Shown here piece after piece: positions 1 through 54,479 of a stretch of 54,479 nt of DNA. A program made the position numbers and the translations under genes. Source of the DNA: Dehalococcoidales bacterium (GTDB lineage: Bacteria > Chloroflexota > Dehalococcoidia > Dehalococcoidales > BS750m-G39); assembly GCA_022865485.1 (NCBI GenBank), contig JALHSZ010000013.1:1-54479 (forward strand), read 5' to 3'. Numbering within the stretch: the first letter of the stretch is position 1; the number at the start of each line of letters is the position of its first letter. Below the pieces are notes generated by a model that saw only the letters and a program-made list of their open reading frames with translations, had not been told where the DNA came from and searched no databases.

Positions 1-67
1 ATAGCTCAGTCGGTAGAGCACGTTCTTGGTAAGAACGGGGTCACCAGTTCGAATCTGGTTGTGGGCT
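1..67 (+). tRNA. tRNA-Thr (GGT anticodon), 5' end cut by window edge
   Basis: The D arm (stem 4-7/16-19), anticodon arm (21-25/33-37) and T arm (43-47/55-59) all fold. The anticodon loop 26-32 carries GGT at 28-30, which reads ACC (Thr). The 3' acceptor strand is 60-66 and the discriminator base is T67. Base 1 corresponds to tRNA position 7, so about six acceptor bases lie outside the window. CCA is not encoded. It sits 21 bp before tuf and may be cotranscribed with it. Confidence 0.93.
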
Positions 68-88
68 TTAATTAAAGGGGGTTAAAAA

Positions 89-1291
89 ATGGCAAAGAAG
101 AAATTCGAACGGACTAAGCCCCATTGCAACGTGGGCACCATCGGTCATGTTGACCATGGTAAGACAACATTGACTTCGGCAATAACTATGGTACTGTCTA
201 AGGCAGGGGGTACCCAATTTCGTGCCTTTGATAGCATCGATAATGCTCCTGAAGAGAAGGCACGCGGTTTGACCATAGCTATTGCCCATATTGAGTATGA
301 GACCGAGAAGCGCCATTACGCCCATATCGATTGCCCGGGGCACGCCGACTTTATCAAGAACATGATTACCGGCGCGGCCCAGATGGACGGCGCTGTCCTG
401 GTGGTGAGCGCTCCCGATGGGCCTATGCCCCAGACCAGGGAGCATGTCCTGCTGGCTCGCCAGGTGGAGGTTCCTTACATCGTAGTGGCTCTCAACAAGA
501 TAGACGCCCTCGATGATGAAGAACTGCAGGAGCTGGTGGAGGTAGAGACCAGGGAGTTGCTGACCAAGTATAAGTTCCCCGGTGACGATTTGCCGGTGGT
601 GAAGCTGAGCGCCCTCAAGGCTCTGGAGTGTGGCTGCGGCAAGCGGGAATGCCAGTGGTGCGGCGGCATCTGGAAGCTGCTCGACGCCATTGATGCGTAT
701 ATTCCCACTCCGTCACGACCTAAAGACCAGCCCTTCTTGATGCCGGTGGAGGATGTCTTCAGCATCAAGGGTCGCGGCACCGTGCCTACGGGCAGGGTGG
801 AACGGGGTGTGATTAAACCCGGGGAAGAGGTTGAGATAGTGGGCTTGCACCACGAGTCGCGAAAGACGGTGGCTACCAGCCTGGAGATGTTCCACAAGAT
901 TTTGGACTACGCCGAGCCCGGAGATGCGGTTGGTCTTCTGCTTCGGGGTGTGGAGCGGGATGACATCGAGCGGGGTATGGTCATAGCTGCCCCCGGTTCG
1001 ATTAAGCCGCATACCTATGCCGAGGCTGAGATCTATGTTTTGAGCAAGGAAGAAGGGGGCAGGCATACCCCGTTCTTTAACGGATATAAGCCCCAGTTTT
1101 ATATCAGGACTACCGACGTTACCGGCACCATCGAGCTGCCCGAAGGGGTGGAGATGGTTATGCCCGGTGATAATGTCACCATGAAGATTAAGCTTATCTA
1201 TCCGGTGGCTCTGGAGAAGGGCTTGCGCTTTGCTATCCGGGAGGGGGGTAAAACGGTGGGTGCCGGCACCTTTGGCCGCATCATTGAATAG
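89..1291 (+). CDS. tuf: Elongation factor Tu
   Basis: The 400-aa GTPase delivers aminoacyl-tRNA to the ribosome. The G-domain motifs GHVDHGKT (residues 19-26), DCPGHADF (81-88), NKID (136-139) and SALKAL (174-179) are intact, and domains 2 and 3 follow at normal length. An AAAGGGGG ribosome-binding site precedes the ATG. One oddity is an insert after the SAL motif with cysteines at residues 181, 183, 188 and 191 (C-x-C-x4-C-x2-C), absent from the E. coli protein and spaced like a small metal site. I infer that it marks the lineage. The gene begins the tuf-rpmG-secE-nusG-rplK-rplA cluster. Confidence 0.98.
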
Positions 1292-1293
1292 AC

Positions 1294-1461
1294 ATGGCGA
1301 AGAAGTCTGAAGCCAGAGTTGTTATCCATCTTGCCTGCACCGAGTGCAGCGAGAGGACATATACTTCCACTAAGAACAAGAGGAATGACACCCAGCGCTT
1401 AGAGCTTAAGAAGTATTGCCCCCGTTGCCGCAGCCATACCCTGCACAGGGAGACAAAATAG
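1294..1461 (+). CDS. rpmG: 50S ribosomal protein L33
   Basis: The 55-aa protein starts at an ATG two bases after the tuf stop. It has the L33 form: a basic N-terminus, then two CxxC pairs (residues 15/18 and 42/45) that make the zinc ribbon of the Cys-containing L33 type, and a Lys/Arg-rich end. L33 binds the 50S subunit near the E site. The rpmG-secE-nusG order is common in bacteria and supports the call. The near-zero spacing implies cotranscription with tuf. Confidence 0.95.
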
Positions 1462-1493
1462 TGCGGCAGCGTAGAGGTATTTGAGGCCGTTTG

Positions 1494-1703
1494 ATGACTC
1501 ATCGCACTGCTACCAAACGTTCCCGGTTTCGGTTCATTGGCGAGATTATAGCCGAGCTGAGGAAGGTGGTCTGGCTCTCCCGGCGAGAGGCGATTTACCT
1601 GACCTTCCTGGTGCTGGTGGTTACCGTTGCCGTGGGTATAATGCTGGGTGCCTTTGACTACGGTTTTACGCAACTGGTGGATAAGTTGTTTCTGGGCGGA
1701 TAG
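1494..1703 (+). CDS. secE: Preprotein translocase subunit SecE
   Basis: This 69-aa short-type SecE has a basic amphipathic N-terminal half containing the conserved ELRKVVW stretch (about residues 21-27), followed by one transmembrane helix (about 38-58). SecE clamps SecY in the inner-membrane translocon. A TTG three bases upstream (1491) is in frame. I prefer the ATG at 1494 because a GAGG site lies seven bases before it. Its position between rpmG and nusG is the usual one. No tRNA-Trp gene lies in the 32-bp gap before it. Confidence 0.93.
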   Translation: MTHRTATKRSRFRFIGEIIAELRKVVWLSRREAIYLTFLVLVVTVAVGIMLGAFDYGFTQLVDKLFLGG

Positions 1704-1755
1704 GGGCCTAGCTGTTTTCCAATTTTAATTATTTGTTTGAGTGAGGGGTTTTTTG

Positions 1756-2310
1756 GTGGCTGAGAAGCAAAATAAGGTGGCGGAAAGTCAAAAAGACTGG
1801 TTTGTGATTCATACCTATTCCGGGTATGAAGAACGGGTTAAGAAGAATCTTGAGCAGCGCATCAAGTTTATGGACAGCGCTGAAGAGATTGGCGATATAA
1901 TCATACCTACCGAGGTGGAGATAGAGGTTAAGAACGGGCAGCGGCGGAATGTGGATAAGAAGATATTGCCCGGTTACATCCTGATCAAGATGAATATGAG
2001 TGACCAGAGCTGGAATATAGTGCGTAACACACCGGGGGTCACCGGTTTTGTCGGCAGCGGCACTAAGCCGACGTCCCTGCTCGAGGACGAGGTCAACCAG
2101 ATTTTAAAGCAGATGTCCGCCGAAACCCCCAAGGTTAAGGTCGGCTTCCGTAAGGGGCAGAGCGTGCGGGTGACCAGCGGGCCTTTTATCGATTTTGTCG
2201 GGGTGGTGGATGAAATAAGCACTGATAAGGGTAAGGTCAAGGTGCTCCTGTCCCTGTTCGGGCGGGAGACACCGGTTGAGCTTGACTTCTTACAGGTGGA
2301 GAAGCTCTAG
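1756..2310 (+). CDS. nusG: Transcription termination/antitermination factor NusG
   Basis: The 184-aa protein has the N-terminal NGN domain with the [11 protein letters not shown] opening and the LPGYI core motif, and a C-terminal KOW domain ([13 protein letters not shown], then a short linker). It binds RNA polymerase and couples it to Rho or the ribosome. In-frame GTG (1741) and TTG (1753) starts lie upstream. The GTG at 1756 is chosen because an AGGGG site lies seven bases before it and the protein then begins with the usual charged leader. It precedes rplK as in most bacteria. Confidence 0.96.
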
Positions 2311-2318
2311 GAGATAAA

Positions 2319-2741
2319 GTGGCTAAGAAAGTTAAAGCCGTAATTAAGTTGCAGATTCCCGCGGGTAAGGCGAACCCGGCACCGCCGGTGGGGCCGGCCC
2401 TGGGGCAGCACGGGCTTAATATTATGGCATTTTGTAAAGAATACAACGACCGTACCGCCAGCCAGGCGGGCTCTATTATTCCGGTGGAGATAACCGTCTT
2501 CGATGACCGCTCTTTCACCTTCATCACCAAGACGCCGCCGGCTACCGATTTGCTCAAGAAAGCGCTGGGGCTGGAAAAAGCCTCCGGCGACTCCGGCCAT
2601 GAGAAGGTGGGCAAGATATCCCGAGCCCAGCTTCGCGAGATAGCCGAAATTAAGGCCAAAGATTTAAACGCTACCACTATTGAGGGGGCGGAGCGCATCA
2701 TCGAAGGCACCGCCCGCAGTATGGGGATTGAGGTAGAATAA
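2319..2741 (+). CDS. rplK: 50S ribosomal protein L11
   Basis: The 140-aa protein has typical L11 length. It carries the N-terminal [20 protein letters not shown] signature and a C-terminal rRNA-binding domain ending in [12 protein letters not shown]11 forms the GTPase-associated stalk base with the L10/L12 complex. The start is a GTG eight bases after nusG. The next gene follows after a single base, so the two are translationally close. Confidence 0.97.
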
Positions 2742-2742
2742 A

Positions 2743-3456
2743 GTGACCAAACATGGCAAGAAGTATGCCGAGGTGCTGAAAATGGTGGATAGGGATAAGA
2801 CCTATACCCCGGAAGAGGCTATCGGCATCGCTAAGAAGGCGGCTTTTACTAACTTTGACGAAACGGTCGAGCTTCACCTCCGCATGGGGGTCGATCCGCG
2901 CGACGCCACCCAGCAGGTGCGCGGCGTGGCTCTCCTGCCCCATGGTCTGGGCACGAAGGTGCGCGTGCTGGTTTTTGCCCAGGGTGAAGCCGCCCGAGCC
3001 GCCGAAGCTGCTGGTGCCGATTCTGTCGGCGGCGACGATATGGTTAAGAAGATCGAGGACGGCTGGTTGGAATTTGATACCGCTATCGCCACCCCCGATA
3101 TGATGGGTAGGGTCGGCAAGCTGGGTAAAATTCTGGGGAGGAAGGGGCTGATGCCCAACCCCAAGTCGGGGACGGTGGTGGTGGCGGAAGATATCCCCCG
3201 GGCAATCGACGAAGCCCGCAAGGGGCGGGTGGAGTTTAAGCTGGACAAGACCGCTATCATTCATGTCGTCCTGGGTAAGGTTAGCGTTGAGGAAGACAAG
3301 TTGCTGGCTAACCTGACGGCGGTGATGGAGGCGGTGATGAAGGCTAAGCCCAGCGGGGCTAAGGGACAGTATGTCAAGACTGCTTCTTTAACCACTACCA
3401 TGGGGCCGGGTATAAGGCTCGACCTTAAACCAGCCCTGTCTTTAACTTCCAGTTAA
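2743..3456 (+). CDS. rplA: 50S ribosomal protein L1
   Basis: The 237-aa L1 protein has both domains. The inner rRNA-binding region includes the [14 protein letters not shown] signature (about residues 130-143). L1 forms the mobile stalk near the E site and in many bacteria represses its own operon. The GTG start lies one base after rplK. In most genomes rplJ follows directly. Here four acyl-CoA-related genes (3.5-6.8 kb) come between L1 and L10. Confidence 0.97.
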
Positions 3457-3486
3457 TAGTTAGTCTAGAGTGAAAGGGGATATCTG

Positions 3487-4638
3487 ATGGCGGACGTTGC
3501 TATTGTCGGTGCTGGCCAGAGTGTTTTCAGCCGTGACTGCGGCGTATCTATCCGGGAGCTGGCTTTTGATGCTTTTAAGGAGGCGCTGGAGGGGTTGGAT
3601 ATCACTACCAGTGATATCGACGCTTCCATTATCTGTTCGGCGCCAGAGTATGATAAGCAGCGCTCACCGGCCGGCTTGATATCGGAGTATCTGGAGTTAA
3701 CCCCCAAGCCGAGCTTCTACGTGGAGACGGTCTGTTCCTCCAGCAGCACGGGATTACGGGTCGCCTGGTCGCTGGTTAAATCGGGCCTGCACAAGGTGGT
3801 GGCGGTAATCGGTTTTCAGAAGATGTCCGAGCTTTCCTCCCGTGACGCTGCCGAGAGAATGGGGCGGGGGGCGGATATAATCTGGGAATCGCCCTTCGGG
3901 CTGACCATGCCCGCGGGGTATGCCATGTACGCCCGGGCGCACATGGATAAGTATGGCACCACCGAGGAGCATTTAGCCAAGGTGCGGGTCAAGAATTCGC
4001 ACTACGGGGCGACCAATCCCAAGGCGAACTACCGCAAGGAGTTGAGCCTGGAGGATATCCTCAATTCGGATATGATAACCACCCCGCTGAAGAAGTTCGA
4101 TTGCTGCGCCAACGCCGACGGCGCTTCCTGCGTTATCGTCGCCCGAGGCGATGTGGCTAAAGGCATCACCAATATTCCTATCTGGGTGGTGGGGTTGGTG
4201 GCGGCTACCGATACCATGACTATGGCGGGCCGGAAACAGCTCACCGGCTTGCAGTGTGCCCAGGAAGCCGCCAAGCAGGCGTACAAGATGGCCGGCGTCA
4301 AGCCGCAGGATATCGATGTCGCCGAGGTCCACGATTGTTTTACCGTCTCCGAGATCTTAGCTTACGAAGACCTGGGCTTTGCCAAGCCCGGGGAGGGAGC
4401 AGGGTTGATTGAAGATAAAGAGACCTACGTCGACGGCAAGATACCGGTAAATGTTGACGGCGGCTTGCTGTCCAAGGGTCATCCTATAGGCGCTACCGGT
4501 GGCTCCCAGATAAGAACAATTGTTCGACAGCTCCGGGGCCAGGCTACCGAGTCCCAGGTGAAGGGGGCCGAAATAGGGCTTGTGCATAATATCGGTGGCA
4601 TCGGGCAATACGGTAACGTAACCATTCTCAGGAGGTAG
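3487..4638 (+). CDS. SCP2-type thiolase (acetyl-CoA C-acyltransferase-like), first copy
   Basis: The 383-aa thiolase-fold protein is of the SCP2/non-specific lipid-transfer thiolase type. The nucleophile cysteine lies in ETVCSSSSTG (about residues 79-88). The HDCF motif (about 279-282) and GHPIGATGG (about 328-336) supply the other catalytic residues. Such enzymes make or cleave 3-oxoacyl-CoA. The next gene, only four bases away, is a DUF35 zinc-ribbon/OB protein. In archaeal mevalonate enzymes and in steroid side-chain degradation, thiolases and DUF35 proteins form complexes, so I infer a two-protein enzyme. The substrate is unknown. Its place inside a ribosomal-protein cluster is unusual. 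Confidence 0.9.
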   Translation: MADVAIVGAGQSVFSRDCGVSIRELAFDAFKEALEGLDITTSDIDASIICSAPEYDKQRSPAGLISEYLELTPKPSFYVETVCSSSSTGLRVAWSLVKSGLHKVVAVIGFQKMSELSSRDAAERMGRGADIIWESPFGLTMPAGYAMYARAHMDKYGTTEEHLAKVRVKNSHYGATNPKANYRKELSLEDILNSDMITTPLKKFDCCANADGASCVIVARGDVAKGITNIPIWVVGLVAATDTMTMAGRKQLTGLQCAQEAAKQAYKMAGVKPQDIDVAEVHDCFTVSEILAYEDLGFAKPGEGAGLIEDKETYVDGKIPVNVDGGLLSKGHPIGATGGSQIRTIVRQLRGQATESQVKGAEIGLVHNIGGIGQYGNVTILRR

Positions 4639-4642
4639 CTTA

Positions 4643-5056
4643 ATGGGCTTTGAGAATTTTGGCACGGTCAGTTTTACCACGGAAGCCAAGGCGGCTGAGT
4701 TTATCACCTATCTGGAACAGGGCAAGGTGATGGCGACCCGGTGCCCTAAGTGCGGGGTGAGCTATTTCCCGCCCAAAGCCGATTGCCCCAGCTGCCTGTC
4801 GGGGGAGGTGGAGTGGTTTGAGGTTAAGGGCAAGGGTAAGCTGGCTACCTATACCATAGTCAATTACGGGCCGTCGGGCTTCGAGAACGACGCCCCCTAT
4901 ATTCTGGCGCTGGGCGAGTTCGAAGGGGGCATCCAGATTATGTCCCGCTTGAGTAAGGATATCGCGCCCAGCGATATAAAGGCGGGTATGAGCCTGGTGG
5001 TCAGTTCGCTAAAGCGGCCCGACGGCAGAATTAGCTACGAATTTAAAAAAGGCTAG
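4643..5056 (+). CDS. DUF35 zinc-ribbon/OB-fold acyl-CoA-associated protein, first copy
   Basis: The 137-aa protein has a rubredoxin-like zinc ribbon with two CxxC pairs (CPKC and CPSC, about residues 33-52), followed by an OB-fold (about 60-130) typical of DUF35. Family members bind acyl-CoA and partner with thiolases or HMG-CoA synthase. It is four bases from the upstream thiolase and 20 bases from the next thiolase, so one transcript is likely. I infer that it is the partner of the 3487 thiolase. Confidence 0.88.
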   Translation: MGFENFGTVSFTTEAKAAEFITYLEQGKVMATRCPKCGVSYFPPKADCPSCLSGEVEWFEVKGKGKLATYTIVNYGPSGFENDAPYILALGEFEGGIQIMSRLSKDIAPSDIKAGMSLVVSSLKRPDGRISYEFKKG

Positions 5057-5076
5057 GCAAGATAAGGAGGTCAAGA

Positions 5077-6258
5077 ATGGCGGATAGAAAAGTTTGTATT
5101 CTCGGCGGTGGCATGAGTAAGTGGGGGGTGCGGGAGGCAAGCATCGTAGATATGGCCCAGGAAGCGGCTAAGGATTGTTTTGACGATGTTCCCGTACTTA
5201 AGAAGGAGGACGTGGATGGTCTTCTGTTCGCTTCTTCTTACTGCGGGCGCCGCTCTTTCCAGGTCAACGCGGCTCCGGTCATAGCCGAGCGCATCGGCAT
5301 TAAGCCGACCAGCATGTGCACCAGGGTTGATACGCTGTGTGCCGGCGGCAGCTCGGGCATTATCCTGGCGACGGGGCTGATAAAGGCCGGGATGGCCGAC
5401 ATTATGATAGTTATCGGCGGTGAGAAGCTTTATACGCCGCAGCGGTGGGAGACCTATTACAGCGAGCTGGCTTCCATAGACCATGATTGGGACGGAGCCC
5501 AGGGCATAGGTTTGCCGCCTCCTTTCTTCAGCATGACCGCCCAGGAGCATATGAAACGCTACGGGACGACTAAAGAGCAGCTGTCGGCGGTCTCGGTGAA
5601 GAACCGCCGTAACGGATTAAACAACCCCAAGGGGCATTTCCAGAAGGCGGTTTCACTGGAAGAGGTGATGGCTTCCCGACCGATAGCTCCACCTCTGGGG
5701 CTCCTTGACTGCACTCCGGTTACCGACGGCTGTGCCGCGGTGATATTAACTCATGAAGATAAAGCCAAGGAGCTTTCCGATAGGCCTTTGGTCTACGTCA
5801 GGGGTACGGCTCAGGTCGCCCTTCACAGTATGTCGATGAACTGGCCGGGCGAAGACCTGACTGATTGGGTTCACCTGAGAACAGCCGCCAAGAAGGCTTA
5901 CGAGAGGGCGCGAGTGAGCCCCGATGATATTGACGTCGCTCAGACCCATGACTGCTTTACCATCTCGGAGATTATCGAGATGGAGGACCTGGGCTTCTGC
6001 AAGAAGGGGGAGGGGGGACCCTTTGTCGAGTCGGGAAAGAGCGATTTCGGCGGCAAGATCCCGGTAAATACCGACGGCGGTCTTCTCGCCTGCGGGCATC
6101 CCTTCGGCGGCACTGGCATCCGCCAGGCGCGCGAGATAGTCTACCAGCTGCAGGGAAGAGCCATCGGGCAGGTGGAAGGCGCTAAGATAGGGCTGACGCA
6201 TAACTTAAGCGGACTTAACGTCGAGCATACCATACTCATCTACGGAAGAGAGCCCTAA
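5077..6258 (+). CDS. SCP2-type thiolase, second (diverged) copy
   Basis: The 393-aa paralogue of the upstream thiolase keeps the nucleophile cysteine in DTLCAGGSSG (about residues 86-95) and the HDCF motif. Its C-terminal loop reads GHPFGGTG where the first copy has GHPIGATG. A good AAGGAGG site precedes the ATG. The difference suggests another substrate rather than redundancy, but that is inference. It lies between the two DUF35 genes in the order thiolase-DUF35-thiolase-DUF35. Confidence 0.88.
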   Translation: MADRKVCILGGGMSKWGVREASIVDMAQEAAKDCFDDVPVLKKEDVDGLLFASSYCGRRSFQVNAAPVIAERIGIKPTSMCTRVDTLCAGGSSGIILATGLIKAGMADIMIVIGGEKLYTPQRWETYYSELASIDHDWDGAQGIGLPPPFFSMTAQEHMKRYGTTKEQLSAVSVKNRRNGLNNPKGHFQKAVSLEEVMASRPIAPPLGLLDCTPVTDGCAAVILTHEDKAKELSDRPLVYVRGTAQVALHSMSMNWPGEDLTDWVHLRTAAKKAYERARVSPDDIDVAQTHDCFTISEIIEMEDLGFCKKGEGGPFVESGKSDFGGKIPVNTDGGLLACGHPFGGTGIRQAREIVYQLQGRAIGQVEGAKIGLTHNLSGLNVEHTILIYGREP

Positions 6259-6289
6259 TAATCTAACAAATTATAATAAGGGGGGAGTT

Positions 6290-6775
6290 ATGACAGTACT
6301 GGGAGTACCAATTTTAGAAGGTTTGTACCCGTCGACTATGGACCTTTATCCCTTGGAGGCCAAGGAGTTCAACCGGATTCACCCGTTTTACGAGAACCTG
6401 AGGCAGAAACGGTTCACTACCACCAAGTGTAAGAAGTGCGGTAGTGTGCCTTTCCCGCCGCGGGTCGTTTGCCCGAAGTGTAATTCGGATGACCTGGAGT
6501 GGGTGGACCTGCCCACGCAGGGTAAGGTGCTGCGTTTCACCGAAGAGGTGGCCGGAGTGCCCCACGGCTTTGAAGCGCCTCTGATTCATGCCCTGATTGA
6601 CCTGGGTGAGGGACGCAAGCTCCTCTCCCGTGTCGTTAACTGCAAAGAGGGGCAGCTTAAAGAGGGGGCTACCGTCAAGCTGGCTGTCTTTGACATACCG
6701 GCGATGGTAGTGGAGAACAGGGGTGCGATGGAGGAAAGGCCGAGGGTATTTTTTGCCTTCGAGCCGGTAAAGTAG
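6290..6775 (+). CDS. DUF35 zinc-ribbon/OB-fold protein, second copy
   Basis: The 161-aa protein has an N-terminal helical segment (about residues 1-40, longer than in the first copy). The zinc ribbon CKKC...CPKC (about 45-63) and the OB-fold follow. A GGGGGAG ribosome-binding site precedes the ATG. It probably partners the 5077 thiolase. The gene ends just before the L10 leader, which marks where the ribosomal cluster resumes. Confidence 0.87.
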   Translation: MTVLGVPILEGLYPSTMDLYPLEAKEFNRIHPFYENLRQKRFTTTKCKKCGSVPFPPRVVCPKCNSDDLEWVDLPTQGKVLRFTEEVAGVPHGFEAPLIHALIDLGEGRKLLSRVVNCKEGQLKEGATVKLAVFDIPAMVVENRGAMEERPRVFFAFEPVK

Positions 6776-6806
6776 TAAAATAGTAAAGTAATAGAGTAAA
6801 ACATTT

Positions 6807-6910
6807 CCTGAGACAGCGGGTGCCTTTAGGGGCTCAAAATAAATGCCTGCCGAGGACAAGAAGGATTTTAATGTAGGTCCTTGTGCGGCAGGCGCAAGGA
6901 CTTACTTTTT
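6807..6910 (+). promoter_or_regulatory. Ribosomal protein L10 leader with attenuator hairpin
   Basis: The region upstream of rplJ has the look of the L10 leader RNA family: a CTGAGACAGCGGGTGCC opening, then alternative stems. Stem A pairs 6845-6852 with 6886-6893 (8 bp, perfect). Stem B pairs 6877-6886 with 6892-6901 (10 bp with one G-U) and is followed by TTACTTTTT, so it looks like an intrinsic terminator. The two stems share bases and cannot coexist. By analogy with known L10 leaders, binding of L10(L12)4 would favour termination. Which form L10 binds here is inferred. Confidence 0.82.
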
Positions 6911-6925
6911 AGGGGGTGATGAATA

Positions 6926-7453
6926 GTGGCCACAAAGGAAAAGAAGGCGCAGGTTATCGATAGCCTGCAGGAGGTTATTTCCCGGTGTAGCGTCGGCGTT
7001 CTGACCGACTATCGGGGGCTGACTGCGGCCGAGATGACCGCACTGCGCCGCCAGTTAAGGGGAGCTGGCGTTGAGTACAGGGTGGTGAAGAATACGCTGG
7101 CGCGTTTTGCCGCCGCGAGGGCGGGTAAGGGCGAGCTGGCCGGATTTTTCGAGGGACCGGTGGCGATTGCTTTCGGCTACGGTGATATCACCGAGCCAGC
7201 CAAAGCTTTAGCCGCCTATATTCAAGCTTCCAAGGTAGGGATGACGGTCAAGGGCGGCTTCCTGGGCGACAGGGTGCTTAGCCCGAAGGAAGTCGAGACC
7301 CTGTCTAAACTACCATCAAGGGAGATTTTGCTGGCCAGGGTTGTGGGCGGAATACAGAGCCCAATCTCGGCTTTGGTCAGCTGTCTTAGCGCCCCTATGG
7401 CGGGGCTTGTGGGGGTGCTACAGTCAAGAATTAAACAATTGGAGGGAGAATAA
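6926..7453 (+). CDS. rplJ: 50S ribosomal protein L10
   Basis: The 175-aa stalk-base protein begins at GTG behind a strong AGGGGGTGAT site. The N-terminal domain shows the family pattern [15 protein letters not shown] and [12 protein letters not shown] (about residues 28-65). The C-terminal helix, which binds L7/L12 dimers, is present. It sits one base before rplL and is controlled by the leader upstream. It is separated from rplA by the thiolase/DUF35 genes. Confidence 0.96.
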
Positions 7454-7454
7454 G

Positions 7455-8012
7455 ATGACAGCAGAAGAAGCCAAAGGCAAGAAAGAGGCCGAGAAGCCCG
7501 AAGCTGAGCTAAAGGAACCCGAAGCTAAGGCTGAAGCTAAACCAGAAGCCAAGGCTGAAGTGAAGGAGCCAAAAGCTAAGCCAGAGGCTAAGCCCGAAGC
7601 CAAGGCGGAGAAGAAGACAGCGACCAAGAAGTTGTCCAAGGGCGTCGAGGACATAATGGCGACCATAAAGAAGATGAACGTGCTTGAGCTATCGGAACTG
7701 GTGAAGGCCCTGGAGACCGAGTTCGGCGTTAGCGCTTCGGTGGCGGTGGCGGCACCAGCCGCGGGTGGAGCAGCTGCGGCTCCAGCGGCGACTGAAGAGC
7801 AGACGGAGTTCAGCGTCGTCCTCAAGGCGATAGGGGCCAACAAGATTAACGTTATCCGTGCCGTCAGGGAGATGACGACCCTGGGGCTGAAGGAAGCCAA
7901 GGACTTCGTCGAGGGCGCCCCGCAGACGGTAAAAGAGGGAGTTACCAAGGACGAAGCCGCCACGATGAAGCAGAAGCTGGAAGCAGCCGGCGCTACCGTT
8001 GAAGTAAAATAA
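7455..8012 (+). CDS. rplL: 50S ribosomal protein L7/L12 with an N-terminal charged extension
   Basis: The C-terminal ~128 residues are an ordinary L7/L12: dimerisation domain ([17 protein letters not shown]), an Ala-rich hinge, and the factor-binding domain ending in [10 protein letters not shown]. The ATG at 7455 is one base after rplJ and follows a GGAGGGAGAATAAG site. It adds about 57 residues rich in Lys, Glu, Ala and Pro, with repeated KPEAKAE-like units, making 185 aa against the usual ~120-130. An internal ATG (7656) could give a shorter form but would remove part of the first helix. The extension is unusual for this protein. Confidence 0.93.
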
Positions 8013-8027
8013 AGCTGGGGTTTTTCG

Positions 8028-8285
8028 GTGACTTCTGGCGAGTATTTTATACCTATTGGTATCGGTGGCTTTTTCGCCATCGTGGGCATCATCTTGATTT
8101 TTCTGGGCCGGGGAGAAGAACGTAATTACTACGACTCCCTGGCCAGTCGCCCTGACGCCAGGGAGTTCCTGGAGCGATGGCCGGAGCGCTCCCGGGTGGG
8201 GACACTGAAAATAGGCGGCTGGATAGCCCTTATTGTTGGCGTGCTGCTGATGGTAATGGGGGGCGCCTTCTGGCTCTGGGGCTAG
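8028..8285 (+). CDS. Small two-helix membrane protein, unknown function
   Basis: The 85-aa protein starts at GTG, 15 bases after rplL. It has two hydrophobic helices (about residues 8-26 and 62-83) separated by a charged segment that includes RPDAREFLERWPERSR. I do not recognise the family. Its spacing suggests readthrough from the rplJL transcript. The consistent helix-loop-helix layout supports a real gene. Confidence 0.7.
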   Translation: MTSGEYFIPIGIGGFFAIVGIILIFLGRGEERNYYDSLASRPDAREFLERWPERSRVGTLKIGGWIALIVGVLLMVMGGAFWLWG

Positions 8286-8379
8286 AGAGCCTGCGTTGCC
8301 ACGATTGCTTCTCGCCCTCCTCTATCAGCGTCATTTACCCCGACATGCGGAATATACCCTATTTTGACGGGTGTTTTTA

Positions 8380-9618
8380 ATGGTGAATCTAGTTAATACT
8401 CAAGGCGGCGGAAAAGGTTATCGCTTTTATGTGCTCACCCTGGCGGCATTTACCTTCACCTTTACCGTCGCCATGCAACAGATTTGCATGACCGTTCTTT
8501 TCAAGGAGATAGCCGATGACCTTGGCATGAACCTGGTGGAGATGGGCATAATCTGGGGCACACCTGCTTTTGCTGGTGTGTTGGCTGTCTTCTTCGCTGG
8601 CCTGCTCACCGACCGCTATGGGGCCATTCGCGTCATGGGTATTGCCTGTATCCTGGCTGGAATCTTAGGCGCCGTCAGGGGCACTACCGTTGACTTTTTC
8701 AGCCTGGTTTTAGTCACCTTCCTCTTCGCGCTTCCCATGTGGGTTATACCCAGCAGCGTCTTTAAGACCACTGCCACCTGGTTTTCGGGGAAGAAGCTGG
8801 TTATCGCCAACGGCGTGGTATCGGCGGGCATGGGACTGGGCATGACCGTAGGCGCTATGATTAGCGCCACCACGTTGTCCCCCCTGCTCGGCGGCTGGCG
8901 GGGCGTTCTGTTCCTCTATGGCGGCATATCAGTCATCTTCGGCCTGCTCTGGCTGCTCACTGTTAAGGAGCATGACCAGCTGCACCTGGGAGCTTCGCCG
9001 GCCAGAGTGCCGCTGCGCCAATCAATCGCGCGTGTCTTTCCTATCAAAACAATCAGGCTGCTCGGGCTGACCCTCTTGTGCTACGGGGCTTGTAACCAGG
9101 GAATGGTTGGTTACCTGCCCACCTACCTGCGCGATATCGGCTGGACGACAACCAGCGCCGACGGCGCTCTGACCGTTTTTGCTGCCCTCAGCACGCTGGG
9201 GGTTATCCCGCTTACCTTATTATCAGCCAGGATTGGCTTGAGGAAGGCTGTCCTTTTCCCGGTACTGGTCATGTCCGTTGTCGGCGTAGCCCTGCTGCCC
9301 CTGGTTGGTAGCGCCATGGTCTGGGTGATAATGATAATAGTGGGCGTTGGCCGTGATGGCTTTATGGCTATTGCCTTTACCATGAGCACCGAGGCAGAGG
9401 GGGTGGGGGTGGTCTATGCCGGCACCGCTATGGGGCTGACGCAGACCCTTATGAACGTGGGGCCCATTATTTCTCCCGCCCTGGGCAACAGCCTGGCCGA
9501 CCCCGCTAACCCCACCTCGCCCTATCCCTTCTTCCTCTGGGCGTCTTTCGGGGTGCTGGCGCTGGTGGCTTTTTATTTCGTCAAGGAAACGGGGTGGAGG
9601 CTTAAACCTCAATCATAG
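8380..9618 (+). CDS. Major facilitator superfamily transporter
   Basis: The protein (412 aa from this start) has about 12 predicted membrane helices in two halves. An MFS loop motif between helices 2 and 3 (GLLTDRYGAIRVMG) and a central cytoplasmic loop are visible. It resembles CynX/NarK- or oxalate/formate-type families in general form, but I cannot assign a substrate. An in-frame GTG at 8371 would add three residues. The ATG is preferred. A short gap separates it from the small membrane gene, and it ends convergently with the SemiSWEET gene. Confidence 0.85.
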   Translation: MVNLVNTQGGGKGYRFYVLTLAAFTFTFTVAMQQICMTVLFKEIADDLGMNLVEMGIIWGTPAFAGVLAVFFAGLLTDRYGAIRVMGIACILAGILGAVRGTTVDFFSLVLVTFLFALPMWVIPSSVFKTTATWFSGKKLVIANGVVSAGMGLGMTVGAMISATTLSPLLGGWRGVLFLYGGISVIFGLLWLLTVKEHDQLHLGASPARVPLRQSIARVFPIKTIRLLGLTLLCYGACNQGMVGYLPTYLRDIGWTTTSADGALTVFAALSTLGVIPLTLLSARIGLRKAVLFPVLVMSVVGVALLPLVGSAMVWVIMIIVGVGRDGFMAIAFTMSTEAEGVGVVYAGTAMGLTQTLMNVGPIISPALGNSLADPANPTSPYPFFLWASFGVLALVAFYFVKETGWRLKPQS

Positions 9619-9627
9619 TTGAAGGCT

Positions 9628-9885
9628 CTATCTCCCGTACTTCAGCTTGGCGTAGATGAGGGCGAGAGTCGTGATAATCCCAATCGAGTTCCACAGGATT
9701 ACCGAGGTTAGCTGGAGAATAATACCATAGCTGAGCCAGCAGCCAATCCCGACGACTAAAGAAATAGTCCAGATCAGGCTTATCTCATGGGCGCTTTTAA
9801 GCTTGAGAACACGAATTACCTGGGGTATAAAGCCGATGGTGCCGATGGCTCCGCCGATAAGTCCCAACCATTCCACTGTCGGCAA
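9628..9885 (-). CDS. SemiSWEET/PQ-loop family small transporter
   Basis: The 85-aa protein has three membrane helices and a PQ motif (GFIPQVIRV) in the first, as in bacterial SemiSWEET proteins that dimerise to carry sugars. The length is exactly that of the family. The ATG lies behind a Shine-Dalgarno-like AGGAGG. It is downstream of yifB on the same strand with a ~30-bp gap, so both may share a transcript. The substrate is not inferable. Confidence 0.85.
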   Translation of the reverse strand: MPTVEWLGLIGGAIGTIGFIPQVIRVLKLKSAHEISLIWTISLVVGIGCWLSYGIILQLTSVILWNSIGIITTLALIYAKLKYGR

Positions 9886-9917
9886 GTTCGATGCCTCCTT
9901 TTCCCTTTATCCTTTGG

Positions 9918-11438
9918 TTATACTAAACTTCTGGGCCGATACTGTAAGGCTTCGGCGATGTGGTGAGCTTTGATGATATCAACATTTTCCAGGTCGGCAA
10001 TGGTGCGGCCTATCTTGAGGATGCGGTGGAAGGCGCGGGCGGAGAGGTAAAGCTGCTTCATAGCCGCTTTGAGCAGGCTCTGGGCCGAATCCTCTGTTTT
10101 ACAGTATTCCCTGACCTCGGTGGGCGTCATCTCGGCGTTGCAGGCTAAGCTTGTCCCCTTAAAGCGTTGGCGCTGGGTAGAGCGCGCCGCCTTAACCCTG
10201 GCCTGGACCTTCTCCGATTCTTCCCCCAGCTTGTCGTCAGCTAGCTTTTCGTAGTCGATATGGGGCACCTCGACAAAAATGTCAACGCGGTCGATAAAGG
10301 GACCGCTCATTCGCTTCTGGTAGCGGGCGACCAAGTTCGGCGAACAGGTGCACTGTTTGAACGGGTCGCCGTAGTAGCCGCAGGGGCAGGGGTTCATCGC
10401 TCCCACCAGCATGAAGTTAGCCGGGAAGGTGGCGCTACCCTGAGCGCGGCTGATGGTGATTACCCTGTCTTCCAGGGGTTGTCGCAATACCTCAAGGACG
10501 GCGTGGCCGAATTCGGGCAATTCGTCGAGAAAGAGTACTCCACGATGGCTGAGGCTTATCTCGCCCGGTCGGGGCCATTGTCCCCCGCCCACCAGCCCGG
10601 CATTGGAGATGCTGTGGTGGGGGGAGCGGAAGGGGCGCTGTTTAATCAGGGGGGTATTTGCCGGCAGCAAGCCGCTGACGCTGTATACCTTGGTAACTTC
10701 CAGGGCTTCTTCGTCGGTCATCGGCGGCAGTAACGAGGGCAGGGAGCGCGCCAGCAGCGTCTTGCCGCTGCCCGGGGGGCCTATCATGATGACATTATGC
10801 CCGCCCGCCGCCGCCACCTCTAAAGCCCGCTTGACGTGCTCCTGTCCCTTGACGTAGGCCAGGTCGCTGTGGGGGAGGGTGGTGGGGCTATATTCTTCAG
10901 CCGATTCCGGATTGAATTCGGGGGCGGCTATCTCGCCCCGAAAGTAGCTGACCAGCTGGGCGAGAGAGGTGACGGGGATGATTTCGGAGCCTTCTATTAT
11001 CGACGCCTCCCTGGCATCCATTTCGGGCACGATAACGGTGGAAATTTTCTCCTGGTGAGCCAGGGCGACCATGGGCAGGATGCCGTTGGTGTGGCGCAGG
11101 CTGCCATCTAATGACAGTTCGCCGAGGAGGACGGTCTGGGATACATCGGCCGATATCTGCTCCGAGCTGAGGAGGATGCCCACGGCAATGGGCAGGTCGT
11201 AAGCGGGGCCGGCTTTTTTAAGGTAGGCCGGAGCCAGGTTGACCACGATGCGCCGGGTGGGGAAGGCACAGCCCGAGTTGCGTATGGCGGCGCGCACCCG
11301 CTCTTTGGCTTCCTGGACGGCGGTGTCGGGCAGCCCCACGATGGTGAAAGAGGGCAAGCCGGGGGCAATATCCACCTCAACCTCGACAATAGCGCCTTCC
11401 ATCCCGACTACGGCGCAGGTGGTTACTTTGGCTAGCAT
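9918..11438 (-). CDS. YifB/ComM-family Mg-chelatase-like AAA+ ATPase
   Basis: The 506-aa protein has the three ComM parts. An N-terminal ChlI-like domain (about residues 20-140) is followed by an AAA+ core with Walker A GPPGSGKT (about 219-226) and Walker B LFLDELPEF, and then by the C-terminal Mg_chelatase_C domain. A CPCGYYGD cysteine motif is present. ComM is a hexameric helicase that promotes branch migration during natural transformation in Vibrio. The role here is inferred. There is no Shine-Dalgarno site, and a TATAGT -10 box (11453-11448) lies nine bases before the ATG, so the mRNA may be leaderless. Confidence 0.92.
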   Translation of the reverse strand: MLAKVTTCAVVGMEGAIVEVEVDIAPGLPSFTIVGLPDTAVQEAKERVRAAIRNSGCAFPTRRIVVNLAPAYLKKAGPAYDLPIAVGILLSSEQISADVSQTVLLGELSLDGSLRHTNGILPMVALAHQEKISTVIVPEMDAREASIIEGSEIIPVTSLAQLVSYFRGEIAAPEFNPESAEEYSPTTLPHSDLAYVKGQEHVKRALEVAAAGGHNVIMIGPPGSGKTLLARSLPSLLPPMTDEEALEVTKVYSVSGLLPANTPLIKQRPFRSPHHSISNAGLVGGGQWPRPGEISLSHRGVLFLDELPEFGHAVLEVLRQPLEDRVITISRAQGSATFPANFMLVGAMNPCPCGYYGDPFKQCTCSPNLVARYQKRMSGPFIDRVDIFVEVPHIDYEKLADDKLGEESEKVQARVKAARSTQRQRFKGTSLACNAEMTPTEVREYCKTEDSAQSLLKAAMKQLYLSARAFHRILKIGRTIADLENVDIIKAHHIAEALQYRPRSLV

Positions 11439-11447
11439 GCTTTACAT

Positions 11448-11453
11448 ACTATA
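11448..11453 (-). promoter_or_regulatory. Extended -10 promoter of yifB (possible leaderless start)
   Basis: TGG-TATAGT fits the extended -10 consensus TGnTATAAT on the minus strand. No good -35 box is seen. The predicted transcription start falls within about two bases of the yifB ATG at 11438, and no ribosome-binding site lies between. Confidence 0.55.
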
Positions 11454-11522
11454 CCATAAACCCTGCCTGTGCGGAATGAGGTTAGAACAAAGAGGGATAA
11501 AAAGCCTCGGATACAATCAATG

Positions 11523-11551
11523 TTGACAAATCATCCTGCCTGTGGTAAAGT
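11523..11551 (+). promoter_or_regulatory. Strong sigma-70 promoter for the CoA-transferase/dehydratase operon
   Basis: A perfect TTGACA (11523-11528), a 17-bp spacer and TAAAGT (11546-11551). The start would be near 11558, leaving a ~200-nt untranslated leader before the first gene. It is divergent from yifB. Confidence 0.75.
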
Positions 11552-11557
11552 CATTCC

Positions 11558-11756
11558 CAAGAAAGCTGGGTATATATAGAGTGTTAGAGAATATTGTCTC
11601 CCCAGGTTTATATTATACGGACTTCATATTTACCGGGCGCACCTAGTGCGCATCGGGGGGACGATATTGTGACAATCTAAAAGTAACTAAAAAATAAATT
11701 AGAAAGGTTTAAGGTTATCCCCCCCCAAGTGGGGGGAATTTTATTTATTAAGGGCT
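11558..11756 (+). promoter_or_regulatory. Structured 5' leader RNA, possible attenuator or riboswitch
   Basis: This gene-free leader can fold. A 14-bp stem pairs 11590-11603 with 11655-11668 (two G-U). Inside it is a 6-bp hairpin, 11637-11642/11646-11651. Further on, a C-run (11719-11726) and a G-run (11731-11736) form a hairpin followed by AATTTTATTTATT, which resembles a weak terminator. The G-run 11655-11660 in the main stem could instead pair with the C-run 11719-11726 and so prevent the terminator-like hairpin. I do not recognise a known riboswitch class. Regulation is inferred from the alternatives, and C/G runs pair promiscuously. Confidence 0.5.
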
Positions 11757-12992
11757 ATGAAAAATTCAAATAAAAACCAGAAGATGGCGGGACCTTTAGA
11801 CGGGGTTAGGGTGGTGGAAATAACCATGTTCCAGCAAGGGCCGGTTTGCGGCACGAAGCTGGGGGATTTGGGCGCCGACGTAATCAAAGTAGAGCCTCCT
11901 TCCGGGGACCCGGGGCGGGGTTTTATGAGGATTATCGGCACTATGGTCGGCTTGAAGGGACGGAATTACTACTTCGAGCAGCATAACCGCAACAAGAGGA
12001 GCGTCGTCCTGGATTTGAAACAGAAACGGGGCAAGGAGTTGTTCTTAAAGCTGATTGATGATGCTGATGTCTTCCTGACCAACATGAGCATAGAAGCGCC
12101 AAAGAAGATGGGCATCGGGCCTGATGTATTGATGAAGCGGAATCCGCGCCTGATTTAAGCCCAGGCTTCGGGCTGGGGCCGGAGGGGCCCCGACGCCAAC
12201 GAGCTTTCCTTTGACTATACCGGCATCGGGCGGGCAGGGCTGATGATGTCCTCCGGCGAGCGGGGCACTCCCCCCTCCCAGGTCTTGCCCGGGCTGGGCG
12301 ATGAGGTGGGGGGGATGGTCTGTGCCTGGGCAATTTGTGCCGCTCTCTATGCCCGGGAGAGGACGGGCAAAGGGCAACTGGTGGATACCTCGCTGATGGG
12401 CAGCCTGATTTGTATGGAAAGCCTGGTTTTATCGGCGCCGGCTATGCTGGGGCAGGAGTTCCCCAGGGAGATAAGGACCGAGGCGGGCAACCCCATCTAT
12501 AACCACTACAAGGCTAAAGACGGTAGGTGGTTTATCCTGGCTCACCTCCAGCCGGACCGCTACTGGGCTAACGCCTGTCGGGCGCTGGCTATGCCCGAGC
12601 TGGAGAACGACCCCCGCTTCAACAGCATAGAAGCCAGGGGACAGAATGCCAGAGAGCTTATAGCCATTATGGATGAGAAATTCGCCACCAAGACCAGAGA
12701 CGAGTGGTTCGATATTTTTAAGCGAGAGGGCTTAATTCACAGCCCTGTACAGACCCTCACCGAGGTCATCGATGACCCGCAGGCGTTGGCCAATGACTAC
12801 GTTAGCTGGTTCGACCACCCCGTCTTCGGCCGGACCAAGATGGTCGGTTTCCCCTGGGATTTCAGCCAGACCCCGGCCTCGATAAGGCGGGAAGCCCCGG
12901 AACTGGGCCAGCACACTGAGGAGATTTTATTGGAGATGGGGTATAATTGGGAAGATATCACCAAGTTGAAAACTGATGGAGTAATACCTTAA
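11757..12992 (+). pseudogene. CaiB/BaiF (class III) CoA-transferase interrupted by an in-frame TAA
   Basis: One continuous frame of 411 sense codons plus the internal stop matches a class III CoA-transferase, with the opening PLDGVRVVEIT and GDLGADVIKVEPPSGD. TAA at 12156-12158 (codon 134) falls within NPRLI-stop-AQASGWG, where the family usually has Tyr, so a single base change (TAT/TAC to TAA) explains it. The likely catalytic Asp (GAC 12213-12215) lies after the stop but before the next ATG (12243), so neither fragment (to 12158; from 12243) would be active alone. An alternative start is ATG 11784. It could be a true nonsense mutation, a sequencing error or readthrough. It heads the dehydratase operon. 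Confidence 0.85.
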
Positions 12993-13025
12993 AGTTAGAT
13001 AGACTGAGAGAAAAGGGGTGACGCT

Positions 13026-14192
13026 ATGCCAGAGAAGGTTGCTCTTAAGGGGCTGGCGGCGGCGGATAAATACTACCAGGATTACGGCTTGAGAGCCAGA
13101 GAGCTCAAGAAGCAGGGTAAGAAAGTCATCGGCTACCTTTGTGCCTTTACGCCTGCGGAGATAATCACCGCCGCTGGCTTTATCCCCTTCCGCATAAAGG
13201 GTGATGTCGATGAGCCGATTACCAAGGCGGATACCGAGATGGAGACCATCATCTGCCCGCTGGTTCGCAGCTGCTTCGATATGGCGCTCAAGGGCAACTA
13301 CGAATTTCTGGACGGGTTGGTCGTCCCCCATGCCTGCGATAGTATCTGCCGCACCTACGATATCTGGAAATATACCCTCAATTTACCCTATTCCCATTTC
13401 ATCAATATGCCTCACGGCACCGATGACGCCTCTTTAGGCTTCTACCGCGAAGTTCTGGATACCTTCCGGACCAGCCTGGGCAAGTTTGCCGGCAAGGAAA
13501 TCTCCGACCAGGCGCTGGCTGGGGCAATCAAACTCCATAACCAGAATCGGGCTAAGGTAAAAGAGCTCTACCAGTTACGTAAGTCTTCTCCGCCCCTAAT
13601 CTCGGGTGAGGAACTGACCAAAGTATTGATTGCTGCCATGAGCCTGCCCGTTGAGGAATCTATTGAGATGCTGGGCGATGTCATCGCCGAGGTCAAGGGG
13701 AGGGGAGGGCTTTCCGCTCGGAAGCAAGCCCGAATAATGGTCATTGGCGCTCAGGTGGACGACATTGCCTTTATCAAGCTGATTGAGGACTCTGGCGCCT
13801 GGGTGGTGGCTGACGACCTCTGCCCCGGAGCCAGGGAGTTTTTGGCCTTGGTGGACGTTAGCGCCGACCCCCTGGCCGGGCTTGCCGAGCGCTATCTGCG
13901 GAAGGTAAAGTGCGGGCGGACCTACCGTGAAATGAAGGGCAACTACCAAGAATACCTGGAAGACAGGTTTGGGCACATGGGCCGTATGATTGACGATTTT
14001 GGGGTTGATGGGGTGGTGCTCTATATCTACAAGTACTGCGACCCCTACGGCTTCGAGGTGCCCCAGATAAAGAGCTATATCGAAGCTAAGGGCACCCCGG
14101 TGCTCTACCTCGAAGATGAGTATTCCATGTCCACCATTGGACGGTTGCGCACCCGAATCCAGGCTTTCCTGGAGCTGCTTGGCTCAAAATAG
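13026..14192 (+). CDS. 2-hydroxyacyl-CoA dehydratase/benzoyl-CoA reductase-type subunit (HgdB/BcrC/FldC-like)
   Basis: The 388-aa protein is of the HgdB/FldB-FldC/BcrB-BcrC superfamily. The cysteines expected to ligate a [4Fe-4S] cluster are visible in PHACDSICRTYD (about residues 104-115), DDLCPGAREF (about 262) and YKYCDPYGF (about 339). The enzyme would use one high-energy electron from an ATP-driven activase to remove water from a 2-hydroxyacyl-CoA, or to reduce an aromatic ring. A GGGGTGACGCT-type site precedes the ATG. The next subunit begins 22 bases on. Substrate class is not determined by the sequence. Confidence 0.87.
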   Translation: MPEKVALKGLAAADKYYQDYGLRARELKKQGKKVIGYLCAFTPAEIITAAGFIPFRIKGDVDEPITKADTEMETIICPLVRSCFDMALKGNYEFLDGLVVPHACDSICRTYDIWKYTLNLPYSHFINMPHGTDDASLGFYREVLDTFRTSLGKFAGKEISDQALAGAIKLHNQNRAKVKELYQLRKSSPPLISGEELTKVLIAAMSLPVEESIEMLGDVIAEVKGRGGLSARKQARIMVIGAQVDDIAFIKLIEDSGAWVVADDLCPGAREFLALVDVSADPLAGLAERYLRKVKCGRTYREMKGNYQEYLEDRFGHMGRMIDDFGVDGVVLYIYKYCDPYGFEVPQIKSYIEAKGTPVLYLEDEYSMSTIGRLRTRIQAFLELLGSK

Positions 14193-14214
14193 TCGAAGGT
14201 AAAGGAGAAACGGT

Positions 14215-15555
14215 ATGACTGAGGAGAAGAAGCCTGAGGAAAGAAAGAAGAGAAGGACAGCCACCGAGGCTGCCAGTAATATAGGGCCTATGGTTAAGAC
14301 TATGATCAGGGAGGTACTGGAAGCTAAGGAAACGAAGAAGCCTATAGCCTATTCTTTTATCTGCTGCTGTTACGACGAAATTATCCGGGCGATGGATATA
14401 GTGCCCCACTGGGTGGAAAACTACGCTGGCATCTGCGGGGCTAAGCGCGACGCCCAGCGCTTTTTGGAGAGGGCGGAGGCGGAGAATTTCTCCCGCTCCC
14501 TCTGCACCTATGCCCTTTGCGGTCTGGGCTTCGATGCCTGGCGCGAGGAGCTGGGCGAGATGCCCCCCGAATCCCCCTGGGGGGGACAGGTGAAACCGGA
14601 TGTCATGCTGGGCAGTGGCCAGATGCTCTGCGACCCCAGGAACAAGTGGTTTCAAGCCGCCCAGCACTATATGCCCGATGTTCCCGTCTATGACGTGGGG
14701 CTGCCCTGGCCTGCTTACGAGAGCGATTATGACTACCGTCAGGTGCAGGACTACTATGTGAAATATATCGTCAAAGAGCTAAAAGGGCTGGTTAAGTTCC
14801 TGGAGAAGCACACCGGCAAGAAGATGGACTGGGAGCGTTTGAGCGAGCTGGTCGCCCTCACCGACAAAACCTGGGACTTAATCTGGGAAACCTACGAGCT
14901 ACGTCGGGCGGTGCCTTCTCCCATGGGCACCGGCGATGCCATGAATACCATGGTGCCTATCGTCTTTATGATGGGTACCCAGCAAGCCTACGACTTCTTC
15001 CAGGATTTGAATAAGGAGCTAAAGCAAAAGATAGCCAATAAAGAGGGGGAGGTTCCCGACGAGAAATACCGGTTGCTGTGGGGTGGGGGACTGCCCGCCT
15101 GGTTCGCCTTGAGCGATTTTAACTACTTCAACAGCAAGGGGGCGGTCTTTCCCGTAGAGACCACCTACCGGATGATAGAGGCGACCTATAATTTCGACAT
15201 CGACCTGAGCCAGATTAGCGATCCTCTGGAGCATATCGCCTGGCGGTGGGTAAAATTCTGGACTTACTGGCACGACCGAGCCAGAAAGCGCCCCGGCTCT
15301 CACCCCGATGTGGAAAGGCTGATTAAGTATATCGAGGACTATAAGATAGACGGCATCGTGATGCACGAAGCCTTTTCCTGCCGTTCCTGGCACCCGGGCT
15401 TAATCTGGCAGTTGAATCTGCTGAAGAAGGTCTATCGCGATATCCCTTCGCTGGTCCTGGAGAGCGATATCGTCGATATCAGCTCCTATAACGAAGCCGA
15501 CACCAGAACCAGGATAGACGCCTTTATCGACACCCTGGAAGCGGTCAAGAGGTAG
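14215..15555 (+). CDS. 2-hydroxyacyl-CoA dehydratase/benzoyl-CoA reductase-type large subunit (BcrB/FldB-like)
   Basis: The 446-aa second subunit of the same superfamily has a charged N-terminal leader (first ~20 residues). Cysteines occur in FICCCYDE, AGICGAKRD and, near the C-terminus, HEAFSCRSWHPG. It pairs with the 13026 gene as the two dissimilar halves of the dehydratase or reductase core. Its length is nearer to BcrB (~50 kDa) than to a typical HgdA. It is six bases from the first activase. I infer a heterodimer. Confidence 0.84.
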   Translation: MTEEKKPEERKKRRTATEAASNIGPMVKTMIREVLEAKETKKPIAYSFICCCYDEIIRAMDIVPHWVENYAGICGAKRDAQRFLERAEAENFSRSLCTYALCGLGFDAWREELGEMPPESPWGGQVKPDVMLGSGQMLCDPRNKWFQAAQHYMPDVPVYDVGLPWPAYESDYDYRQVQDYYVKYIVKELKGLVKFLEKHTGKKMDWERLSELVALTDKTWDLIWETYELRRAVPSPMGTGDAMNTMVPIVFMMGTQQAYDFFQDLNKELKQKIANKEGEVPDEKYRLLWGGGLPAWFALSDFNYFNSKGAVFPVETTYRMIEATYNFDIDLSQISDPLEHIAWRWVKFWTYWHDRARKRPGSHPDVERLIKYIEDYKIDGIVMHEAFSCRSWHPGLIWQLNLLKKVYRDIPSLVLESDIVDISSYNEADTRTRIDAFIDTLEAVKR

Positions 15556-15561
15556 GGTTTT

Positions 15562-16404
15562 ATGAGCCAGTATTTTGCCGGTGTCGACATCGGTTCCACC
15601 ATGACCAAGGTGGTCATTATGAACCAGTCGGTGCTGGCTTCGGTCATCGGTCCTACGGGGCCGGAGCACCGCAAGCTGGCTAACCGGGTCATGGAAGAAG
15701 CCCTGGAGAAGGCAAAGCTGCCCTTCGAGGAAATAACCTATGTAGTGGCTACCGGCTACGGGAGAATCAATGTCCCCTTTGCCGATAAGCAGATAACCGA
15801 GATATCCTGCCACGCCAAGGGGGTGGCTTACCTGCTGCCCGAAGCGAGGACGGTAATTGACATCGGAGGCCAGGACAGCAAGGGGATTAAGCTCAAGGAT
15901 GGTCGGGCGGTGGACTTTGTCATGAACGACAAGTGCGCCGCAGGTACGGGCCGATTTTTAGAAGTAGCCGCCGAGGAGCTCGGCGTTAAGCTGGAGGATA
16001 TGGGCAAGCTATCGCTAGAGGCTAGAAATACGGTGAGGATAAGCAATACCTGCACCGTCTTTGCCACGCAGGAGGTGGTTGGCAAGCTGTCGGAGGGGGC
16101 GGCGCTGCCCGATATTGTCGCTGGCTTGCATGAAGCTATCGCCACCCGGATATACGGCATGTTGCGGCGGCTAAAGATAGAGCGAGAGGTGGCGTTGACG
16201 GGGGGTGGGGCCAAGAATATCGGGCTGGTCAGGGCACTGGAAGCCAAGCTGGGCTTTGCTGTGCTGGTGCCGCCCGAGCCGCTGCTTACCGGCGCGATAG
16301 GGGCGGCGCTGCTGGGTAAAGATATAGTCAAAGAGGCGGAGAAGAAGGGGACGCCTTTACCCAGAGCCGAGCGCCGCCTGCAAGAGGCGACTCTCTTTAC
16401 ATAA
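15562..16404 (+). CDS. Acyl-CoA dehydratase activase (BadF/BadG/BcrA/BcrD/HgdC family), canonical copy
   Basis: The 280-aa ASKHA-fold ATPase opens with the phosphate motif GVDIGSTMTK and has DIGGQDSK (Asp at residue 105). It carries both cluster cysteines, in DKCAAGTGRF (about residue 128) and NTCTVF (about 167). In HgdC these two cysteines from each subunit hold one [4Fe-4S] between the protomers. ATP hydrolysis lowers the cluster potential so an electron can be fired into the dehydratase. It overlaps nothing and is followed 18 bases later by a paralogue. Confidence 0.9.
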   Translation: MSQYFAGVDIGSTMTKVVIMNQSVLASVIGPTGPEHRKLANRVMEEALEKAKLPFEEITYVVATGYGRINVPFADKQITEISCHAKGVAYLLPEARTVIDIGGQDSKGIKLKDGRAVDFVMNDKCAAGTGRFLEVAAEELGVKLEDMGKLSLEARNTVRISNTCTVFATQEVVGKLSEGAALPDIVAGLHEAIATRIYGMLRRLKIEREVALTGGGAKNIGLVRALEAKLGFAVLVPPEPLLTGAIGAALLGKDIVKEAEKKGTPLPRAERRLQEATLFT

Positions 16405-16422
16405 CACGAGAATTTTAAAGCT

Positions 16423-17232
16423 ATGCTGTATGTTATCGGAGTAGATATCGGTTCCGCTTTTTCCAAAGCGGTGGTGATGGCCGGGGGCGAAATCGTCTCC
16501 CATCACATAATGCCCTCGGGGGGTAACTATAGGCTCACCGCCGAGGAAGTGGTCAAAAAGGCTCTGGCTAAAGCCAAACTGTCCTTTAAGGATACAGGCT
16601 ATATCGTCGCCACCGGCTACGGCGCCTCGAATGCTGCTTTCGCCAACGAGGTGGTTACCGACCTGTCCTGCCAGGGGAGGGGGGTATCCCACCTGTTCCC
16701 CTCGGCGCGGACGGTAATCGATATCGGCGGGCAGTTCACCAGAGTATCCCGGGTGAACGAGAAGGGTAAGGTTACCTCTTTCTTGCAGAGCGAGAAGTGC
16801 GCCGCCGGCAGCGGGCGCTTTCTGCAGGTTATTGCCAAGGTTTTGCAGATTGACCTCGAGGATATCGGCGAGCTATCGCTGAAATCCAAGAACAAGGTTG
16901 ATTTTAATACGGGCTGTGCCGTATTCGCCGAGTCGGAGGCGATATCCCGCATCGCCGAGGGCGCTCTAAAAGAGGATATTTTAGCCGGCCTTCACCGTAC
17001 CCTGGCGGCTAAAATCCAGAGCATGGTGGAGAGGGTAGGGCTTGAGCCCGATTGCGCGGTGGTGGGGGGTGGGGCTAAAGACATCGGGCTGGTCAAGAGC
17101 ATAGAACAAAGTTTAGCCTGTAAGCTTTTGCTGCCGGAAGAGCCGCAAATCGTGGCGGCTCTGGGGGCGGCTTTGATAGCTGAGGAAAAGGCAGTCCAGT
17201 CAAGGTCGGTCACTAATCTGAAGGGAGGTTAA
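16423..17232 (+). CDS. Second acyl-CoA dehydratase activase, diverged paralogue
   Basis: The 269-aa paralogue keeps GVDIGSAFSK and both cysteines (EKCAAGSGRF and NTGCAVF), so it could still share a [4Fe-4S] cluster. At residue 105 the GGQD motif reads GGQF: the Asp of the phosphate-2 motif is Phe. That residue normally helps in nucleotide and metal handling, so this subunit may hydrolyse ATP poorly. A BcrA/BcrD-like heterodimer with the canonical copy is a reasonable inference. Two separate homodimers remain possible. Confidence 0.86.
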   Translation: MLYVIGVDIGSAFSKAVVMAGGEIVSHHIMPSGGNYRLTAEEVVKKALAKAKLSFKDTGYIVATGYGASNAAFANEVVTDLSCQGRGVSHLFPSARTVIDIGGQFTRVSRVNEKGKVTSFLQSEKCAAGSGRFLQVIAKVLQIDLEDIGELSLKSKNKVDFNTGCAVFAESEAISRIAEGALKEDILAGLHRTLAAKIQSMVERVGLEPDCAVVGGGAKDIGLVKSIEQSLACKLLLPEEPQIVAALGAALIAEEKAVQSRSVTNLKGG

Positions 17233-17233
17233 C

Positions 17234-18622
17234 ATGGAGAAGAAGCTTAGAGCACAACTGGAGAAGATTGTGGGTAAGGGGGTGGTGCTAACCTCTAAGG
17301 AGGATCTGACCACCTATTCCTATGACGGCACCGCTACCTGGGCGCATATGCCCGAAGTAGTGGTGCTGCCGACTACCGCCGAGCAGGTGTCTCAGATTCT
17401 GAAGCTGGCTAACGACAACAAGATTCCGGTTACCCCCAGGGGCGCTGGCACCAATGTCAGCGGCGGCTCAATCCCGATAAAGGGTGGCATCGTCCTGTGT
17501 GCCACCAGGATGAATAAAATCCTGGATATAAATAAGACCAACCTCACCGCTACCGTCGAGCCCGGCGTCGTGCTGCAGGACTTTAACCTGGCGCTGGCCA
17601 AGCAGGGACTTTTCTATCCCCCCGACCCCCAAAGCTTCCTGGGTTGTACCATAGGCGGCACTGTGGCTGAGAACGCGGGCGGTCCCTACTGCGTAAAGTA
17701 CGGGGTGACCAAGCAGTATGTCCTCGGGCTGGAGGTGGTCTTAGCCAGCGGCTACATTATGAAGCTGGGTGGGGTGACGGTGAAGAACCGCACCGGATAT
17801 GAGCTGGCGATGCTTTTCACCGGCTCCGAGGGGACGTTGGGGGTAATCACCAAGATAACGCTGAAACTGATACCCATGCCGCAAGCCAGCAAGACGATGA
17901 TGGCCGTCTTCGATGATATGGTGGTGGGCGGACAGGCGGTATCCAACATACTTGCCAGCGGCGTGGTGCCGGCCAAGATTGAGTTCGTGGACAACTTCAT
18001 TCTGCGACGCATCGAGGAAATGATGCCGATGGGTCTGCCGGTAGATGCGCAGGCATTGCTTCTTATAATGGCCGACGGCTCTCCGGCGGCGGTTGAGGTG
18101 GAGGCCAAGCAGATTGTCGACACCCTGAAAAAGAGCGGGGCGAGAGAGGTTAAGGTAGCCAAAGACGCCGCTGAGGCGGCCAAGTACTGGAAGATGAGGA
18201 GCGCCGGCTTTGCCGCTACCTTCGGCGCGGCTAAGACGGTTTTGGCTGAGGATGTCGCCGTGCCCCGCGACAAGCTGGCGGAGTTTATCGGTAAGCTGGG
18301 AGAGATATCGGAGAGGACGGGTTTCTTCATCAGCCACCTGGGCCATGCCGGTGACGGCAATCTTCACCCGGCGATATTTACCGACGTCAGTGACAAAGAG
18401 AACTTCGCCAAGGCGCAGGAGGCGATGGAGGAGATATTCGAGGCGGCGCTTTCCCTGGGTGGCGTGCTCTCCGGTGAGCACGGTATCGGGCTGGAGAAAC
18501 AGCGCTTTCTGAAGAGGGCGATGGACCCGGTAGCCCTCAACCTGATGATAAAGATAAAGTCACTGCTTGATCCTAACCATATCCTCAATCCCGGTAAGAT
18601 ATGGGAGGAGGAGAGGGTGTGA
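17234..18622 (+). CDS. FAD-linked 2-hydroxyacid oxidase/dehydrogenase (GlcD-like)
   Basis: The 462-aa protein has the FAD_binding_4 (PCMH) domain with TPRGAGTNVSGGS (about residues 62-74) and a FAD-oxidase C-terminal domain with HAGDGNLHP and SGEHGIGLEKQ. The family oxidises glycolate, D-lactate and related D-2-hydroxyacids, or runs them in reverse with suitable electron carriers. It starts one base after the second activase and overlaps the next reading region closely, so it is in the same operon. I infer that it interconverts the 2-hydroxyacid of this pathway. Confidence 0.88.
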   Translation: MEKKLRAQLEKIVGKGVVLTSKEDLTTYSYDGTATWAHMPEVVVLPTTAEQVSQILKLANDNKIPVTPRGAGTNVSGGSIPIKGGIVLCATRMNKILDINKTNLTATVEPGVVLQDFNLALAKQGLFYPPDPQSFLGCTIGGTVAENAGGPYCVKYGVTKQYVLGLEVVLASGYIMKLGGVTVKNRTGYELAMLFTGSEGTLGVITKITLKLIPMPQASKTMMAVFDDMVVGGQAVSNILASGVVPAKIEFVDNFILRRIEEMMPMGLPVDAQALLLIMADGSPAAVEVEAKQIVDTLKKSGAREVKVAKDAAEAAKYWKMRSAGFAATFGAAKTVLAEDVAVPRDKLAEFIGKLGEISERTGFFISHLGHAGDGNLHPAIFTDVSDKENFAKAQEAMEEIFEAALSLGGVLSGEHGIGLEKQRFLKRAMDPVALNLMIKIKSLLDPNHILNPGKIWEEERV

Positions 18623-18623
18623 T

Positions 18624-19910
18624 ATGGCATTAACCGCTGACAGGTTTGAACAGATAAAGAGGTTCGAGAAGGACTTGAGCCAGTGCATGAAGTGTGGCTT
18701 TTGCACCTTCTGGTGCCCGGTCTATCAAGAGGAACGGATTGAAGCGTCGGTGGCGCGGGGCAAGAACATGATGATACGGGGGCTGCTGGCGGGTGAGCTG
18801 GACTATACCCAGGAGTATGCCGACCGCCTCAACAAGTGTACCCTTTGCATGACCTGCACGGCTAACTGCCCGGCTAAAGCCAACATCCCCAACGTCATCG
18901 TCGCCGCCAGGGCCGATGCGGTCAAAGCCAGGGGCTTAAATTTCCCCTACAATATCGTCTACCGTTGGCTCTTACCGCGGCGCCGTCTCTTCGGCTGGGT
19001 GGTGCGCTTCGCTTCCTGGTTCCAGGGCGTCTTTATGCCCAAGACCGAGGGCACCATCAGGCACCTTTCCATGTTCCTCTCGGCACTGGGCAAGGGACGG
19101 AATATACCCCAGATTGCCCCGAGGTTTTTAAGGCAGATGGTGCCGGTGGTGAACGTGCCGCCCGCCAGCGTTAAGACCAGGATGAGGGTGGGTTATTTCA
19201 GCGGCTGCATGACCGACTTTGTTCTGCCCCATCTCGGTAAGCATATAATCGACTTCCTGACCAGGAATGGGGTGGAGGTGGTGGTGCCCCGGGAGCAGGG
19301 GTGCTGCGGGGCGCCGGTATTTCTGGGTGCCGGTGATTTCGAAGCCGGCCGCAAGATGGCTGACGCCAATGTTAAAGCCTTCGAGGGGCTGGACTACGTT
19401 ATCTCCGACTGCGCTACCTGCACCTCGGCGCTTAAAGATTATGCCAAGTTTTTAGCCGACACCCCGCAGAGGAAGAAGGCTTACGAAAAGTTCGCCAAGA
19501 AGGTAAAGGATATTTCCGAGTTCTTGATTGACGTGCTGGATTTGCCGGCATCGGCTTATAAGCCCTCGGCGGTAGCCAAGGGCAAGAAGGTTAGTTGGCA
19601 CGACCCTTGTCACCTCAGTCGGCACCTGGGGATAACCAGCCAGCCGAGGCAGGTTATAAAGTCGATATCGGGGGTGGAGTACGTCGAGATGCCCAACGCC
19701 GACCGGTGTTGCGGTATGGCGGGGGCGTTCAGTATGCATTACTACGATTTGTCGAAGGAGATTGGCGACAAGAAGGCAGCTTCGATTAAGTCCACCGGTG
19801 CCGATATCGTTGTCAGCAGTTGCCCGGGGTGTGAGATTCAGCTCATTGACAGCCTGCTGCGGAACAAGGTGCCGGTGAAAGTGATGCACATTATGGAGCT
19901 GTTGGAATAG
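18624..19910 (+). CDS. GlcF/HdrD-like Fe-S oxidoreductase with two CCG domains
   Basis: The protein (428 aa) starts at ATG 18624, one base after the GlcD stop. Two [4Fe-4S] motifs lie near the N-terminus (CMKCGFCTFWCP and CTLCMTCTANCP). Two cysteine-rich CCG domains follow, one with GCCGAPVF and a later DCATC, the other with HDPCHLSRH, CCGMAGAF and SSCPGCE. GlcF-type partners pass electrons from the flavoprotein to a carrier. An in-frame start upstream (18567) would overlap GlcD by ~55 bases and is rejected. It ends convergently, three bases from iorB. Confidence 0.9.
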   Translation: MALTADRFEQIKRFEKDLSQCMKCGFCTFWCPVYQEERIEASVARGKNMMIRGLLAGELDYTQEYADRLNKCTLCMTCTANCPAKANIPNVIVAARADAVKARGLNFPYNIVYRWLLPRRRLFGWVVRFASWFQGVFMPKTEGTIRHLSMFLSALGKGRNIPQIAPRFLRQMVPVVNVPPASVKTRMRVGYFSGCMTDFVLPHLGKHIIDFLTRNGVEVVVPREQGCCGAPVFLGAGDFEAGRKMADANVKAFEGLDYVISDCATCTSALKDYAKFLADTPQRKKAYEKFAKKVKDISEFLIDVLDLPASAYKPSAVAKGKKVSWHDPCHLSRHLGITSQPRQVIKSISGVEYVEMPNADRCCGMAGAFSMHYYDLSKEIGDKKAASIKSTGADIVVSSCPGCEIQLIDSLLRNKVPVKVMHIMELLE

Positions 19911-19913
19911 TTT

Positions 19914-20519
19914 CTATTTGAGAGCTCGCCGACAGCTCTCATAGCCCAGGTCAAAGGCTTTCATATTAACAGGCGCCAGTTTAGCCGGGAAGCGTTCCTC
20001 GATGGCTTCTTTTATGGTGGATACTTTTATGGGCAGGCGCCCAGTGCCGAATAGTGCCCCCAGCATAGTAATGTTGGTGGTGAGCAGGCTGCCCGCTTCC
20101 TGAGCCAGTTTGGCGGCATCGAGCTGGATTACCCTTTCCGCGGCTTTATTCAGCTTTTCCAGTATTGCCTCTAGACTGGGGTAGCTGCTTTGCCCTAGGG
20201 GGACAGTGAAGGGCACGGTTACCGCCGTGTTGAGTATGACCAGGCTGGACTTGGAGAGGCAGGTGATATTTCTCAACGCCTCCGATGGCTCCATGCCGAC
20301 CAGAGCGCTGCACTTGCTGGTGGGGATGAGGGGGCCGTAGACATCTTCGCCGAGCCTGATGGCGCTGGTTACCGAGCCACCCCTCACCGCCATGCCCAGT
20401 ATCTCCGAGCCCCTGACCTTTAACTGGTCTTTGACCGCTGCCTCTCCCAGAAGCTCCGAAATCAGAATTACACCCTGCCCCCCGACCCCGGTGATCAGCA
20501 CGTTGAATTCTTTTGTCAT
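19914..20519 (-). CDS. iorB: Indolepyruvate ferredoxin oxidoreductase beta subunit
   Basis: The 201-aa protein is the gamma-type (POR_N/KOR gamma) subunit, with GVGGQGVILISELLGEAA near its start and the VRGGSVTSAIR stretch. Its ATG overlaps the iorA stop by four bases (ATGA), which indicates translational coupling. With IorA it oxidises arylpyruvates to arylacetyl-CoA and reduces ferredoxin. It ends three bases from the convergent glcF-like gene. Confidence 0.93.
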   Translation of the reverse strand: MTKEFNVLITGVGGQGVILISELLGEAAVKDQLKVRGSEILGMAVRGGSVTSAIRLGEDVYGPLIPTSKCSALVGMEPSEALRNITCLSKSSLVILNTAVTVPFTVPLGQSSYPSLEAILEKLNKAAERVIQLDAAKLAQEAGSLLTTNITMLGALFGTGRLPIKVSTIKEAIEERFPAKLAPVNMKAFDLGYESCRRALK

Positions 20520-22420
20520 TGGCTCACCTCTATTATCGCTTTGTAGGGGCAGACCTGGGCGCAGATTCCGCAGCCGGTGCAAAGTGCCTGGTCGATGATG
20601 GTCTTGCCGTCCTCTTTGATTATTGCCGGGCAGCCCAGAAGCTCGATGCAGGCGTTGCATTTGCCGCTGCACTTATCCTGGTCTACGAAGTAAGGGATAA
20701 TCGGTTCTTTTCGTTTCCGCTTCTCCCGCTGGTCGATCATGGTGCAGAGCCTTCGGGAGACGACGACGGCTGGACCATCGAACCTTATGGCGGCTTCTAT
20801 GGTCTTGGCGGCCGCTTTCAGGTCGAAGGGGTCGATAACCTCGACGAACTTTACCCCGCAGGCTCGGGCGATATCCTCCGGCTTTAGCTGGACGGTCTCC
20901 TCGCCCATAGCGGTGTGGCCGGTGCCGGGGTGGGGTTGGAAGCCGGTCATGGCCGTGGCCGAGTTATCCAGTATGACCATGGTTATGTTTGCCTTGTTGT
21001 AGACGGCGTTTATCAGGGGCGGTATGCCGGCGTGGAAGAAGGTTGAATCGCCCAGGTGGGCTACTATCGGTGCATCGACCACATGGGACAGCCCGTTGGC
21101 GATGCCGAAGCTGCCGCCCATACAGATGGTGGTATCTACCGCCTCCAGCGGTGGGTTATAAGCCAGAGCGTAGCAGCCGATATCGCCGGGGTAGATAGCC
21201 TCTACATCCTGGCCGTAGTCCCTGGCTACCCTTTTCGAGGCGGTCTTGATAGCGTAGAAAGAAGCCCGGTGAGAACAACCGGGACACAGAGCGGGTGGCC
21301 TCCAGGGGAGGAGGGGGGTTGTCTCTTCAGCCAGCTTGTCCAGCCTGGCAAAGTCAACCGGCGACTTGGCTCCGGTCAGCTTGATGACAGCCTCGGTGAC
21401 CTTCCTCGTGGATAGTTCGCCAACCCGCGGCAGCAGGTCCTTGCCGTGGATTTTAACCGCTATATTGTGTTCGCCGGCGATGGCTTTGACATGAAGCTCG
21501 ACAAAGGGGTCGATTTCCTCGGTCACCAGTACCTCCTTGACCGATTTCAGCAGCTTTATCACCAGCTCTTCAGGCAGGGGGTGGGGGGTGCCTATCTTCA
21601 GTATTGAGACCTTGTCCTCAATGCCCAGCCACTTCAACGCTTCCAGGGTGTAGCTGTATGATAGCCCGCAGCCGATAACACCCAGTTTGGCGCCACGGAC
21701 CAGCTTTAGCTGATTGTAGGGTAGGGTGTTGACTGCTTTCTTTATGGCGTCGAACCTTTCCAGCATCAGGGGCTTGTTTATCCTGGCTTCGCGGGGGGTA
21801 TAGACCAGCCAGTCGCGGTTTTTTACGAACTTGCCTTTTCTCTTTTCCCTCGATATTTTGCCCAGCACGATGTCGCTACGGGCGTGGCCTATTCGGGTTA
21901 CCGACCTGAGCATGAAAAGCTGCCGGAACTGCTCGGATAATTTAAAAGCGTCAGCCATCATATCTTTGGCTTCCTGCACGGAAGAAGGCTCCAGGACGGG
22001 CATGTAGGCTTGCAGGGCGATATAGCGGTTGTCCTGCTCGTTCTGGGAGCTCCATGCCCAGGGGTCGTCGGCGGAGAGCAGGACCAGCCCTCCCTTAGCC
22101 CCGATGTAGTTGGCGGTTATCAGCGAGTCGTGAGCTACGTTTACCCCGACATGCTTCATCGATGCCATGGCTCTCACCCCGCAGATGGAGGCGGCCAGGG
22201 CAACCTCGAAGGCTACCTTCTCGTTGACTGACCACTCCACGTACATCTCAAGCTCTTTGGCAACTCCAGCCAGAGTTTCCAGTATCTCGCTGGACGGGGT
22301 GCCGGGGTAGGCGGCGGCTACCTGGACTCCAGCCTCTATAGCCCCCCTGGCGATGGCTTCGTTACCCAAGACAAAGATTCTTTCTCCGGGGGCGTCTGAG
22401 GTAATGGTTAATTCTTTCAA
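20516..22420 (-). CDS. iorA: Indolepyruvate ferredoxin oxidoreductase alpha subunit
   Basis: The 634-aa protein has an N-terminal pyrimidine-binding half (FVLGNEAIARGAIEAGV), a C-terminal TPP-binding region (GDIGCYALA and HLGDSTFFH, about residues 400-450), and a final ferredoxin segment with two cysteine clusters (CSGKCNACIELLGCP and CTGCGICAQVCP). The start is TTG behind GGAGG. In archaea and clostridia this enzyme degrades Phe, Tyr and Trp after transamination. Its closeness to the dehydratase operon suggests shared aromatic substrates and ferredoxin exchange. Confidence 0.95.
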   Translation of the reverse strand: MKELTITSDAPGERIFVLGNEAIARGAIEAGVQVAAAYPGTPSSEILETLAGVAKELEMYVEWSVNEKVAFEVALAASICGVRAMASMKHVGVNVAHDSLITANYIGAKGGLVLLSADDPWAWSSQNEQDNRYIALQAYMPVLEPSSVQEAKDMMADAFKLSEQFRQLFMLRSVTRIGHARSDIVLGKISREKRKGKFVKNRDWLVYTPREARINKPLMLERFDAIKKAVNTLPYNQLKLVRGAKLGVIGCGLSYSYTLEALKWLGIEDKVSILKIGTPHPLPEELVIKLLKSVKEVLVTEEIDPFVELHVKAIAGEHNIAVKIHGKDLLPRVGELSTRKVTEAVIKLTGAKSPVDFARLDKLAEETTPLLPWRPPALCPGCSHRASFYAIKTASKRVARDYGQDVEAIYPGDIGCYALAYNPPLEAVDTTICMGGSFGIANGLSHVVDAPIVAHLGDSTFFHAGIPPLINAVYNKANITMVILDNSATAMTGFQPHPGTGHTAMGEETVQLKPEDIARACGVKFVEVIDPFDLKAAAKTIEAAIRFDGPAVVVSRRLCTMIDQREKRKRKEPIIPYFVDQDKCSGKCNACIELLGCPAIIKEDGKTIIDQALCTGCGICAQVCPYKAIIEVSQ

Positions 22421-22536
22421 TTTCAGCCTCCTTCCCTGGCTTATGAAGCATTGTTTAATCAGTCAGCTCGAAGAGTCTTCGACCATTAGGCAGTATATCC
22501 GATGCTAAGGGTGTAATCACGGATTTAGCCTCGAAC

Positions 22537-22566
22537 TTGTTGTGCTTTAGCCGCAAGTGTTACAAT
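22537..22566 (+). promoter_or_regulatory. Promoter of uvrA
   Basis: TTGTTG (22537-22542), an 18-bp spacer and TACAAT (22561-22566), with TG one base before the -10 (extended -10). The start codon is about 23 bases beyond the predicted transcription start and a GAGG lies between. No LexA-type operator was recognised. Confidence 0.5.
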
Positions 22567-22595
22567 AAATTTAGCTAGGGAAGAGGTATAAATCT

Positions 22596-25454
22596 ATGCC
22601 GTTACAGGCTATTATAGTTAAAGGGGCTCGGGAGCATAACCTCAAGAATATAGACGTGGTTATCCCCCGCGATAAGCTGGTGGTTATCACCGGTGTCTCC
22701 GGCTCGGGGAAAAGCTCGCTTGCCTTCGACACCATCTATGCCGAGGGACAGCGGCGCTACGTGGAGTCGCTGTCGGCTTATGCCCGCCAGTTTCTGGGCA
22801 GGATGGAGAAGCCCGAGGTCGACTATATCGAGGGTCTGAGCCCGGCTATCTCCATCGACCAGAAGGGTCCCAGTAAAAACCCGCGCTCGACGGTGGGCAC
22901 GGTAACCGAAATCTACGATTACCTGAGGCTGCTCTTTGCCCGCGTGGGCCACCCCCACTGCCCCAACTGCGGGCGGGAGATAACGGCGCAGACGGTGCAG
23001 CAGATTGTCGATGCCGTCCAGAATATCCCCGCCAAGAGCCGCATCATGATTCTGGCCCCGCTGATAAGCGACCGTAAGGGTGAGTACCAGGCGGTCTTCG
23101 AAGACCTGCGTAAGGCGGGCTATGCTCGCGTCCGCGTCGATAGTGAGATTCGCGAGCTGGCTGAGGAGATTCAGCTGGATAAATATAAGAAGCACTCTAT
23201 AGAAGTGGTGGTGGACCGTTTGGTAATGGGGCAGAGCGACCAGAGCCGTATCGCCGACTCGGTGGAGACGGCTATCAAGCTGGGGGCGGGGGTGGTGCTG
23301 GTGTCCATTATCGATGGCGAGGAGCTTTTGTTCTCGGAGCACTTTGCCTGCGTGCACTGCGGGATTAGCTTGGGCGAGATTGCCCCCCGCACCTTTAGCT
23401 TCAACTCGCCTCACGGCGCCTGCCGTGAATGCAGTGGGCTGGGGGTTAAGCTGGAGATAGACCCCGAGCTGGTGCTGAATAAAAACCTGTCTGTCCTGGA
23501 GGGGGCCATCCGCCCCTGGCAGTTCCACAGCTGGTATCTCTACCAGGTGGAGTCTTTAGCCCGGGCTAACGGCTTTTCCCTGCACACTCCGGTCAAGGAT
23601 TTGACTGAGCAGCAGCTTGACCTCATCCTCTATGGGGAGGGTGGGGAAACCAGGGTCTATCGCAACCGTTTCGGGCGGATAAGGCGTCACCACGACGGCT
23701 TCGAGGGGGTGATACCAACCCTGGAACGACTGTATCGGGATACCGAGTCGGAACACTCCCGCGCCAATATTGAACGCTATATGGTGTCGAAGCCCTGCCC
23801 CGTCTGCGAGGGCAAGAGGCTTAAACCGGAGTCGCTGGCGGTGACCGTCGGCGGCAAGAATATCGTCGAGGTCAGCTCGATGTCGGTGGCCCAGGCGTTG
23901 GAGTGGGTGGGGGTGATTGGCGGCAACGGCAAAAAAGCGGTGCTCAGCAAGCGGGAGCAGCTGATTGCCCACCAGATTATCAAAGAAATTCAAGCCCGTT
24001 TGGGCTTTCTCCAAGATGTGGGGCTGGACTATCTTAACCTCGATCGTGCCTCGGCTACCCTGGCCGGCGGCGAGGCGCAGCGCATACGGCTGGCGACCCA
24101 GATCGGTAGCGGGCTGATGGGGGTGCTCTATATCTGCGACGAGCCGACCATAGGCTTGCACCCCGCCGACGACTTTCGCCTGATTGAGACCTTAAAACGG
24201 CTAAGAGAGCTGGGCAACACCATACTAGTTGTTGAGCATGACGAGGCTATGATGAGGGCGGCTGACCATGTTATCGATATGGGGCCAGGTGCCGGGGAGC
24301 ACGGGGGGTGGATTGTGGCTACTGGCACCCTGGATGATATTATGAAATGCGCCGAGTCGGTAACCGGCCAGTACCTCAGCGGCGCCAAAAAGATTCCTTT
24401 ACCGGCTAAGCGCCGCCCCGGCAACGGCGAGGAGATAGTCGTTAAGGGGGCGAGGCAGAATAATCTTAAAGATATAGATGTACATATCCCGCTGGGTAAA
24501 TTCGTCTGTGTTACCGGTGTTTCCGGCAGCGGTAAGAGTACCCTCATTGACGATATCCTCTATAAGAAGCTGGCGCAGCTCTTCTACCGCTCGCGGGAGA
24601 GGCCAGGGGAGTGCGATGATATAATCGGTATTGAGCATATAGACAAGGTGGTCAATATCGACCAGTCGCCTATCGGGCGTACCCCCCGCAGTAACCCGGC
24701 TACTTATACCGGTACTTTCACCCCTATCCGCGAGCTTTTCGCCACCGCGCCCGAAGCCCGGATGAGGGGCTACGCTCCGGGACGGTTTTCCTTTAACGTT
24801 AAGGGCGGGCGTTGCGAAGCCTGCCGGGGGGAGGGGTTTATCCAGATCGAGATGCAGTTCCTGCCCGATGTTACCGTTGCCTGCGAGGTTTGCCAGGGGA
24901 AGCGCTATAACCGCGAGGCTCTGGAAATCAGGTTCAAGGGCAAGAACATCGCTGAGGTGCTGGATATGACCGTGGAGCAGGCGCTTGCCTTCTTTGAGCA
25001 TTTCCCCAAGGTAAAGAATAAGCTGCAGACGCTGCGGGATGTGGGGTTGGGCTATATCCGTCTCGGCCAGCCTGCGCCTACTCTTTCCGGAGGCGAGGCG
25101 CAGCGGGTGAAGCTGGCTACCGAACTGTCGAAACGCTCCACGGGGCGGACGCTCTATATCCTCGACGAGCCGACCACGGGTCTTGCCTTCGAGGATATCG
25201 CCGCGCTGCTGAGGGTATTACAGCGCCTGGTTGACGGTGGTAATAGCGTGGTGGTCATTGAGCATCACCTGGATGTGATGAAGAATGCCGACCACATCAT
25301 TGACCTGGGTCCGGGGGCTGGCGATAGCGGCGGCTATATCGTCGCCACCGGCACCCCTGAGGAGATAGCCGGCGATAGGTCTTCCGCCACCGGTCACTAT
25401 CTGGGTCGGGTGTTGCATAGGGACAAGGATATGGAGTATGCTTTAAGAGGTTGA
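22596..25454 (+). CDS. uvrA: Excinuclease ABC subunit A
   Basis: The 952-aa protein has full UvrA length. It has two ABC ATPase modules with Walker [10 protein letters not shown] (about residue 33) and GVSGSGKST (about 643). Each module has a zinc finger, CVHC...CREC and CEAC...CEVC, and there are two signature loops ([16 protein letters not shown]). UvrA recognises bulky DNA lesions and loads UvrB. The second nucleotide-binding domain has TTGLAFED where TTGLHFED is usual. Transcription is divergent from iorAB. Confidence 0.97.
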
Positions 25455-25483
25455 CCCCTCTCTGCCTGATAGTAAGGAGGCAA

Positions 25484-26035
25484 ATGACCAGAGACGAAGC
25501 CCTTGACTCTATCAGCGTCAATGTAGAGAACCAGAACACAGTCAAGCACATGCTGGCTACCGAGGCTATTATGCAGGCCCTGGCCAAACGCCTGGGTGAG
25601 GATGGGGAGGAGTGGGGGCTTACCGGGCTGCTGCACGACATCGACATGGAGCTTACCGAAGGCGATATGAGCACCCACAGCCGGCTGGGAGCCGACCTGG
25701 TCAGAGAGATGGGAGCCAGCGAGGCTATGGCCCACGCCATACTCTGTCACAACGAAGCCCATGGTATTCCCCGCGAGAGCAAGCTCGACAAAGCCCTCTT
25801 TTGCGCCGACCCGCTGACCGGCTTGATAATCGCTGCTGCCTTGGTGCGCCCCGATAAGAAATTAGCCGGCGTTGAGGCTAAGTCGGTGAGGAAGAGGTTC
25901 AAAGAAAAGAGCTTCGCTGCTGGGGCTAGCAGGGAGCAAATCGCCCGGTGTGCTGAACTGGGTATTGAGCTTGACGATTTTATCGAGCTGGGCTTAAAGG
26001 CGATGAAGGGTATCGCCGAAGACCTCGGCCTTTAG
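25484..26035 (+). CDS. HD-domain phosphohydrolase family protein
   Basis: The 183-aa protein starts at ATG behind AAGGAGG. An in-frame codon at 25451 gives a longer form without a good site. It has an HD core: TVKHMLATEAIM, LLHDIDME, ILCHNEAHG and a later ALFCADPLTG. Members hydrolyse phosphate esters or nucleotides. The exact substrate is unknown. The gene is 30 bp after uvrA on the same strand, so it may be cotranscribed. It converges on the sbcC-like gene, two bases away. Confidence 0.82.
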   Translation: MTRDEALDSISVNVENQNTVKHMLATEAIMQALAKRLGEDGEEWGLTGLLHDIDMELTEGDMSTHSRLGADLVREMGASEAMAHAILCHNEAHGIPRESKLDKALFCADPLTGLIIAAALVRPDKKLAGVEAKSVRKRFKEKSFAAGASREQIARCAELGIELDDFIELGLKAMKGIAEDLGL

Positions 26036-26037
26036 AA

Positions 26038-28611
26038 TCAGCTTATTTCCACCGTTGAACCCTGGGCGGTTTTCACCACGTTAATTCGGGTGGGGAAGGC
26101 GTCTCTAAGTTCCTCCATGTGGGTAATAACCAGTATCTTGTCAAAGTCGTCCTGAATAGAGTTAATCGCCTCTTTTAGCTTTTCGATGCCGGAGCTATCT
26201 TGAGTGCCGAAGCCTTCGTCAATAATCAGGGTGGGGAGGGGTGCCCCGGCCCGTCGAGCTAAGAGCTTGGACAGGGCAATACGAACGGCAAAGTCAATAC
26301 GAAAGGCCTCACCGCCACTGAACATTTCGTAGTTTCGTGTTCCCAACTCGTCGGCGATATTGATATCCAGTGTTTCCACTGTCTCACCTTTCTTGGTCTG
26401 ACGCTGGGTTTCCATTTTGACGTGCATGCGGTTATCGGTCATCCGCCCCAGCAGGTGGTTGGCTTCAGCCTCGATTTCGGGCAGCGCCATCTCGATAATC
26501 AGGGCCTGTATCCCCTTCTTGCCGAAGGCTTGCGCCAGGTCTTTGTAGATTTTCTCTTCTTTTGAGGCTTGCCCCAGCAGTTTCTCCTTTTCTCCCTTCC
26601 TTATCTCCAGTTCTGAGCAGCGTTCCAGCTTGGATTTCACGCCCCACATCAGCTCCTGGGCTTGCTTTTGCTGTGCCGCTAGCGTTTGGTGTTCGCTTTC
26701 CGCCTGGGTTAAATCGGTGGTTAGCTGGGGGAGGGCTTCCAGCTCCCGGCTCAAATCCTGCCCCTTTTTGGTGTCGGCTTCCAGCCTCTGGCTCAATTCC
26801 TGGCTGGCTTCCTCGGCTTTAGCCGCCGCCTCTTTTTCCTGCTCAAGCAGCCTGTCGGCTTCTTCCAGCTTGCGCTTGGGGCTTTCGTATTGTTCCATTT
26901 CGGCGAGATGCTGGCGGAGCTGCTCATGCTGCGGCGAGTCGTAGTCAAGCTTGGCTAGCTCCCCCTCGACCTGGGCTAACGCCTGCTGTTCCCCGGCGGC
27001 GAAGGCTTTTCCAGCTAAGCTCTGTTCAATCTCGCTGAGCATCTCTCTTGCCTGGTTCAACTGGTTATCGGCCGCCTGGACCTCGCTGATGCTCTGGTTG
27101 AGCAGGCTGACTTTAGTCTGCGCCGAGGCTTTATCCTGACCCAGCTTTGTTTCCAGCGGCGATATTTCGCCCTCCAGTGTCTCCAGCTCCTTCTTCTTGC
27201 CGGTCAGCTCAGTCTGGCTTGACTCCAGTGACCTGGATTTGCCGTCCCGGTCGGCGGCGTAGTTTTCATGGATCCTTTTCAGGCCGTCTTCGCCCAGCTC
27301 GGTCTCGCACAGGGGGCATTTAGCCTCGGCGTGAGTTGACAGCAGGTCGATTTTTTCGGTTATCCCGGCTATTTCCCGTTCTAGGCTGGTCAGGCTGGAC
27401 TCCTGGTAGTTTATCTGGGTGCGTAGCTCCTGGCTGGCTTGCTTCTTTGTCTTTAGCTCCTTTTCTTCTTCCGCCAGCTGGTGCAGCTTGGCTTCCGCCT
27501 GCTGCAGCTCGTTTTTGAGCTGGGGCAGCTTTGCCGACTTAGCCTCCAGCTCGGCGATTTTGCTCTGGGCTAGTTTGTGTTCGGTGATCAGGCTTGCCTG
27601 CGCCCGCTCGATAGCCAGCTCAAGCTGGCTCTTTTTCTCCCCTAGTTTGACCAGCAGCCCCAGCTTTTGGTTCAACTCCTCGTTTTGTTTTCGGGCTTCG
27701 CTTAGCTGAGCATAGCCCTCTTCTATCGCCGGGCGCTGGACCATCAGCTCCTCGTATTCTTTGATGCGGGCATGATATTGGGCAACTTCCTGCCGGCGGC
27801 GCTCCAGCTCCCTTCCGGTGGCGGCGATGTGCTCCTCAAGCTGGGTGAGCTGCTGCTTTTTATTCTCCAGAGTCTCCTTGTCCTTCTTGAGCCTGGTCAG
27901 CCTGGATTCGTGCTCGGTTATGACCTTTTCTACCTGCGCCAGCGCCGTCTGCGCCTGCTCCATCTCGGCTTCGTAAGTCGGCTTTAGGGCCAGTTCCCGG
28001 CTGATTTCCTCCAGGGCGCTTTCGAGCTGTCCCCCTTCGGCTTCCTGCTCCTTAGTCAGCTCTTTAGCCCGCTGCTCAAGCTCGTCGTAGAAAGACAGCC
28101 CCAGTATGTTGCCCAAAACCTCCTTGCGCTTGGTCGGCGGCTGGTTGGTGAATTCGTCGGCGTGGCCCTGCCTGAGGAAGGCGCTGTTGATGAAGGTGGC
28201 GTAGTCCATGTGCAGGATGTCGATGATCTTCTGCTGGGTCTGGCTTATGCTGTCGGCGCTGATTGACTTGAAGCCGCCGTTGGCGGCTATCTGAAAGTCG
28301 AGGAGACTCTTGCCCGCCCCGCTTCGCTTGGGCCTGGCGTGCTTGCGGATGATGCGGTAGCCTTGCTCGCCTACGGTGAAGTCGAACTCCACCTCCATCT
28401 CGTCCTGGCCCTGGTGAATGAGGGGGTCGTCGCTCTTGGAGGTGTTCCTGGTCTTGCCCCAGAGCGCCCAGGTCATGGCGTCGATTAGAGCCGACTTGCC
28501 GTTGCCGTTGTCACCGGAGATGCAGGCGGTGTGGATGCCGTTGAAGTAGAGCGGGGGCACGTTGTCCCGGTAGGGCATGAAGTTGCGCAGCGACAGCTTG
28601 ACGGGAATCAT
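26038..28611 (-). CDS. SbcC/Rad50-type SMC-like nuclease ATPase
   Basis: The 857-aa protein has Walker A GDNGNGKSALID (about residues 34-45) at the N-terminus and long coiled coils broken by a CPLC zinc hook (about residues 435-438). The ABC signature FSGGEAFRID and Walker B LIIDEGFGTQD lie near the C-terminus. Rad50/SbcC normally works with the Mre11/SbcD nuclease, but no sbcD gene is next to it in this window. There is no Shine-Dalgarno site, and TACAAT ends eight bases before the ATG. Confidence 0.93.
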   Translation of the reverse strand: MIPVKLSLRNFMPYRDNVPPLYFNGIHTACISGDNGNGKSALIDAMTWALWGKTRNTSKSDDPLIHQGQDEMEVEFDFTVGEQGYRIIRKHARPKRSGAGKSLLDFQIAANGGFKSISADSISQTQQKIIDILHMDYATFINSAFLRQGHADEFTNQPPTKRKEVLGNILGLSFYDELEQRAKELTKEQEAEGGQLESALEEISRELALKPTYEAEMEQAQTALAQVEKVITEHESRLTRLKKDKETLENKKQQLTQLEEHIAATGRELERRRQEVAQYHARIKEYEELMVQRPAIEEGYAQLSEARKQNEELNQKLGLLVKLGEKKSQLELAIERAQASLITEHKLAQSKIAELEAKSAKLPQLKNELQQAEAKLHQLAEEEKELKTKKQASQELRTQINYQESSLTSLEREIAGITEKIDLLSTHAEAKCPLCETELGEDGLKRIHENYAADRDGKSRSLESSQTELTGKKKELETLEGEISPLETKLGQDKASAQTKVSLLNQSISEVQAADNQLNQAREMLSEIEQSLAGKAFAAGEQQALAQVEGELAKLDYDSPQHEQLRQHLAEMEQYESPKRKLEEADRLLEQEKEAAAKAEEASQELSQRLEADTKKGQDLSRELEALPQLTTDLTQAESEHQTLAAQQKQAQELMWGVKSKLERCSELEIRKGEKEKLLGQASKEEKIYKDLAQAFGKKGIQALIIEMALPEIEAEANHLLGRMTDNRMHVKMETQRQTKKGETVETLDINIADELGTRNYEMFSGGEAFRIDFAVRIALSKLLARRAGAPLPTLIIDEGFGTQDSSGIEKLKEAINSIQDDFDKILVITHMEELRDAFPTRINVVKTAQGSTVEIS

Positions 28612-28619
28612 TTGAGGTT

Positions 28620-28625
28620 ATTGTA
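28620..28625 (-). promoter_or_regulatory. Extended -10 promoter of the sbcC-like gene
   Basis: TGT-TACAAT on the minus strand fits an extended -10. The distance to the ATG (28611) is eight bases, which leaves essentially no leader and no ribosome-binding site. No clear -35 box. Confidence 0.5.
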
Positions 28626-28690
28626 ACATAAGTCGGCGACAACGACACCGTCGAAAAGGGGGAAAACAATTGGGGGGTGGGGGAGGGTGG

Positions 28691-28825
28691 GATTTGTTTT
28701 GAGCGTTATGGTAAGTGAGTAGGGATTTTGGGGAAAAGGGTATTTGTTTTGGTGGCGCCGTTATGGTAAATAGGCACGGATTTTTTGGGGAGAGTTATTT
28801 GTTTTGGTTGTCGGTTATGGTAAGT
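28691..28825. repeat. Three imperfect tandem repeats of about 50-55 bp
   Basis: Each unit begins ATTTGTTTTG and about 12-20 bases later has GTTATGGTAA. Copies start at about 28692, 28742 and 28797. The stretches between also resemble each other (GGATTTTGGGG/GGATTTTTTGGGG), so the whole unit is duplicated, unlike a CRISPR array with unique spacers. The repeats lie between the sbcC-like gene and the orphan gene, in AT-richer DNA. Confidence 0.7.
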
Positions 28826-28874
28826 GGGGGCTAAAAGCGCCAGATGGCTGCAGGCGTAGTATAAATGTGGACTA

Positions 28875-28903
28875 TTGACATTTTCAGGATGAGGGTGTAG
28901 GAT
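28875..28903 (+). promoter_or_regulatory. Promoter of the orphan IPT/TIG gene
   Basis: TTGACA (28875-28880), a 17-bp spacer and TAGGAT (28898-28903). It predicts a ~77-nt leader with two short ORFs before the AAGGAGGG site at 28969-28976. Confidence 0.6.
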
Positions 28904-28986
28904 TGTGTGAAAATCTGAAATTAGGAGGTAATGAGGATGTAGGTTCATGACAGTAGGCACAATAAATAAAGGAGGGAATTAGAAAT

Positions 28987-30384
28987 ATGTCCAACGCCAT
29001 TTTAGGTAATACAGTGCAAATCAATAACCATGAACTCACGAAAATTGTCGATTTGGTAACAGAAATAGCTAAGGTATCATCAGTTCAAGCATTGAACTCT
29101 CGGTTAAATCCTGATACCTACAAGTTTAGACCTGTAAAAACTTCGGGCAGAAAAGGGAAAGCAACGTCTTATCCCAGCATTGCCAGCATAGTCGCTGACC
29201 GTTTTGACAAGCTAGACCCTGCCCTTCATAAGTCGGTTCGGCTCAATCTTGGAAGAGATGAAAGTTTAACAAAGTCAATTAGGAGTCTGGGGATAAACAT
29301 TGAATCCAGCCAATCTGTGTTTGACCAGATCGATCTGCGAACACGTTTTAATTTCATTAATGACCAAACTTTTAATGATGTTACAGTGCCGAAGATGTTG
29401 TCAGAGTGTTCAGGGATACAAGCGCTACCTGTCTCGCTGCCAGTGAATGGGAATGGGCCCGCCAACACGGGCGTCAATTTCCGCATATATAAAGTCACGT
29501 GCGTTGACGAAACTGACCCGGAAAACGGCGGCCACGACAAGATCTCTTGGGGAGGTGCTGCTACCAATGATAAAGGAGAAGCATCTATAATCCCCGAATA
29601 CAGAGTAAGTGATGGATTTGACGATGGAGATGTTGTATCATTTCCACCCACAACACTTAAAACGTTCAATTTCACAGACAACGCCTATCCAAAAAGCTTC
29701 AGTGTAATGTTAACACTGGCAGAGATAGATTGGGGGGGGTTTGGAACATATATTGCGGATTTGTACGCATCGATAAGGACACAAGTTACTGCAATCCTAT
29801 CAGCGCTTGGAACTGCAGCTGGGGCTTGGATCGGAGCACAAATTGGGGGTACTGTTGGAACTGCAATAGCCGGGCCTTTAGGTGCGATAATCGGTATTAT
29901 TGCAGGCGCTATTCTTGGTGCACTGATTACGTGGTTATCCCAAGTGTTCAATGATGATGTCTTCCCAGCACAGGCTTCGGCAATCGTCCTTAATACATCA
30001 TCTGACACGTTTGGCGGAAGCCTTGTATCGCCGAGAATGTATTTTCCTTATTCTGGATTCGGTGGGGAATATCAAGTTGAATACGACTGGCAAATCGTTC
30101 GACCTTATGATGGACCTACGATAGTCAACGTTAATCCAAGTAGTGGACACGGAGGAGAGACCCTGAGTGTTACCATTACCGGCACCAAATTTACGGGTGC
30201 GACGGGTGTGTTCTTTTTCAACCCTACCAGCAGCTCCGCTATTGTTAATAGCTTTCATGTGGATAGCTCAACTCAAATAACAGCTAATATTGTACTCCCC
30301 GCCAATGTGTTTTTTGGACTGTTTTTGGTTTCCGTCGTCTCACCACATGGAATGGCACCTTTCTTTCACTTTTACGTAGTATAG
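28987..30384 (+). CDS. Orphan protein with glycine-zipper hydrophobic segment and C-terminal IPT/TIG domain
   Basis: The protein has 465 aa and no signal peptide. Residues 1-140 are soluble and helical-looking. A middle region has an acidic DETDPENGGHD stretch (174-184). Residues 266-317 are strongly hydrophobic with small-residue spacing (GTAAGAWIGAQIGG, GTAIAGPLGAIIG, AGAILGAL), a glycine-zipper pattern seen in pore-forming and membrane-inserting proteins. GGEYQVEYDW follows at 359-368, and an IPT/TIG-like Ig fold at about 377-465 (PTIVNVNPSSGHGGETLSVTITG). The base composition is more AT-rich than its neighbours and it stands alone between a promoter and a terminator. I cannot name its function. 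A secreted or injected membrane-active protein is one guess. Confidence 0.72.
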   Translation: MSNAILGNTVQINNHELTKIVDLVTEIAKVSSVQALNSRLNPDTYKFRPVKTSGRKGKATSYPSIASIVADRFDKLDPALHKSVRLNLGRDESLTKSIRSLGINIESSQSVFDQIDLRTRFNFINDQTFNDVTVPKMLSECSGIQALPVSLPVNGNGPANTGVNFRIYKVTCVDETDPENGGHDKISWGGAATNDKGEASIIPEYRVSDGFDDGDVVSFPPTTLKTFNFTDNAYPKSFSVMLTLAEIDWGGFGTYIADLYASIRTQVTAILSALGTAAGAWIGAQIGGTVGTAIAGPLGAIIGIIAGAILGALITWLSQVFNDDVFPAQASAIVLNTSSDTFGGSLVSPRMYFPYSGFGGEYQVEYDWQIVRPYDGPTIVNVNPSSGHGGETLSVTITGTKFTGATGVFFFNPTSSSAIVNSFHVDSSTQITANIVLPANVFFGLFLVSVVSPHGMAPFFHFYVV

Positions 30385-30744
30385 TGTGGGCACCCAATTA
30401 AGAGAAAGGGTATTCAAGGTAAAAAATAAGCCATCTAGTTTGAGTCAATTTAAGTAACAAACGCGCAGGCCTTAAAGTTGAAATAACAGTCTTTCCCATA
30501 GGTGAGACTACTATTTTGTTTCTTTCAACCTTATCTGGTGGAGAACTTGTTCACGACGGGCCAGCGGATAGAATAGCCTGGTTGTCTATAGGCAGACGTA
30601 TGAACGAACCAAGGGTACTACTTTTTTGGATCTTTGGGACTTTATATTCACGACCCGAGGGTGAGGAGCCAAGGTACGGTCTATTGTAGGTCATAAACTG
30701 TTATACGCACATCTCTGACCAGTAGCTTGGCCTGGCGTTCTAAA

Positions 30745-30780
30745 GCACCTGGGGAGTTCGTCTCCCCGGGTGCCTTTTTT
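30745..30780 (+). terminator. Strong intrinsic terminator
   Basis: A 12-bp stem (30745-30756 with 30762-30773, one G-U) carries a TTCGT loop and is followed by CTTTTTT. It lies 360 bp after the orphan gene, so it ends either a long 3' untranslated region or a separate small RNA. Confidence 0.92.
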
Positions 30781-30912
30781 GACCTCGGAGTCCATTGCCA
30801 GGTATCCTATAGGGTAAGTTATTCAATTGGAGCCGAGGTAAAGCGTGACGGATAGAGCCGAATATGTGGAGGGGTTAATCGAAGAGCGTCTGTAGGGTAG
30901 CGAAATCCCGCC

Positions 30913-30942
30913 TTGACGCCTTAGCCTGTCTCCCCTTAGAAT
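30913..30942 (+). promoter_or_regulatory. Promoter of the zinc alcohol dehydrogenase gene
   Basis: TTGACG (30913-30918), an 18-bp spacer and TAGAAT (30937-30942). The predicted leader is ~19 nt and contains AGGAGG just before ATG 30968. Confidence 0.65.
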
Positions 30943-30967
30943 GAGACGTCATATTCAGGAGGAAAAG

Positions 30968-32002
30968 ATGAAAGCCTTAAGGTGGTATGGCAGAAAAGAC
31001 GTTCGGTATGAAGATATGCCTGAACCGTCTCCAGGGCCAGGGCAGTTGAAGGTGAAAATCAACTTGGCTGGTATCTGCGGTACAGATTTGAAGGAATATA
31101 CTGATGGTCCCGGCATGATCGCTGTCGACAAAGTGCCGCTAGCTTTAGGGCATGAGTTCGCTGGCAGAGTCGTGGAGGTGGGGAGGGGAGTAACCAACTT
31201 TAAGGTTGGAGAGCGGGTAACCGGAGTAGGTTACTGGTTCTGTGGCGAGTGTTATTACTGTAAAAGAGCCATGTACAATCTTTGCCTGAATGGGGGTTTC
31301 ACTGGTCTGACCGTGGATGGCTGTATGGCTGAATATGTGGTCGTTCCCCGCTATGCGGTTTATAAACTTCCGGATTCAGTGTCTGATGAAGCTGGGGTTC
31401 TGGTAGAGCCTTTGGCAGTCGCACTTCATGCTGTTCGCCAGGGTAATGTCCGTCCCGGGGATACCGTGGCTATCGTGGGCGATGGTACTATTGGTCTTTG
31501 CGCTCTGCTGGCAGCTAAGGCAGCTGGAGCATCCGAAGTTTATCTTGTAGCTAAGCATAGAGGCAGAGGAGAGATAGCCTCGGCTATGGGAGCAAATGCC
31601 GTCGTTTATCTTAGTGATGGCAATCCCGTCCAGCTGATTGCGAATCTGACCGGTGGCTTAGGTGCGGATGTTTCAATCGAATGTGTCGGTCGACCAGATA
31701 CTCCTCAGCTATGCCTGGACTTAACTCGAAGCGGTGGCACTACCGTGATTGCCGGAGTCTTTGAAAAACCCAGCCTGGTTCACTTTCAGAGCGTGATGTT
31801 TAAGCAGAAAACTATCGTGGGCAGCCCCATTTATGTCGATGAGGGTAAAACGGCTATTGCCCTGCTGGCGGATAAAAGAATTGACCCTGGTAGGCTGATT
31901 ACCGCCAAAGTGCCACTTAAAGATGGTGTAGAAATGGGGTTCGAGAAATTGGTTCACAATAAAGAAGATAACGTCAAAATACTGCTTCAAATTGACGCTT
32001 GA
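30968..32002 (+). CDS. Zinc-dependent medium-chain alcohol/polyol dehydrogenase
   Basis: The 344-aa MDR-family enzyme has the catalytic zinc residues CGTD (Cys near residue 38) and GHEFAG (His near 60). Structural-zinc cysteines lie in GYWFCGECYYCKRAMYNLC. The Rossmann motif is GDGTIG rather than GxGxxG. It resembles threonine, butanediol or sorbitol dehydrogenases. The substrate is not assigned. A longer start at 30941 lies within the promoter and is rejected for ATG 30968 behind AGGAGG. It precedes ffh by 25 bp. Confidence 0.88.
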   Translation: MKALRWYGRKDVRYEDMPEPSPGPGQLKVKINLAGICGTDLKEYTDGPGMIAVDKVPLALGHEFAGRVVEVGRGVTNFKVGERVTGVGYWFCGECYYCKRAMYNLCLNGGFTGLTVDGCMAEYVVVPRYAVYKLPDSVSDEAGVLVEPLAVALHAVRQGNVRPGDTVAIVGDGTIGLCALLAAKAAGASEVYLVAKHRGRGEIASAMGANAVVYLSDGNPVQLIANLTGGLGADVSIECVGRPDTPQLCLDLTRSGGTTVIAGVFEKPSLVHFQSVMFKQKTIVGSPIYVDEGKTAIALLADKRIDPGRLITAKVPLKDGVEMGFEKLVHNKEDNVKILLQIDA

Positions 32003-32027
32003 TATTACTCCCAGTTAGAAGGAAATC

Positions 32028-33362
32028 ATGTTTGAAGTTCTTACCGACAAGCTGAGCGCCGTATTTCGCAAGCTGAGCAGCCGGGGCAAACTCAACGAAA
32101 AGGATATTGACGAAGCCCTGCGCCAGGTGAGATTGGCTCTTTTGGAAGCGGACGTCAATTTCAAGGTAGCCAAGGACTTTATCGAGCGGGTGAGGGAGCG
32201 TTCGCTGGGCGCTGAAGTAATGGAGAGCCTGACCCCCGCCCAGCAGGTAATCAAAATCGTCAACGAGGAGCTGGTTAAGACGCTGGGGGAGGGGGAAAGC
32301 CGGCTGGAGCTATCGTCCCGTCCGCCTTCCGTAGTCATGCTGGTGGGGTTGCAGGGTTCGGGTAAGACCACCACCGCCGCCAAGCTGGCTCTGCACCTGA
32401 AGCAGGGAGGGCAGAGGCCGCTGCTGGTTGCCGCCGACAACCGAAGGCCAGCGGGCATCGAGCAGCTGGTTACGCTGGGCGAGCAGTTCGACATACCCGT
32501 CTACCGGGAGAAGCCGAGCGTAAAGAGCCAGGATGTCTGCGCCCACGGCCTGAAGAAGGCTAAAGAACTGGGCGTGAGCTGGGTTATCGTCGATACGGCG
32601 GGGCGGATGCATATCGACGAGCCGCTGATGGCGGAGCTGGAGCAGCTCAAAAAAGAGCTGAAGCCCGATGAGGCGCTGCTGGTGGTTGACGCCATGACCG
32701 GCCAGGACGCGGTGCGGATGGCGGAGGAGTTTAACGCCCGCCTGGGTCTGACCGGGCTTATCCTGACCAAGATGGACGGGGATGCCAGGGGTGGAGCGGC
32801 GCTTTCCATCCGCTGGGTGAGCGGGGTGCCCATCAAGTTTATCGGGGTGGGGGAGAAGCCCGATGCCTTCGAGCCTTTTTACCCCGACCGTCTGGCATCG
32901 CGCATACTGGGCATGGGTGACATGCTGACCTTCATCGAGAAGGCGGAGAAGACCTTCGACCAGAAGCGTGCCAAGGAGCTGGAGAAGAAGGTGCGCACCG
33001 CCAGCTTTAACCTGGAGGACTTTCTCTCCCAGCTCGCCGAGATACGGAAGATGGGGCCGGTGTCCAGCCTGCTGGAGATGCTGCCGGGGGCGTCGAAGTT
33101 AGCCCGACAGCTGCCTGACGGGATGGAGGAGAAGCAGCTTGGGAAAATCGAGGCGATGATATTTTCCATGACGCCCGATGAGAGGCGCAACCCCAACATA
33201 ATCGACGGCAGCCGAAGGCGGCGCATCGCGCGGGGGAGCGGGGTCAAGCCGCAGGATATAAACCAGCTGCTCAACCAGTTCCGGCAGATGCAGAAGCTGA
33301 TGAAGATGAGTATCGGCGGCAAGATGAAGATGCCCAAGAATATGACGCAGATGTTCGGGTAG
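32028..33362 (+). CDS. ffh: Signal recognition particle protein Ffh
   Basis: The 444-aa SRP54 GTPase has an N domain, a G domain with GLQGSGKTTTAAKL (about residues 106-119), DTAGRMH and TKMDGDARGGAAL, and a C-terminal methionine-rich M domain ending in many Met/Lys residues. It binds signal sequences and 4.5S RNA and delivers ribosomes to the membrane. The stop is one base from the convergent rpoD stop. No ftsY or rpsP lies directly beside it, although rpsP is found 16 kb away. Confidence 0.96.
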   Translation: MFEVLTDKLSAVFRKLSSRGKLNEKDIDEALRQVRLALLEADVNFKVAKDFIERVRERSLGAEVMESLTPAQQVIKIVNEELVKTLGEGESRLELSSRPPSVVMLVGLQGSGKTTTAAKLALHLKQGGQRPLLVAADNRRPAGIEQLVTLGEQFDIPVYREKPSVKSQDVCAHGLKKAKELGVSWVIVDTAGRMHIDEPLMAELEQLKKELKPDEALLVVDAMTGQDAVRMAEEFNARLGLTGLILTKMDGDARGGAALSIRWVSGVPIKFIGVGEKPDAFEPFYPDRLASRILGMGDMLTFIEKAEKTFDQKRAKELEKKVRTASFNLEDFLSQLAEIRKMGPVSSLLEMLPGASKLARQLPDGMEEKQLGKIEAMIFSMTPDERRNPNIIDGSRRRRIARGSGVKPQDINQLLNQFRQMQKLMKMSIGGKMKMPKNMTQMFG

Positions 33363-33363
33363 G

Positions 33364-34842
33364 CTATTCCAGATAGTCTTTGAGCCGGCGGCTGCGGCTG
33401 GGGTGGCGCAGTTTGCGCAGGGCTTTAGCTTCAATCTGGCGGATGCGCTCCCGGGTTACGTTAAACTCTTTCCCTACCTCCTCTAACGTGCGGCTGCGCC
33501 CGTCTTCGAGGCCGAAGCGGAGCTGGAGCACCCTTTGCTCGCGGGGGCTGAGGCTGGAGAGCACGGAGTCTATCTGCTCCTTGAGCAGTTGCTTGGAGGC
33601 GGCGTCGGCGGGGGGGAGGGCGTTGCGGTCTTCGATAAAGTCGCCCAGGTGGCTGTCTTCTTCCTCGCCCATGGGCGATTCCAGCGATATGGGCAGCTGC
33701 GAGACCTTGACGATTTCGCCCACCTTTTCCGCCGAGATTTCCATTTCCTTGCCGATTTCCTTGGCGGTAGGCTCGCGGCCGTGTTCCTGAGCCAGGCGGC
33801 GGCTTACCCGCAGCAGTTTATTAATGGTCTCGACCATGTGGACGGGTATGCGGATGGTGCGCGCCTGGTCGGCGATGGCGCGGGTGATTGCCTGGCGAAT
33901 CCACCAGGTGGCGTAGGTGCTGAATTTATAGCCCTTGCGGTAGTCGAACTTTTCCACTGCCCTGAGCAGCCCGATATTGCCTTCCTGAATGAGGTCGAGC
34001 AGCGACATACCCCGCCCGATGTGTTTCTTAGCCACGCTGACCACGAGGCGCAGGTTGGCTTCGGTGAGGTGGGTAGCCGCTTTTTCCGCCTCGCGCTCGA
34101 TATTATCCAGATAAGCCTGGAGCTGCTGTTCGTATTCCCGGATGGCTTTGATGCAGCTGGGCTTGGTCACCAGTATGGCTATTCCCGCCAGCGTGACCTT
34201 GGCGCCGATAGCCTCCAGTATCTCCCTGGGCAGCAGGGTGAAGTTCAGCGAGAGCTCGGCCAGGAAAAGCTCGGTATCGGCTATCGACTTTTCGGTCTGG
34301 TGGCTAATGGCCAGGATGAGTTGCGGCTTTATCTCGCCGTCGAGGCTTTCCCGCAGCGTGGAGTTGGAGATGGTCTCCAGAAAGCCGCTGGTGGGTTCTA
34401 TATGGAGGTGTTCCTGGATGAGGCGGATGGTGGGGGTGGCCCGGGAAAGCTCCTCCAGTACGGCGATGATTATCTCGCTAGCCGAGGGGTCCCTGCCGTT
34501 TTTGAGCAGGTAGCTTTGTTTAATCTCCTTGATGCGTTTGCCTTCCTCCATCTTCCGCGCCAGGTATTTTTCCTCGTCGCCGGTGAGCAGGTGCACCCGC
34601 CCGATTTCGTGCAGGTACATGCGGACGGGGTCGTCCACCACCTCCTGCTCCTCGGTCTGCTCCATGGGCGTTTCCAGCTCCAGGTCCTGGTCCAAATCCG
34701 GTTTCTCGAAATCGAGCTGCCTCGTATCGCGCCAGAGCGCCGTCGATTCGGAGGAGTCGACGTTATCGCCTTCTTCATCTTCAGAGTCTGCGTCGTCATC
34801 CCGCGGGCGGAAGCGCCGATTCTCGTCGTCTTCGTGGTTCAT
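33364..34842 (-). CDS. rpoD: Principal sigma factor RpoD
   Basis: The 492-aa protein has a very acidic N-terminus (about residues 1-60) and region 1.2 ([17 protein letters not shown]). A non-conserved insert of about 130 residues follows. Regions 2.1-2.4 contain [20 protein letters not shown] and [15 protein letters not shown], and regions 3 and 4 contain [15 protein letters not shown] and [16 protein letters not shown]. It recognises the TTGACA/TATAAT promoters noted in this window. The gene is downstream of dnaG, four bases after its stop, as in the classic macromolecular-synthesis operon. Confidence 0.96.
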
Positions 34843-34846
34843 CGTC

Positions 34847-36676
34847 TCACCCCCTTTGCTCCAGCTGCCGCTGTCTTTTCCGGGCGAAGACCTCGCCCAG
34901 CTGGCTGTTGACCTCTATCCCCTGCTCCTTGAGTTTAGCCAGGTCGGCGGCTCTGCCCCCCGACTCGGCTTCCTGCGCCAGCACGACTTCTATTTTCGCC
35001 GCTAAGCCGCGGAGGTATCTTTCCCGCAGCCGTAGCGCGCACTCGGTATATTTTTGCTCTATCCTGTTGGGCGACAGGCTCTTGCCCAGCAGGGCGTCGA
35101 GGTTCTCGTGGGTTGCCGGGTCGAGCCGCTCTCTCAACTCTTCTATTTTAGCACTCTGCCGCCGAGCAATAAAGATTTCGCGGTTCTGGCTGCTTTCGAA
35201 GTATTCGGGCAGCAGCTCCTCGTCTTTAACGTTAAGCTCGGGGTGCTGCAGGAGCAGCGCCAGGCAGTAGTCCTCGATGGGGTTGGAGAGGAGGGGTTGC
35301 AGGTAGGCCGTCTCCGGCTTCGGCGCTGGCGCCCGTTTGGGCCTGATTTTGAGCCGGCTCAGGGCGGCTTCCATGTAGCGCTCGCTGACCTGCACCAGGC
35401 GAGCCAGCTTTTGCAGGTAGTGTGCCTGGCGGATGGGGTCTTTTATCTCGGCGATGACGGGCAGGAGCTTTTCCACAGCCAGGGACTTATCTTTGGCGGT
35501 AGTCAGGTCAAGCCCTGCGGTGGCCATGTCAAAGGTATAATCAATTATGGGCACAGCCTCTTTTACCAGTTTTTGCCAGGCTTGAGCGTCTTCTTTAATA
35601 ACATCGTCGGGGTCTTTGCCAGAGGGAAGGATGATAACTTTAACCTCAATGTCAGGTATATTTGAAAATGCCACTATTTTGTTGCGGAAAACAACAGGTA
35701 ATATATCTTCGCTTAGGGCCTCCGTCGAGGTTTGTTCTACCCGAAGCATAGCCTCCTTACCAGCAGCATCGGCATCAAGAGCAAAAACCATTTCTTTGCT
35801 CAGTCTCTTTAAGGTGTTGACCTGTTTCTCGGTGACTGCGGTGCCCATCGAGGCGACGACGTTGTTGAAGCTGTTCTGGTGGGCGGTGATAACGTCCATG
35901 TAGCCCTCGACGATGACGGACAGCCCCTGCTCCCTGATGGCTTCCTTAGCCAGGTTGAGGGCGTAGAGGCTGCCGCTTTTATCGAAGAGCGGCGTCTGGG
36001 GGGAGTTGGTGTATTTGGGCAGGGAATCGTCGAGCGCCCTGCCGCCGAAGCCGATAATGTGCCCCCGGGCATCGGCGATGGGGAACATCAGCTTATCGCG
36101 AAAGCGGTCGTGGCTTTTCTTGCCTGCCTCTCCTTCAATAATCAAGCCGGCGGTCAGCATTTCCGCCTCGGTATAGCCTTTATCCATAAGGTATTTCTTT
36201 AGCTCTTCCCAGCTGTTGAGGCTGTAGCCGAGCTGGAAGTCGCTAATAGTCTTGGCTAAGAACCCCCGTCTGGTCAGGTAGCTTTGCGCTTTCTCCCCCG
36301 CTTTGGACTGGAGCATGCTCTGGAAATAGAGCGCCGCCGCCTGGTTGAGCTGGTAGAGCTTTTGCCTCTCCTCGCTTTCGGCACCGGGCTCGAATTTCGA
36401 GGGGATAACCACTCCGGCTTTCTGGGCGAGTTCTCTCAGCGCCTCGCCGAAGTCGATGCCCTGCTTTTTCATAATGAAGGAGAAAACGTCGCCACCGGTG
36501 TTGCAGCCGAAGCAGTGCCAGCTTTGCTGCTCGGGGTAGACATAGAAGGAGGGGTGTTTTTCACCGTGGAAGGGGCAGAGGCCGCGGAAGGTGCGCCCCG
36601 ACTTGGTCAGGGTGATGTGCTGGCCGATGATGTCTATGATGTCTAGTTTTTGTTTTACGTCGTCGATAACGCTCAT
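34847..36676 (-). CDS. dnaG: DNA primase DnaG
   Basis: The 609-aa primase has an N-terminal zinc finger (CPFH...CFGC, about residues 34-58), a catalytic domain with the TOPRIM motifs VIVEGYMDV and [12 protein letters not shown], and a C-terminal helicase-interaction region. It makes replication primers. It precedes rpoD in one operon. A TAAAAT box ends six bases before the ATG and there is no ribosome-binding site, which suggests a leaderless start. The region upstream holds dispersed repeats. Confidence 0.96.
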
Positions 36677-37093
36677 AGTATGATTTTACTACAGTTGGGG
36701 GGTATCCCGCCTCCCCGCTTTGTTAGCGTAACTAGTATTTTCCCACCCGTCCCACCCTAATGAGTTAAACTCCTTAATCTGGGGAGTGCTCCCCACCACT
36801 CCCCTTGAGATTCTTCGGTCGTCCTTCTTTGAAAGGCTCCCTCAGAATGACGGAGGAGTAAGGGAAATCCCCCTTAATCCCCCTTTTTCAAAGGGGGAGA
36901 CTGGATTCCCACTTTCGCGGGAATGACAGAGTGGAGGTGCGCTCTCTCGGGATGACAGAGAGATTGCTTCGTCCTCCCGCCTGCGCGGGAATTCCTCGCA
37001 ATGACAGTAAGTTACTATGCTCCTCGCAATGACATATTGTAGGGATGGACTTCCTCTAATGACATTAATGGTTGTTTCTTCATCATCTGTCCC
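36677..37093. repeat. Dispersed palindromic repeat mosaic between dgt and dnaG
   Basis: The 417 bp have no gene. Segment 36781-36804 is palindromic (GGGGAGTG...CACTCCCC). Segment 36865-37034 holds CCCCCTT/AAGGGGG, TTTCGCGGGAATGACA and GATTGCTTCGTC...CTCGCAATGACA blocks, the last partly repeated. The same blocks recur at 45925-46158 in the atp operon, so this is an interspersed repeat family, probably non-autonomous. It separates dgt from dnaG. Confidence 0.8.
36683..36688 (-). promoter_or_regulatory. -10 box of dnaG-rpoD (possible leaderless start)
   Basis: TAAAAT on the minus strand ends six bases before ATG 36676. No -35 box is evident upstream, so this is a weak call based mainly on position and on the same arrangement at other genes here. 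Confidence 0.4.
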
Positions 37094-38200
37094 TTAAAAG
37101 AGGGTTGGGGATTGTATTTCCGGGGTTTTGCCTTTCGGGGTTTTGAGGCTCTTCTTTTCGGGCTGGGTGGGGGAAAGCTCCCCCGCCATTCTCATGGCGT
37201 AGTGGTCGGTCATGCCCGCGATATAGTCCACCACCCTGCGTTCCACCTTGGCGCTGTAGAAACTGTATTCGGGGGGCATTTTGTCCTCATGCTCGTTGAA
37301 GTGCTTATAGAGCAGGCGGACTATCTCCCGCGCCCGCTCCGATTCTTCCTGGGCGGAGCGGATATTATAGACGCGCTCGAAGAGAAAGTTACGCAAATTA
37401 TTAGTTGCTTCTAAAGTCTCGGGGCTCATGGCGATGGCGGGGTTTTCGGTTTTGCCGTCCCTTATATTCCAGGAGTGCTCGATGATATCGCAGACCATAG
37501 TGTTGATGCGCAGGGAATGGGTATTGCCCAGCTTGGCGATGGCCAGCACGGGCAGGTCGCCTTCGGAAATCATGCCCGCCCTGATGGCGTCTTCGATATC
37601 ATGATTGATGTAAGCCACCGAATCGGAAATCTTGACCACGGCGCCCTCGAGGGTGGCGGGTTTGCCGCCGTCCTCGTCCTGTATATTCTCCCTGGTCTTG
37701 GAGTGGTTCAGGATGCCGTCTCTCACCTCCCAGGTGAGGTTCAAGCCCTGGCCGTCTTTTTCCAGCTTTTCGACGACGCGCAGGCTCTGCTCGTTGTGGC
37801 TGAAGCCGGGCTTGTACAATTCGTTTAAGACCTCCTCGCCGACGTGGCCGAAGGGGGTGTGGCCCAGGTCGTGCCCCAGGGCGATGGCTTCGGTCAGGTC
37901 TTCGTTGAGGTTGAGGGCGCGGGCGATGGTGCGGGCGATTTGCGCCACCTCCAGGGTATGGGTGAGGCGGGGTACATAGTGGTCGCCGAGGGGGGCGATA
38001 AAGACCTGCGTCTTGTGCTTGAGCCGCCGAAAGGACTTGCAGTGTATGATGCGGTCGCGGTCGTGCTGAAAGGCGGTGCGCACCGGGCAGGGCTCTTCGG
38101 GCCTGGCTCTGCCCCAGGAGTCCTGGCTCTTGACGGCGTGGGGGGAGAGGCTCTCTTCCCGTTCCTCGGCTAGCTGACGGATATTAAGCTCTTCAATCAT
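37094..38200 (-). CDS. dgt: Deoxyguanosinetriphosphate triphosphohydrolase family protein
   Basis: The 368-aa HD-superfamily dNTPase has RRLKHKTQVF (about residues 58-67), the metal-binding ALGHDLGHTPFGH (about 106-118) and DSVAYINHDIEDA. It hydrolyses dNTPs to nucleosides and triphosphate. The shorter length fits the type often annotated as dGTPase-like. The ATG overlaps the ridA stop by four bases, so the two are translationally coupled. Confidence 0.92.
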   Translation of the reverse strand: MIEELNIRQLAEEREESLSPHAVKSQDSWGRARPEEPCPVRTAFQHDRDRIIHCKSFRRLKHKTQVFIAPLGDHYVPRLTHTLEVAQIARTIARALNLNEDLTEAIALGHDLGHTPFGHVGEEVLNELYKPGFSHNEQSLRVVEKLEKDGQGLNLTWEVRDGILNHSKTRENIQDEDGGKPATLEGAVVKISDSVAYINHDIEDAIRAGMISEGDLPVLAIAKLGNTHSLRINTMVCDIIEHSWNIRDGKTENPAIAMSPETLEATNNLRNFLFERVYNIRSAQEESERAREIVRLLYKHFNEHEDKMPPEYSFYSAKVERRVVDYIAGMTDHYAMRMAGELSPTQPEKKSLKTPKGKTPEIQSPTLF

Positions 38201-38562
38201 TTGACGCTCGTTCTGGCTTCTCGGTAGGCGATACCATCAATCATCAGCAGGCAGTCGTCGTCGACAAATTCGGTGGTGGCGCCCATCCTGGCCGGATATT
38301 TATCTTTTTCGAAATAGTTTCGGAATAGCTTTTCGTATACCCTTACGTCTTCGATACGCTTCAGCCAGACATTGACCTTTACCAGATGCGCCAGGGTCAA
38401 ATCAAATTTGGCCAGGGTCTTTTCCAGGTTTGAAAGCGTATCGTCGAACTGCGCGGTAAAGTCATCGCCGAAGCCGCGGTGCATGGCGAGAAAGACGAAA
38501 TCACCCGCTGCCACTGCCATCGAATAGCTCCAGGGGGTGGAAATCCTTTTTGTTTCGGTCAT
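38197..38562 (-). CDS. RidA/YjgF/UK114 family protein
   Basis: The 121-aa protein has typical RidA length. The conserved Arg appears in YPARMGAT near residue 92. Family members hydrolyse reactive imine/enamine intermediates such as 2-aminoacrylate. Others have different or no activity. The ATG at 38562 follows AAGGTGG. A longer frame to 38700 would run into ppsA and is rejected. It overlaps dgt by four bases. Confidence 0.87.
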   Translation of the reverse strand: MTETKRISTPWSYSMAVAAGDFVFLAMHRGFGDDFTAQFDDTLSNLEKTLAKFDLTLAHLVKVNVWLKRIEDVRVYEKLFRNYFEKDKYPARMGATTEFVDDDCLLMIDGIAYREARTSVK

Positions 38563-38606
38563 TGCTACCACCTTGTTCGGGTAATCGGCAGTGATACAGC
38601 CCCGGG

Positions 38607-40862
38607 CTATTTCGTCTTCAGTTTGGCTTCGGCTTGGGCGATTATCTCGCGGGTGGTGCCAATCATATCCGGGCTTACCGAAACCGAGTTGATGCCCCAT
38701 TTGACCAGCTTTTCGGTAAGCTCGGGGTAGACCGAGGGCGCCTGCCCGCAGATGGACGAGGTGACGCCCATAGACCTGGAGACCTTGATGGCTCTCTCCA
38801 GGGCGACGAGCACCGCCTCGTTGCGTTCGTCGAAGGTGCTGGCCAGCTTTTCGCTGTCGCGGTCAATGCCCAGGATGAGCTGGGTGAGGTCGTTGGAGCC
38901 GATGGAGATACCGTCGATGCCGACGGCGAGGAATTTTTCGATAAGAAAGATGTTGGAGGGCACCTCGACCATCATCCACAGCTTGAAGTCTTCAGAGCGC
39001 TTCAGCCCTTCGGATTCCAGAAGCTGCTTGGTCCGGTCCAGCTCGTCAACGGTGCGGACGAAGGGTATCATCACCCAGAGGTTCTTGAATTTCCGGCGCA
39101 CTTTCTTGATGGCCTCTATCTCCAGTCTAAAGACCTCGATATCGGTGATGTAGCGCGACGCGCCCCGGTAGCCGAGCATGGGGTTTTCTTCTTCGGGCTC
39201 GAATTCCTCGCCGCCCTTGAGCTGGCGGTATTCGTTGGTCTTGAAATCGGTGGTGCGGTAAACGACGGGGCGGGGGTCGAATTCCTTGGCGAAGGTGTTG
39301 ATGCCCTCGTAGAGCTTGTCGACGAATTCCTGGCCTCGGTTCTGCTTTAGCATGTACTGGGGGTGCTCGTTAATCTGGGCGACCATGAACTCGGCGCGCA
39401 GTAAGCCGACGCCGTCCACGTTGCGGGATGCGACGTTTTCCGCCAGCTCGGGCTGAGCCAGGTTGACATAAACTTTGGTTCTGGTCTTGATGGACTCCCT
39501 GATGACATCGGCGACGGCGGTGGTCTTTATGCGACGGGTGACCTTGCCGTCGTAGATTTTGCCGTGCGAGCCGTCGACGGTGATTACCTGTCCGTTTTTG
39601 AGGGTGGTGGTCGCCTTCTCGGTGCCGACGACGCAGGGGATGCCCAGCTCGCGGCTGACGATGGCGGCGTGGGCGGTTCTGCCGCCGCGGTTGGTGACGA
39701 TGGCGACGGCGCGTTTCATGGCGGGGACGAAGTCGGGGGTGGTCATTTCCGCCACCAGGACGTCGCCCGTCTTTACCTTGTCTATCTGCGATGCCCGGAC
39801 TATGCGGGCCGGTCCTGAGGCTATGCCCGGGCTTGCCTTTTCGCCGCTGAGGAGCACCGGGTTGGCGATTTCGGGCTCGACCTCGGTCTTTTCCCGGATG
39901 GTGGTGACGGGGCGGGTCTGGAGGATAAAGATTTTACTGTCTTCCTTAGCCCATTCGATGTCCTGAGGGAACTGGTAGTGGTCTTCTATCTGTTTGCCCA
40001 GCTCAGCCAGCTTGGTGATTTCGCTTTCGCTGAGTTTGGGCTTGGATTGGACGGAGGCGGGGAGGGGTGCCCAGATGTTGGTCTCTCTGGCTTTGGCATC
40101 GGGGTTTTTGACGAGTTGCACCTCCTGGTTGACCGTCTTCCGTTTGAGGATTTTGAGCTTTTCTTTGGAGACGATATAGAGGTCGGGGGTTATCTCGCCG
40201 GAGACGATAGCCTCGCCCAGCCCGAAGACGGCCTCGATGACAATCCTATCGCTGGCGCTGGTTACCGGCTCCAGGGTGAACATTACCCCCGAGGTGTGAG
40301 ATTGCACCATTTTTTGCACGGGCACGGCGATGCCCACCTTGAAATGGTCGAAGCCCTGGTGGTGGCGGTAGAAGATAGCCCGCGGCTCGAAGAGGGACGC
40401 CCAGCATTCCTGCACGGCGATGACCACCTGTTTTTCCCCATGCACGTTGAGGAAGGTGCGCTGCTGGCCGGCAAAGGAGGCTTCGGGCAGGTCTTCCGCC
40501 GTCGCCGAGGAGCGCACCGCCACCAGCCCACCACCCATATCGTTGTAGGCTTTTTCTCTCTTTTCGGCCAGTTCGGGGGGCATGGGGCTGTCGAGGATGA
40601 GCTTTTTGATGACGGATGCCACCTGCTGGAGCCGCTTGCTGTTGCTGGTGTCGAGCGACTTTAGCCAGCTGGCGATTTTATCCTTGACCGTTGATTTTTC
40701 CAGGAAGTCGAAATAGGCGCTGGCGGTTACAATGAAGCCCTGGGGGACGGGTAAGCCGGCCCGGGTCATTTCGCCCAGATTGGCGCCTTTGCCCCCGACG
40801 GTGTTCACATCGTTCTTGCCGACTTCATTGAAGAGGACAATTGCCTTCTGACCTTGCCGCAT
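38607..40862 (-). CDS. ppsA: Phosphoenolpyruvate synthase
   Basis: The 751-aa protein has an N-terminal ATP-binding domain (GGKGANLGEM, about residues 23-32), a swivelling phosphohistidine domain with GGRTAHAAIVSRELG (catalytic His), and a C-terminal PEP/pyruvate-binding TIM barrel with the conserved GSNDLTQL and CGQAPS. It converts pyruvate, ATP and water to PEP, AMP and phosphate, consistent with gluconeogenic carbon assimilation from acetyl-CoA. It is first in the leftward ppsA-ridA-dgt set. Confidence 0.95.
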   Translation of the reverse strand: MRQGQKAIVLFNEVGKNDVNTVGGKGANLGEMTRAGLPVPQGFIVTASAYFDFLEKSTVKDKIASWLKSLDTSNSKRLQQVASVIKKLILDSPMPPELAEKREKAYNDMGGGLVAVRSSATAEDLPEASFAGQQRTFLNVHGEKQVVIAVQECWASLFEPRAIFYRHHQGFDHFKVGIAVPVQKMVQSHTSGVMFTLEPVTSASDRIVIEAVFGLGEAIVSGEITPDLYIVSKEKLKILKRKTVNQEVQLVKNPDAKARETNIWAPLPASVQSKPKLSESEITKLAELGKQIEDHYQFPQDIEWAKEDSKIFILQTRPVTTIREKTEVEPEIANPVLLSGEKASPGIASGPARIVRASQIDKVKTGDVLVAEMTTPDFVPAMKRAVAIVTNRGGRTAHAAIVSRELGIPCVVGTEKATTTLKNGQVITVDGSHGKIYDGKVTRRIKTTAVADVIRESIKTRTKVYVNLAQPELAENVASRNVDGVGLLRAEFMVAQINEHPQYMLKQNRGQEFVDKLYEGINTFAKEFDPRPVVYRTTDFKTNEYRQLKGGEEFEPEEENPMLGYRGASRYITDIEVFRLEIEAIKKVRRKFKNLWVMIPFVRTVDELDRTKQLLESEGLKRSEDFKLWMMVEVPSNIFLIEKFLAVGIDGISIGSNDLTQLILGIDRDSEKLASTFDERNEAVLVALERAIKVSRSMGVTSSICGQAPSVYPELTEKLVKWGINSVSVSPDMIGTTREIIAQAEAKLKTK

Positions 40863-40928
40863 GTTGTTGCCTCCTTAACGCTTCTTTTCCGGGGGGAATA
40901 TAAGCCACGAGCCGATTTATCACTGGCT

Positions 40929-40934
40929 ATTATA
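40929..40934 (-). promoter_or_regulatory. Extended -10 promoter of ppsA
   Basis: TGG-TATAAT on the minus strand is a perfect extended -10. The -35 is weak (TTAAAA-like). The start would lie ~60 bp before the ppsA ATG. Confidence 0.55.
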
Positions 40935-40972
40935 CCATAATGAGGGGGCAGTTTTAAGCTGGCGCTTGTTTA

Positions 40973-41001
40973 TTGACAGTGGGGGGGTGGTGGAGTAAAA
41001 T
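40973..41001 (+). promoter_or_regulatory. Promoter of the BFN nuclease-domain gene
   Basis: TTGACA (40973-40978), a 17-bp spacer that is mostly G, and TAAAAT (40996-41001). It is close to consensus and divergent from the ppsA promoter. An AGGAGG lies between it and the ATG at 41037. Confidence 0.75.
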
Positions 41002-41036
41002 TTAGGTGCTGGTGAGATAGAGGAGGGTTTTGGCAT

Positions 41037-41582
41037 ATGATAGAGATGCTTATTGATAGTATTAGGGTGAGCCTGATGAACTATCAGCGGGTGGTGATTC
41101 TGAAGGAGAAGGATTCGGACCGCTATTTGCCCATCTGGATCGGTCCTGCCGAAGCCGACGCTATCGCCGTGAAGCTGCAGGATGTTACCGTGCCCCGTCC
41201 CCTGACCCACGACTTGCTGCGCTCGGTCATCGATGTTCTGGGGGCGACTATCAGCTCTATCGTCGTCAGCGAGCTTAAGAACGACACTTTTTACGCCAAG
41301 ATTGTGCTTAGCGTGGATGGGGGACAGATGGAGGTCGACTCCCGACCCAGCGACGCCCTGGCACTGGCGGTGAGGGCGAACGCGCCCATCTTCGCCGAGG
41401 AAGTAGTCCTGGATAGAGCCGGCATCATGCTGGATAAGGAGACGGGCAAGCCTATACCGGAGATGGAAGCGGGTGAGGTGGGGGGCAAGAAGCCCAGCGA
41501 GGAAGAGCTAAAGAAGATGTCCGCTTTCTACGACTTCATCAACACCCTCGATTTAGAGGATTTCGATAAGCGAAAGTCTTAA
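41037..41582 (+). CDS. Bifunctional nuclease (BFN/DUF151) domain protein
   Basis: The 181-aa protein has a DUF151 domain: VVILKEKDSDRYLPIWIGPAEA (about residues 19-40, quoted in part), RPLTHDLLRSVI, FYAKIVL and the RPSDALALAVR motif. The domain was described as having DNase and RNase activity in plants and is widespread in bacteria. The bacterial role is not settled. A charged C-terminal extension (about 150-181) follows. The gene stands between its own promoter and a terminator. Confidence 0.88.
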   Translation: MIEMLIDSIRVSLMNYQRVVILKEKDSDRYLPIWIGPAEADAIAVKLQDVTVPRPLTHDLLRSVIDVLGATISSIVVSELKNDTFYAKIVLSVDGGQMEVDSRPSDALALAVRANAPIFAEEVVLDRAGIMLDKETGKPIPEMEAGEVGGKKPSEEELKKMSAFYDFINTLDLEDFDKRKS

Positions 41583-41629
41583 AGCGGCTTTAAGTTAAGA
41601 AAATAAAAGACGGGTAGTTTTGACAATAG

Positions 41630-41664
41630 AAAGCCCTAGAACTAAAAAACTGGGGCTTTTTATT
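41630..41664 (+). terminator. Intrinsic terminator after the BFN-domain gene
   Basis: The stem 41630-41638 with 41651-41659 has 9 bp (one G-U) and a 12-nt loop, followed by TTTTTATT. It separates the BFN gene from the atp operon. Confidence 0.75.
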
Positions 41665-41677
41665 AGCTGGGGCAGGC

Positions 41678-41706
41678 TTGACCAACCAGGGCGGATTTGA
41701 TATGCT
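41678..41706 (+). promoter_or_regulatory. Promoter of the ATP synthase operon
   Basis: TTGACC (41678-41683), a 17-bp spacer and TATGCT (41701-41706). The start would be near 41713, almost at the first ATG (41716), so the first gene may have a very short leader. Confidence 0.6.
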
Positions 41707-41715
41707 GCACAGGGC

Positions 41716-41940
41716 ATGAGCAGGTGGGTAGCGGCACTAAGATTCATCGGAGTGGGGTGGTTCGTTGGTGTCTCTATCGTGGGTGGGGTGTGGGGCGGTC
41801 TCTGGCTGGACGATAAGTTCGGTACCAAGCCTATCCTGGTGATTGTAGGCTTAATCTTGGGTCTGGTTGTGGCTTTCTATGGCGTTTATCGCATGCTATT
41901 GCCGCTCATACGCAATAAGCGAGACAGGGAGGATGGTTAG
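41716..41940 (+). CDS. AtpZ/AtpI-family small membrane protein
   Basis: The 74-aa protein has two membrane helices (about residues 12-32 and 40-62) and the AtpZ-like WGGLWLDDKFGTKP turn between them. Proteins of this type head many atp operons and help c-ring assembly or Mg transport. Only a -10 box and three or so bases precede the ATG. Its stop shares a base with the atpB GTG (TAGTG). Confidence 0.85.
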   Translation: MSRWVAALRFIGVGWFVGVSIVGGVWGGLWLDDKFGTKPILVIVGLILGLVVAFYGVYRMLLPLIRNKRDREDG

Positions 41941-42905
41941 TGGCTAAGCGGGGCTGCCTGGGCTGTTCTTTCCCGCTCGTTATCGGGCTTCTGGTCGTTT
42001 TCCTGGTGCTTATTGTCGGCGGCTTCGTTATCGGTCCCCTGGGGCAGAGTATGCTCGGCGGGCTGGAGTTGCCCGGCTGGCTTACCGCCCTTAGCGTGGA
42101 CAGGCCCGACCCCCGACTGCCCGCCGAGGCGGTTTTCCACATCTTCGGTTTTCCCATCACCAACAGCATTATCGGTGCCTGGATTACCATTATCTTCCTG
42201 GTGGGGGTTTCCTATATCATCACCCGCCGCATGAAGCTGGTGCCGGGGCGGCTGCAAGCCGCCTTCGAGTTTTTAATCGGCTGGCTCTACGACCTCTGCG
42301 TCAGCGCTGCCGGTGAGAAAAATGGGCGCCGCTTCTTCCCGTTGGTGACCACTATCTTTCTCTTTGTTGGCTTTAACGCCTGGCTGGCTTTGCTGCCCGG
42401 CTTCGGCTCCATCACCGCCCATACCGCCGAGGGGGAGGTGGCCCTGATTCGAGCCGCCAACACCGATATCAATATGCCCCTGGCGCTGGCGCTGACCTCT
42501 TTTATCTTTGTCGAGTTCTACGGGCTGCGGACGCTGGGTATCCATTATCTGGGCAAGTTCCTCAATTTTAAGGAGTTTTTCCGGGCGGCGCGCCAGATAT
42601 TCACCGGCAAGCTCAAGGCGGGCGCTTCGGGGCTGGTGACGGGGGCGATGACTGTTTTCTCCGGCCTCCTGGAGGGCTTGAGCGAGTTTATCCGCATCGT
42701 GAGCCTTACCTTCCGACTTTTCGGCAATATGACGGCGGGCGAGATTCTGCTTTTAGTCGCCGCCTTCCTCATTCCCTGGCTGTTTGCCATACCATTCTAC
42801 GGGCTTGAGTTGCTTATCGGCTTCATACAGGCCATTATCTTCGGCGGCCTGACCCTTATTTTCCTTACCCTGGCGGTAGAACATCACGAAGAAGAAGCAC
42901 ACTAA
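41940..42905 (+). CDS. atpB: ATP synthase Fo subunit a
   Basis: The 321-aa membrane protein starts at GTG overlapping the previous stop by one base. The C-terminal half has the conserved helix with the essential Arg in EFIRIVSLTFRLFGNMTAGE, followed by LIGFIQAIIFGGLTLIFL. An N-terminal extension with one extra helix is present. Subunit a carries the two proton half-channels facing the c-ring. The sequence belongs to a complete atp operon. Confidence 0.95.
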   Translation: MAKRGCLGCSFPLVIGLLVVFLVLIVGGFVIGPLGQSMLGGLELPGWLTALSVDRPDPRLPAEAVFHIFGFPITNSIIGAWITIIFLVGVSYIITRRMKLVPGRLQAAFEFLIGWLYDLCVSAAGEKNGRRFFPLVTTIFLFVGFNAWLALLPGFGSITAHTAEGEVALIRAANTDINMPLALALTSFIFVEFYGLRTLGIHYLGKFLNFKEFFRAARQIFTGKLKAGASGLVTGAMTVFSGLLEGLSEFIRIVSLTFRLFGNMTAGEILLLVAAFLIPWLFAIPFYGLELLIGFIQAIIFGGLTLIFLTLAVEHHEEEAH

Positions 42906-42937
42906 ATACAAATAAAATTTATGAAGGAGGTTTAAGC

Positions 42938-43168
42938 ATGGATCCTGAAGTCATGAAGATGCTGGCGATAGGGCTAGCAGTGGGTCTGGGAATGCTGGGG
43001 CCGGGACTGGCCCTGGGGCTTATCGGCTTTTCCGCTCTGCAGGGGATTGCCCGTAATCCCGAGGCGAGGGGGCCTATTTTCACCAATATGGTTCTGGTGG
43101 CAGGTATGGCTGAGGCAATCGCCATTTACGTGCTGATTGTGGCTATCATCCTGGCTATGATCGTTTAG
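42938..43168 (+). CDS. atpE: ATP synthase Fo subunit c
   Basis: The 76-aa protein has two hydrophobic helices joined by the polar loop GIARNPEARG. The ion-binding Glu is in helix 2 (GMAEAIAIY). The residue after it is not Ser/Thr and there is no Gln in helix 1, so proton coupling is more likely than sodium, an inference. Helix 1 contains GPGLALG. A GGAGG site precedes the ATG. Length is typical. Confidence 0.95.
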   Translation: MDPEVMKMLAIGLAVGLGMLGPGLALGLIGFSALQGIARNPEARGPIFTNMVLVAGMAEAIAIYVLIVAIILAMIV

Positions 43169-43187
43169 CCGGAATTTAAGGAGGTTT

Positions 43188-43298
43188 ATGATGGAAGACA
43201 GCGGAATGCCTCTGGCGATAGGTATTATCATTGGCGCCGCCGTGCTGGGGGCCTTAATCCTGGCGGGGTTGGTGGTGGCGGCGGTCATCGCCATATAG
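43188..43298 (+). CDS. 36-aa single-helix micropeptide in the atp operon
   Basis: ATG-ATG at 43188 lies behind AAGGAGG, the best ribosome-binding site nearby, and leads to 36 codons ending in TAG 43296-43298. After MMEDSGMP the rest is one hydrophobic helix rich in Ile, Val, Ala and Gly (LAIGIIIGAAVLGAL). It sits between atpE and atpF in the same direction. It is not a c-subunit duplicate, since it has no polar loop or carboxylate in the helix. Function is unknown. It may be an assembly or accessory peptide of Fo. Confidence 0.7.
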   Translation: MMEDSGMPLAIGIIIGAAVLGALILAGLVVAAVIAI

Positions 43299-43319
43299 AC
43301 ACAGGGGGTTTTTAAGACA

Positions 43320-43829
43320 ATGGGAGGACTGGAAAGTCTGGGCATAAATATGCCAACGTTGCTGGCACAGCTTATCAACGTGGCTATCCTTTTCGGGCTG
43401 CTCTACCTGGTGGCTTACAAGCCCATTATGCGGATGCTCGATGAGCGCTCGCGGCGGGTGAAGGAGAGCATGGAGCAGACGGAGCAGATCAAGCAGCAGG
43501 CGGAGCGCGCCGAGGAAGAGGCGGCCAAGCGTATCACGGACGCGAGCCGGGAGGGAGAAGAGGTGGTGGCGCGGGCGATGCGCACCGGCGAAGAGGTGAG
43601 GAAAGAGGCGCAGGCGCAAGCCCGACAGGAAGCCGAGACCCTTATCACCAGGGCGCGGGCTGAGATTCAGCAGGAGCGAAATGAGGCCGTTGGCGAGCTG
43701 CGCAAGGAGTTTGCCGACCTGACGGTGATGGCGGCGGAGAAGGTCATCGACCGCTCTCTGGATAAGAAAGCCCACCGCGACATTATCGATAAGGTCCTGA
43801 AAGAAGCGCCTACCCTGAAGAAGGAATAG
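43320..43829 (+). CDS. atpF: ATP synthase Fo subunit b
   Basis: The 169-aa protein has one N-terminal membrane helix (about residues 14-33, ending in YKPIMRML) followed by a long charged coiled coil (about 45-160) rich in Glu, Arg, Lys and Ala, the peripheral stalk. It binds delta at the top of F1. One b gene is present, so a homodimer is expected. Confidence 0.93.
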   Translation: MGGLESLGINMPTLLAQLINVAILFGLLYLVAYKPIMRMLDERSRRVKESMEQTEQIKQQAERAEEEAAKRITDASREGEEVVARAMRTGEEVRKEAQAQARQEAETLITRARAEIQQERNEAVGELRKEFADLTVMAAEKVIDRSLDKKAHRDIIDKVLKEAPTLKKE

Positions 43830-43850
43830 ACGGTTATTTAGGGAGTCAAC

Positions 43851-44393
43851 GTGGCTAAAAGAGTTTATGCCAGGCGTTATGCCCGGGCAGTGTTCGAGAT
43901 TGCCCTGGAGAGAAAAGAGCTGGACAGGTGGCAAGCCGACCTGGAGAAGATTGCCGTCCTGGGAGAGGATGACGCCTTTATGGAGCTGGTGGAGAATCCC
44001 AAGGTCAGCTTCGAGAAGAAGGCAGAGATTCTCACCAAGCTGCTGGGCGATGTCAATCCACTGGCGCGGAACCTGGTTTACCTGCTGGTGAGCCGGAGGC
44101 GGTTTGGTATGGTCGGCGATATTGCCGAGGACTACCATCGCCTGCTGGACGACTATCGCGGCATCGAGCACGCCGAGGTGGTGACCGCCGTTCCGCTGGA
44201 CGCTGAGGAAAAGAAGAGGCTGGAGGAGCACCTGGGGAAGGTGGTGGGTAAGAAGATAGTGCTCGAGTCCAGCGTCGACCCCAGCCTGGTGGGGGGGATG
44301 ATAGCCCGGGTCGGGGGTAAGCTGCTCGACGGCAGCACCCACAGCCAGCTGCTGGCTTTGAAGAAAGAGTTAGCCACTGGCGGACTAAAGTGA
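43851..44393 (+). CDS. atpH: ATP synthase F1 subunit delta
   Basis: The 180-aa OSCP/delta protein has RRYARAVFEIAL (about residues 8-19) at the N-terminal helical bundle and the C-terminal GGMIARVGGKLLDGS signature. It connects the b stalk to alpha. GTG start. The next gene begins 17 bases later. Confidence 0.94.
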   Translation: MAKRVYARRYARAVFEIALERKELDRWQADLEKIAVLGEDDAFMELVENPKVSFEKKAEILTKLLGDVNPLARNLVYLLVSRRRFGMVGDIAEDYHRLLDDYRGIEHAEVVTAVPLDAEEKKRLEEHLGKVVGKKIVLESSVDPSLVGGMIARVGGKLLDGSTHSQLLALKKELATGGLK

Positions 44394-44410
44394 AGAAGGA
44401 GGTGGCTTAA

Positions 44411-45922
44411 GTGACCATAAGAGGGCAGGACATCGTTTCGGTTATCAAGAAGCAGATTGAACAGTTCGGGGCACCGGTTAAGATGGTCGATGTCGGCAAC
44501 GTGATTGAGATCGGCGACGGCATCGCCCGCATTTACGGGCTGGCAGCCGCCAGGTATAACGAGCTGCTGCAATTCCCCAACGACATCATGGGCATTGCCC
44601 TGAACCTGGAAGAAGATAGCGTCGCCTCCGTTATCCTGGGCGATTATACCTCCATCAGGGAGGGGGACGAGGTGCGCTGCACGGGACGCATCGCCGAGGT
44701 TCCGGTGGGCGAAGCCCTTATCGGGCGGGTGGTGGATGCCCTGGGCAATCCCCTCGACGGCAGGGGACCCATCAAGACCAAGAAGACGATGCCCATGGAG
44801 AAGATAGCGCCCAACGTTACCCGCCGTAAATCGGTGGACACACCGGTGCAGACCGGTATCAAAGCCATCGACAGCCTTATCCCCCTGGGGCGGGGGCAGC
44901 GGGAGCTTATCATCGGCGACCGCTCCACGGGCAAGACGGCTATTACCCTGGACACCATAGTTAATCAAAAGGGCGGCGACCTTATCTGTATCTACGTCGC
45001 TATCGGGCAGAAGACTTCTAAAGTAGCGCGGGTCGTAGCCACACTGGAGGAGCACGGAGCCATGGAGCATACCATCGTGGTGGCGGCTAATGCCTCCGAT
45101 TCGGTGGCGATGCAATACCTGGCGCCTTACGCGGGCTGCGCTATGGGCGAAGCCTTTATGGAGGCGGGCAAGGACGCCCTGGTTATCTATGACGACCTTT
45201 CCAAGCACGGCTGGGCCTACCGGCAGCTTTCGCTGCTTTTGCGCCGCCCACCGGGGCGGGAGGCCTATCCCGGCGATGTTTTCTACCTGCACAGCCGACT
45301 GCTGGAGAGGGCGGCCAAATACGCCCCCGAATACGGCGGGGGCTCGCTGACCGCTTTGCCCATTATCGAAACGCAGGCGGGCGATATGTCCGCTTATATC
45401 CCGACCAACGTCATCTCCATTACCGACGGGCAAATGTACCTGGAGACCGACCTCTTTAACGCGGGCACCAGGCCGGCGCTGAACGTGGGGCTGTCGGTAT
45501 CGCGCGTGGGCAGCGCCGCCCAGACCAAGGCCATGAAGCAGGTGGCGGGCAAGCTGAGGCTGGAACTGGTGCAGTACCGCGAGCTTGCCGCCTTTGCCCA
45601 GTTCGGCACCTCCGAGCTGGATAAGGGGACGCGGGCGCAGCTTGACCGCGGGCAGCGCATCAGCGAGGTCTTAAAGCAGCCGCAGTATGTGCCCATGTCG
45701 CTGGATAAGCAGGTCATGATTCTCTACGCCGCCATTAACGGTTACCTGGACGATGTGCCCGTGGATAAGGTCACCACCTTTGAAGCCAGCTTCCACCGCT
45801 TTATGGAGGCGAATCACCCCGAAATCGGCAAGAAGATTAACCAGGAGAAGGAGATAACCGCCCAGACCGAGGAAGCCCTAAAGAAAGCCATCCCTGAGTT
45901 CAAGCAGGGGATGAGCTTATAA
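44411..45922 (+). CDS. atpA: ATP synthase F1 subunit alpha
   Basis: The 503-aa non-catalytic nucleotide-binding subunit has Walker [11 protein letters not shown] (about residues 169-178) and the family signature region [15 protein letters not shown]-like ([15 protein letters not shown]), with the [13 protein letters not shown] motif. GTG start behind GGAGG. An inserted dispersed repeat and a small DUF3795 gene separate it from atpG. Confidence 0.97.
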
Positions 45923-45924
45923 GG

Positions 45925-46158
45925 AAAAATCCCCCTTAGTCCCCCTTTACAAAAGGGGGAAACTGGATTCCCGCCTTCGCGGGAATGACAAAGTGGAACG
46001 CGGGAATGACAAAGTGGAACGCGGGAATGACAAAGTGGAACGCGGGAATGACAGTAGACGGGGAGATTGCTTCGTCGCTGCGCTCCTCGCAATGACAGGG
46101 GAGTTTAAGGCGAAGGACTCGCCGCAATGACAGAAGGGCGAAGGACTCGCCGTGACAG
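45925..46158. repeat. Dispersed repeat mosaic inserted between atpA and atpG
   Basis: The segment starts three bases after the atpA stop and shares blocks with 36865-37034: CCCCCTT...AAGGGGG, GGATTCCCGCCTTCGCGGGAATGACA and GATTGCTTCGTCG...CTCGCAATGACA. It contains inverted-repeat hairpins such as CCCGCCTTCGCGGG. Several CGAAGGACTCGCCG copies lie at its end. No transposase is present. It may polarise or tune expression of the downstream F1 genes. Confidence 0.8.
45978..46052. repeat. Tandem 21-bp repeat, four copies (last partial)
   Basis: CGCGGGAATGACAAAGTGGAA begins at 45978, 45999, 46020 and 46041 with an exact 21-bp period. The last copy keeps the first 12 bases. The unit derives from the dispersed repeat, which has the same end in a single copy near 36917. 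It looks like slippage expansion. Confidence 0.9.
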
Positions 46159-46201
46159 GATAGGAAATAGGAAAGGGAGATAAAGGGGGTGAGGTTAAAA
46201 A

Positions 46202-46546
46202 ATGAAAAAGATGATTGCCTATTGCGGGATAGTTTGCAGTGAGTGCGGGGCTTTTATCGCCACCCGGAATGACGATGACGCTAAGAGGAAAGAAGTCGCT
46301 GAGCTGTGGACAAAGGAATACCACCATGACTTCAAGCCTGAGGACATAAACTGCGACGGCTGCATGGCCACAACGGACAGGGTATTTAACTATTGCAATA
46401 TCTGCGAAATAAGGAAATGCGGGCGGGAGAGGGGGGTGGTCAACTGCGCTTATTGCGGGGATTACGCCTGCGAAAAACTGGAGAAATTTTTCCAGATGGC
46501 GCCGATGTTCCGGGCTACCCTGGATGAAATTAGAAAAGGATTGTAG
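46202..46546 (+). CDS. DUF3795 cysteine-rich protein
   Basis: The 114-aa protein opens with MIAYCGIVCSECGAF and has further cysteines in NCDGC, YCNICEIRKCG and NCAYCGDYAC, the pattern of DUF3795. The cysteines probably bind zinc or an Fe-S cluster. Function is unknown. It lies between atpA and atpG, in the same direction and seemingly in the same transcript, which is unusual for an atp operon. The ATG is behind GGGGGTGAGG. The next gene begins five bases later. Confidence 0.82.
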   Translation: MKKMIAYCGIVCSECGAFIATRNDDDAKRKEVAELWTKEYHHDFKPEDINCDGCMATTDRVFNYCNICEIRKCGRERGVVNCAYCGDYACEKLEKFFQMAPMFRATLDEIRKGL

Positions 46547-46551
46547 CGAGA

Positions 46552-47409
46552 TTGGCTAACATTCGTTTAATACGTCGCCGAATAAAGGGGATTCAGTCCA
46601 CGGCTAAGATTACGCGCGCCATGGAGATGATTGCCACCCTTAAAATGAGGCGGGCGCAGGAGCGCGGCTTGGCAGGACGCCCGTATTCTGATAAAATTAG
46701 TCAAGTACTGGCTGACCTGGCGGCTTTATCCCGGGGCACGGAAGCCCCGCATCCCCTGCTTCAGAGCCGCCCGGTGAACAAAATCGCCGTAGTGCACATC
46801 ACCCCGGACCGGGGGCTGTGCGGCGGGCTTAACGCTAACATCAACCGCCTTACGGCGAGTTTTATTCTGGGGCAGAGTGTGCCGGTTATCCTTATCACCG
46901 TCGGGCGCAAGGGGCTGGAGTTTATGAGGCGCTACAACCGTGATATCCGCGCCGAATTTAGTCAGCTCGGCGACCAGCCCAGCCTGCTGGACACGCTGCC
47001 GATAGCTCGTATCGTTATCGATGATTATACAAATGGGGTGGTAGACCAGGTGTATCTGGTCTATACCCAGTTTATTTCGACCATGGTGCAGAAACCGTTT
47101 ATGAAGCAAATTCTTCCCGTCGAACCAGCGGCCATACCCCAGGCGCAGAACGTGGACTATATCTACGAGCCGAATCCGGCGGCGGTGCTGGGGGAGCTTT
47201 TGCCGCGGTTTGTCGAGATGCAGATATATCACGCTATACTGGAATCAATCGCCAGCAAGCAGTCGGCTCAGATGGTAGCTATGCGTAACGCCACCGATAA
47301 CGCCAACGAGCTGATTGAAGACCTGACTTTGATGTATAATAAAGCAAGGCAGGAGTCAATAACCAAGGAGCTGCTGGATATTACCGGCGGAGCTGCGGCT
47401 CTAGCCTAG
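46552..47409 (+). CDS. atpG: ATP synthase F1 subunit gamma
   Basis: The 285-aa rotor subunit has an N-terminal helix with IRRRIKGIQSTAKITRAMEM and the C-terminal signature ATDNANELIEDLTLMYNKARQ (cited in part). It is the central shaft in alpha3beta3. The start is TTG at 46552. The poor start and the weak site may lower translation relative to its neighbours. Confidence 0.94.
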   Translation: MANIRLIRRRIKGIQSTAKITRAMEMIATLKMRRAQERGLAGRPYSDKISQVLADLAALSRGTEAPHPLLQSRPVNKIAVVHITPDRGLCGGLNANINRLTASFILGQSVPVILITVGRKGLEFMRRYNRDIRAEFSQLGDQPSLLDTLPIARIVIDDYTNGVVDQVYLVYTQFISTMVQKPFMKQILPVEPAAIPQAQNVDYIYEPNPAAVLGELLPRFVEMQIYHAILESIASKQSAQMVAMRNATDNANELIEDLTLMYNKARQESITKELLDITGGAAALA

Positions 47410-47428
47410 AAGAAGGAGGAGGTTTATC

Positions 47429-47704
47429 ATGCTTGTCAATGACGCCAGATTCAAGAAGAGCAACCCGGAAACGGTTGCTGCGCTTATGGAGTTTCTCCGC
47501 CCCAATATCCATATCGCCTATACCCTGGACGAGCTGGTGGAAGCGCTTGCCGACCGGGACGTCGATGTTTCTGCCGACGTGCTGGAGAGCCTGCTCGGTT
47601 CCCTGGAGTACGGGGGGAGAATCGTATCCAAGGAAGTGGACGGGGTGACCCACTATCAGTATCGCAAGGTGCTGGGCTTTATGCCGATGAAGAAATTCAA
47701 ATAG
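47429..47704 (+). CDS. 91-aa winged-helix-like protein between atpG and atpD
   Basis: The protein has about three helices (TVAALMEFL, TLDELVEALA, DVLESLLGSLEYGG) and a beta hairpin (RIVSKEVDGVTHYQYRKV), which suggests a small winged helix. I do not recognise the family. It has a very strong GGAGGAGG site before its ATG and runs nine bases from atpD. It has no membrane helix, so it is not a known Fo/F1 subunit. A regulator or assembly factor is possible. Confidence 0.75.
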   Translation: MLVNDARFKKSNPETVAALMEFLRPNIHIAYTLDELVEALADRDVDVSADVLESLLGSLEYGGRIVSKEVDGVTHYQYRKVLGFMPMKKFK

Positions 47705-49114
<1,410 letters not shown>

Positions 49115-49540
49115 ATGACCACCAGGCTCGATGTCGTTACCGCGGAGCGAGAGGTCTTTTCCGACGAAGTGGACGAGGTTATCGCTCCGGGGGTCGAGGG
49201 TCAGCTGGGCATACTGCCCCACCACGCCCCGCTGATGACCATGCTTTTGCCCGGGGAGCTTTTGATTAAGAAGGGCGGGGAGGAGTTTTACCTGGCGATT
49301 TCGGGCGGCTTTATCGAGGCGCGCCCCGATAGAATCATCGTCCTGGCTGATGCCGCCGAGAGGGTGGAGGAAATCGATGTCGCCCGAGCCGAGGAAGCCA
49401 AGAGCCGCGCTGAAGCTAGGCTTGCCGAGCGCGCTCCGGGGGTGGATATGGCCCGAGCCGAGGCGGCGTTACGTCGTTCCCTGATTCGGCTGCGGGTGGC
49501 GGAGAGAAGGCGAAGGCGAAGGCCCGGAGTCCAGAGCTAA
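49115..49540 (+). CDS. atpC: ATP synthase F1 subunit epsilon
   Basis: The 141-aa protein has an N-terminal beta-sandwich ([29 protein letters not shown]) and a C-terminal helical hairpin (about 90-138) rich in Arg/Glu/Ala. The C-terminal helices can inhibit ATPase. It starts immediately after atpD and closes the operon. No terminator was recognised before the convergent KH gene. Confidence 0.94.
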
Positions 49541-49576
49541 GCCCGAACGACTTCATTCCTGGTTATTGAGCTAGGG

Positions 49577-49948
49577 TTATATAATCTCCAGAGTAGCCCT
49601 GGTGCCCGCCTTGGCGGCCATTACTCTGATCAGGGTGCGCATGGCTTGAGCGACACGACCTTGCTTGCCAATAACCCTTCCCTTGTCGTCATCGGCGACC
49701 TGTAATTTAAGGGTCGTGCCCTGTTCGTCGGTCTCCTCGGTGACAACTACTTCGTCAGGCGCATTGACAATGGCTTTGGCGATGTAGTCTATTAGTTCCT
49801 TCATACCTTTTGCTTCTCTCGGGCTTACTTTTTCTTTCGGGCTTTCTTTTTCTTCCTGGCTTTCTTTTTCTTCCTGGCTTTCTTTTTCTTCCTGGCTTTC
49901 TTTTTCTTCCTGGCTTTCTTTTTCTTTCGGGCTTTCTTTTTTCTTCAT
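49577..49948 (-). CDS. khpA: KhpA-like KH-domain RNA-binding protein with an N-terminal repeat extension
   Basis: The C-terminal ~76 residues are a KhpA-type KH domain ([13 protein letters not shown]... with the GKQGR loop), normally encoded next to rpsP. The ATG at 49948 overlaps the rpsP stop (ATGA) behind GAGGAG and adds ~47 residues built of KESQEE-type hexapeptides (18-bp repeats). An internal ATG at 49804 would give the usual short protein with a weak AAAAGG site. I favour the long form because of the overlap. The extension could instead be lost by internal starts. Confidence 0.85.
49820..49945 (-). repeat. 18-bp repeats encoding KESQEE-type hexapeptides
   Basis: Five or more near-identical 18-bp units within the khpA extension. 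Because 18 is a multiple of three, all frames stay open across it, which explains other open frames here. It is prone to slippage. Confidence 0.8.
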
Positions 49949-50526
49949 GATTTCTCCTCGGTTGTTTCGGTTTGTTCTTGGCCAGCTTTGGCTTCTTCAG
50001 GGGCGCTGGCTTTAGCTTCCTCAGCAACTTCAGCCTTAGGTTCTTCGGCGGTGGCTTTAGCTTCCTCAGCAACTTCAGCCTTAGGTTCTTCGGCGGTGGC
50101 CTTGGCTTCCTCGGTGACCTTAGCCTTGGGTTCCTCGGGGGCTTTAGCCTTGGGTTCGTCAGCGGCTTTAGCCTTGGGTTCCTCTGCCTTGGCTTTTTCG
50201 GCGGCGGCAGCCTTAGCCTTCTTCTTGCTCGCTTTCGGTTTGTCGGGGGCGCCTGCCTTCATTTTCTCTTTCCTGTCGGCAGGCTCTTCAATGATGCCGG
50301 CCTTAGCCAGTAGTCTGGCGGCGGTATCGGTGGGTTGGGCTCCCTGTTTCAGCCAGCCTAACGCTTTCTCCTGGTCGATAACTATGGTCTCGGGGTCGGT
50401 AAGGGGATTATAGTGGCCGATGACGGCGATGAACGCTCCGTCGCGGGGGGCGCGAGAATCGGCTACCACCAGTCGATAGCTGGGTTGCTTTTTAGCTCCG
50501 GTGCGTCGTAGTCTAATCTTTACCAA
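49945..50526 (-). CDS. rpsP: 30S ribosomal protein S16 with a long Lys/Glu/Ala/Pro C-terminal tail
   Basis: The first ~85 residues are S16 ([33 protein letters not shown]). The remaining ~105 residues are an EPKAK/EEAKAT-type repeat tail, so the protein is 193 aa against ~80-90 usual. The tail may be disordered and bind RNA or partners. The start is TTG behind AGGA. Promoter TTGACA/CATAAT lies upstream, and the khpA gene overlaps its stop. Confidence 0.93.
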
Positions 50527-50565
50527 TCCTGTTCCTATCCTTTTTAGTCTATTATTTTGTAGTCT

Positions 50566-50594
50566 ATTATGAGGTATTGTGAGCTTACTGTCAA
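50566..50594 (-). promoter_or_regulatory. Promoter of rpsP-khpA
   Basis: On the minus strand, TTGACA (50594-50589), a 17-bp spacer and CATAAT (50571-50566). It predicts a ~32-nt leader with a Shine-Dalgarno site. Confidence 0.7.
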
Positions 50595-50638
50595 TGGCGA
50601 GCGGCTTTAGGGTGTTTTAGAAAGGTGAAGTGGAGGAG

Positions 50639-50644
50639 TATAAT
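50639..50644 (+). promoter_or_regulatory. -10 box of the zinc-ribbon membrane gene (possible leaderless start)
   Basis: Perfect TATAAT nine bases before ATG 50654. No good -35 and no Shine-Dalgarno for that ATG. A start at ATG 50672 would instead have a short leader with AAGG. Confidence 0.45.
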
Positions 50645-50653
50645 ATTAAGTAA

Positions 50654-51196
50654 ATGCGGAAAAGTAAGGCGATGACGAAGAAATGCCCGAACTGTGGTCA
50701 AAGGACTATAGTAGATGATACGTGGTCATGTCAGTGGTGTCATTGGCCGCTGATGGCTAAACCCTTACGTGGAATAAGCCAAGAAAAGAATGCAAAGCGG
50801 TCTGTACTGCCTCTTTGGGTGTTAATTGACGCTGCTATATTAGCCGTATTGTATGTGTTGTTGTTATTCGCCCTAAAAGATTGGGAGTTGTCGGCATTCC
50901 TGCAGATGTTAAGGGAGCAATGGTATATCTTATTGTTGCTGTTATTTCTAGCAATCTCTATCCCCTTTTTATTTAATCTTTTAGTTACTTGGATTTCGCC
51001 GAAGTTTATATTTGTTGTTCTGATATTACTGGGATTCCTATTGTTATATGCTTCAAGCAATGGATCTTTATTCCAACAGAACATCGCTGAATGGATTAAG
51101 GAAAGGTGGAATATTAGCCTGTTTTCAGCCTCCATTACTGTTCTTTCGCTCGCTTTTACCTTTGGAGTTATAGTTGTTGGTAGGAAAAACGAATAG
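50654..51196 (+). CDS. Zinc-ribbon four-helix membrane protein, unknown function
   Basis: The 180-aa protein has an N-terminal zinc ribbon (CPNCGQ...CQWCHWP, about residues 11-30). Four membrane helices follow (about 50-70, 83-104, 111-130 and 155-175) with short loops. I do not recognise the family. The DNA is more AT-rich than the surroundings. The start could be ATG 50654 (leaderless) or 50672 (with a weak site). It is followed by endonuclease V in the same direction. Confidence 0.72.
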   Translation: MRKSKAMTKKCPNCGQRTIVDDTWSCQWCHWPLMAKPLRGISQEKNAKRSVLPLWVLIDAAILAVLYVLLLFALKDWELSAFLQMLREQWYILLLLLFLAISIPFLFNLLVTWISPKFIFVVLILLGFLLLYASSNGSLFQQNIAEWIKERWNISLFSASITVLSLAFTFGVIVVGRKNE

Positions 51197-51236
51197 ACTG
51201 GTGTGGGAGACACAGAACATTTCGCAACAGGCTAGG

Positions 51237-51266
51237 TTGTCATCGCGCTATCAAAGCCGCTATAAT
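51237..51266 (+). promoter_or_regulatory. Strong promoter of endonuclease V gene
   Basis: TTGTCA (51237-51242), an 18-bp spacer and perfect TATAAT (51261-51266). The GTG start at 51273 falls where transcription should begin, so the mRNA is probably leaderless. The AAAG after the GTG is not a ribosome site. Confidence 0.7.
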
Positions 51267-51272
51267 CGGGTT

Positions 51273-51989
51273 GTGAAAGTCGGCAGCTTACACGGCTGGC
51301 GGGTAAGCCCATCCCAGGCTCTGGAGATACAACTGTGGCTGGCGTCGCAGGTTCGTCGAAGCAATGAGGTGACCAGTCCCCGCTTTATCGCCGGCGTGGA
51401 TATATCGGTTGACCGGGAGCGGGGGATGGGGAGGGGGGCGGTGGTGGTCTTGAGCTACCCGGGACTTGAAATCGCCGAAGTCCAGACGGTAGAGGACAGC
51501 CTCGATTTTCCTTACGTGCCGGGGCTGCTATCATTTCGGGAAGCGCCGATAACTCTAGCCGCTTGCGAACGGCTCAGCATTACCCCTGACCTTATTCTGG
51601 TGGACGGGCAGGGGATTGCCCACCCCCGGCGACTGGGGCTGGCATCACACCTGGGGCTTTTTCTGGATACCCCGACCATCGGCTGCGCCAAGTCGCGGCT
51701 CTGCGGCAGTCACTCCGAGCTTGGTCAAGAGGCGGGCAGCTACGCTGAACTTTCGGATAACGGGGAGGTTATCGGCGTTGCCCTGCGCACTAAAGCGGGG
51801 GTGAAGCCTGTATACGTCTCCATCGGGCATAGGGTCGACCTGGAGGCGGCTATTTACTGGACTTTGCAGTGCTGCCGGGGCTACCGTTTGCCCGAGCCTA
51901 CCCGTCTGGCCCACCTGGCGGCGGGGGGCAATCTTAATCCGCAAAAGGATGTTGTGGCGGCAGACTATCAGGGGAGGTTTGTTCACTAG
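51273..51989 (+). CDS. nfi: Endonuclease V
   Basis: The 238-aa protein has the EndoV hallmarks: FIAGVDISVD (catalytic Asp, about residue 41), YVPGLLSFREAP (Glu), LILVDGQGIAHPRRLGLASHLG (Asp/His, cited in part) and PTIGCAKSRL. It cleaves DNA 3' to deoxyinosine in base-deamination repair. GTG 51273 is chosen over the longer in-frame start at 51174 because the promoter lies between them and the domain begins just after. prfB starts directly after its stop. Confidence 0.92.
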   Translation: MKVGSLHGWRVSPSQALEIQLWLASQVRRSNEVTSPRFIAGVDISVDRERGMGRGAVVVLSYPGLEIAEVQTVEDSLDFPYVPGLLSFREAPITLAACERLSITPDLILVDGQGIAHPRRLGLASHLGLFLDTPTIGCAKSRLCGSHSELGQEAGSYAELSDNGEVIGVALRTKAGVKPVYVSIGHRVDLEAAIYWTLQCCRGYRLPEPTRLAHLAAGGNLNPQKDVVAADYQGRFVH

Positions 51990-53082
51990 ATGCAGGAAAT
52001 ACGGGATAAGCTGAAGGACTTGCAGGCTCGAATCTCTATGGCCATGGTGCATCTTTGACATCGCCGCCAGAGAGAAAGAGATTCTAAAACTGGAAAAGCA
52101 GTCAGCCGAGCCCGACTTCTGGTCAGACCAGGCTAAGGCGCAGAGCGTTATGCGCCAGCTTGCCGAGCAGAAGAAGGTGGTGGAGCGGTGGCGGGGGGTG
52201 GAGAAAGCGGCTGCCGAAGCCGCCGAGCTCATTTCGCTCGAGGATAGCTCGATGGCGGCCGAGATTGAAGCCGAGGTGAATAAACTGGCTTCCCGGCTCA
52301 ATGAGATGGAGCTGGAGGGGGCCTTTAGCGGCGACTATGACGAGCGGAATGCCATTTTATCAATCCATGCCGGGGCGGGGGGCACCGAGTCGCAGGACTG
52401 GGCGCAGATGCTGATGCGGATGTACCTGCGCTGGGCGGAGCGCCGCGGCTATAATGCTGAAGTGCTGGACGTTTCACCGGGGGAGGAGGCGGGGATAAAG
52501 AGCGCCGTTATCGATATCAGCGGCGATTACGCCACCGGCTACCTAAAATCAGAGCACGGCGTGCACCGACTGGTGCGGCTTTCCCCCTTCGACGCCGACC
52601 ACGCCCGCCATACCTCTTTTGCCCTGGTGGAGGTGCTGCCCGAAGCCGAAGCCGATGTCGATGTTAAGATAGCGCCCGATGACCTGAAAGTGGAGACCTT
52701 CCGTTCCAGCGGGCCGGGGGGACAGCATATGCAGAAGACGAGCAGCGCGGTGAGGCTTACCCACCTGCCCACGGGGCTGACGGTTCATTGCCAGAGCGAG
52801 CGCTCCCAGCACCAGAATAAAGAGATTGCTATGAAGATACTGCTTTCCCGCCTCCTGGAACTGGAACTGGAGAAGCGGGCGGAGGCAAGGGCTAAGCTCA
52901 GGGGGAAGCGGATTGCGGCGGAGTGGGGCAACCAGATACGGAGCTATGTTCTCCACCCCTATAAGATGGTCAAAGACCACCGCACCGACTACCAGAGCGG
53001 CGATACCGAAGCCGTGCTCGACGGGGAACTGGACGGTTTTATCTCAGCTTACCTCAAGTCTAAGTTGGGTGAAGAAGGATGA
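51990..53082 (+). CDS. prfB: Peptide chain release factor 2 with programmed +1 frameshift
   Basis: The zero frame runs 51990-52058 and ends at TGA inside CTT-TGA-C (52053-52059), the universal prfB slippery site. Slipping one base resumes at GAC 52057 and gives 363 aa. The RF2 specificity motif SPF (LSPFDA) and the GGQ loop (SGPGGQHMQK) are present. The release factor reads UGA and UAA, so low RF2 raises frameshifting. A GGTG before the site may help as a Shine-Dalgarno-like stimulator, weaker than in E. coli. Confidence 0.96.
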
Positions 53083-54179
53083 AAAAGAGATTCGCGATAC
53101 TAGCTTTAGTGCTCTGCCTGACGCTGGCGGTATTGAGCCCCGTTATTGCTCAAGCCCAGGGTGAGCTTACCGTGCTCGATAGCAGTGCCGAAGCCGACTT
53201 TCCCATGCGGCTTAACTTTAATCTTTCGGCGCGGAGTAATTTCGATATCACCGATATTCGGCTCTGCTACTCCGTCGACCGCACCAGCTTCGCCGATGTC
53301 TTCACCGAGACCCTGCTGGACTTTGTCCCCGCTACTACTGTCGACGTCAGCTGGAGCCTGGAGATGGTGATGGTGGGGGGTCTGCCGCCCGGTTCCAGCC
53401 TGGAATACTGGTGGAAGATAGCCGACGCTGGCGGCGGCCGGCTTGAGACGGAGCCGGCAAGCGTCCGCTTCGACGACACCCGCTATGACTGGAGCAGCCT
53501 GACCGAGGGGCAGATAACGCTCTACTGCTACCAGGACGACGAAGCCTTTGTCAACGAGCTGATGGATTCCGCTCAAGTTGCGCTGGCGCGGCTTGCCGCG
53601 GATACCGGCGCCGAGCTGGAAAAGCCAGCCCAGTTTTATGTTTACGCCAATTCCTTAGACCTGCAGGGGGCGATGATTCACCCCCAGGAGTGGACGGGTG
53701 GGGTGGCTTATACGCGGTACAGCATTATCGCCATCGGCATTGCCCCCACCAACATAAGCTGGGGCAAGCGAGCCATCGCCCACGAGCTGGCGCACCTGGT
53801 CGTCAGCCAGATGACGCTCAACCCCTATAACGAGCTGCCCACCTGGCTGGACGAAGGGCTGGCTATGTACGCCGAGGGGGAGCTGGAATCGGAATTCGCC
53901 TCTTCCCTGGAGGGGGCGATAGATAACGACAGCCTTATCTCGGTGCAGGGTCTTTGCAGCCCCTTTTCGGCTTATTCCGATAGAGCCAGCCTCGGTTATG
54001 CCCAGAGCTACAGCCTGGTGGAATACCTTATCGGCAGTTACGGGCAGGGCAAGATGCTCGAATTATTGAATACCTTTAAGGAGGGCAGCGGTTACGACGC
54101 CGCCCTGGAGGCGGTTTACGGCTTCGACATGGATACCATGGACAGCCTCTGGCGGGAGTATGTTACACAGCAATACTAA
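53079..54179 (+). CDS. Secreted peptidase-MA-like metallopeptidase
   Basis: The 366-aa protein has a signal peptide (about residues 1-25, ending AQAQG). A beta-rich N-terminal half (about 30-150) is followed by a C-terminal gluzincin-like domain with HELAH (about residue 235) and a downstream WLDEGLAMYAEG. The HExxH plus Glu pattern is the zinc-protease signature. It is probably exported. The ATG overlaps the prfB stop by four bases, an odd pairing of release factor and protease. The substrate is unknown. Confidence 0.82.
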   Translation: MKKRFAILALVLCLTLAVLSPVIAQAQGELTVLDSSAEADFPMRLNFNLSARSNFDITDIRLCYSVDRTSFADVFTETLLDFVPATTVDVSWSLEMVMVGGLPPGSSLEYWWKIADAGGGRLETEPASVRFDDTRYDWSSLTEGQITLYCYQDDEAFVNELMDSAQVALARLAADTGAELEKPAQFYVYANSLDLQGAMIHPQEWTGGVAYTRYSIIAIGIAPTNISWGKRAIAHELAHLVVSQMTLNPYNELPTWLDEGLAMYAEGELESEFASSLEGAIDNDSLISVQGLCSPFSAYSDRASLGYAQSYSLVEYLIGSYGQGKMLELLNTFKEGSGYDAALEAVYGFDMDTMDSLWREYVTQQY

Positions 54180-54197
54180 TGGCTGCGGAGGAGGCCA

Positions 54198-54479
54198 GTG
54201 ACTAAGTCTTTTACCATACACGATTTGCCCCCCTCCGAGCGGCCCAGGGAAAGGCTGCAGAAGCTGGGGGCGGAAGCCCTTTCGGCGCAGGAGATTCTGG
54301 CGGTGCTCCTGGGGCGGGGGGTTTCCGGCGAGTCGGTGATGGTAACCGCCCAGAGGCTCTTATCCAGATTCGAGAACCTCAAGGGCATCGCCGAAGCCTC
54401 GGTTGAGGAACTATCAACGGTGAAGGGGATTGGTTTAGCCAAGGCGGCCCAGATTAAAGCCGCTTTCGAGTTAGCCAGC
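54198..54479 (+). CDS. radC: RadC-family (JAB1/MPN) protein, 3' end beyond the window
   Basis: The visible 94 codons start at GTG 54198 behind AGGAGG. They show RadC features: DLPPSERPRERL, GAEALSAQEILAVLLGRG and the helix-hairpin-helix LSTVKGIGLAKAAQIKAAFE (cited in part). The C-terminal JAB/MPN domain would lie outside the window. The role once assigned to DNA repair is doubtful. It is 18 bp downstream of the metallopeptidase gene. Confidence 0.88.
   Translation, partial: MTKSFTIHDLPPSERPRERLQKLGAEALSAQEILAVLLGRGVSGESVMVTAQRLLSRFENLKGIAEASVEELSTVKGIGLAKAAQIKAAFELAS

Follow-up and report, generated by a model that had tools for sequence, protein, structure and literature searches.

Background

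The pheA and pheST operons of enterobacteria are controlled by attenuators in which short, Phe-rich leader peptides, pheL and pheM, are combined with a terminator and an antiterminator. In other bacterial groups, His attenuators have been predicted in Firmicutes (PMC9413887) and trp/ilv attenuators have been described in Actinobacteria (PMC1262725). For Dehalococcoides, the rdhA motif has been presented as a structured RNA candidate upstream of reductive dehalogenase genes (PMC11109978).

In this work we analyze a leader located in a contig of a Dehalococcoidales bacterium (JALHSZ010000013.1; hereafter the window, meaning the whole stretch of 54,479 nucleotides) and its homologues. We hold it very probable that the element is a classical ribosome-mediated transcription attenuator sensing charged tRNA-Phe/tRNA-Tyr, operating by the mechanism familiar from trp, his and phe leaders. 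It resembles the enterobacterial pheA/pheST attenuators (RF01859) in its Phe-rich leader peptide, its terminator and antiterminator and its aromatic biosynthesis and pheST targets, but it shares no homology with them, belongs to another phylum, is dominated by Tyr codons in several leaders and carries a core sequence that is common to unrelated operons. With the his and trp attenuators (PMC9413887, PMC1262725) it has in common a leader peptide with regulatory codons, attenuator and terminator hairpins and an alternative antiterminator; it differs from them in amino acids and taxa, and its his-operon leader, directly before hisC, counts Tyr/Phe and not His. Like Tyr/Phe T-box leaders it would sense tRNA charging and control termination ahead of aromatic amino acid genes, but the proposed sensing requires translation instead of direct tRNA binding. 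The rdhA motif, too, is a candidate structured RNA ahead of a gene in this order, but the genes are different ones and the passages drawn on here describe no leader peptide (PMC11109978); the rdhA motif that a Breaker-laboratory survey covering Dehalococcoides presents in its main text is thus a different element.

Rfam searches of the window and 16 homologous loci, at gathering and permissive thresholds, returned nothing relevant and no match to any riboswitch model or to the T-box covariance model; RF01859 (Phe_leader) scored 15.1 bits in the window, below its gathering score of 55. The initial annotation's judgement that no known class fits the leader is thereby borne out at the level of covariance models. 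A full-text literature search, made mostly in papers outside subscription journals, yielded no report of such an attenuator for Dehalococcoides or Chloroflexota. As far as that literature reaches, no Phe/Tyr attenuator regulon seems to have been described in Chloroflexota before.

Methods

Leader statistics were compiled on 119 homologous leaders, with the reading frame anchored on a conserved TTC codon. Three loci were left out of the statistics: L234 and L235, doubtful matches that show no credible leader ORF, and the truncated match L229, in which the frame lacks an anchor.

Results

The leader of the window comprises the following elements:

11523..11551, + strand: sigma-70-type promoter with extended TG (TTGACA 11523-11528, 17-nt spacer, TAAAGT 11546-11551)
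11581..11646, + strand: leader-peptide ORF of 21 codons, GTG start, TAG stop, encoding MLENIVSPGLYYTDFIFTGRT; frame conserved in homologues
11590..11603, + strand: segment 1, the P1 5′ arm, within the leader ORF (fold; own-versus-permuted pairing)
11611..11616, + strand: tandem Tyr codons TAT TAT, putative stall site (sequence; in-frame Tyr/Phe enrichment in homologues)
11623..11631, + strand: conserved Phe-X-Phe codons TTC ATA TTT, putative stall site
11637..11651, + strand: P2 hairpin GCGCAC-CTA-GTGCGC (fold prediction; aligned homologous leaders)
11655..11668, + strand: segment 2, G-run and P1 3′ arm, with the terminator 5′ arm as alternative partner
11718..11726, + strand: segment 3, C-run and terminator 5′ arm, with 11655-11661 as antiterminator partner (homologues with compensatory changes)
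11718..11748, + strand: intrinsic terminator TCCCCCC-CCAAGT-GGGGGGA and T-rich tail

The P1 helix joins AATATTGTCTCCCC (11590-11603) to GGGGGGACGATATT (11655-11668) through 14 pairs, two of them G-U, and is present in both the MFE and the centroid fold; the terminator hairpin pairs C8 (11719-11726) with G6 (11731-11736) and is followed by ATTTTATTTATT. Compared with dinucleotide shuffles, the whole leader is unusually stable (z = -3.2, with 1 of 200 shuffles equally stable), as is the interval 11558-11700 (z = -3.5, 0 of 200). A short Tyr/Phe ORF, a coding layer absent from the initial annotation, takes up the 5′ half of the leader, and the P1 5′ arm lies within it. The ORF begins with GTG, without a clear Shine-Dalgarno sequence, and its stop codon precedes the G-run; in the homologous leader L134 the start is ATG (MKENIVSPGLYFTDFIFSGRT...). 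A short coding gene overlapping its own attenuator can, as this case cautions, hide behind the appearance of an orphan riboswitch.

When the genome that contains the window (1.19 Mb, 52 contigs) was searched at the DNA level, a 31-base match to the leader core emerged on another contig, belonging to a complete leader with promoter, P1, core (TTCATATTTACCGGGCGCA) and terminator between hisD and a hisC-like gene:

G000:C37, about 16537-16740: second attenuator copy (L002, L004), flanked by hisD and hisC; its leader peptide contains YYYAFIF

The full peptide of this copy is MLNTTFHSYYYAFIFTGRNRALGG. The P1 and terminator sequences differ between the two copies, with pairing retained and the core the same. 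These are the only two strong copies in the genome, each before an operon; a third, weak match (27 bases, 50964-50990) lacks the core, and a mobile or repeat element was rejected on these grounds. Beyond this genome, the core occurs with at most two mismatches in 51 of 151 related genomes, as against one match for a reversed control pattern, and a covariance model of the core matches 109 of 156 genomes of the order Dehalococcoidales (E<=0.01). Outside the order the model found almost nothing; in a class-wide sample, its strong matches there were limited to one family (G367, G421). Exact-pattern matches in public records fall mostly within Dehalococcoidales/Dehalococcoidia; the four found outside the order (Rheinheimera, L044; Comamonas, L049; Chloroflexus, L051; Acetatifactor, L057) could be due to chance, and a viral collection held no exact match to the core pattern.

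Read in the TTC frame, the homologous leaders encode short peptides beginning 24-51 bases upstream of the TTC. Between positions -48 and -24, the 119 leaders contain 132 ATGs in frame and 4 out of frame (p about 3e-57, not corrected for relatedness), and the frame is open from -36 to +18 in 116 of them, compared with 62 and 65 for the other two frames; none of the leader counts given here (ATGs, open frames, codons) is corrected for genome relatedness. Within the eight codons upstream of the core, Phe/Tyr codons make up 42% of in-frame positions in aro leaders and 50% in hisC leaders, versus 5-9% in the other frames, and 14% versus 5-7% in the acyl-CoA synthetase class. The leaders of the CoA-transferase operons, taken alone, show no significant excess (13/64 against 25/128 in the other frames). 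Codon 0 is TTC, TTT or TAC and codon 2 is TTT in 119 of 119 leaders, a constancy that arises partly by construction, the core having served as search model; start codons, the open frame and most Tyr/Phe codons fall outside that model, and the in-frame signal is therefore not a search artefact. Representative peptides include an extreme hisC leader, MLIYTTAHYYYYYYYYAFTGRTGTLGG, an aro operon leader, MLTDTTLSKFYYTYFTFTWRTKCAGEASP, and a Dehalococcoides-like leader, MKYAGYTYFYFMFTGRTLCALSGAADE (L165). The last belongs to genus g15, whose complete genomes (1.36-1.52 Mb, with 20-27 reductive dehalogenase matches) fit Dehalococcoides; its leaders L162, L165 and L166 have at least seven Tyr/Phe codons and stand ahead of an acyl-CoA synthetase and Liv-type transporter operon.

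The same promoter type precedes 112 of the 119 homologous leader ORFs, and strong Shine-Dalgarno motifs are found ahead of a minority of their starts. Many homologous leaders place the ATG just 6-14 bases past the -10 box, most of them without a strong Shine-Dalgarno sequence. This layout suggests that translation of the leader peptide may be leaderless or near-leaderless in many homologues.

The G-rich segment TGCGCTTGGG stays conserved whichever of the three reading frames it occupies relative to the ORF (46/44/26), which indicates that segment 2 (UGCGCUUGGG...) is kept as RNA and not as peptide. A terminator was found in 115 of the 119 leaders, and in most of these segment 2 can pair with the 5′ arm and loop of the terminator (CCUCCCAAGCG), with compensating variants such as GCUUAGAGG/CCUCUAAGC, CGCUGGGGAGG/CCUCCCCAGCG and GCCGGGGG/UCCCCGGC. 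Among 62 dereplicated leaders, own-leader duplexes were more stable than permuted ones both for P1 (-18.1 versus -15.1 kcal/mol) and for the antiterminator (-19.8 versus -18.2 kcal/mol), and 0 of 1000 permutations did as well in either case. For P2, 91% of cells pair in 94 aligned leaders, and four of seven pairs have both sides changed, in 8 cells; this covariation alone is modest, so the argument from covariation rests on P1 and the antiterminator. The initial annotation had anticipated much of this architecture from a single sequence, proposing a near-consensus promoter, the 14-bp stem, a terminator-like hairpin, exclusive pairing of the G-run with the C-run and, from these, an attenuator or riboswitch ahead of a CoA-transferase/dehydratase-type operon. 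The promoter (10 of 12 consensus matches) and both hairpins lie where it placed them, and the homologous leaders, aligned for compensatory changes, retain the mutually exclusive helices.

The genes behind the attenuator were surveyed across the order. At 70 loci, including Dehalococcoides-like ones, the first gene encodes an acyl-CoA synthetase of the AMP-binding type, and genes for Liv-type permeases and a binding protein come next. At 19 clustered loci it encodes DAHP synthase, followed by aroB, aroD, aroE, aroK and aroA, so that aroF-B-D-E-K-A behind the attenuator amounts to the whole shikimate pathway; a few further aro loci have variant first genes. The remaining associations comprise hisC and hisB (10 loci), a CoA-transferase with two HGD-D subunits and two ATPases (8 loci, the window included), pheS and pheT (3 loci) and an octopine-dehydrogenase-like gene with a TrpX-like binding protein (2 loci). 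Judging by their predicted functions, the downstream genes converge on Phe/Tyr. HisC doubles as a Tyr/Phe aminotransferase in Bacillus subtilis, a role that would account for finding a Tyr/Phe leader within his genes. In L214 and L224, an HMGL-like aldolase replaces DAHP synthase before aroB, behind the attenuator, and is possibly an alternative first step. In L136, the leader lies ahead of two metallo-beta-lactamase-fold proteins and an HGD-D-type protein.

In the window, the genes predicted to be under its control are:

11757..12992, + strand: CoA-transferase family III gene, split by an in-frame TAA (12157-12159)
13026..17232, + strand: two HGD-D/Bzd-type subunits and two BadF/BcrA-type ATPases, aryl-CoA reductase- or dehydratase-like (Pfam; PDB)
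17234..19910, + strand: FAD-linked oxidase (GlcD-like) and Fe-S oxidoreductase, presumed operon end

Because the L149 and L150 homologues are uninterrupted, the TAA points to a nonsense mutation, a pseudogene or an erroneous assembly of this MAG. The genes at 13026-17232 match BzdN and BzdO in PDB (the nearest chains), as well as 2-hydroxyisocaproyl-CoA dehydratase and activators, and the second ATPase was assigned by operon order and homologue cluster c10. Their layout, with two HGD-D subunits and two ATPases, is that of a Bzd-type benzoyl-CoA reductase rather than that of a dehydratase with one activator. Same-strand orientation and tight spacing suggest co-transcription through 17234-19910. 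On the minus strand, convergent with the operon, 19914-22420 carries indolepyruvate:ferredoxin oxidoreductase-like genes, consistent with aryl-pyruvate metabolism. Elsewhere in the window, rplJ is preceded at 6789-6916 by a ribosomal protein L10 leader (Rfam RF00557, 59 bits).

The acyl-CoA synthetase and window operons may supply Phe/Tyr from aryl acids, with aryl-CoA activation, reductive carboxylation by the 19914-22420 genes or cinnamoyl-CoA-type hydration as candidate routes. Aromatic compound catabolism has been proposed for marine Dehalococcoidia (PMC4959651).

Discussion

The computed leader ORF and its frame, the codon bias, the covarying helices, the terminator, the promoter and the gene associations are the basis for a model of translation, stalling, termination and readthrough in the cell. 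RNA polymerase would start just past the promoter at 11523-11551, and a ribosome would translate the 21-codon ORF. When charged tRNA-Tyr or tRNA-Phe is scarce, the ribosome would stall at TAT TAT or at TTC ATA TTT and cover the 5′ arm of P1 and/or P2; at the tandem Tyr codons, it would cover the CTCCCC of the P1 5′ arm, with which the G-run is otherwise paired. The freed G-run (11655-11661) could then pair with the C-run (11718-11724) as an antiterminator, blocking the terminator and allowing the operon to be transcribed. With charged tRNAs, or without translation, the G-run would be held by P1 and P2 or covered by the ribosome at the stop codon, so that the terminator (11718-11737) would form and transcription would end ahead of the CoA-transferase gene.

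Simple MFE models with an assumed ribosome footprint, in which RNA behind and under the ribosome is removed, place the antiterminator in 112 of 115 nascent leaders with the ribosome at the TTT codon and the terminator in 109 of 115 free full-length leaders; with the ribosome at the stop codon, 74 of 115 leaders form the terminator, 20 neither structure and 21 the antiterminator. Since the G-run of the window lies beyond the stop codon, a ribosome halted at that codon still permits the antiterminator in the predicted fold. In the charged state P1 would accordingly have to re-form after ribosome release, which must be assumed and is the weakest step for the window copy. Also weighing against the model are the GTG start and unclear Shine-Dalgarno sequence of the window ORF, the small share of homologous starts with a strong Shine-Dalgarno motif, the missing Tyr/Phe excess in the CoA-transferase leaders and the paucity of such codons beyond Phe-X-Phe in many acyl-CoA synthetase leaders. 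Three features that characterize attenuators of this class are found here: a leader ORF with regulatory codons after a promoter (the link to Phe/Tyr supply being conjectural for the window operon), an intrinsic terminator between leader ORF and first gene (in the window and in 115 of 119 leaders) and an exclusive antiterminator that a stalled ribosome would free, as indicated by pairing, covariation and the folding model. Translation of the leader and a rise in readthrough on starvation would be expected in addition.

A coding core in fixed frame with Tyr/Phe codons, located ahead of aromatic amino acid and pheST genes, makes the charging of tRNA-Tyr/tRNA-Phe, read by the translating ribosome, the most likely signal. 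The same observations give no support to the acyl-CoA or redox signal suggested by the initial annotation; its other suggestion, an aromatic acid, guessed well as regards "aromatic", with tRNA charging now the likeliest form of the signal. We think it unlikely, if conceivable, that the shared core UUC-NNN-UUU-ACC-NG-GCGC...UGCGCUUGGG acts together with the ribosome or a nascent F-X-F-T peptide as a dedicated sensor beyond codon counting, which would let one module be copied before unrelated operons across the order, including aryl-acid uptake and activation operons with few Phe/Tyr codons.

An arrest peptide of the TnaC or SpeFL type would offer another role for the translated leader, with the F-X-F-T-G-R-T end stalling the ribosome on free Phe or another aromatic compound and thereby controlling the terminator. 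The short conserved peptide F-X-F-T-X-R and the many acyl-CoA synthetase leaders with few Phe/Tyr codons apart from F-X-F speak for this possibility, but the residues following F-X-F derive from RNA conserved in all three frames, on which ground their conservation as an arrest peptide was rejected. Furthermore, the aromatic codons of aro and hisC leaders come in runs of variable length and order, as codon counting predicts, and arrest by excess amino acid has the wrong sign for biosynthesis and pheST genes; we regard this explanation as highly unlikely.

We give very little credence to a metabolite-binding riboswitch, in which the UUCAUNUUUACC/P2 core would be an aptamer for Phe, Tyr or aryl-CoA controlling the same terminator. 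In its favour are mutually exclusive helices, which had led the initial annotation to name a riboswitch beside an attenuator, and a core whose primary sequence is strongly conserved from one operon type to another, but the "aptamer-like" core is coding sequence, in which a fixed frame, in-frame starts and in-frame Tyr/Phe codons would be needless. A variable codon 1 within the core and a free P2 loop length are also unlike a binding pocket, and Rfam offers no match; the riboswitch was rejected on the reading-frame statistics of the 119 leaders. To take the inverted repeats for sites in the DNA, as operators or a mobile element, and the fold for incidental is almost certainly wrong, for although P1 is a long inverted repeat near a promoter, its sequence changes between leaders with the pairing kept, the order of pieces and downstream genes is constant, and the genome has two copies only, both ahead of operons.

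Conclusions

If ribosome-mediated attenuation is governed by Phe/Tyr codons, then Phe/Tyr supply should be the role of two operons, the one for acyl-CoA synthetase and Liv-type transporter in Dehalococcoides and Dehalogenimonas relatives and the aryl-CoA reductase-like one in the window. These predictions are testable in cultured, bioremediation-relevant strains, for which the leaders L162, L165 and L166 would provide a practical system.
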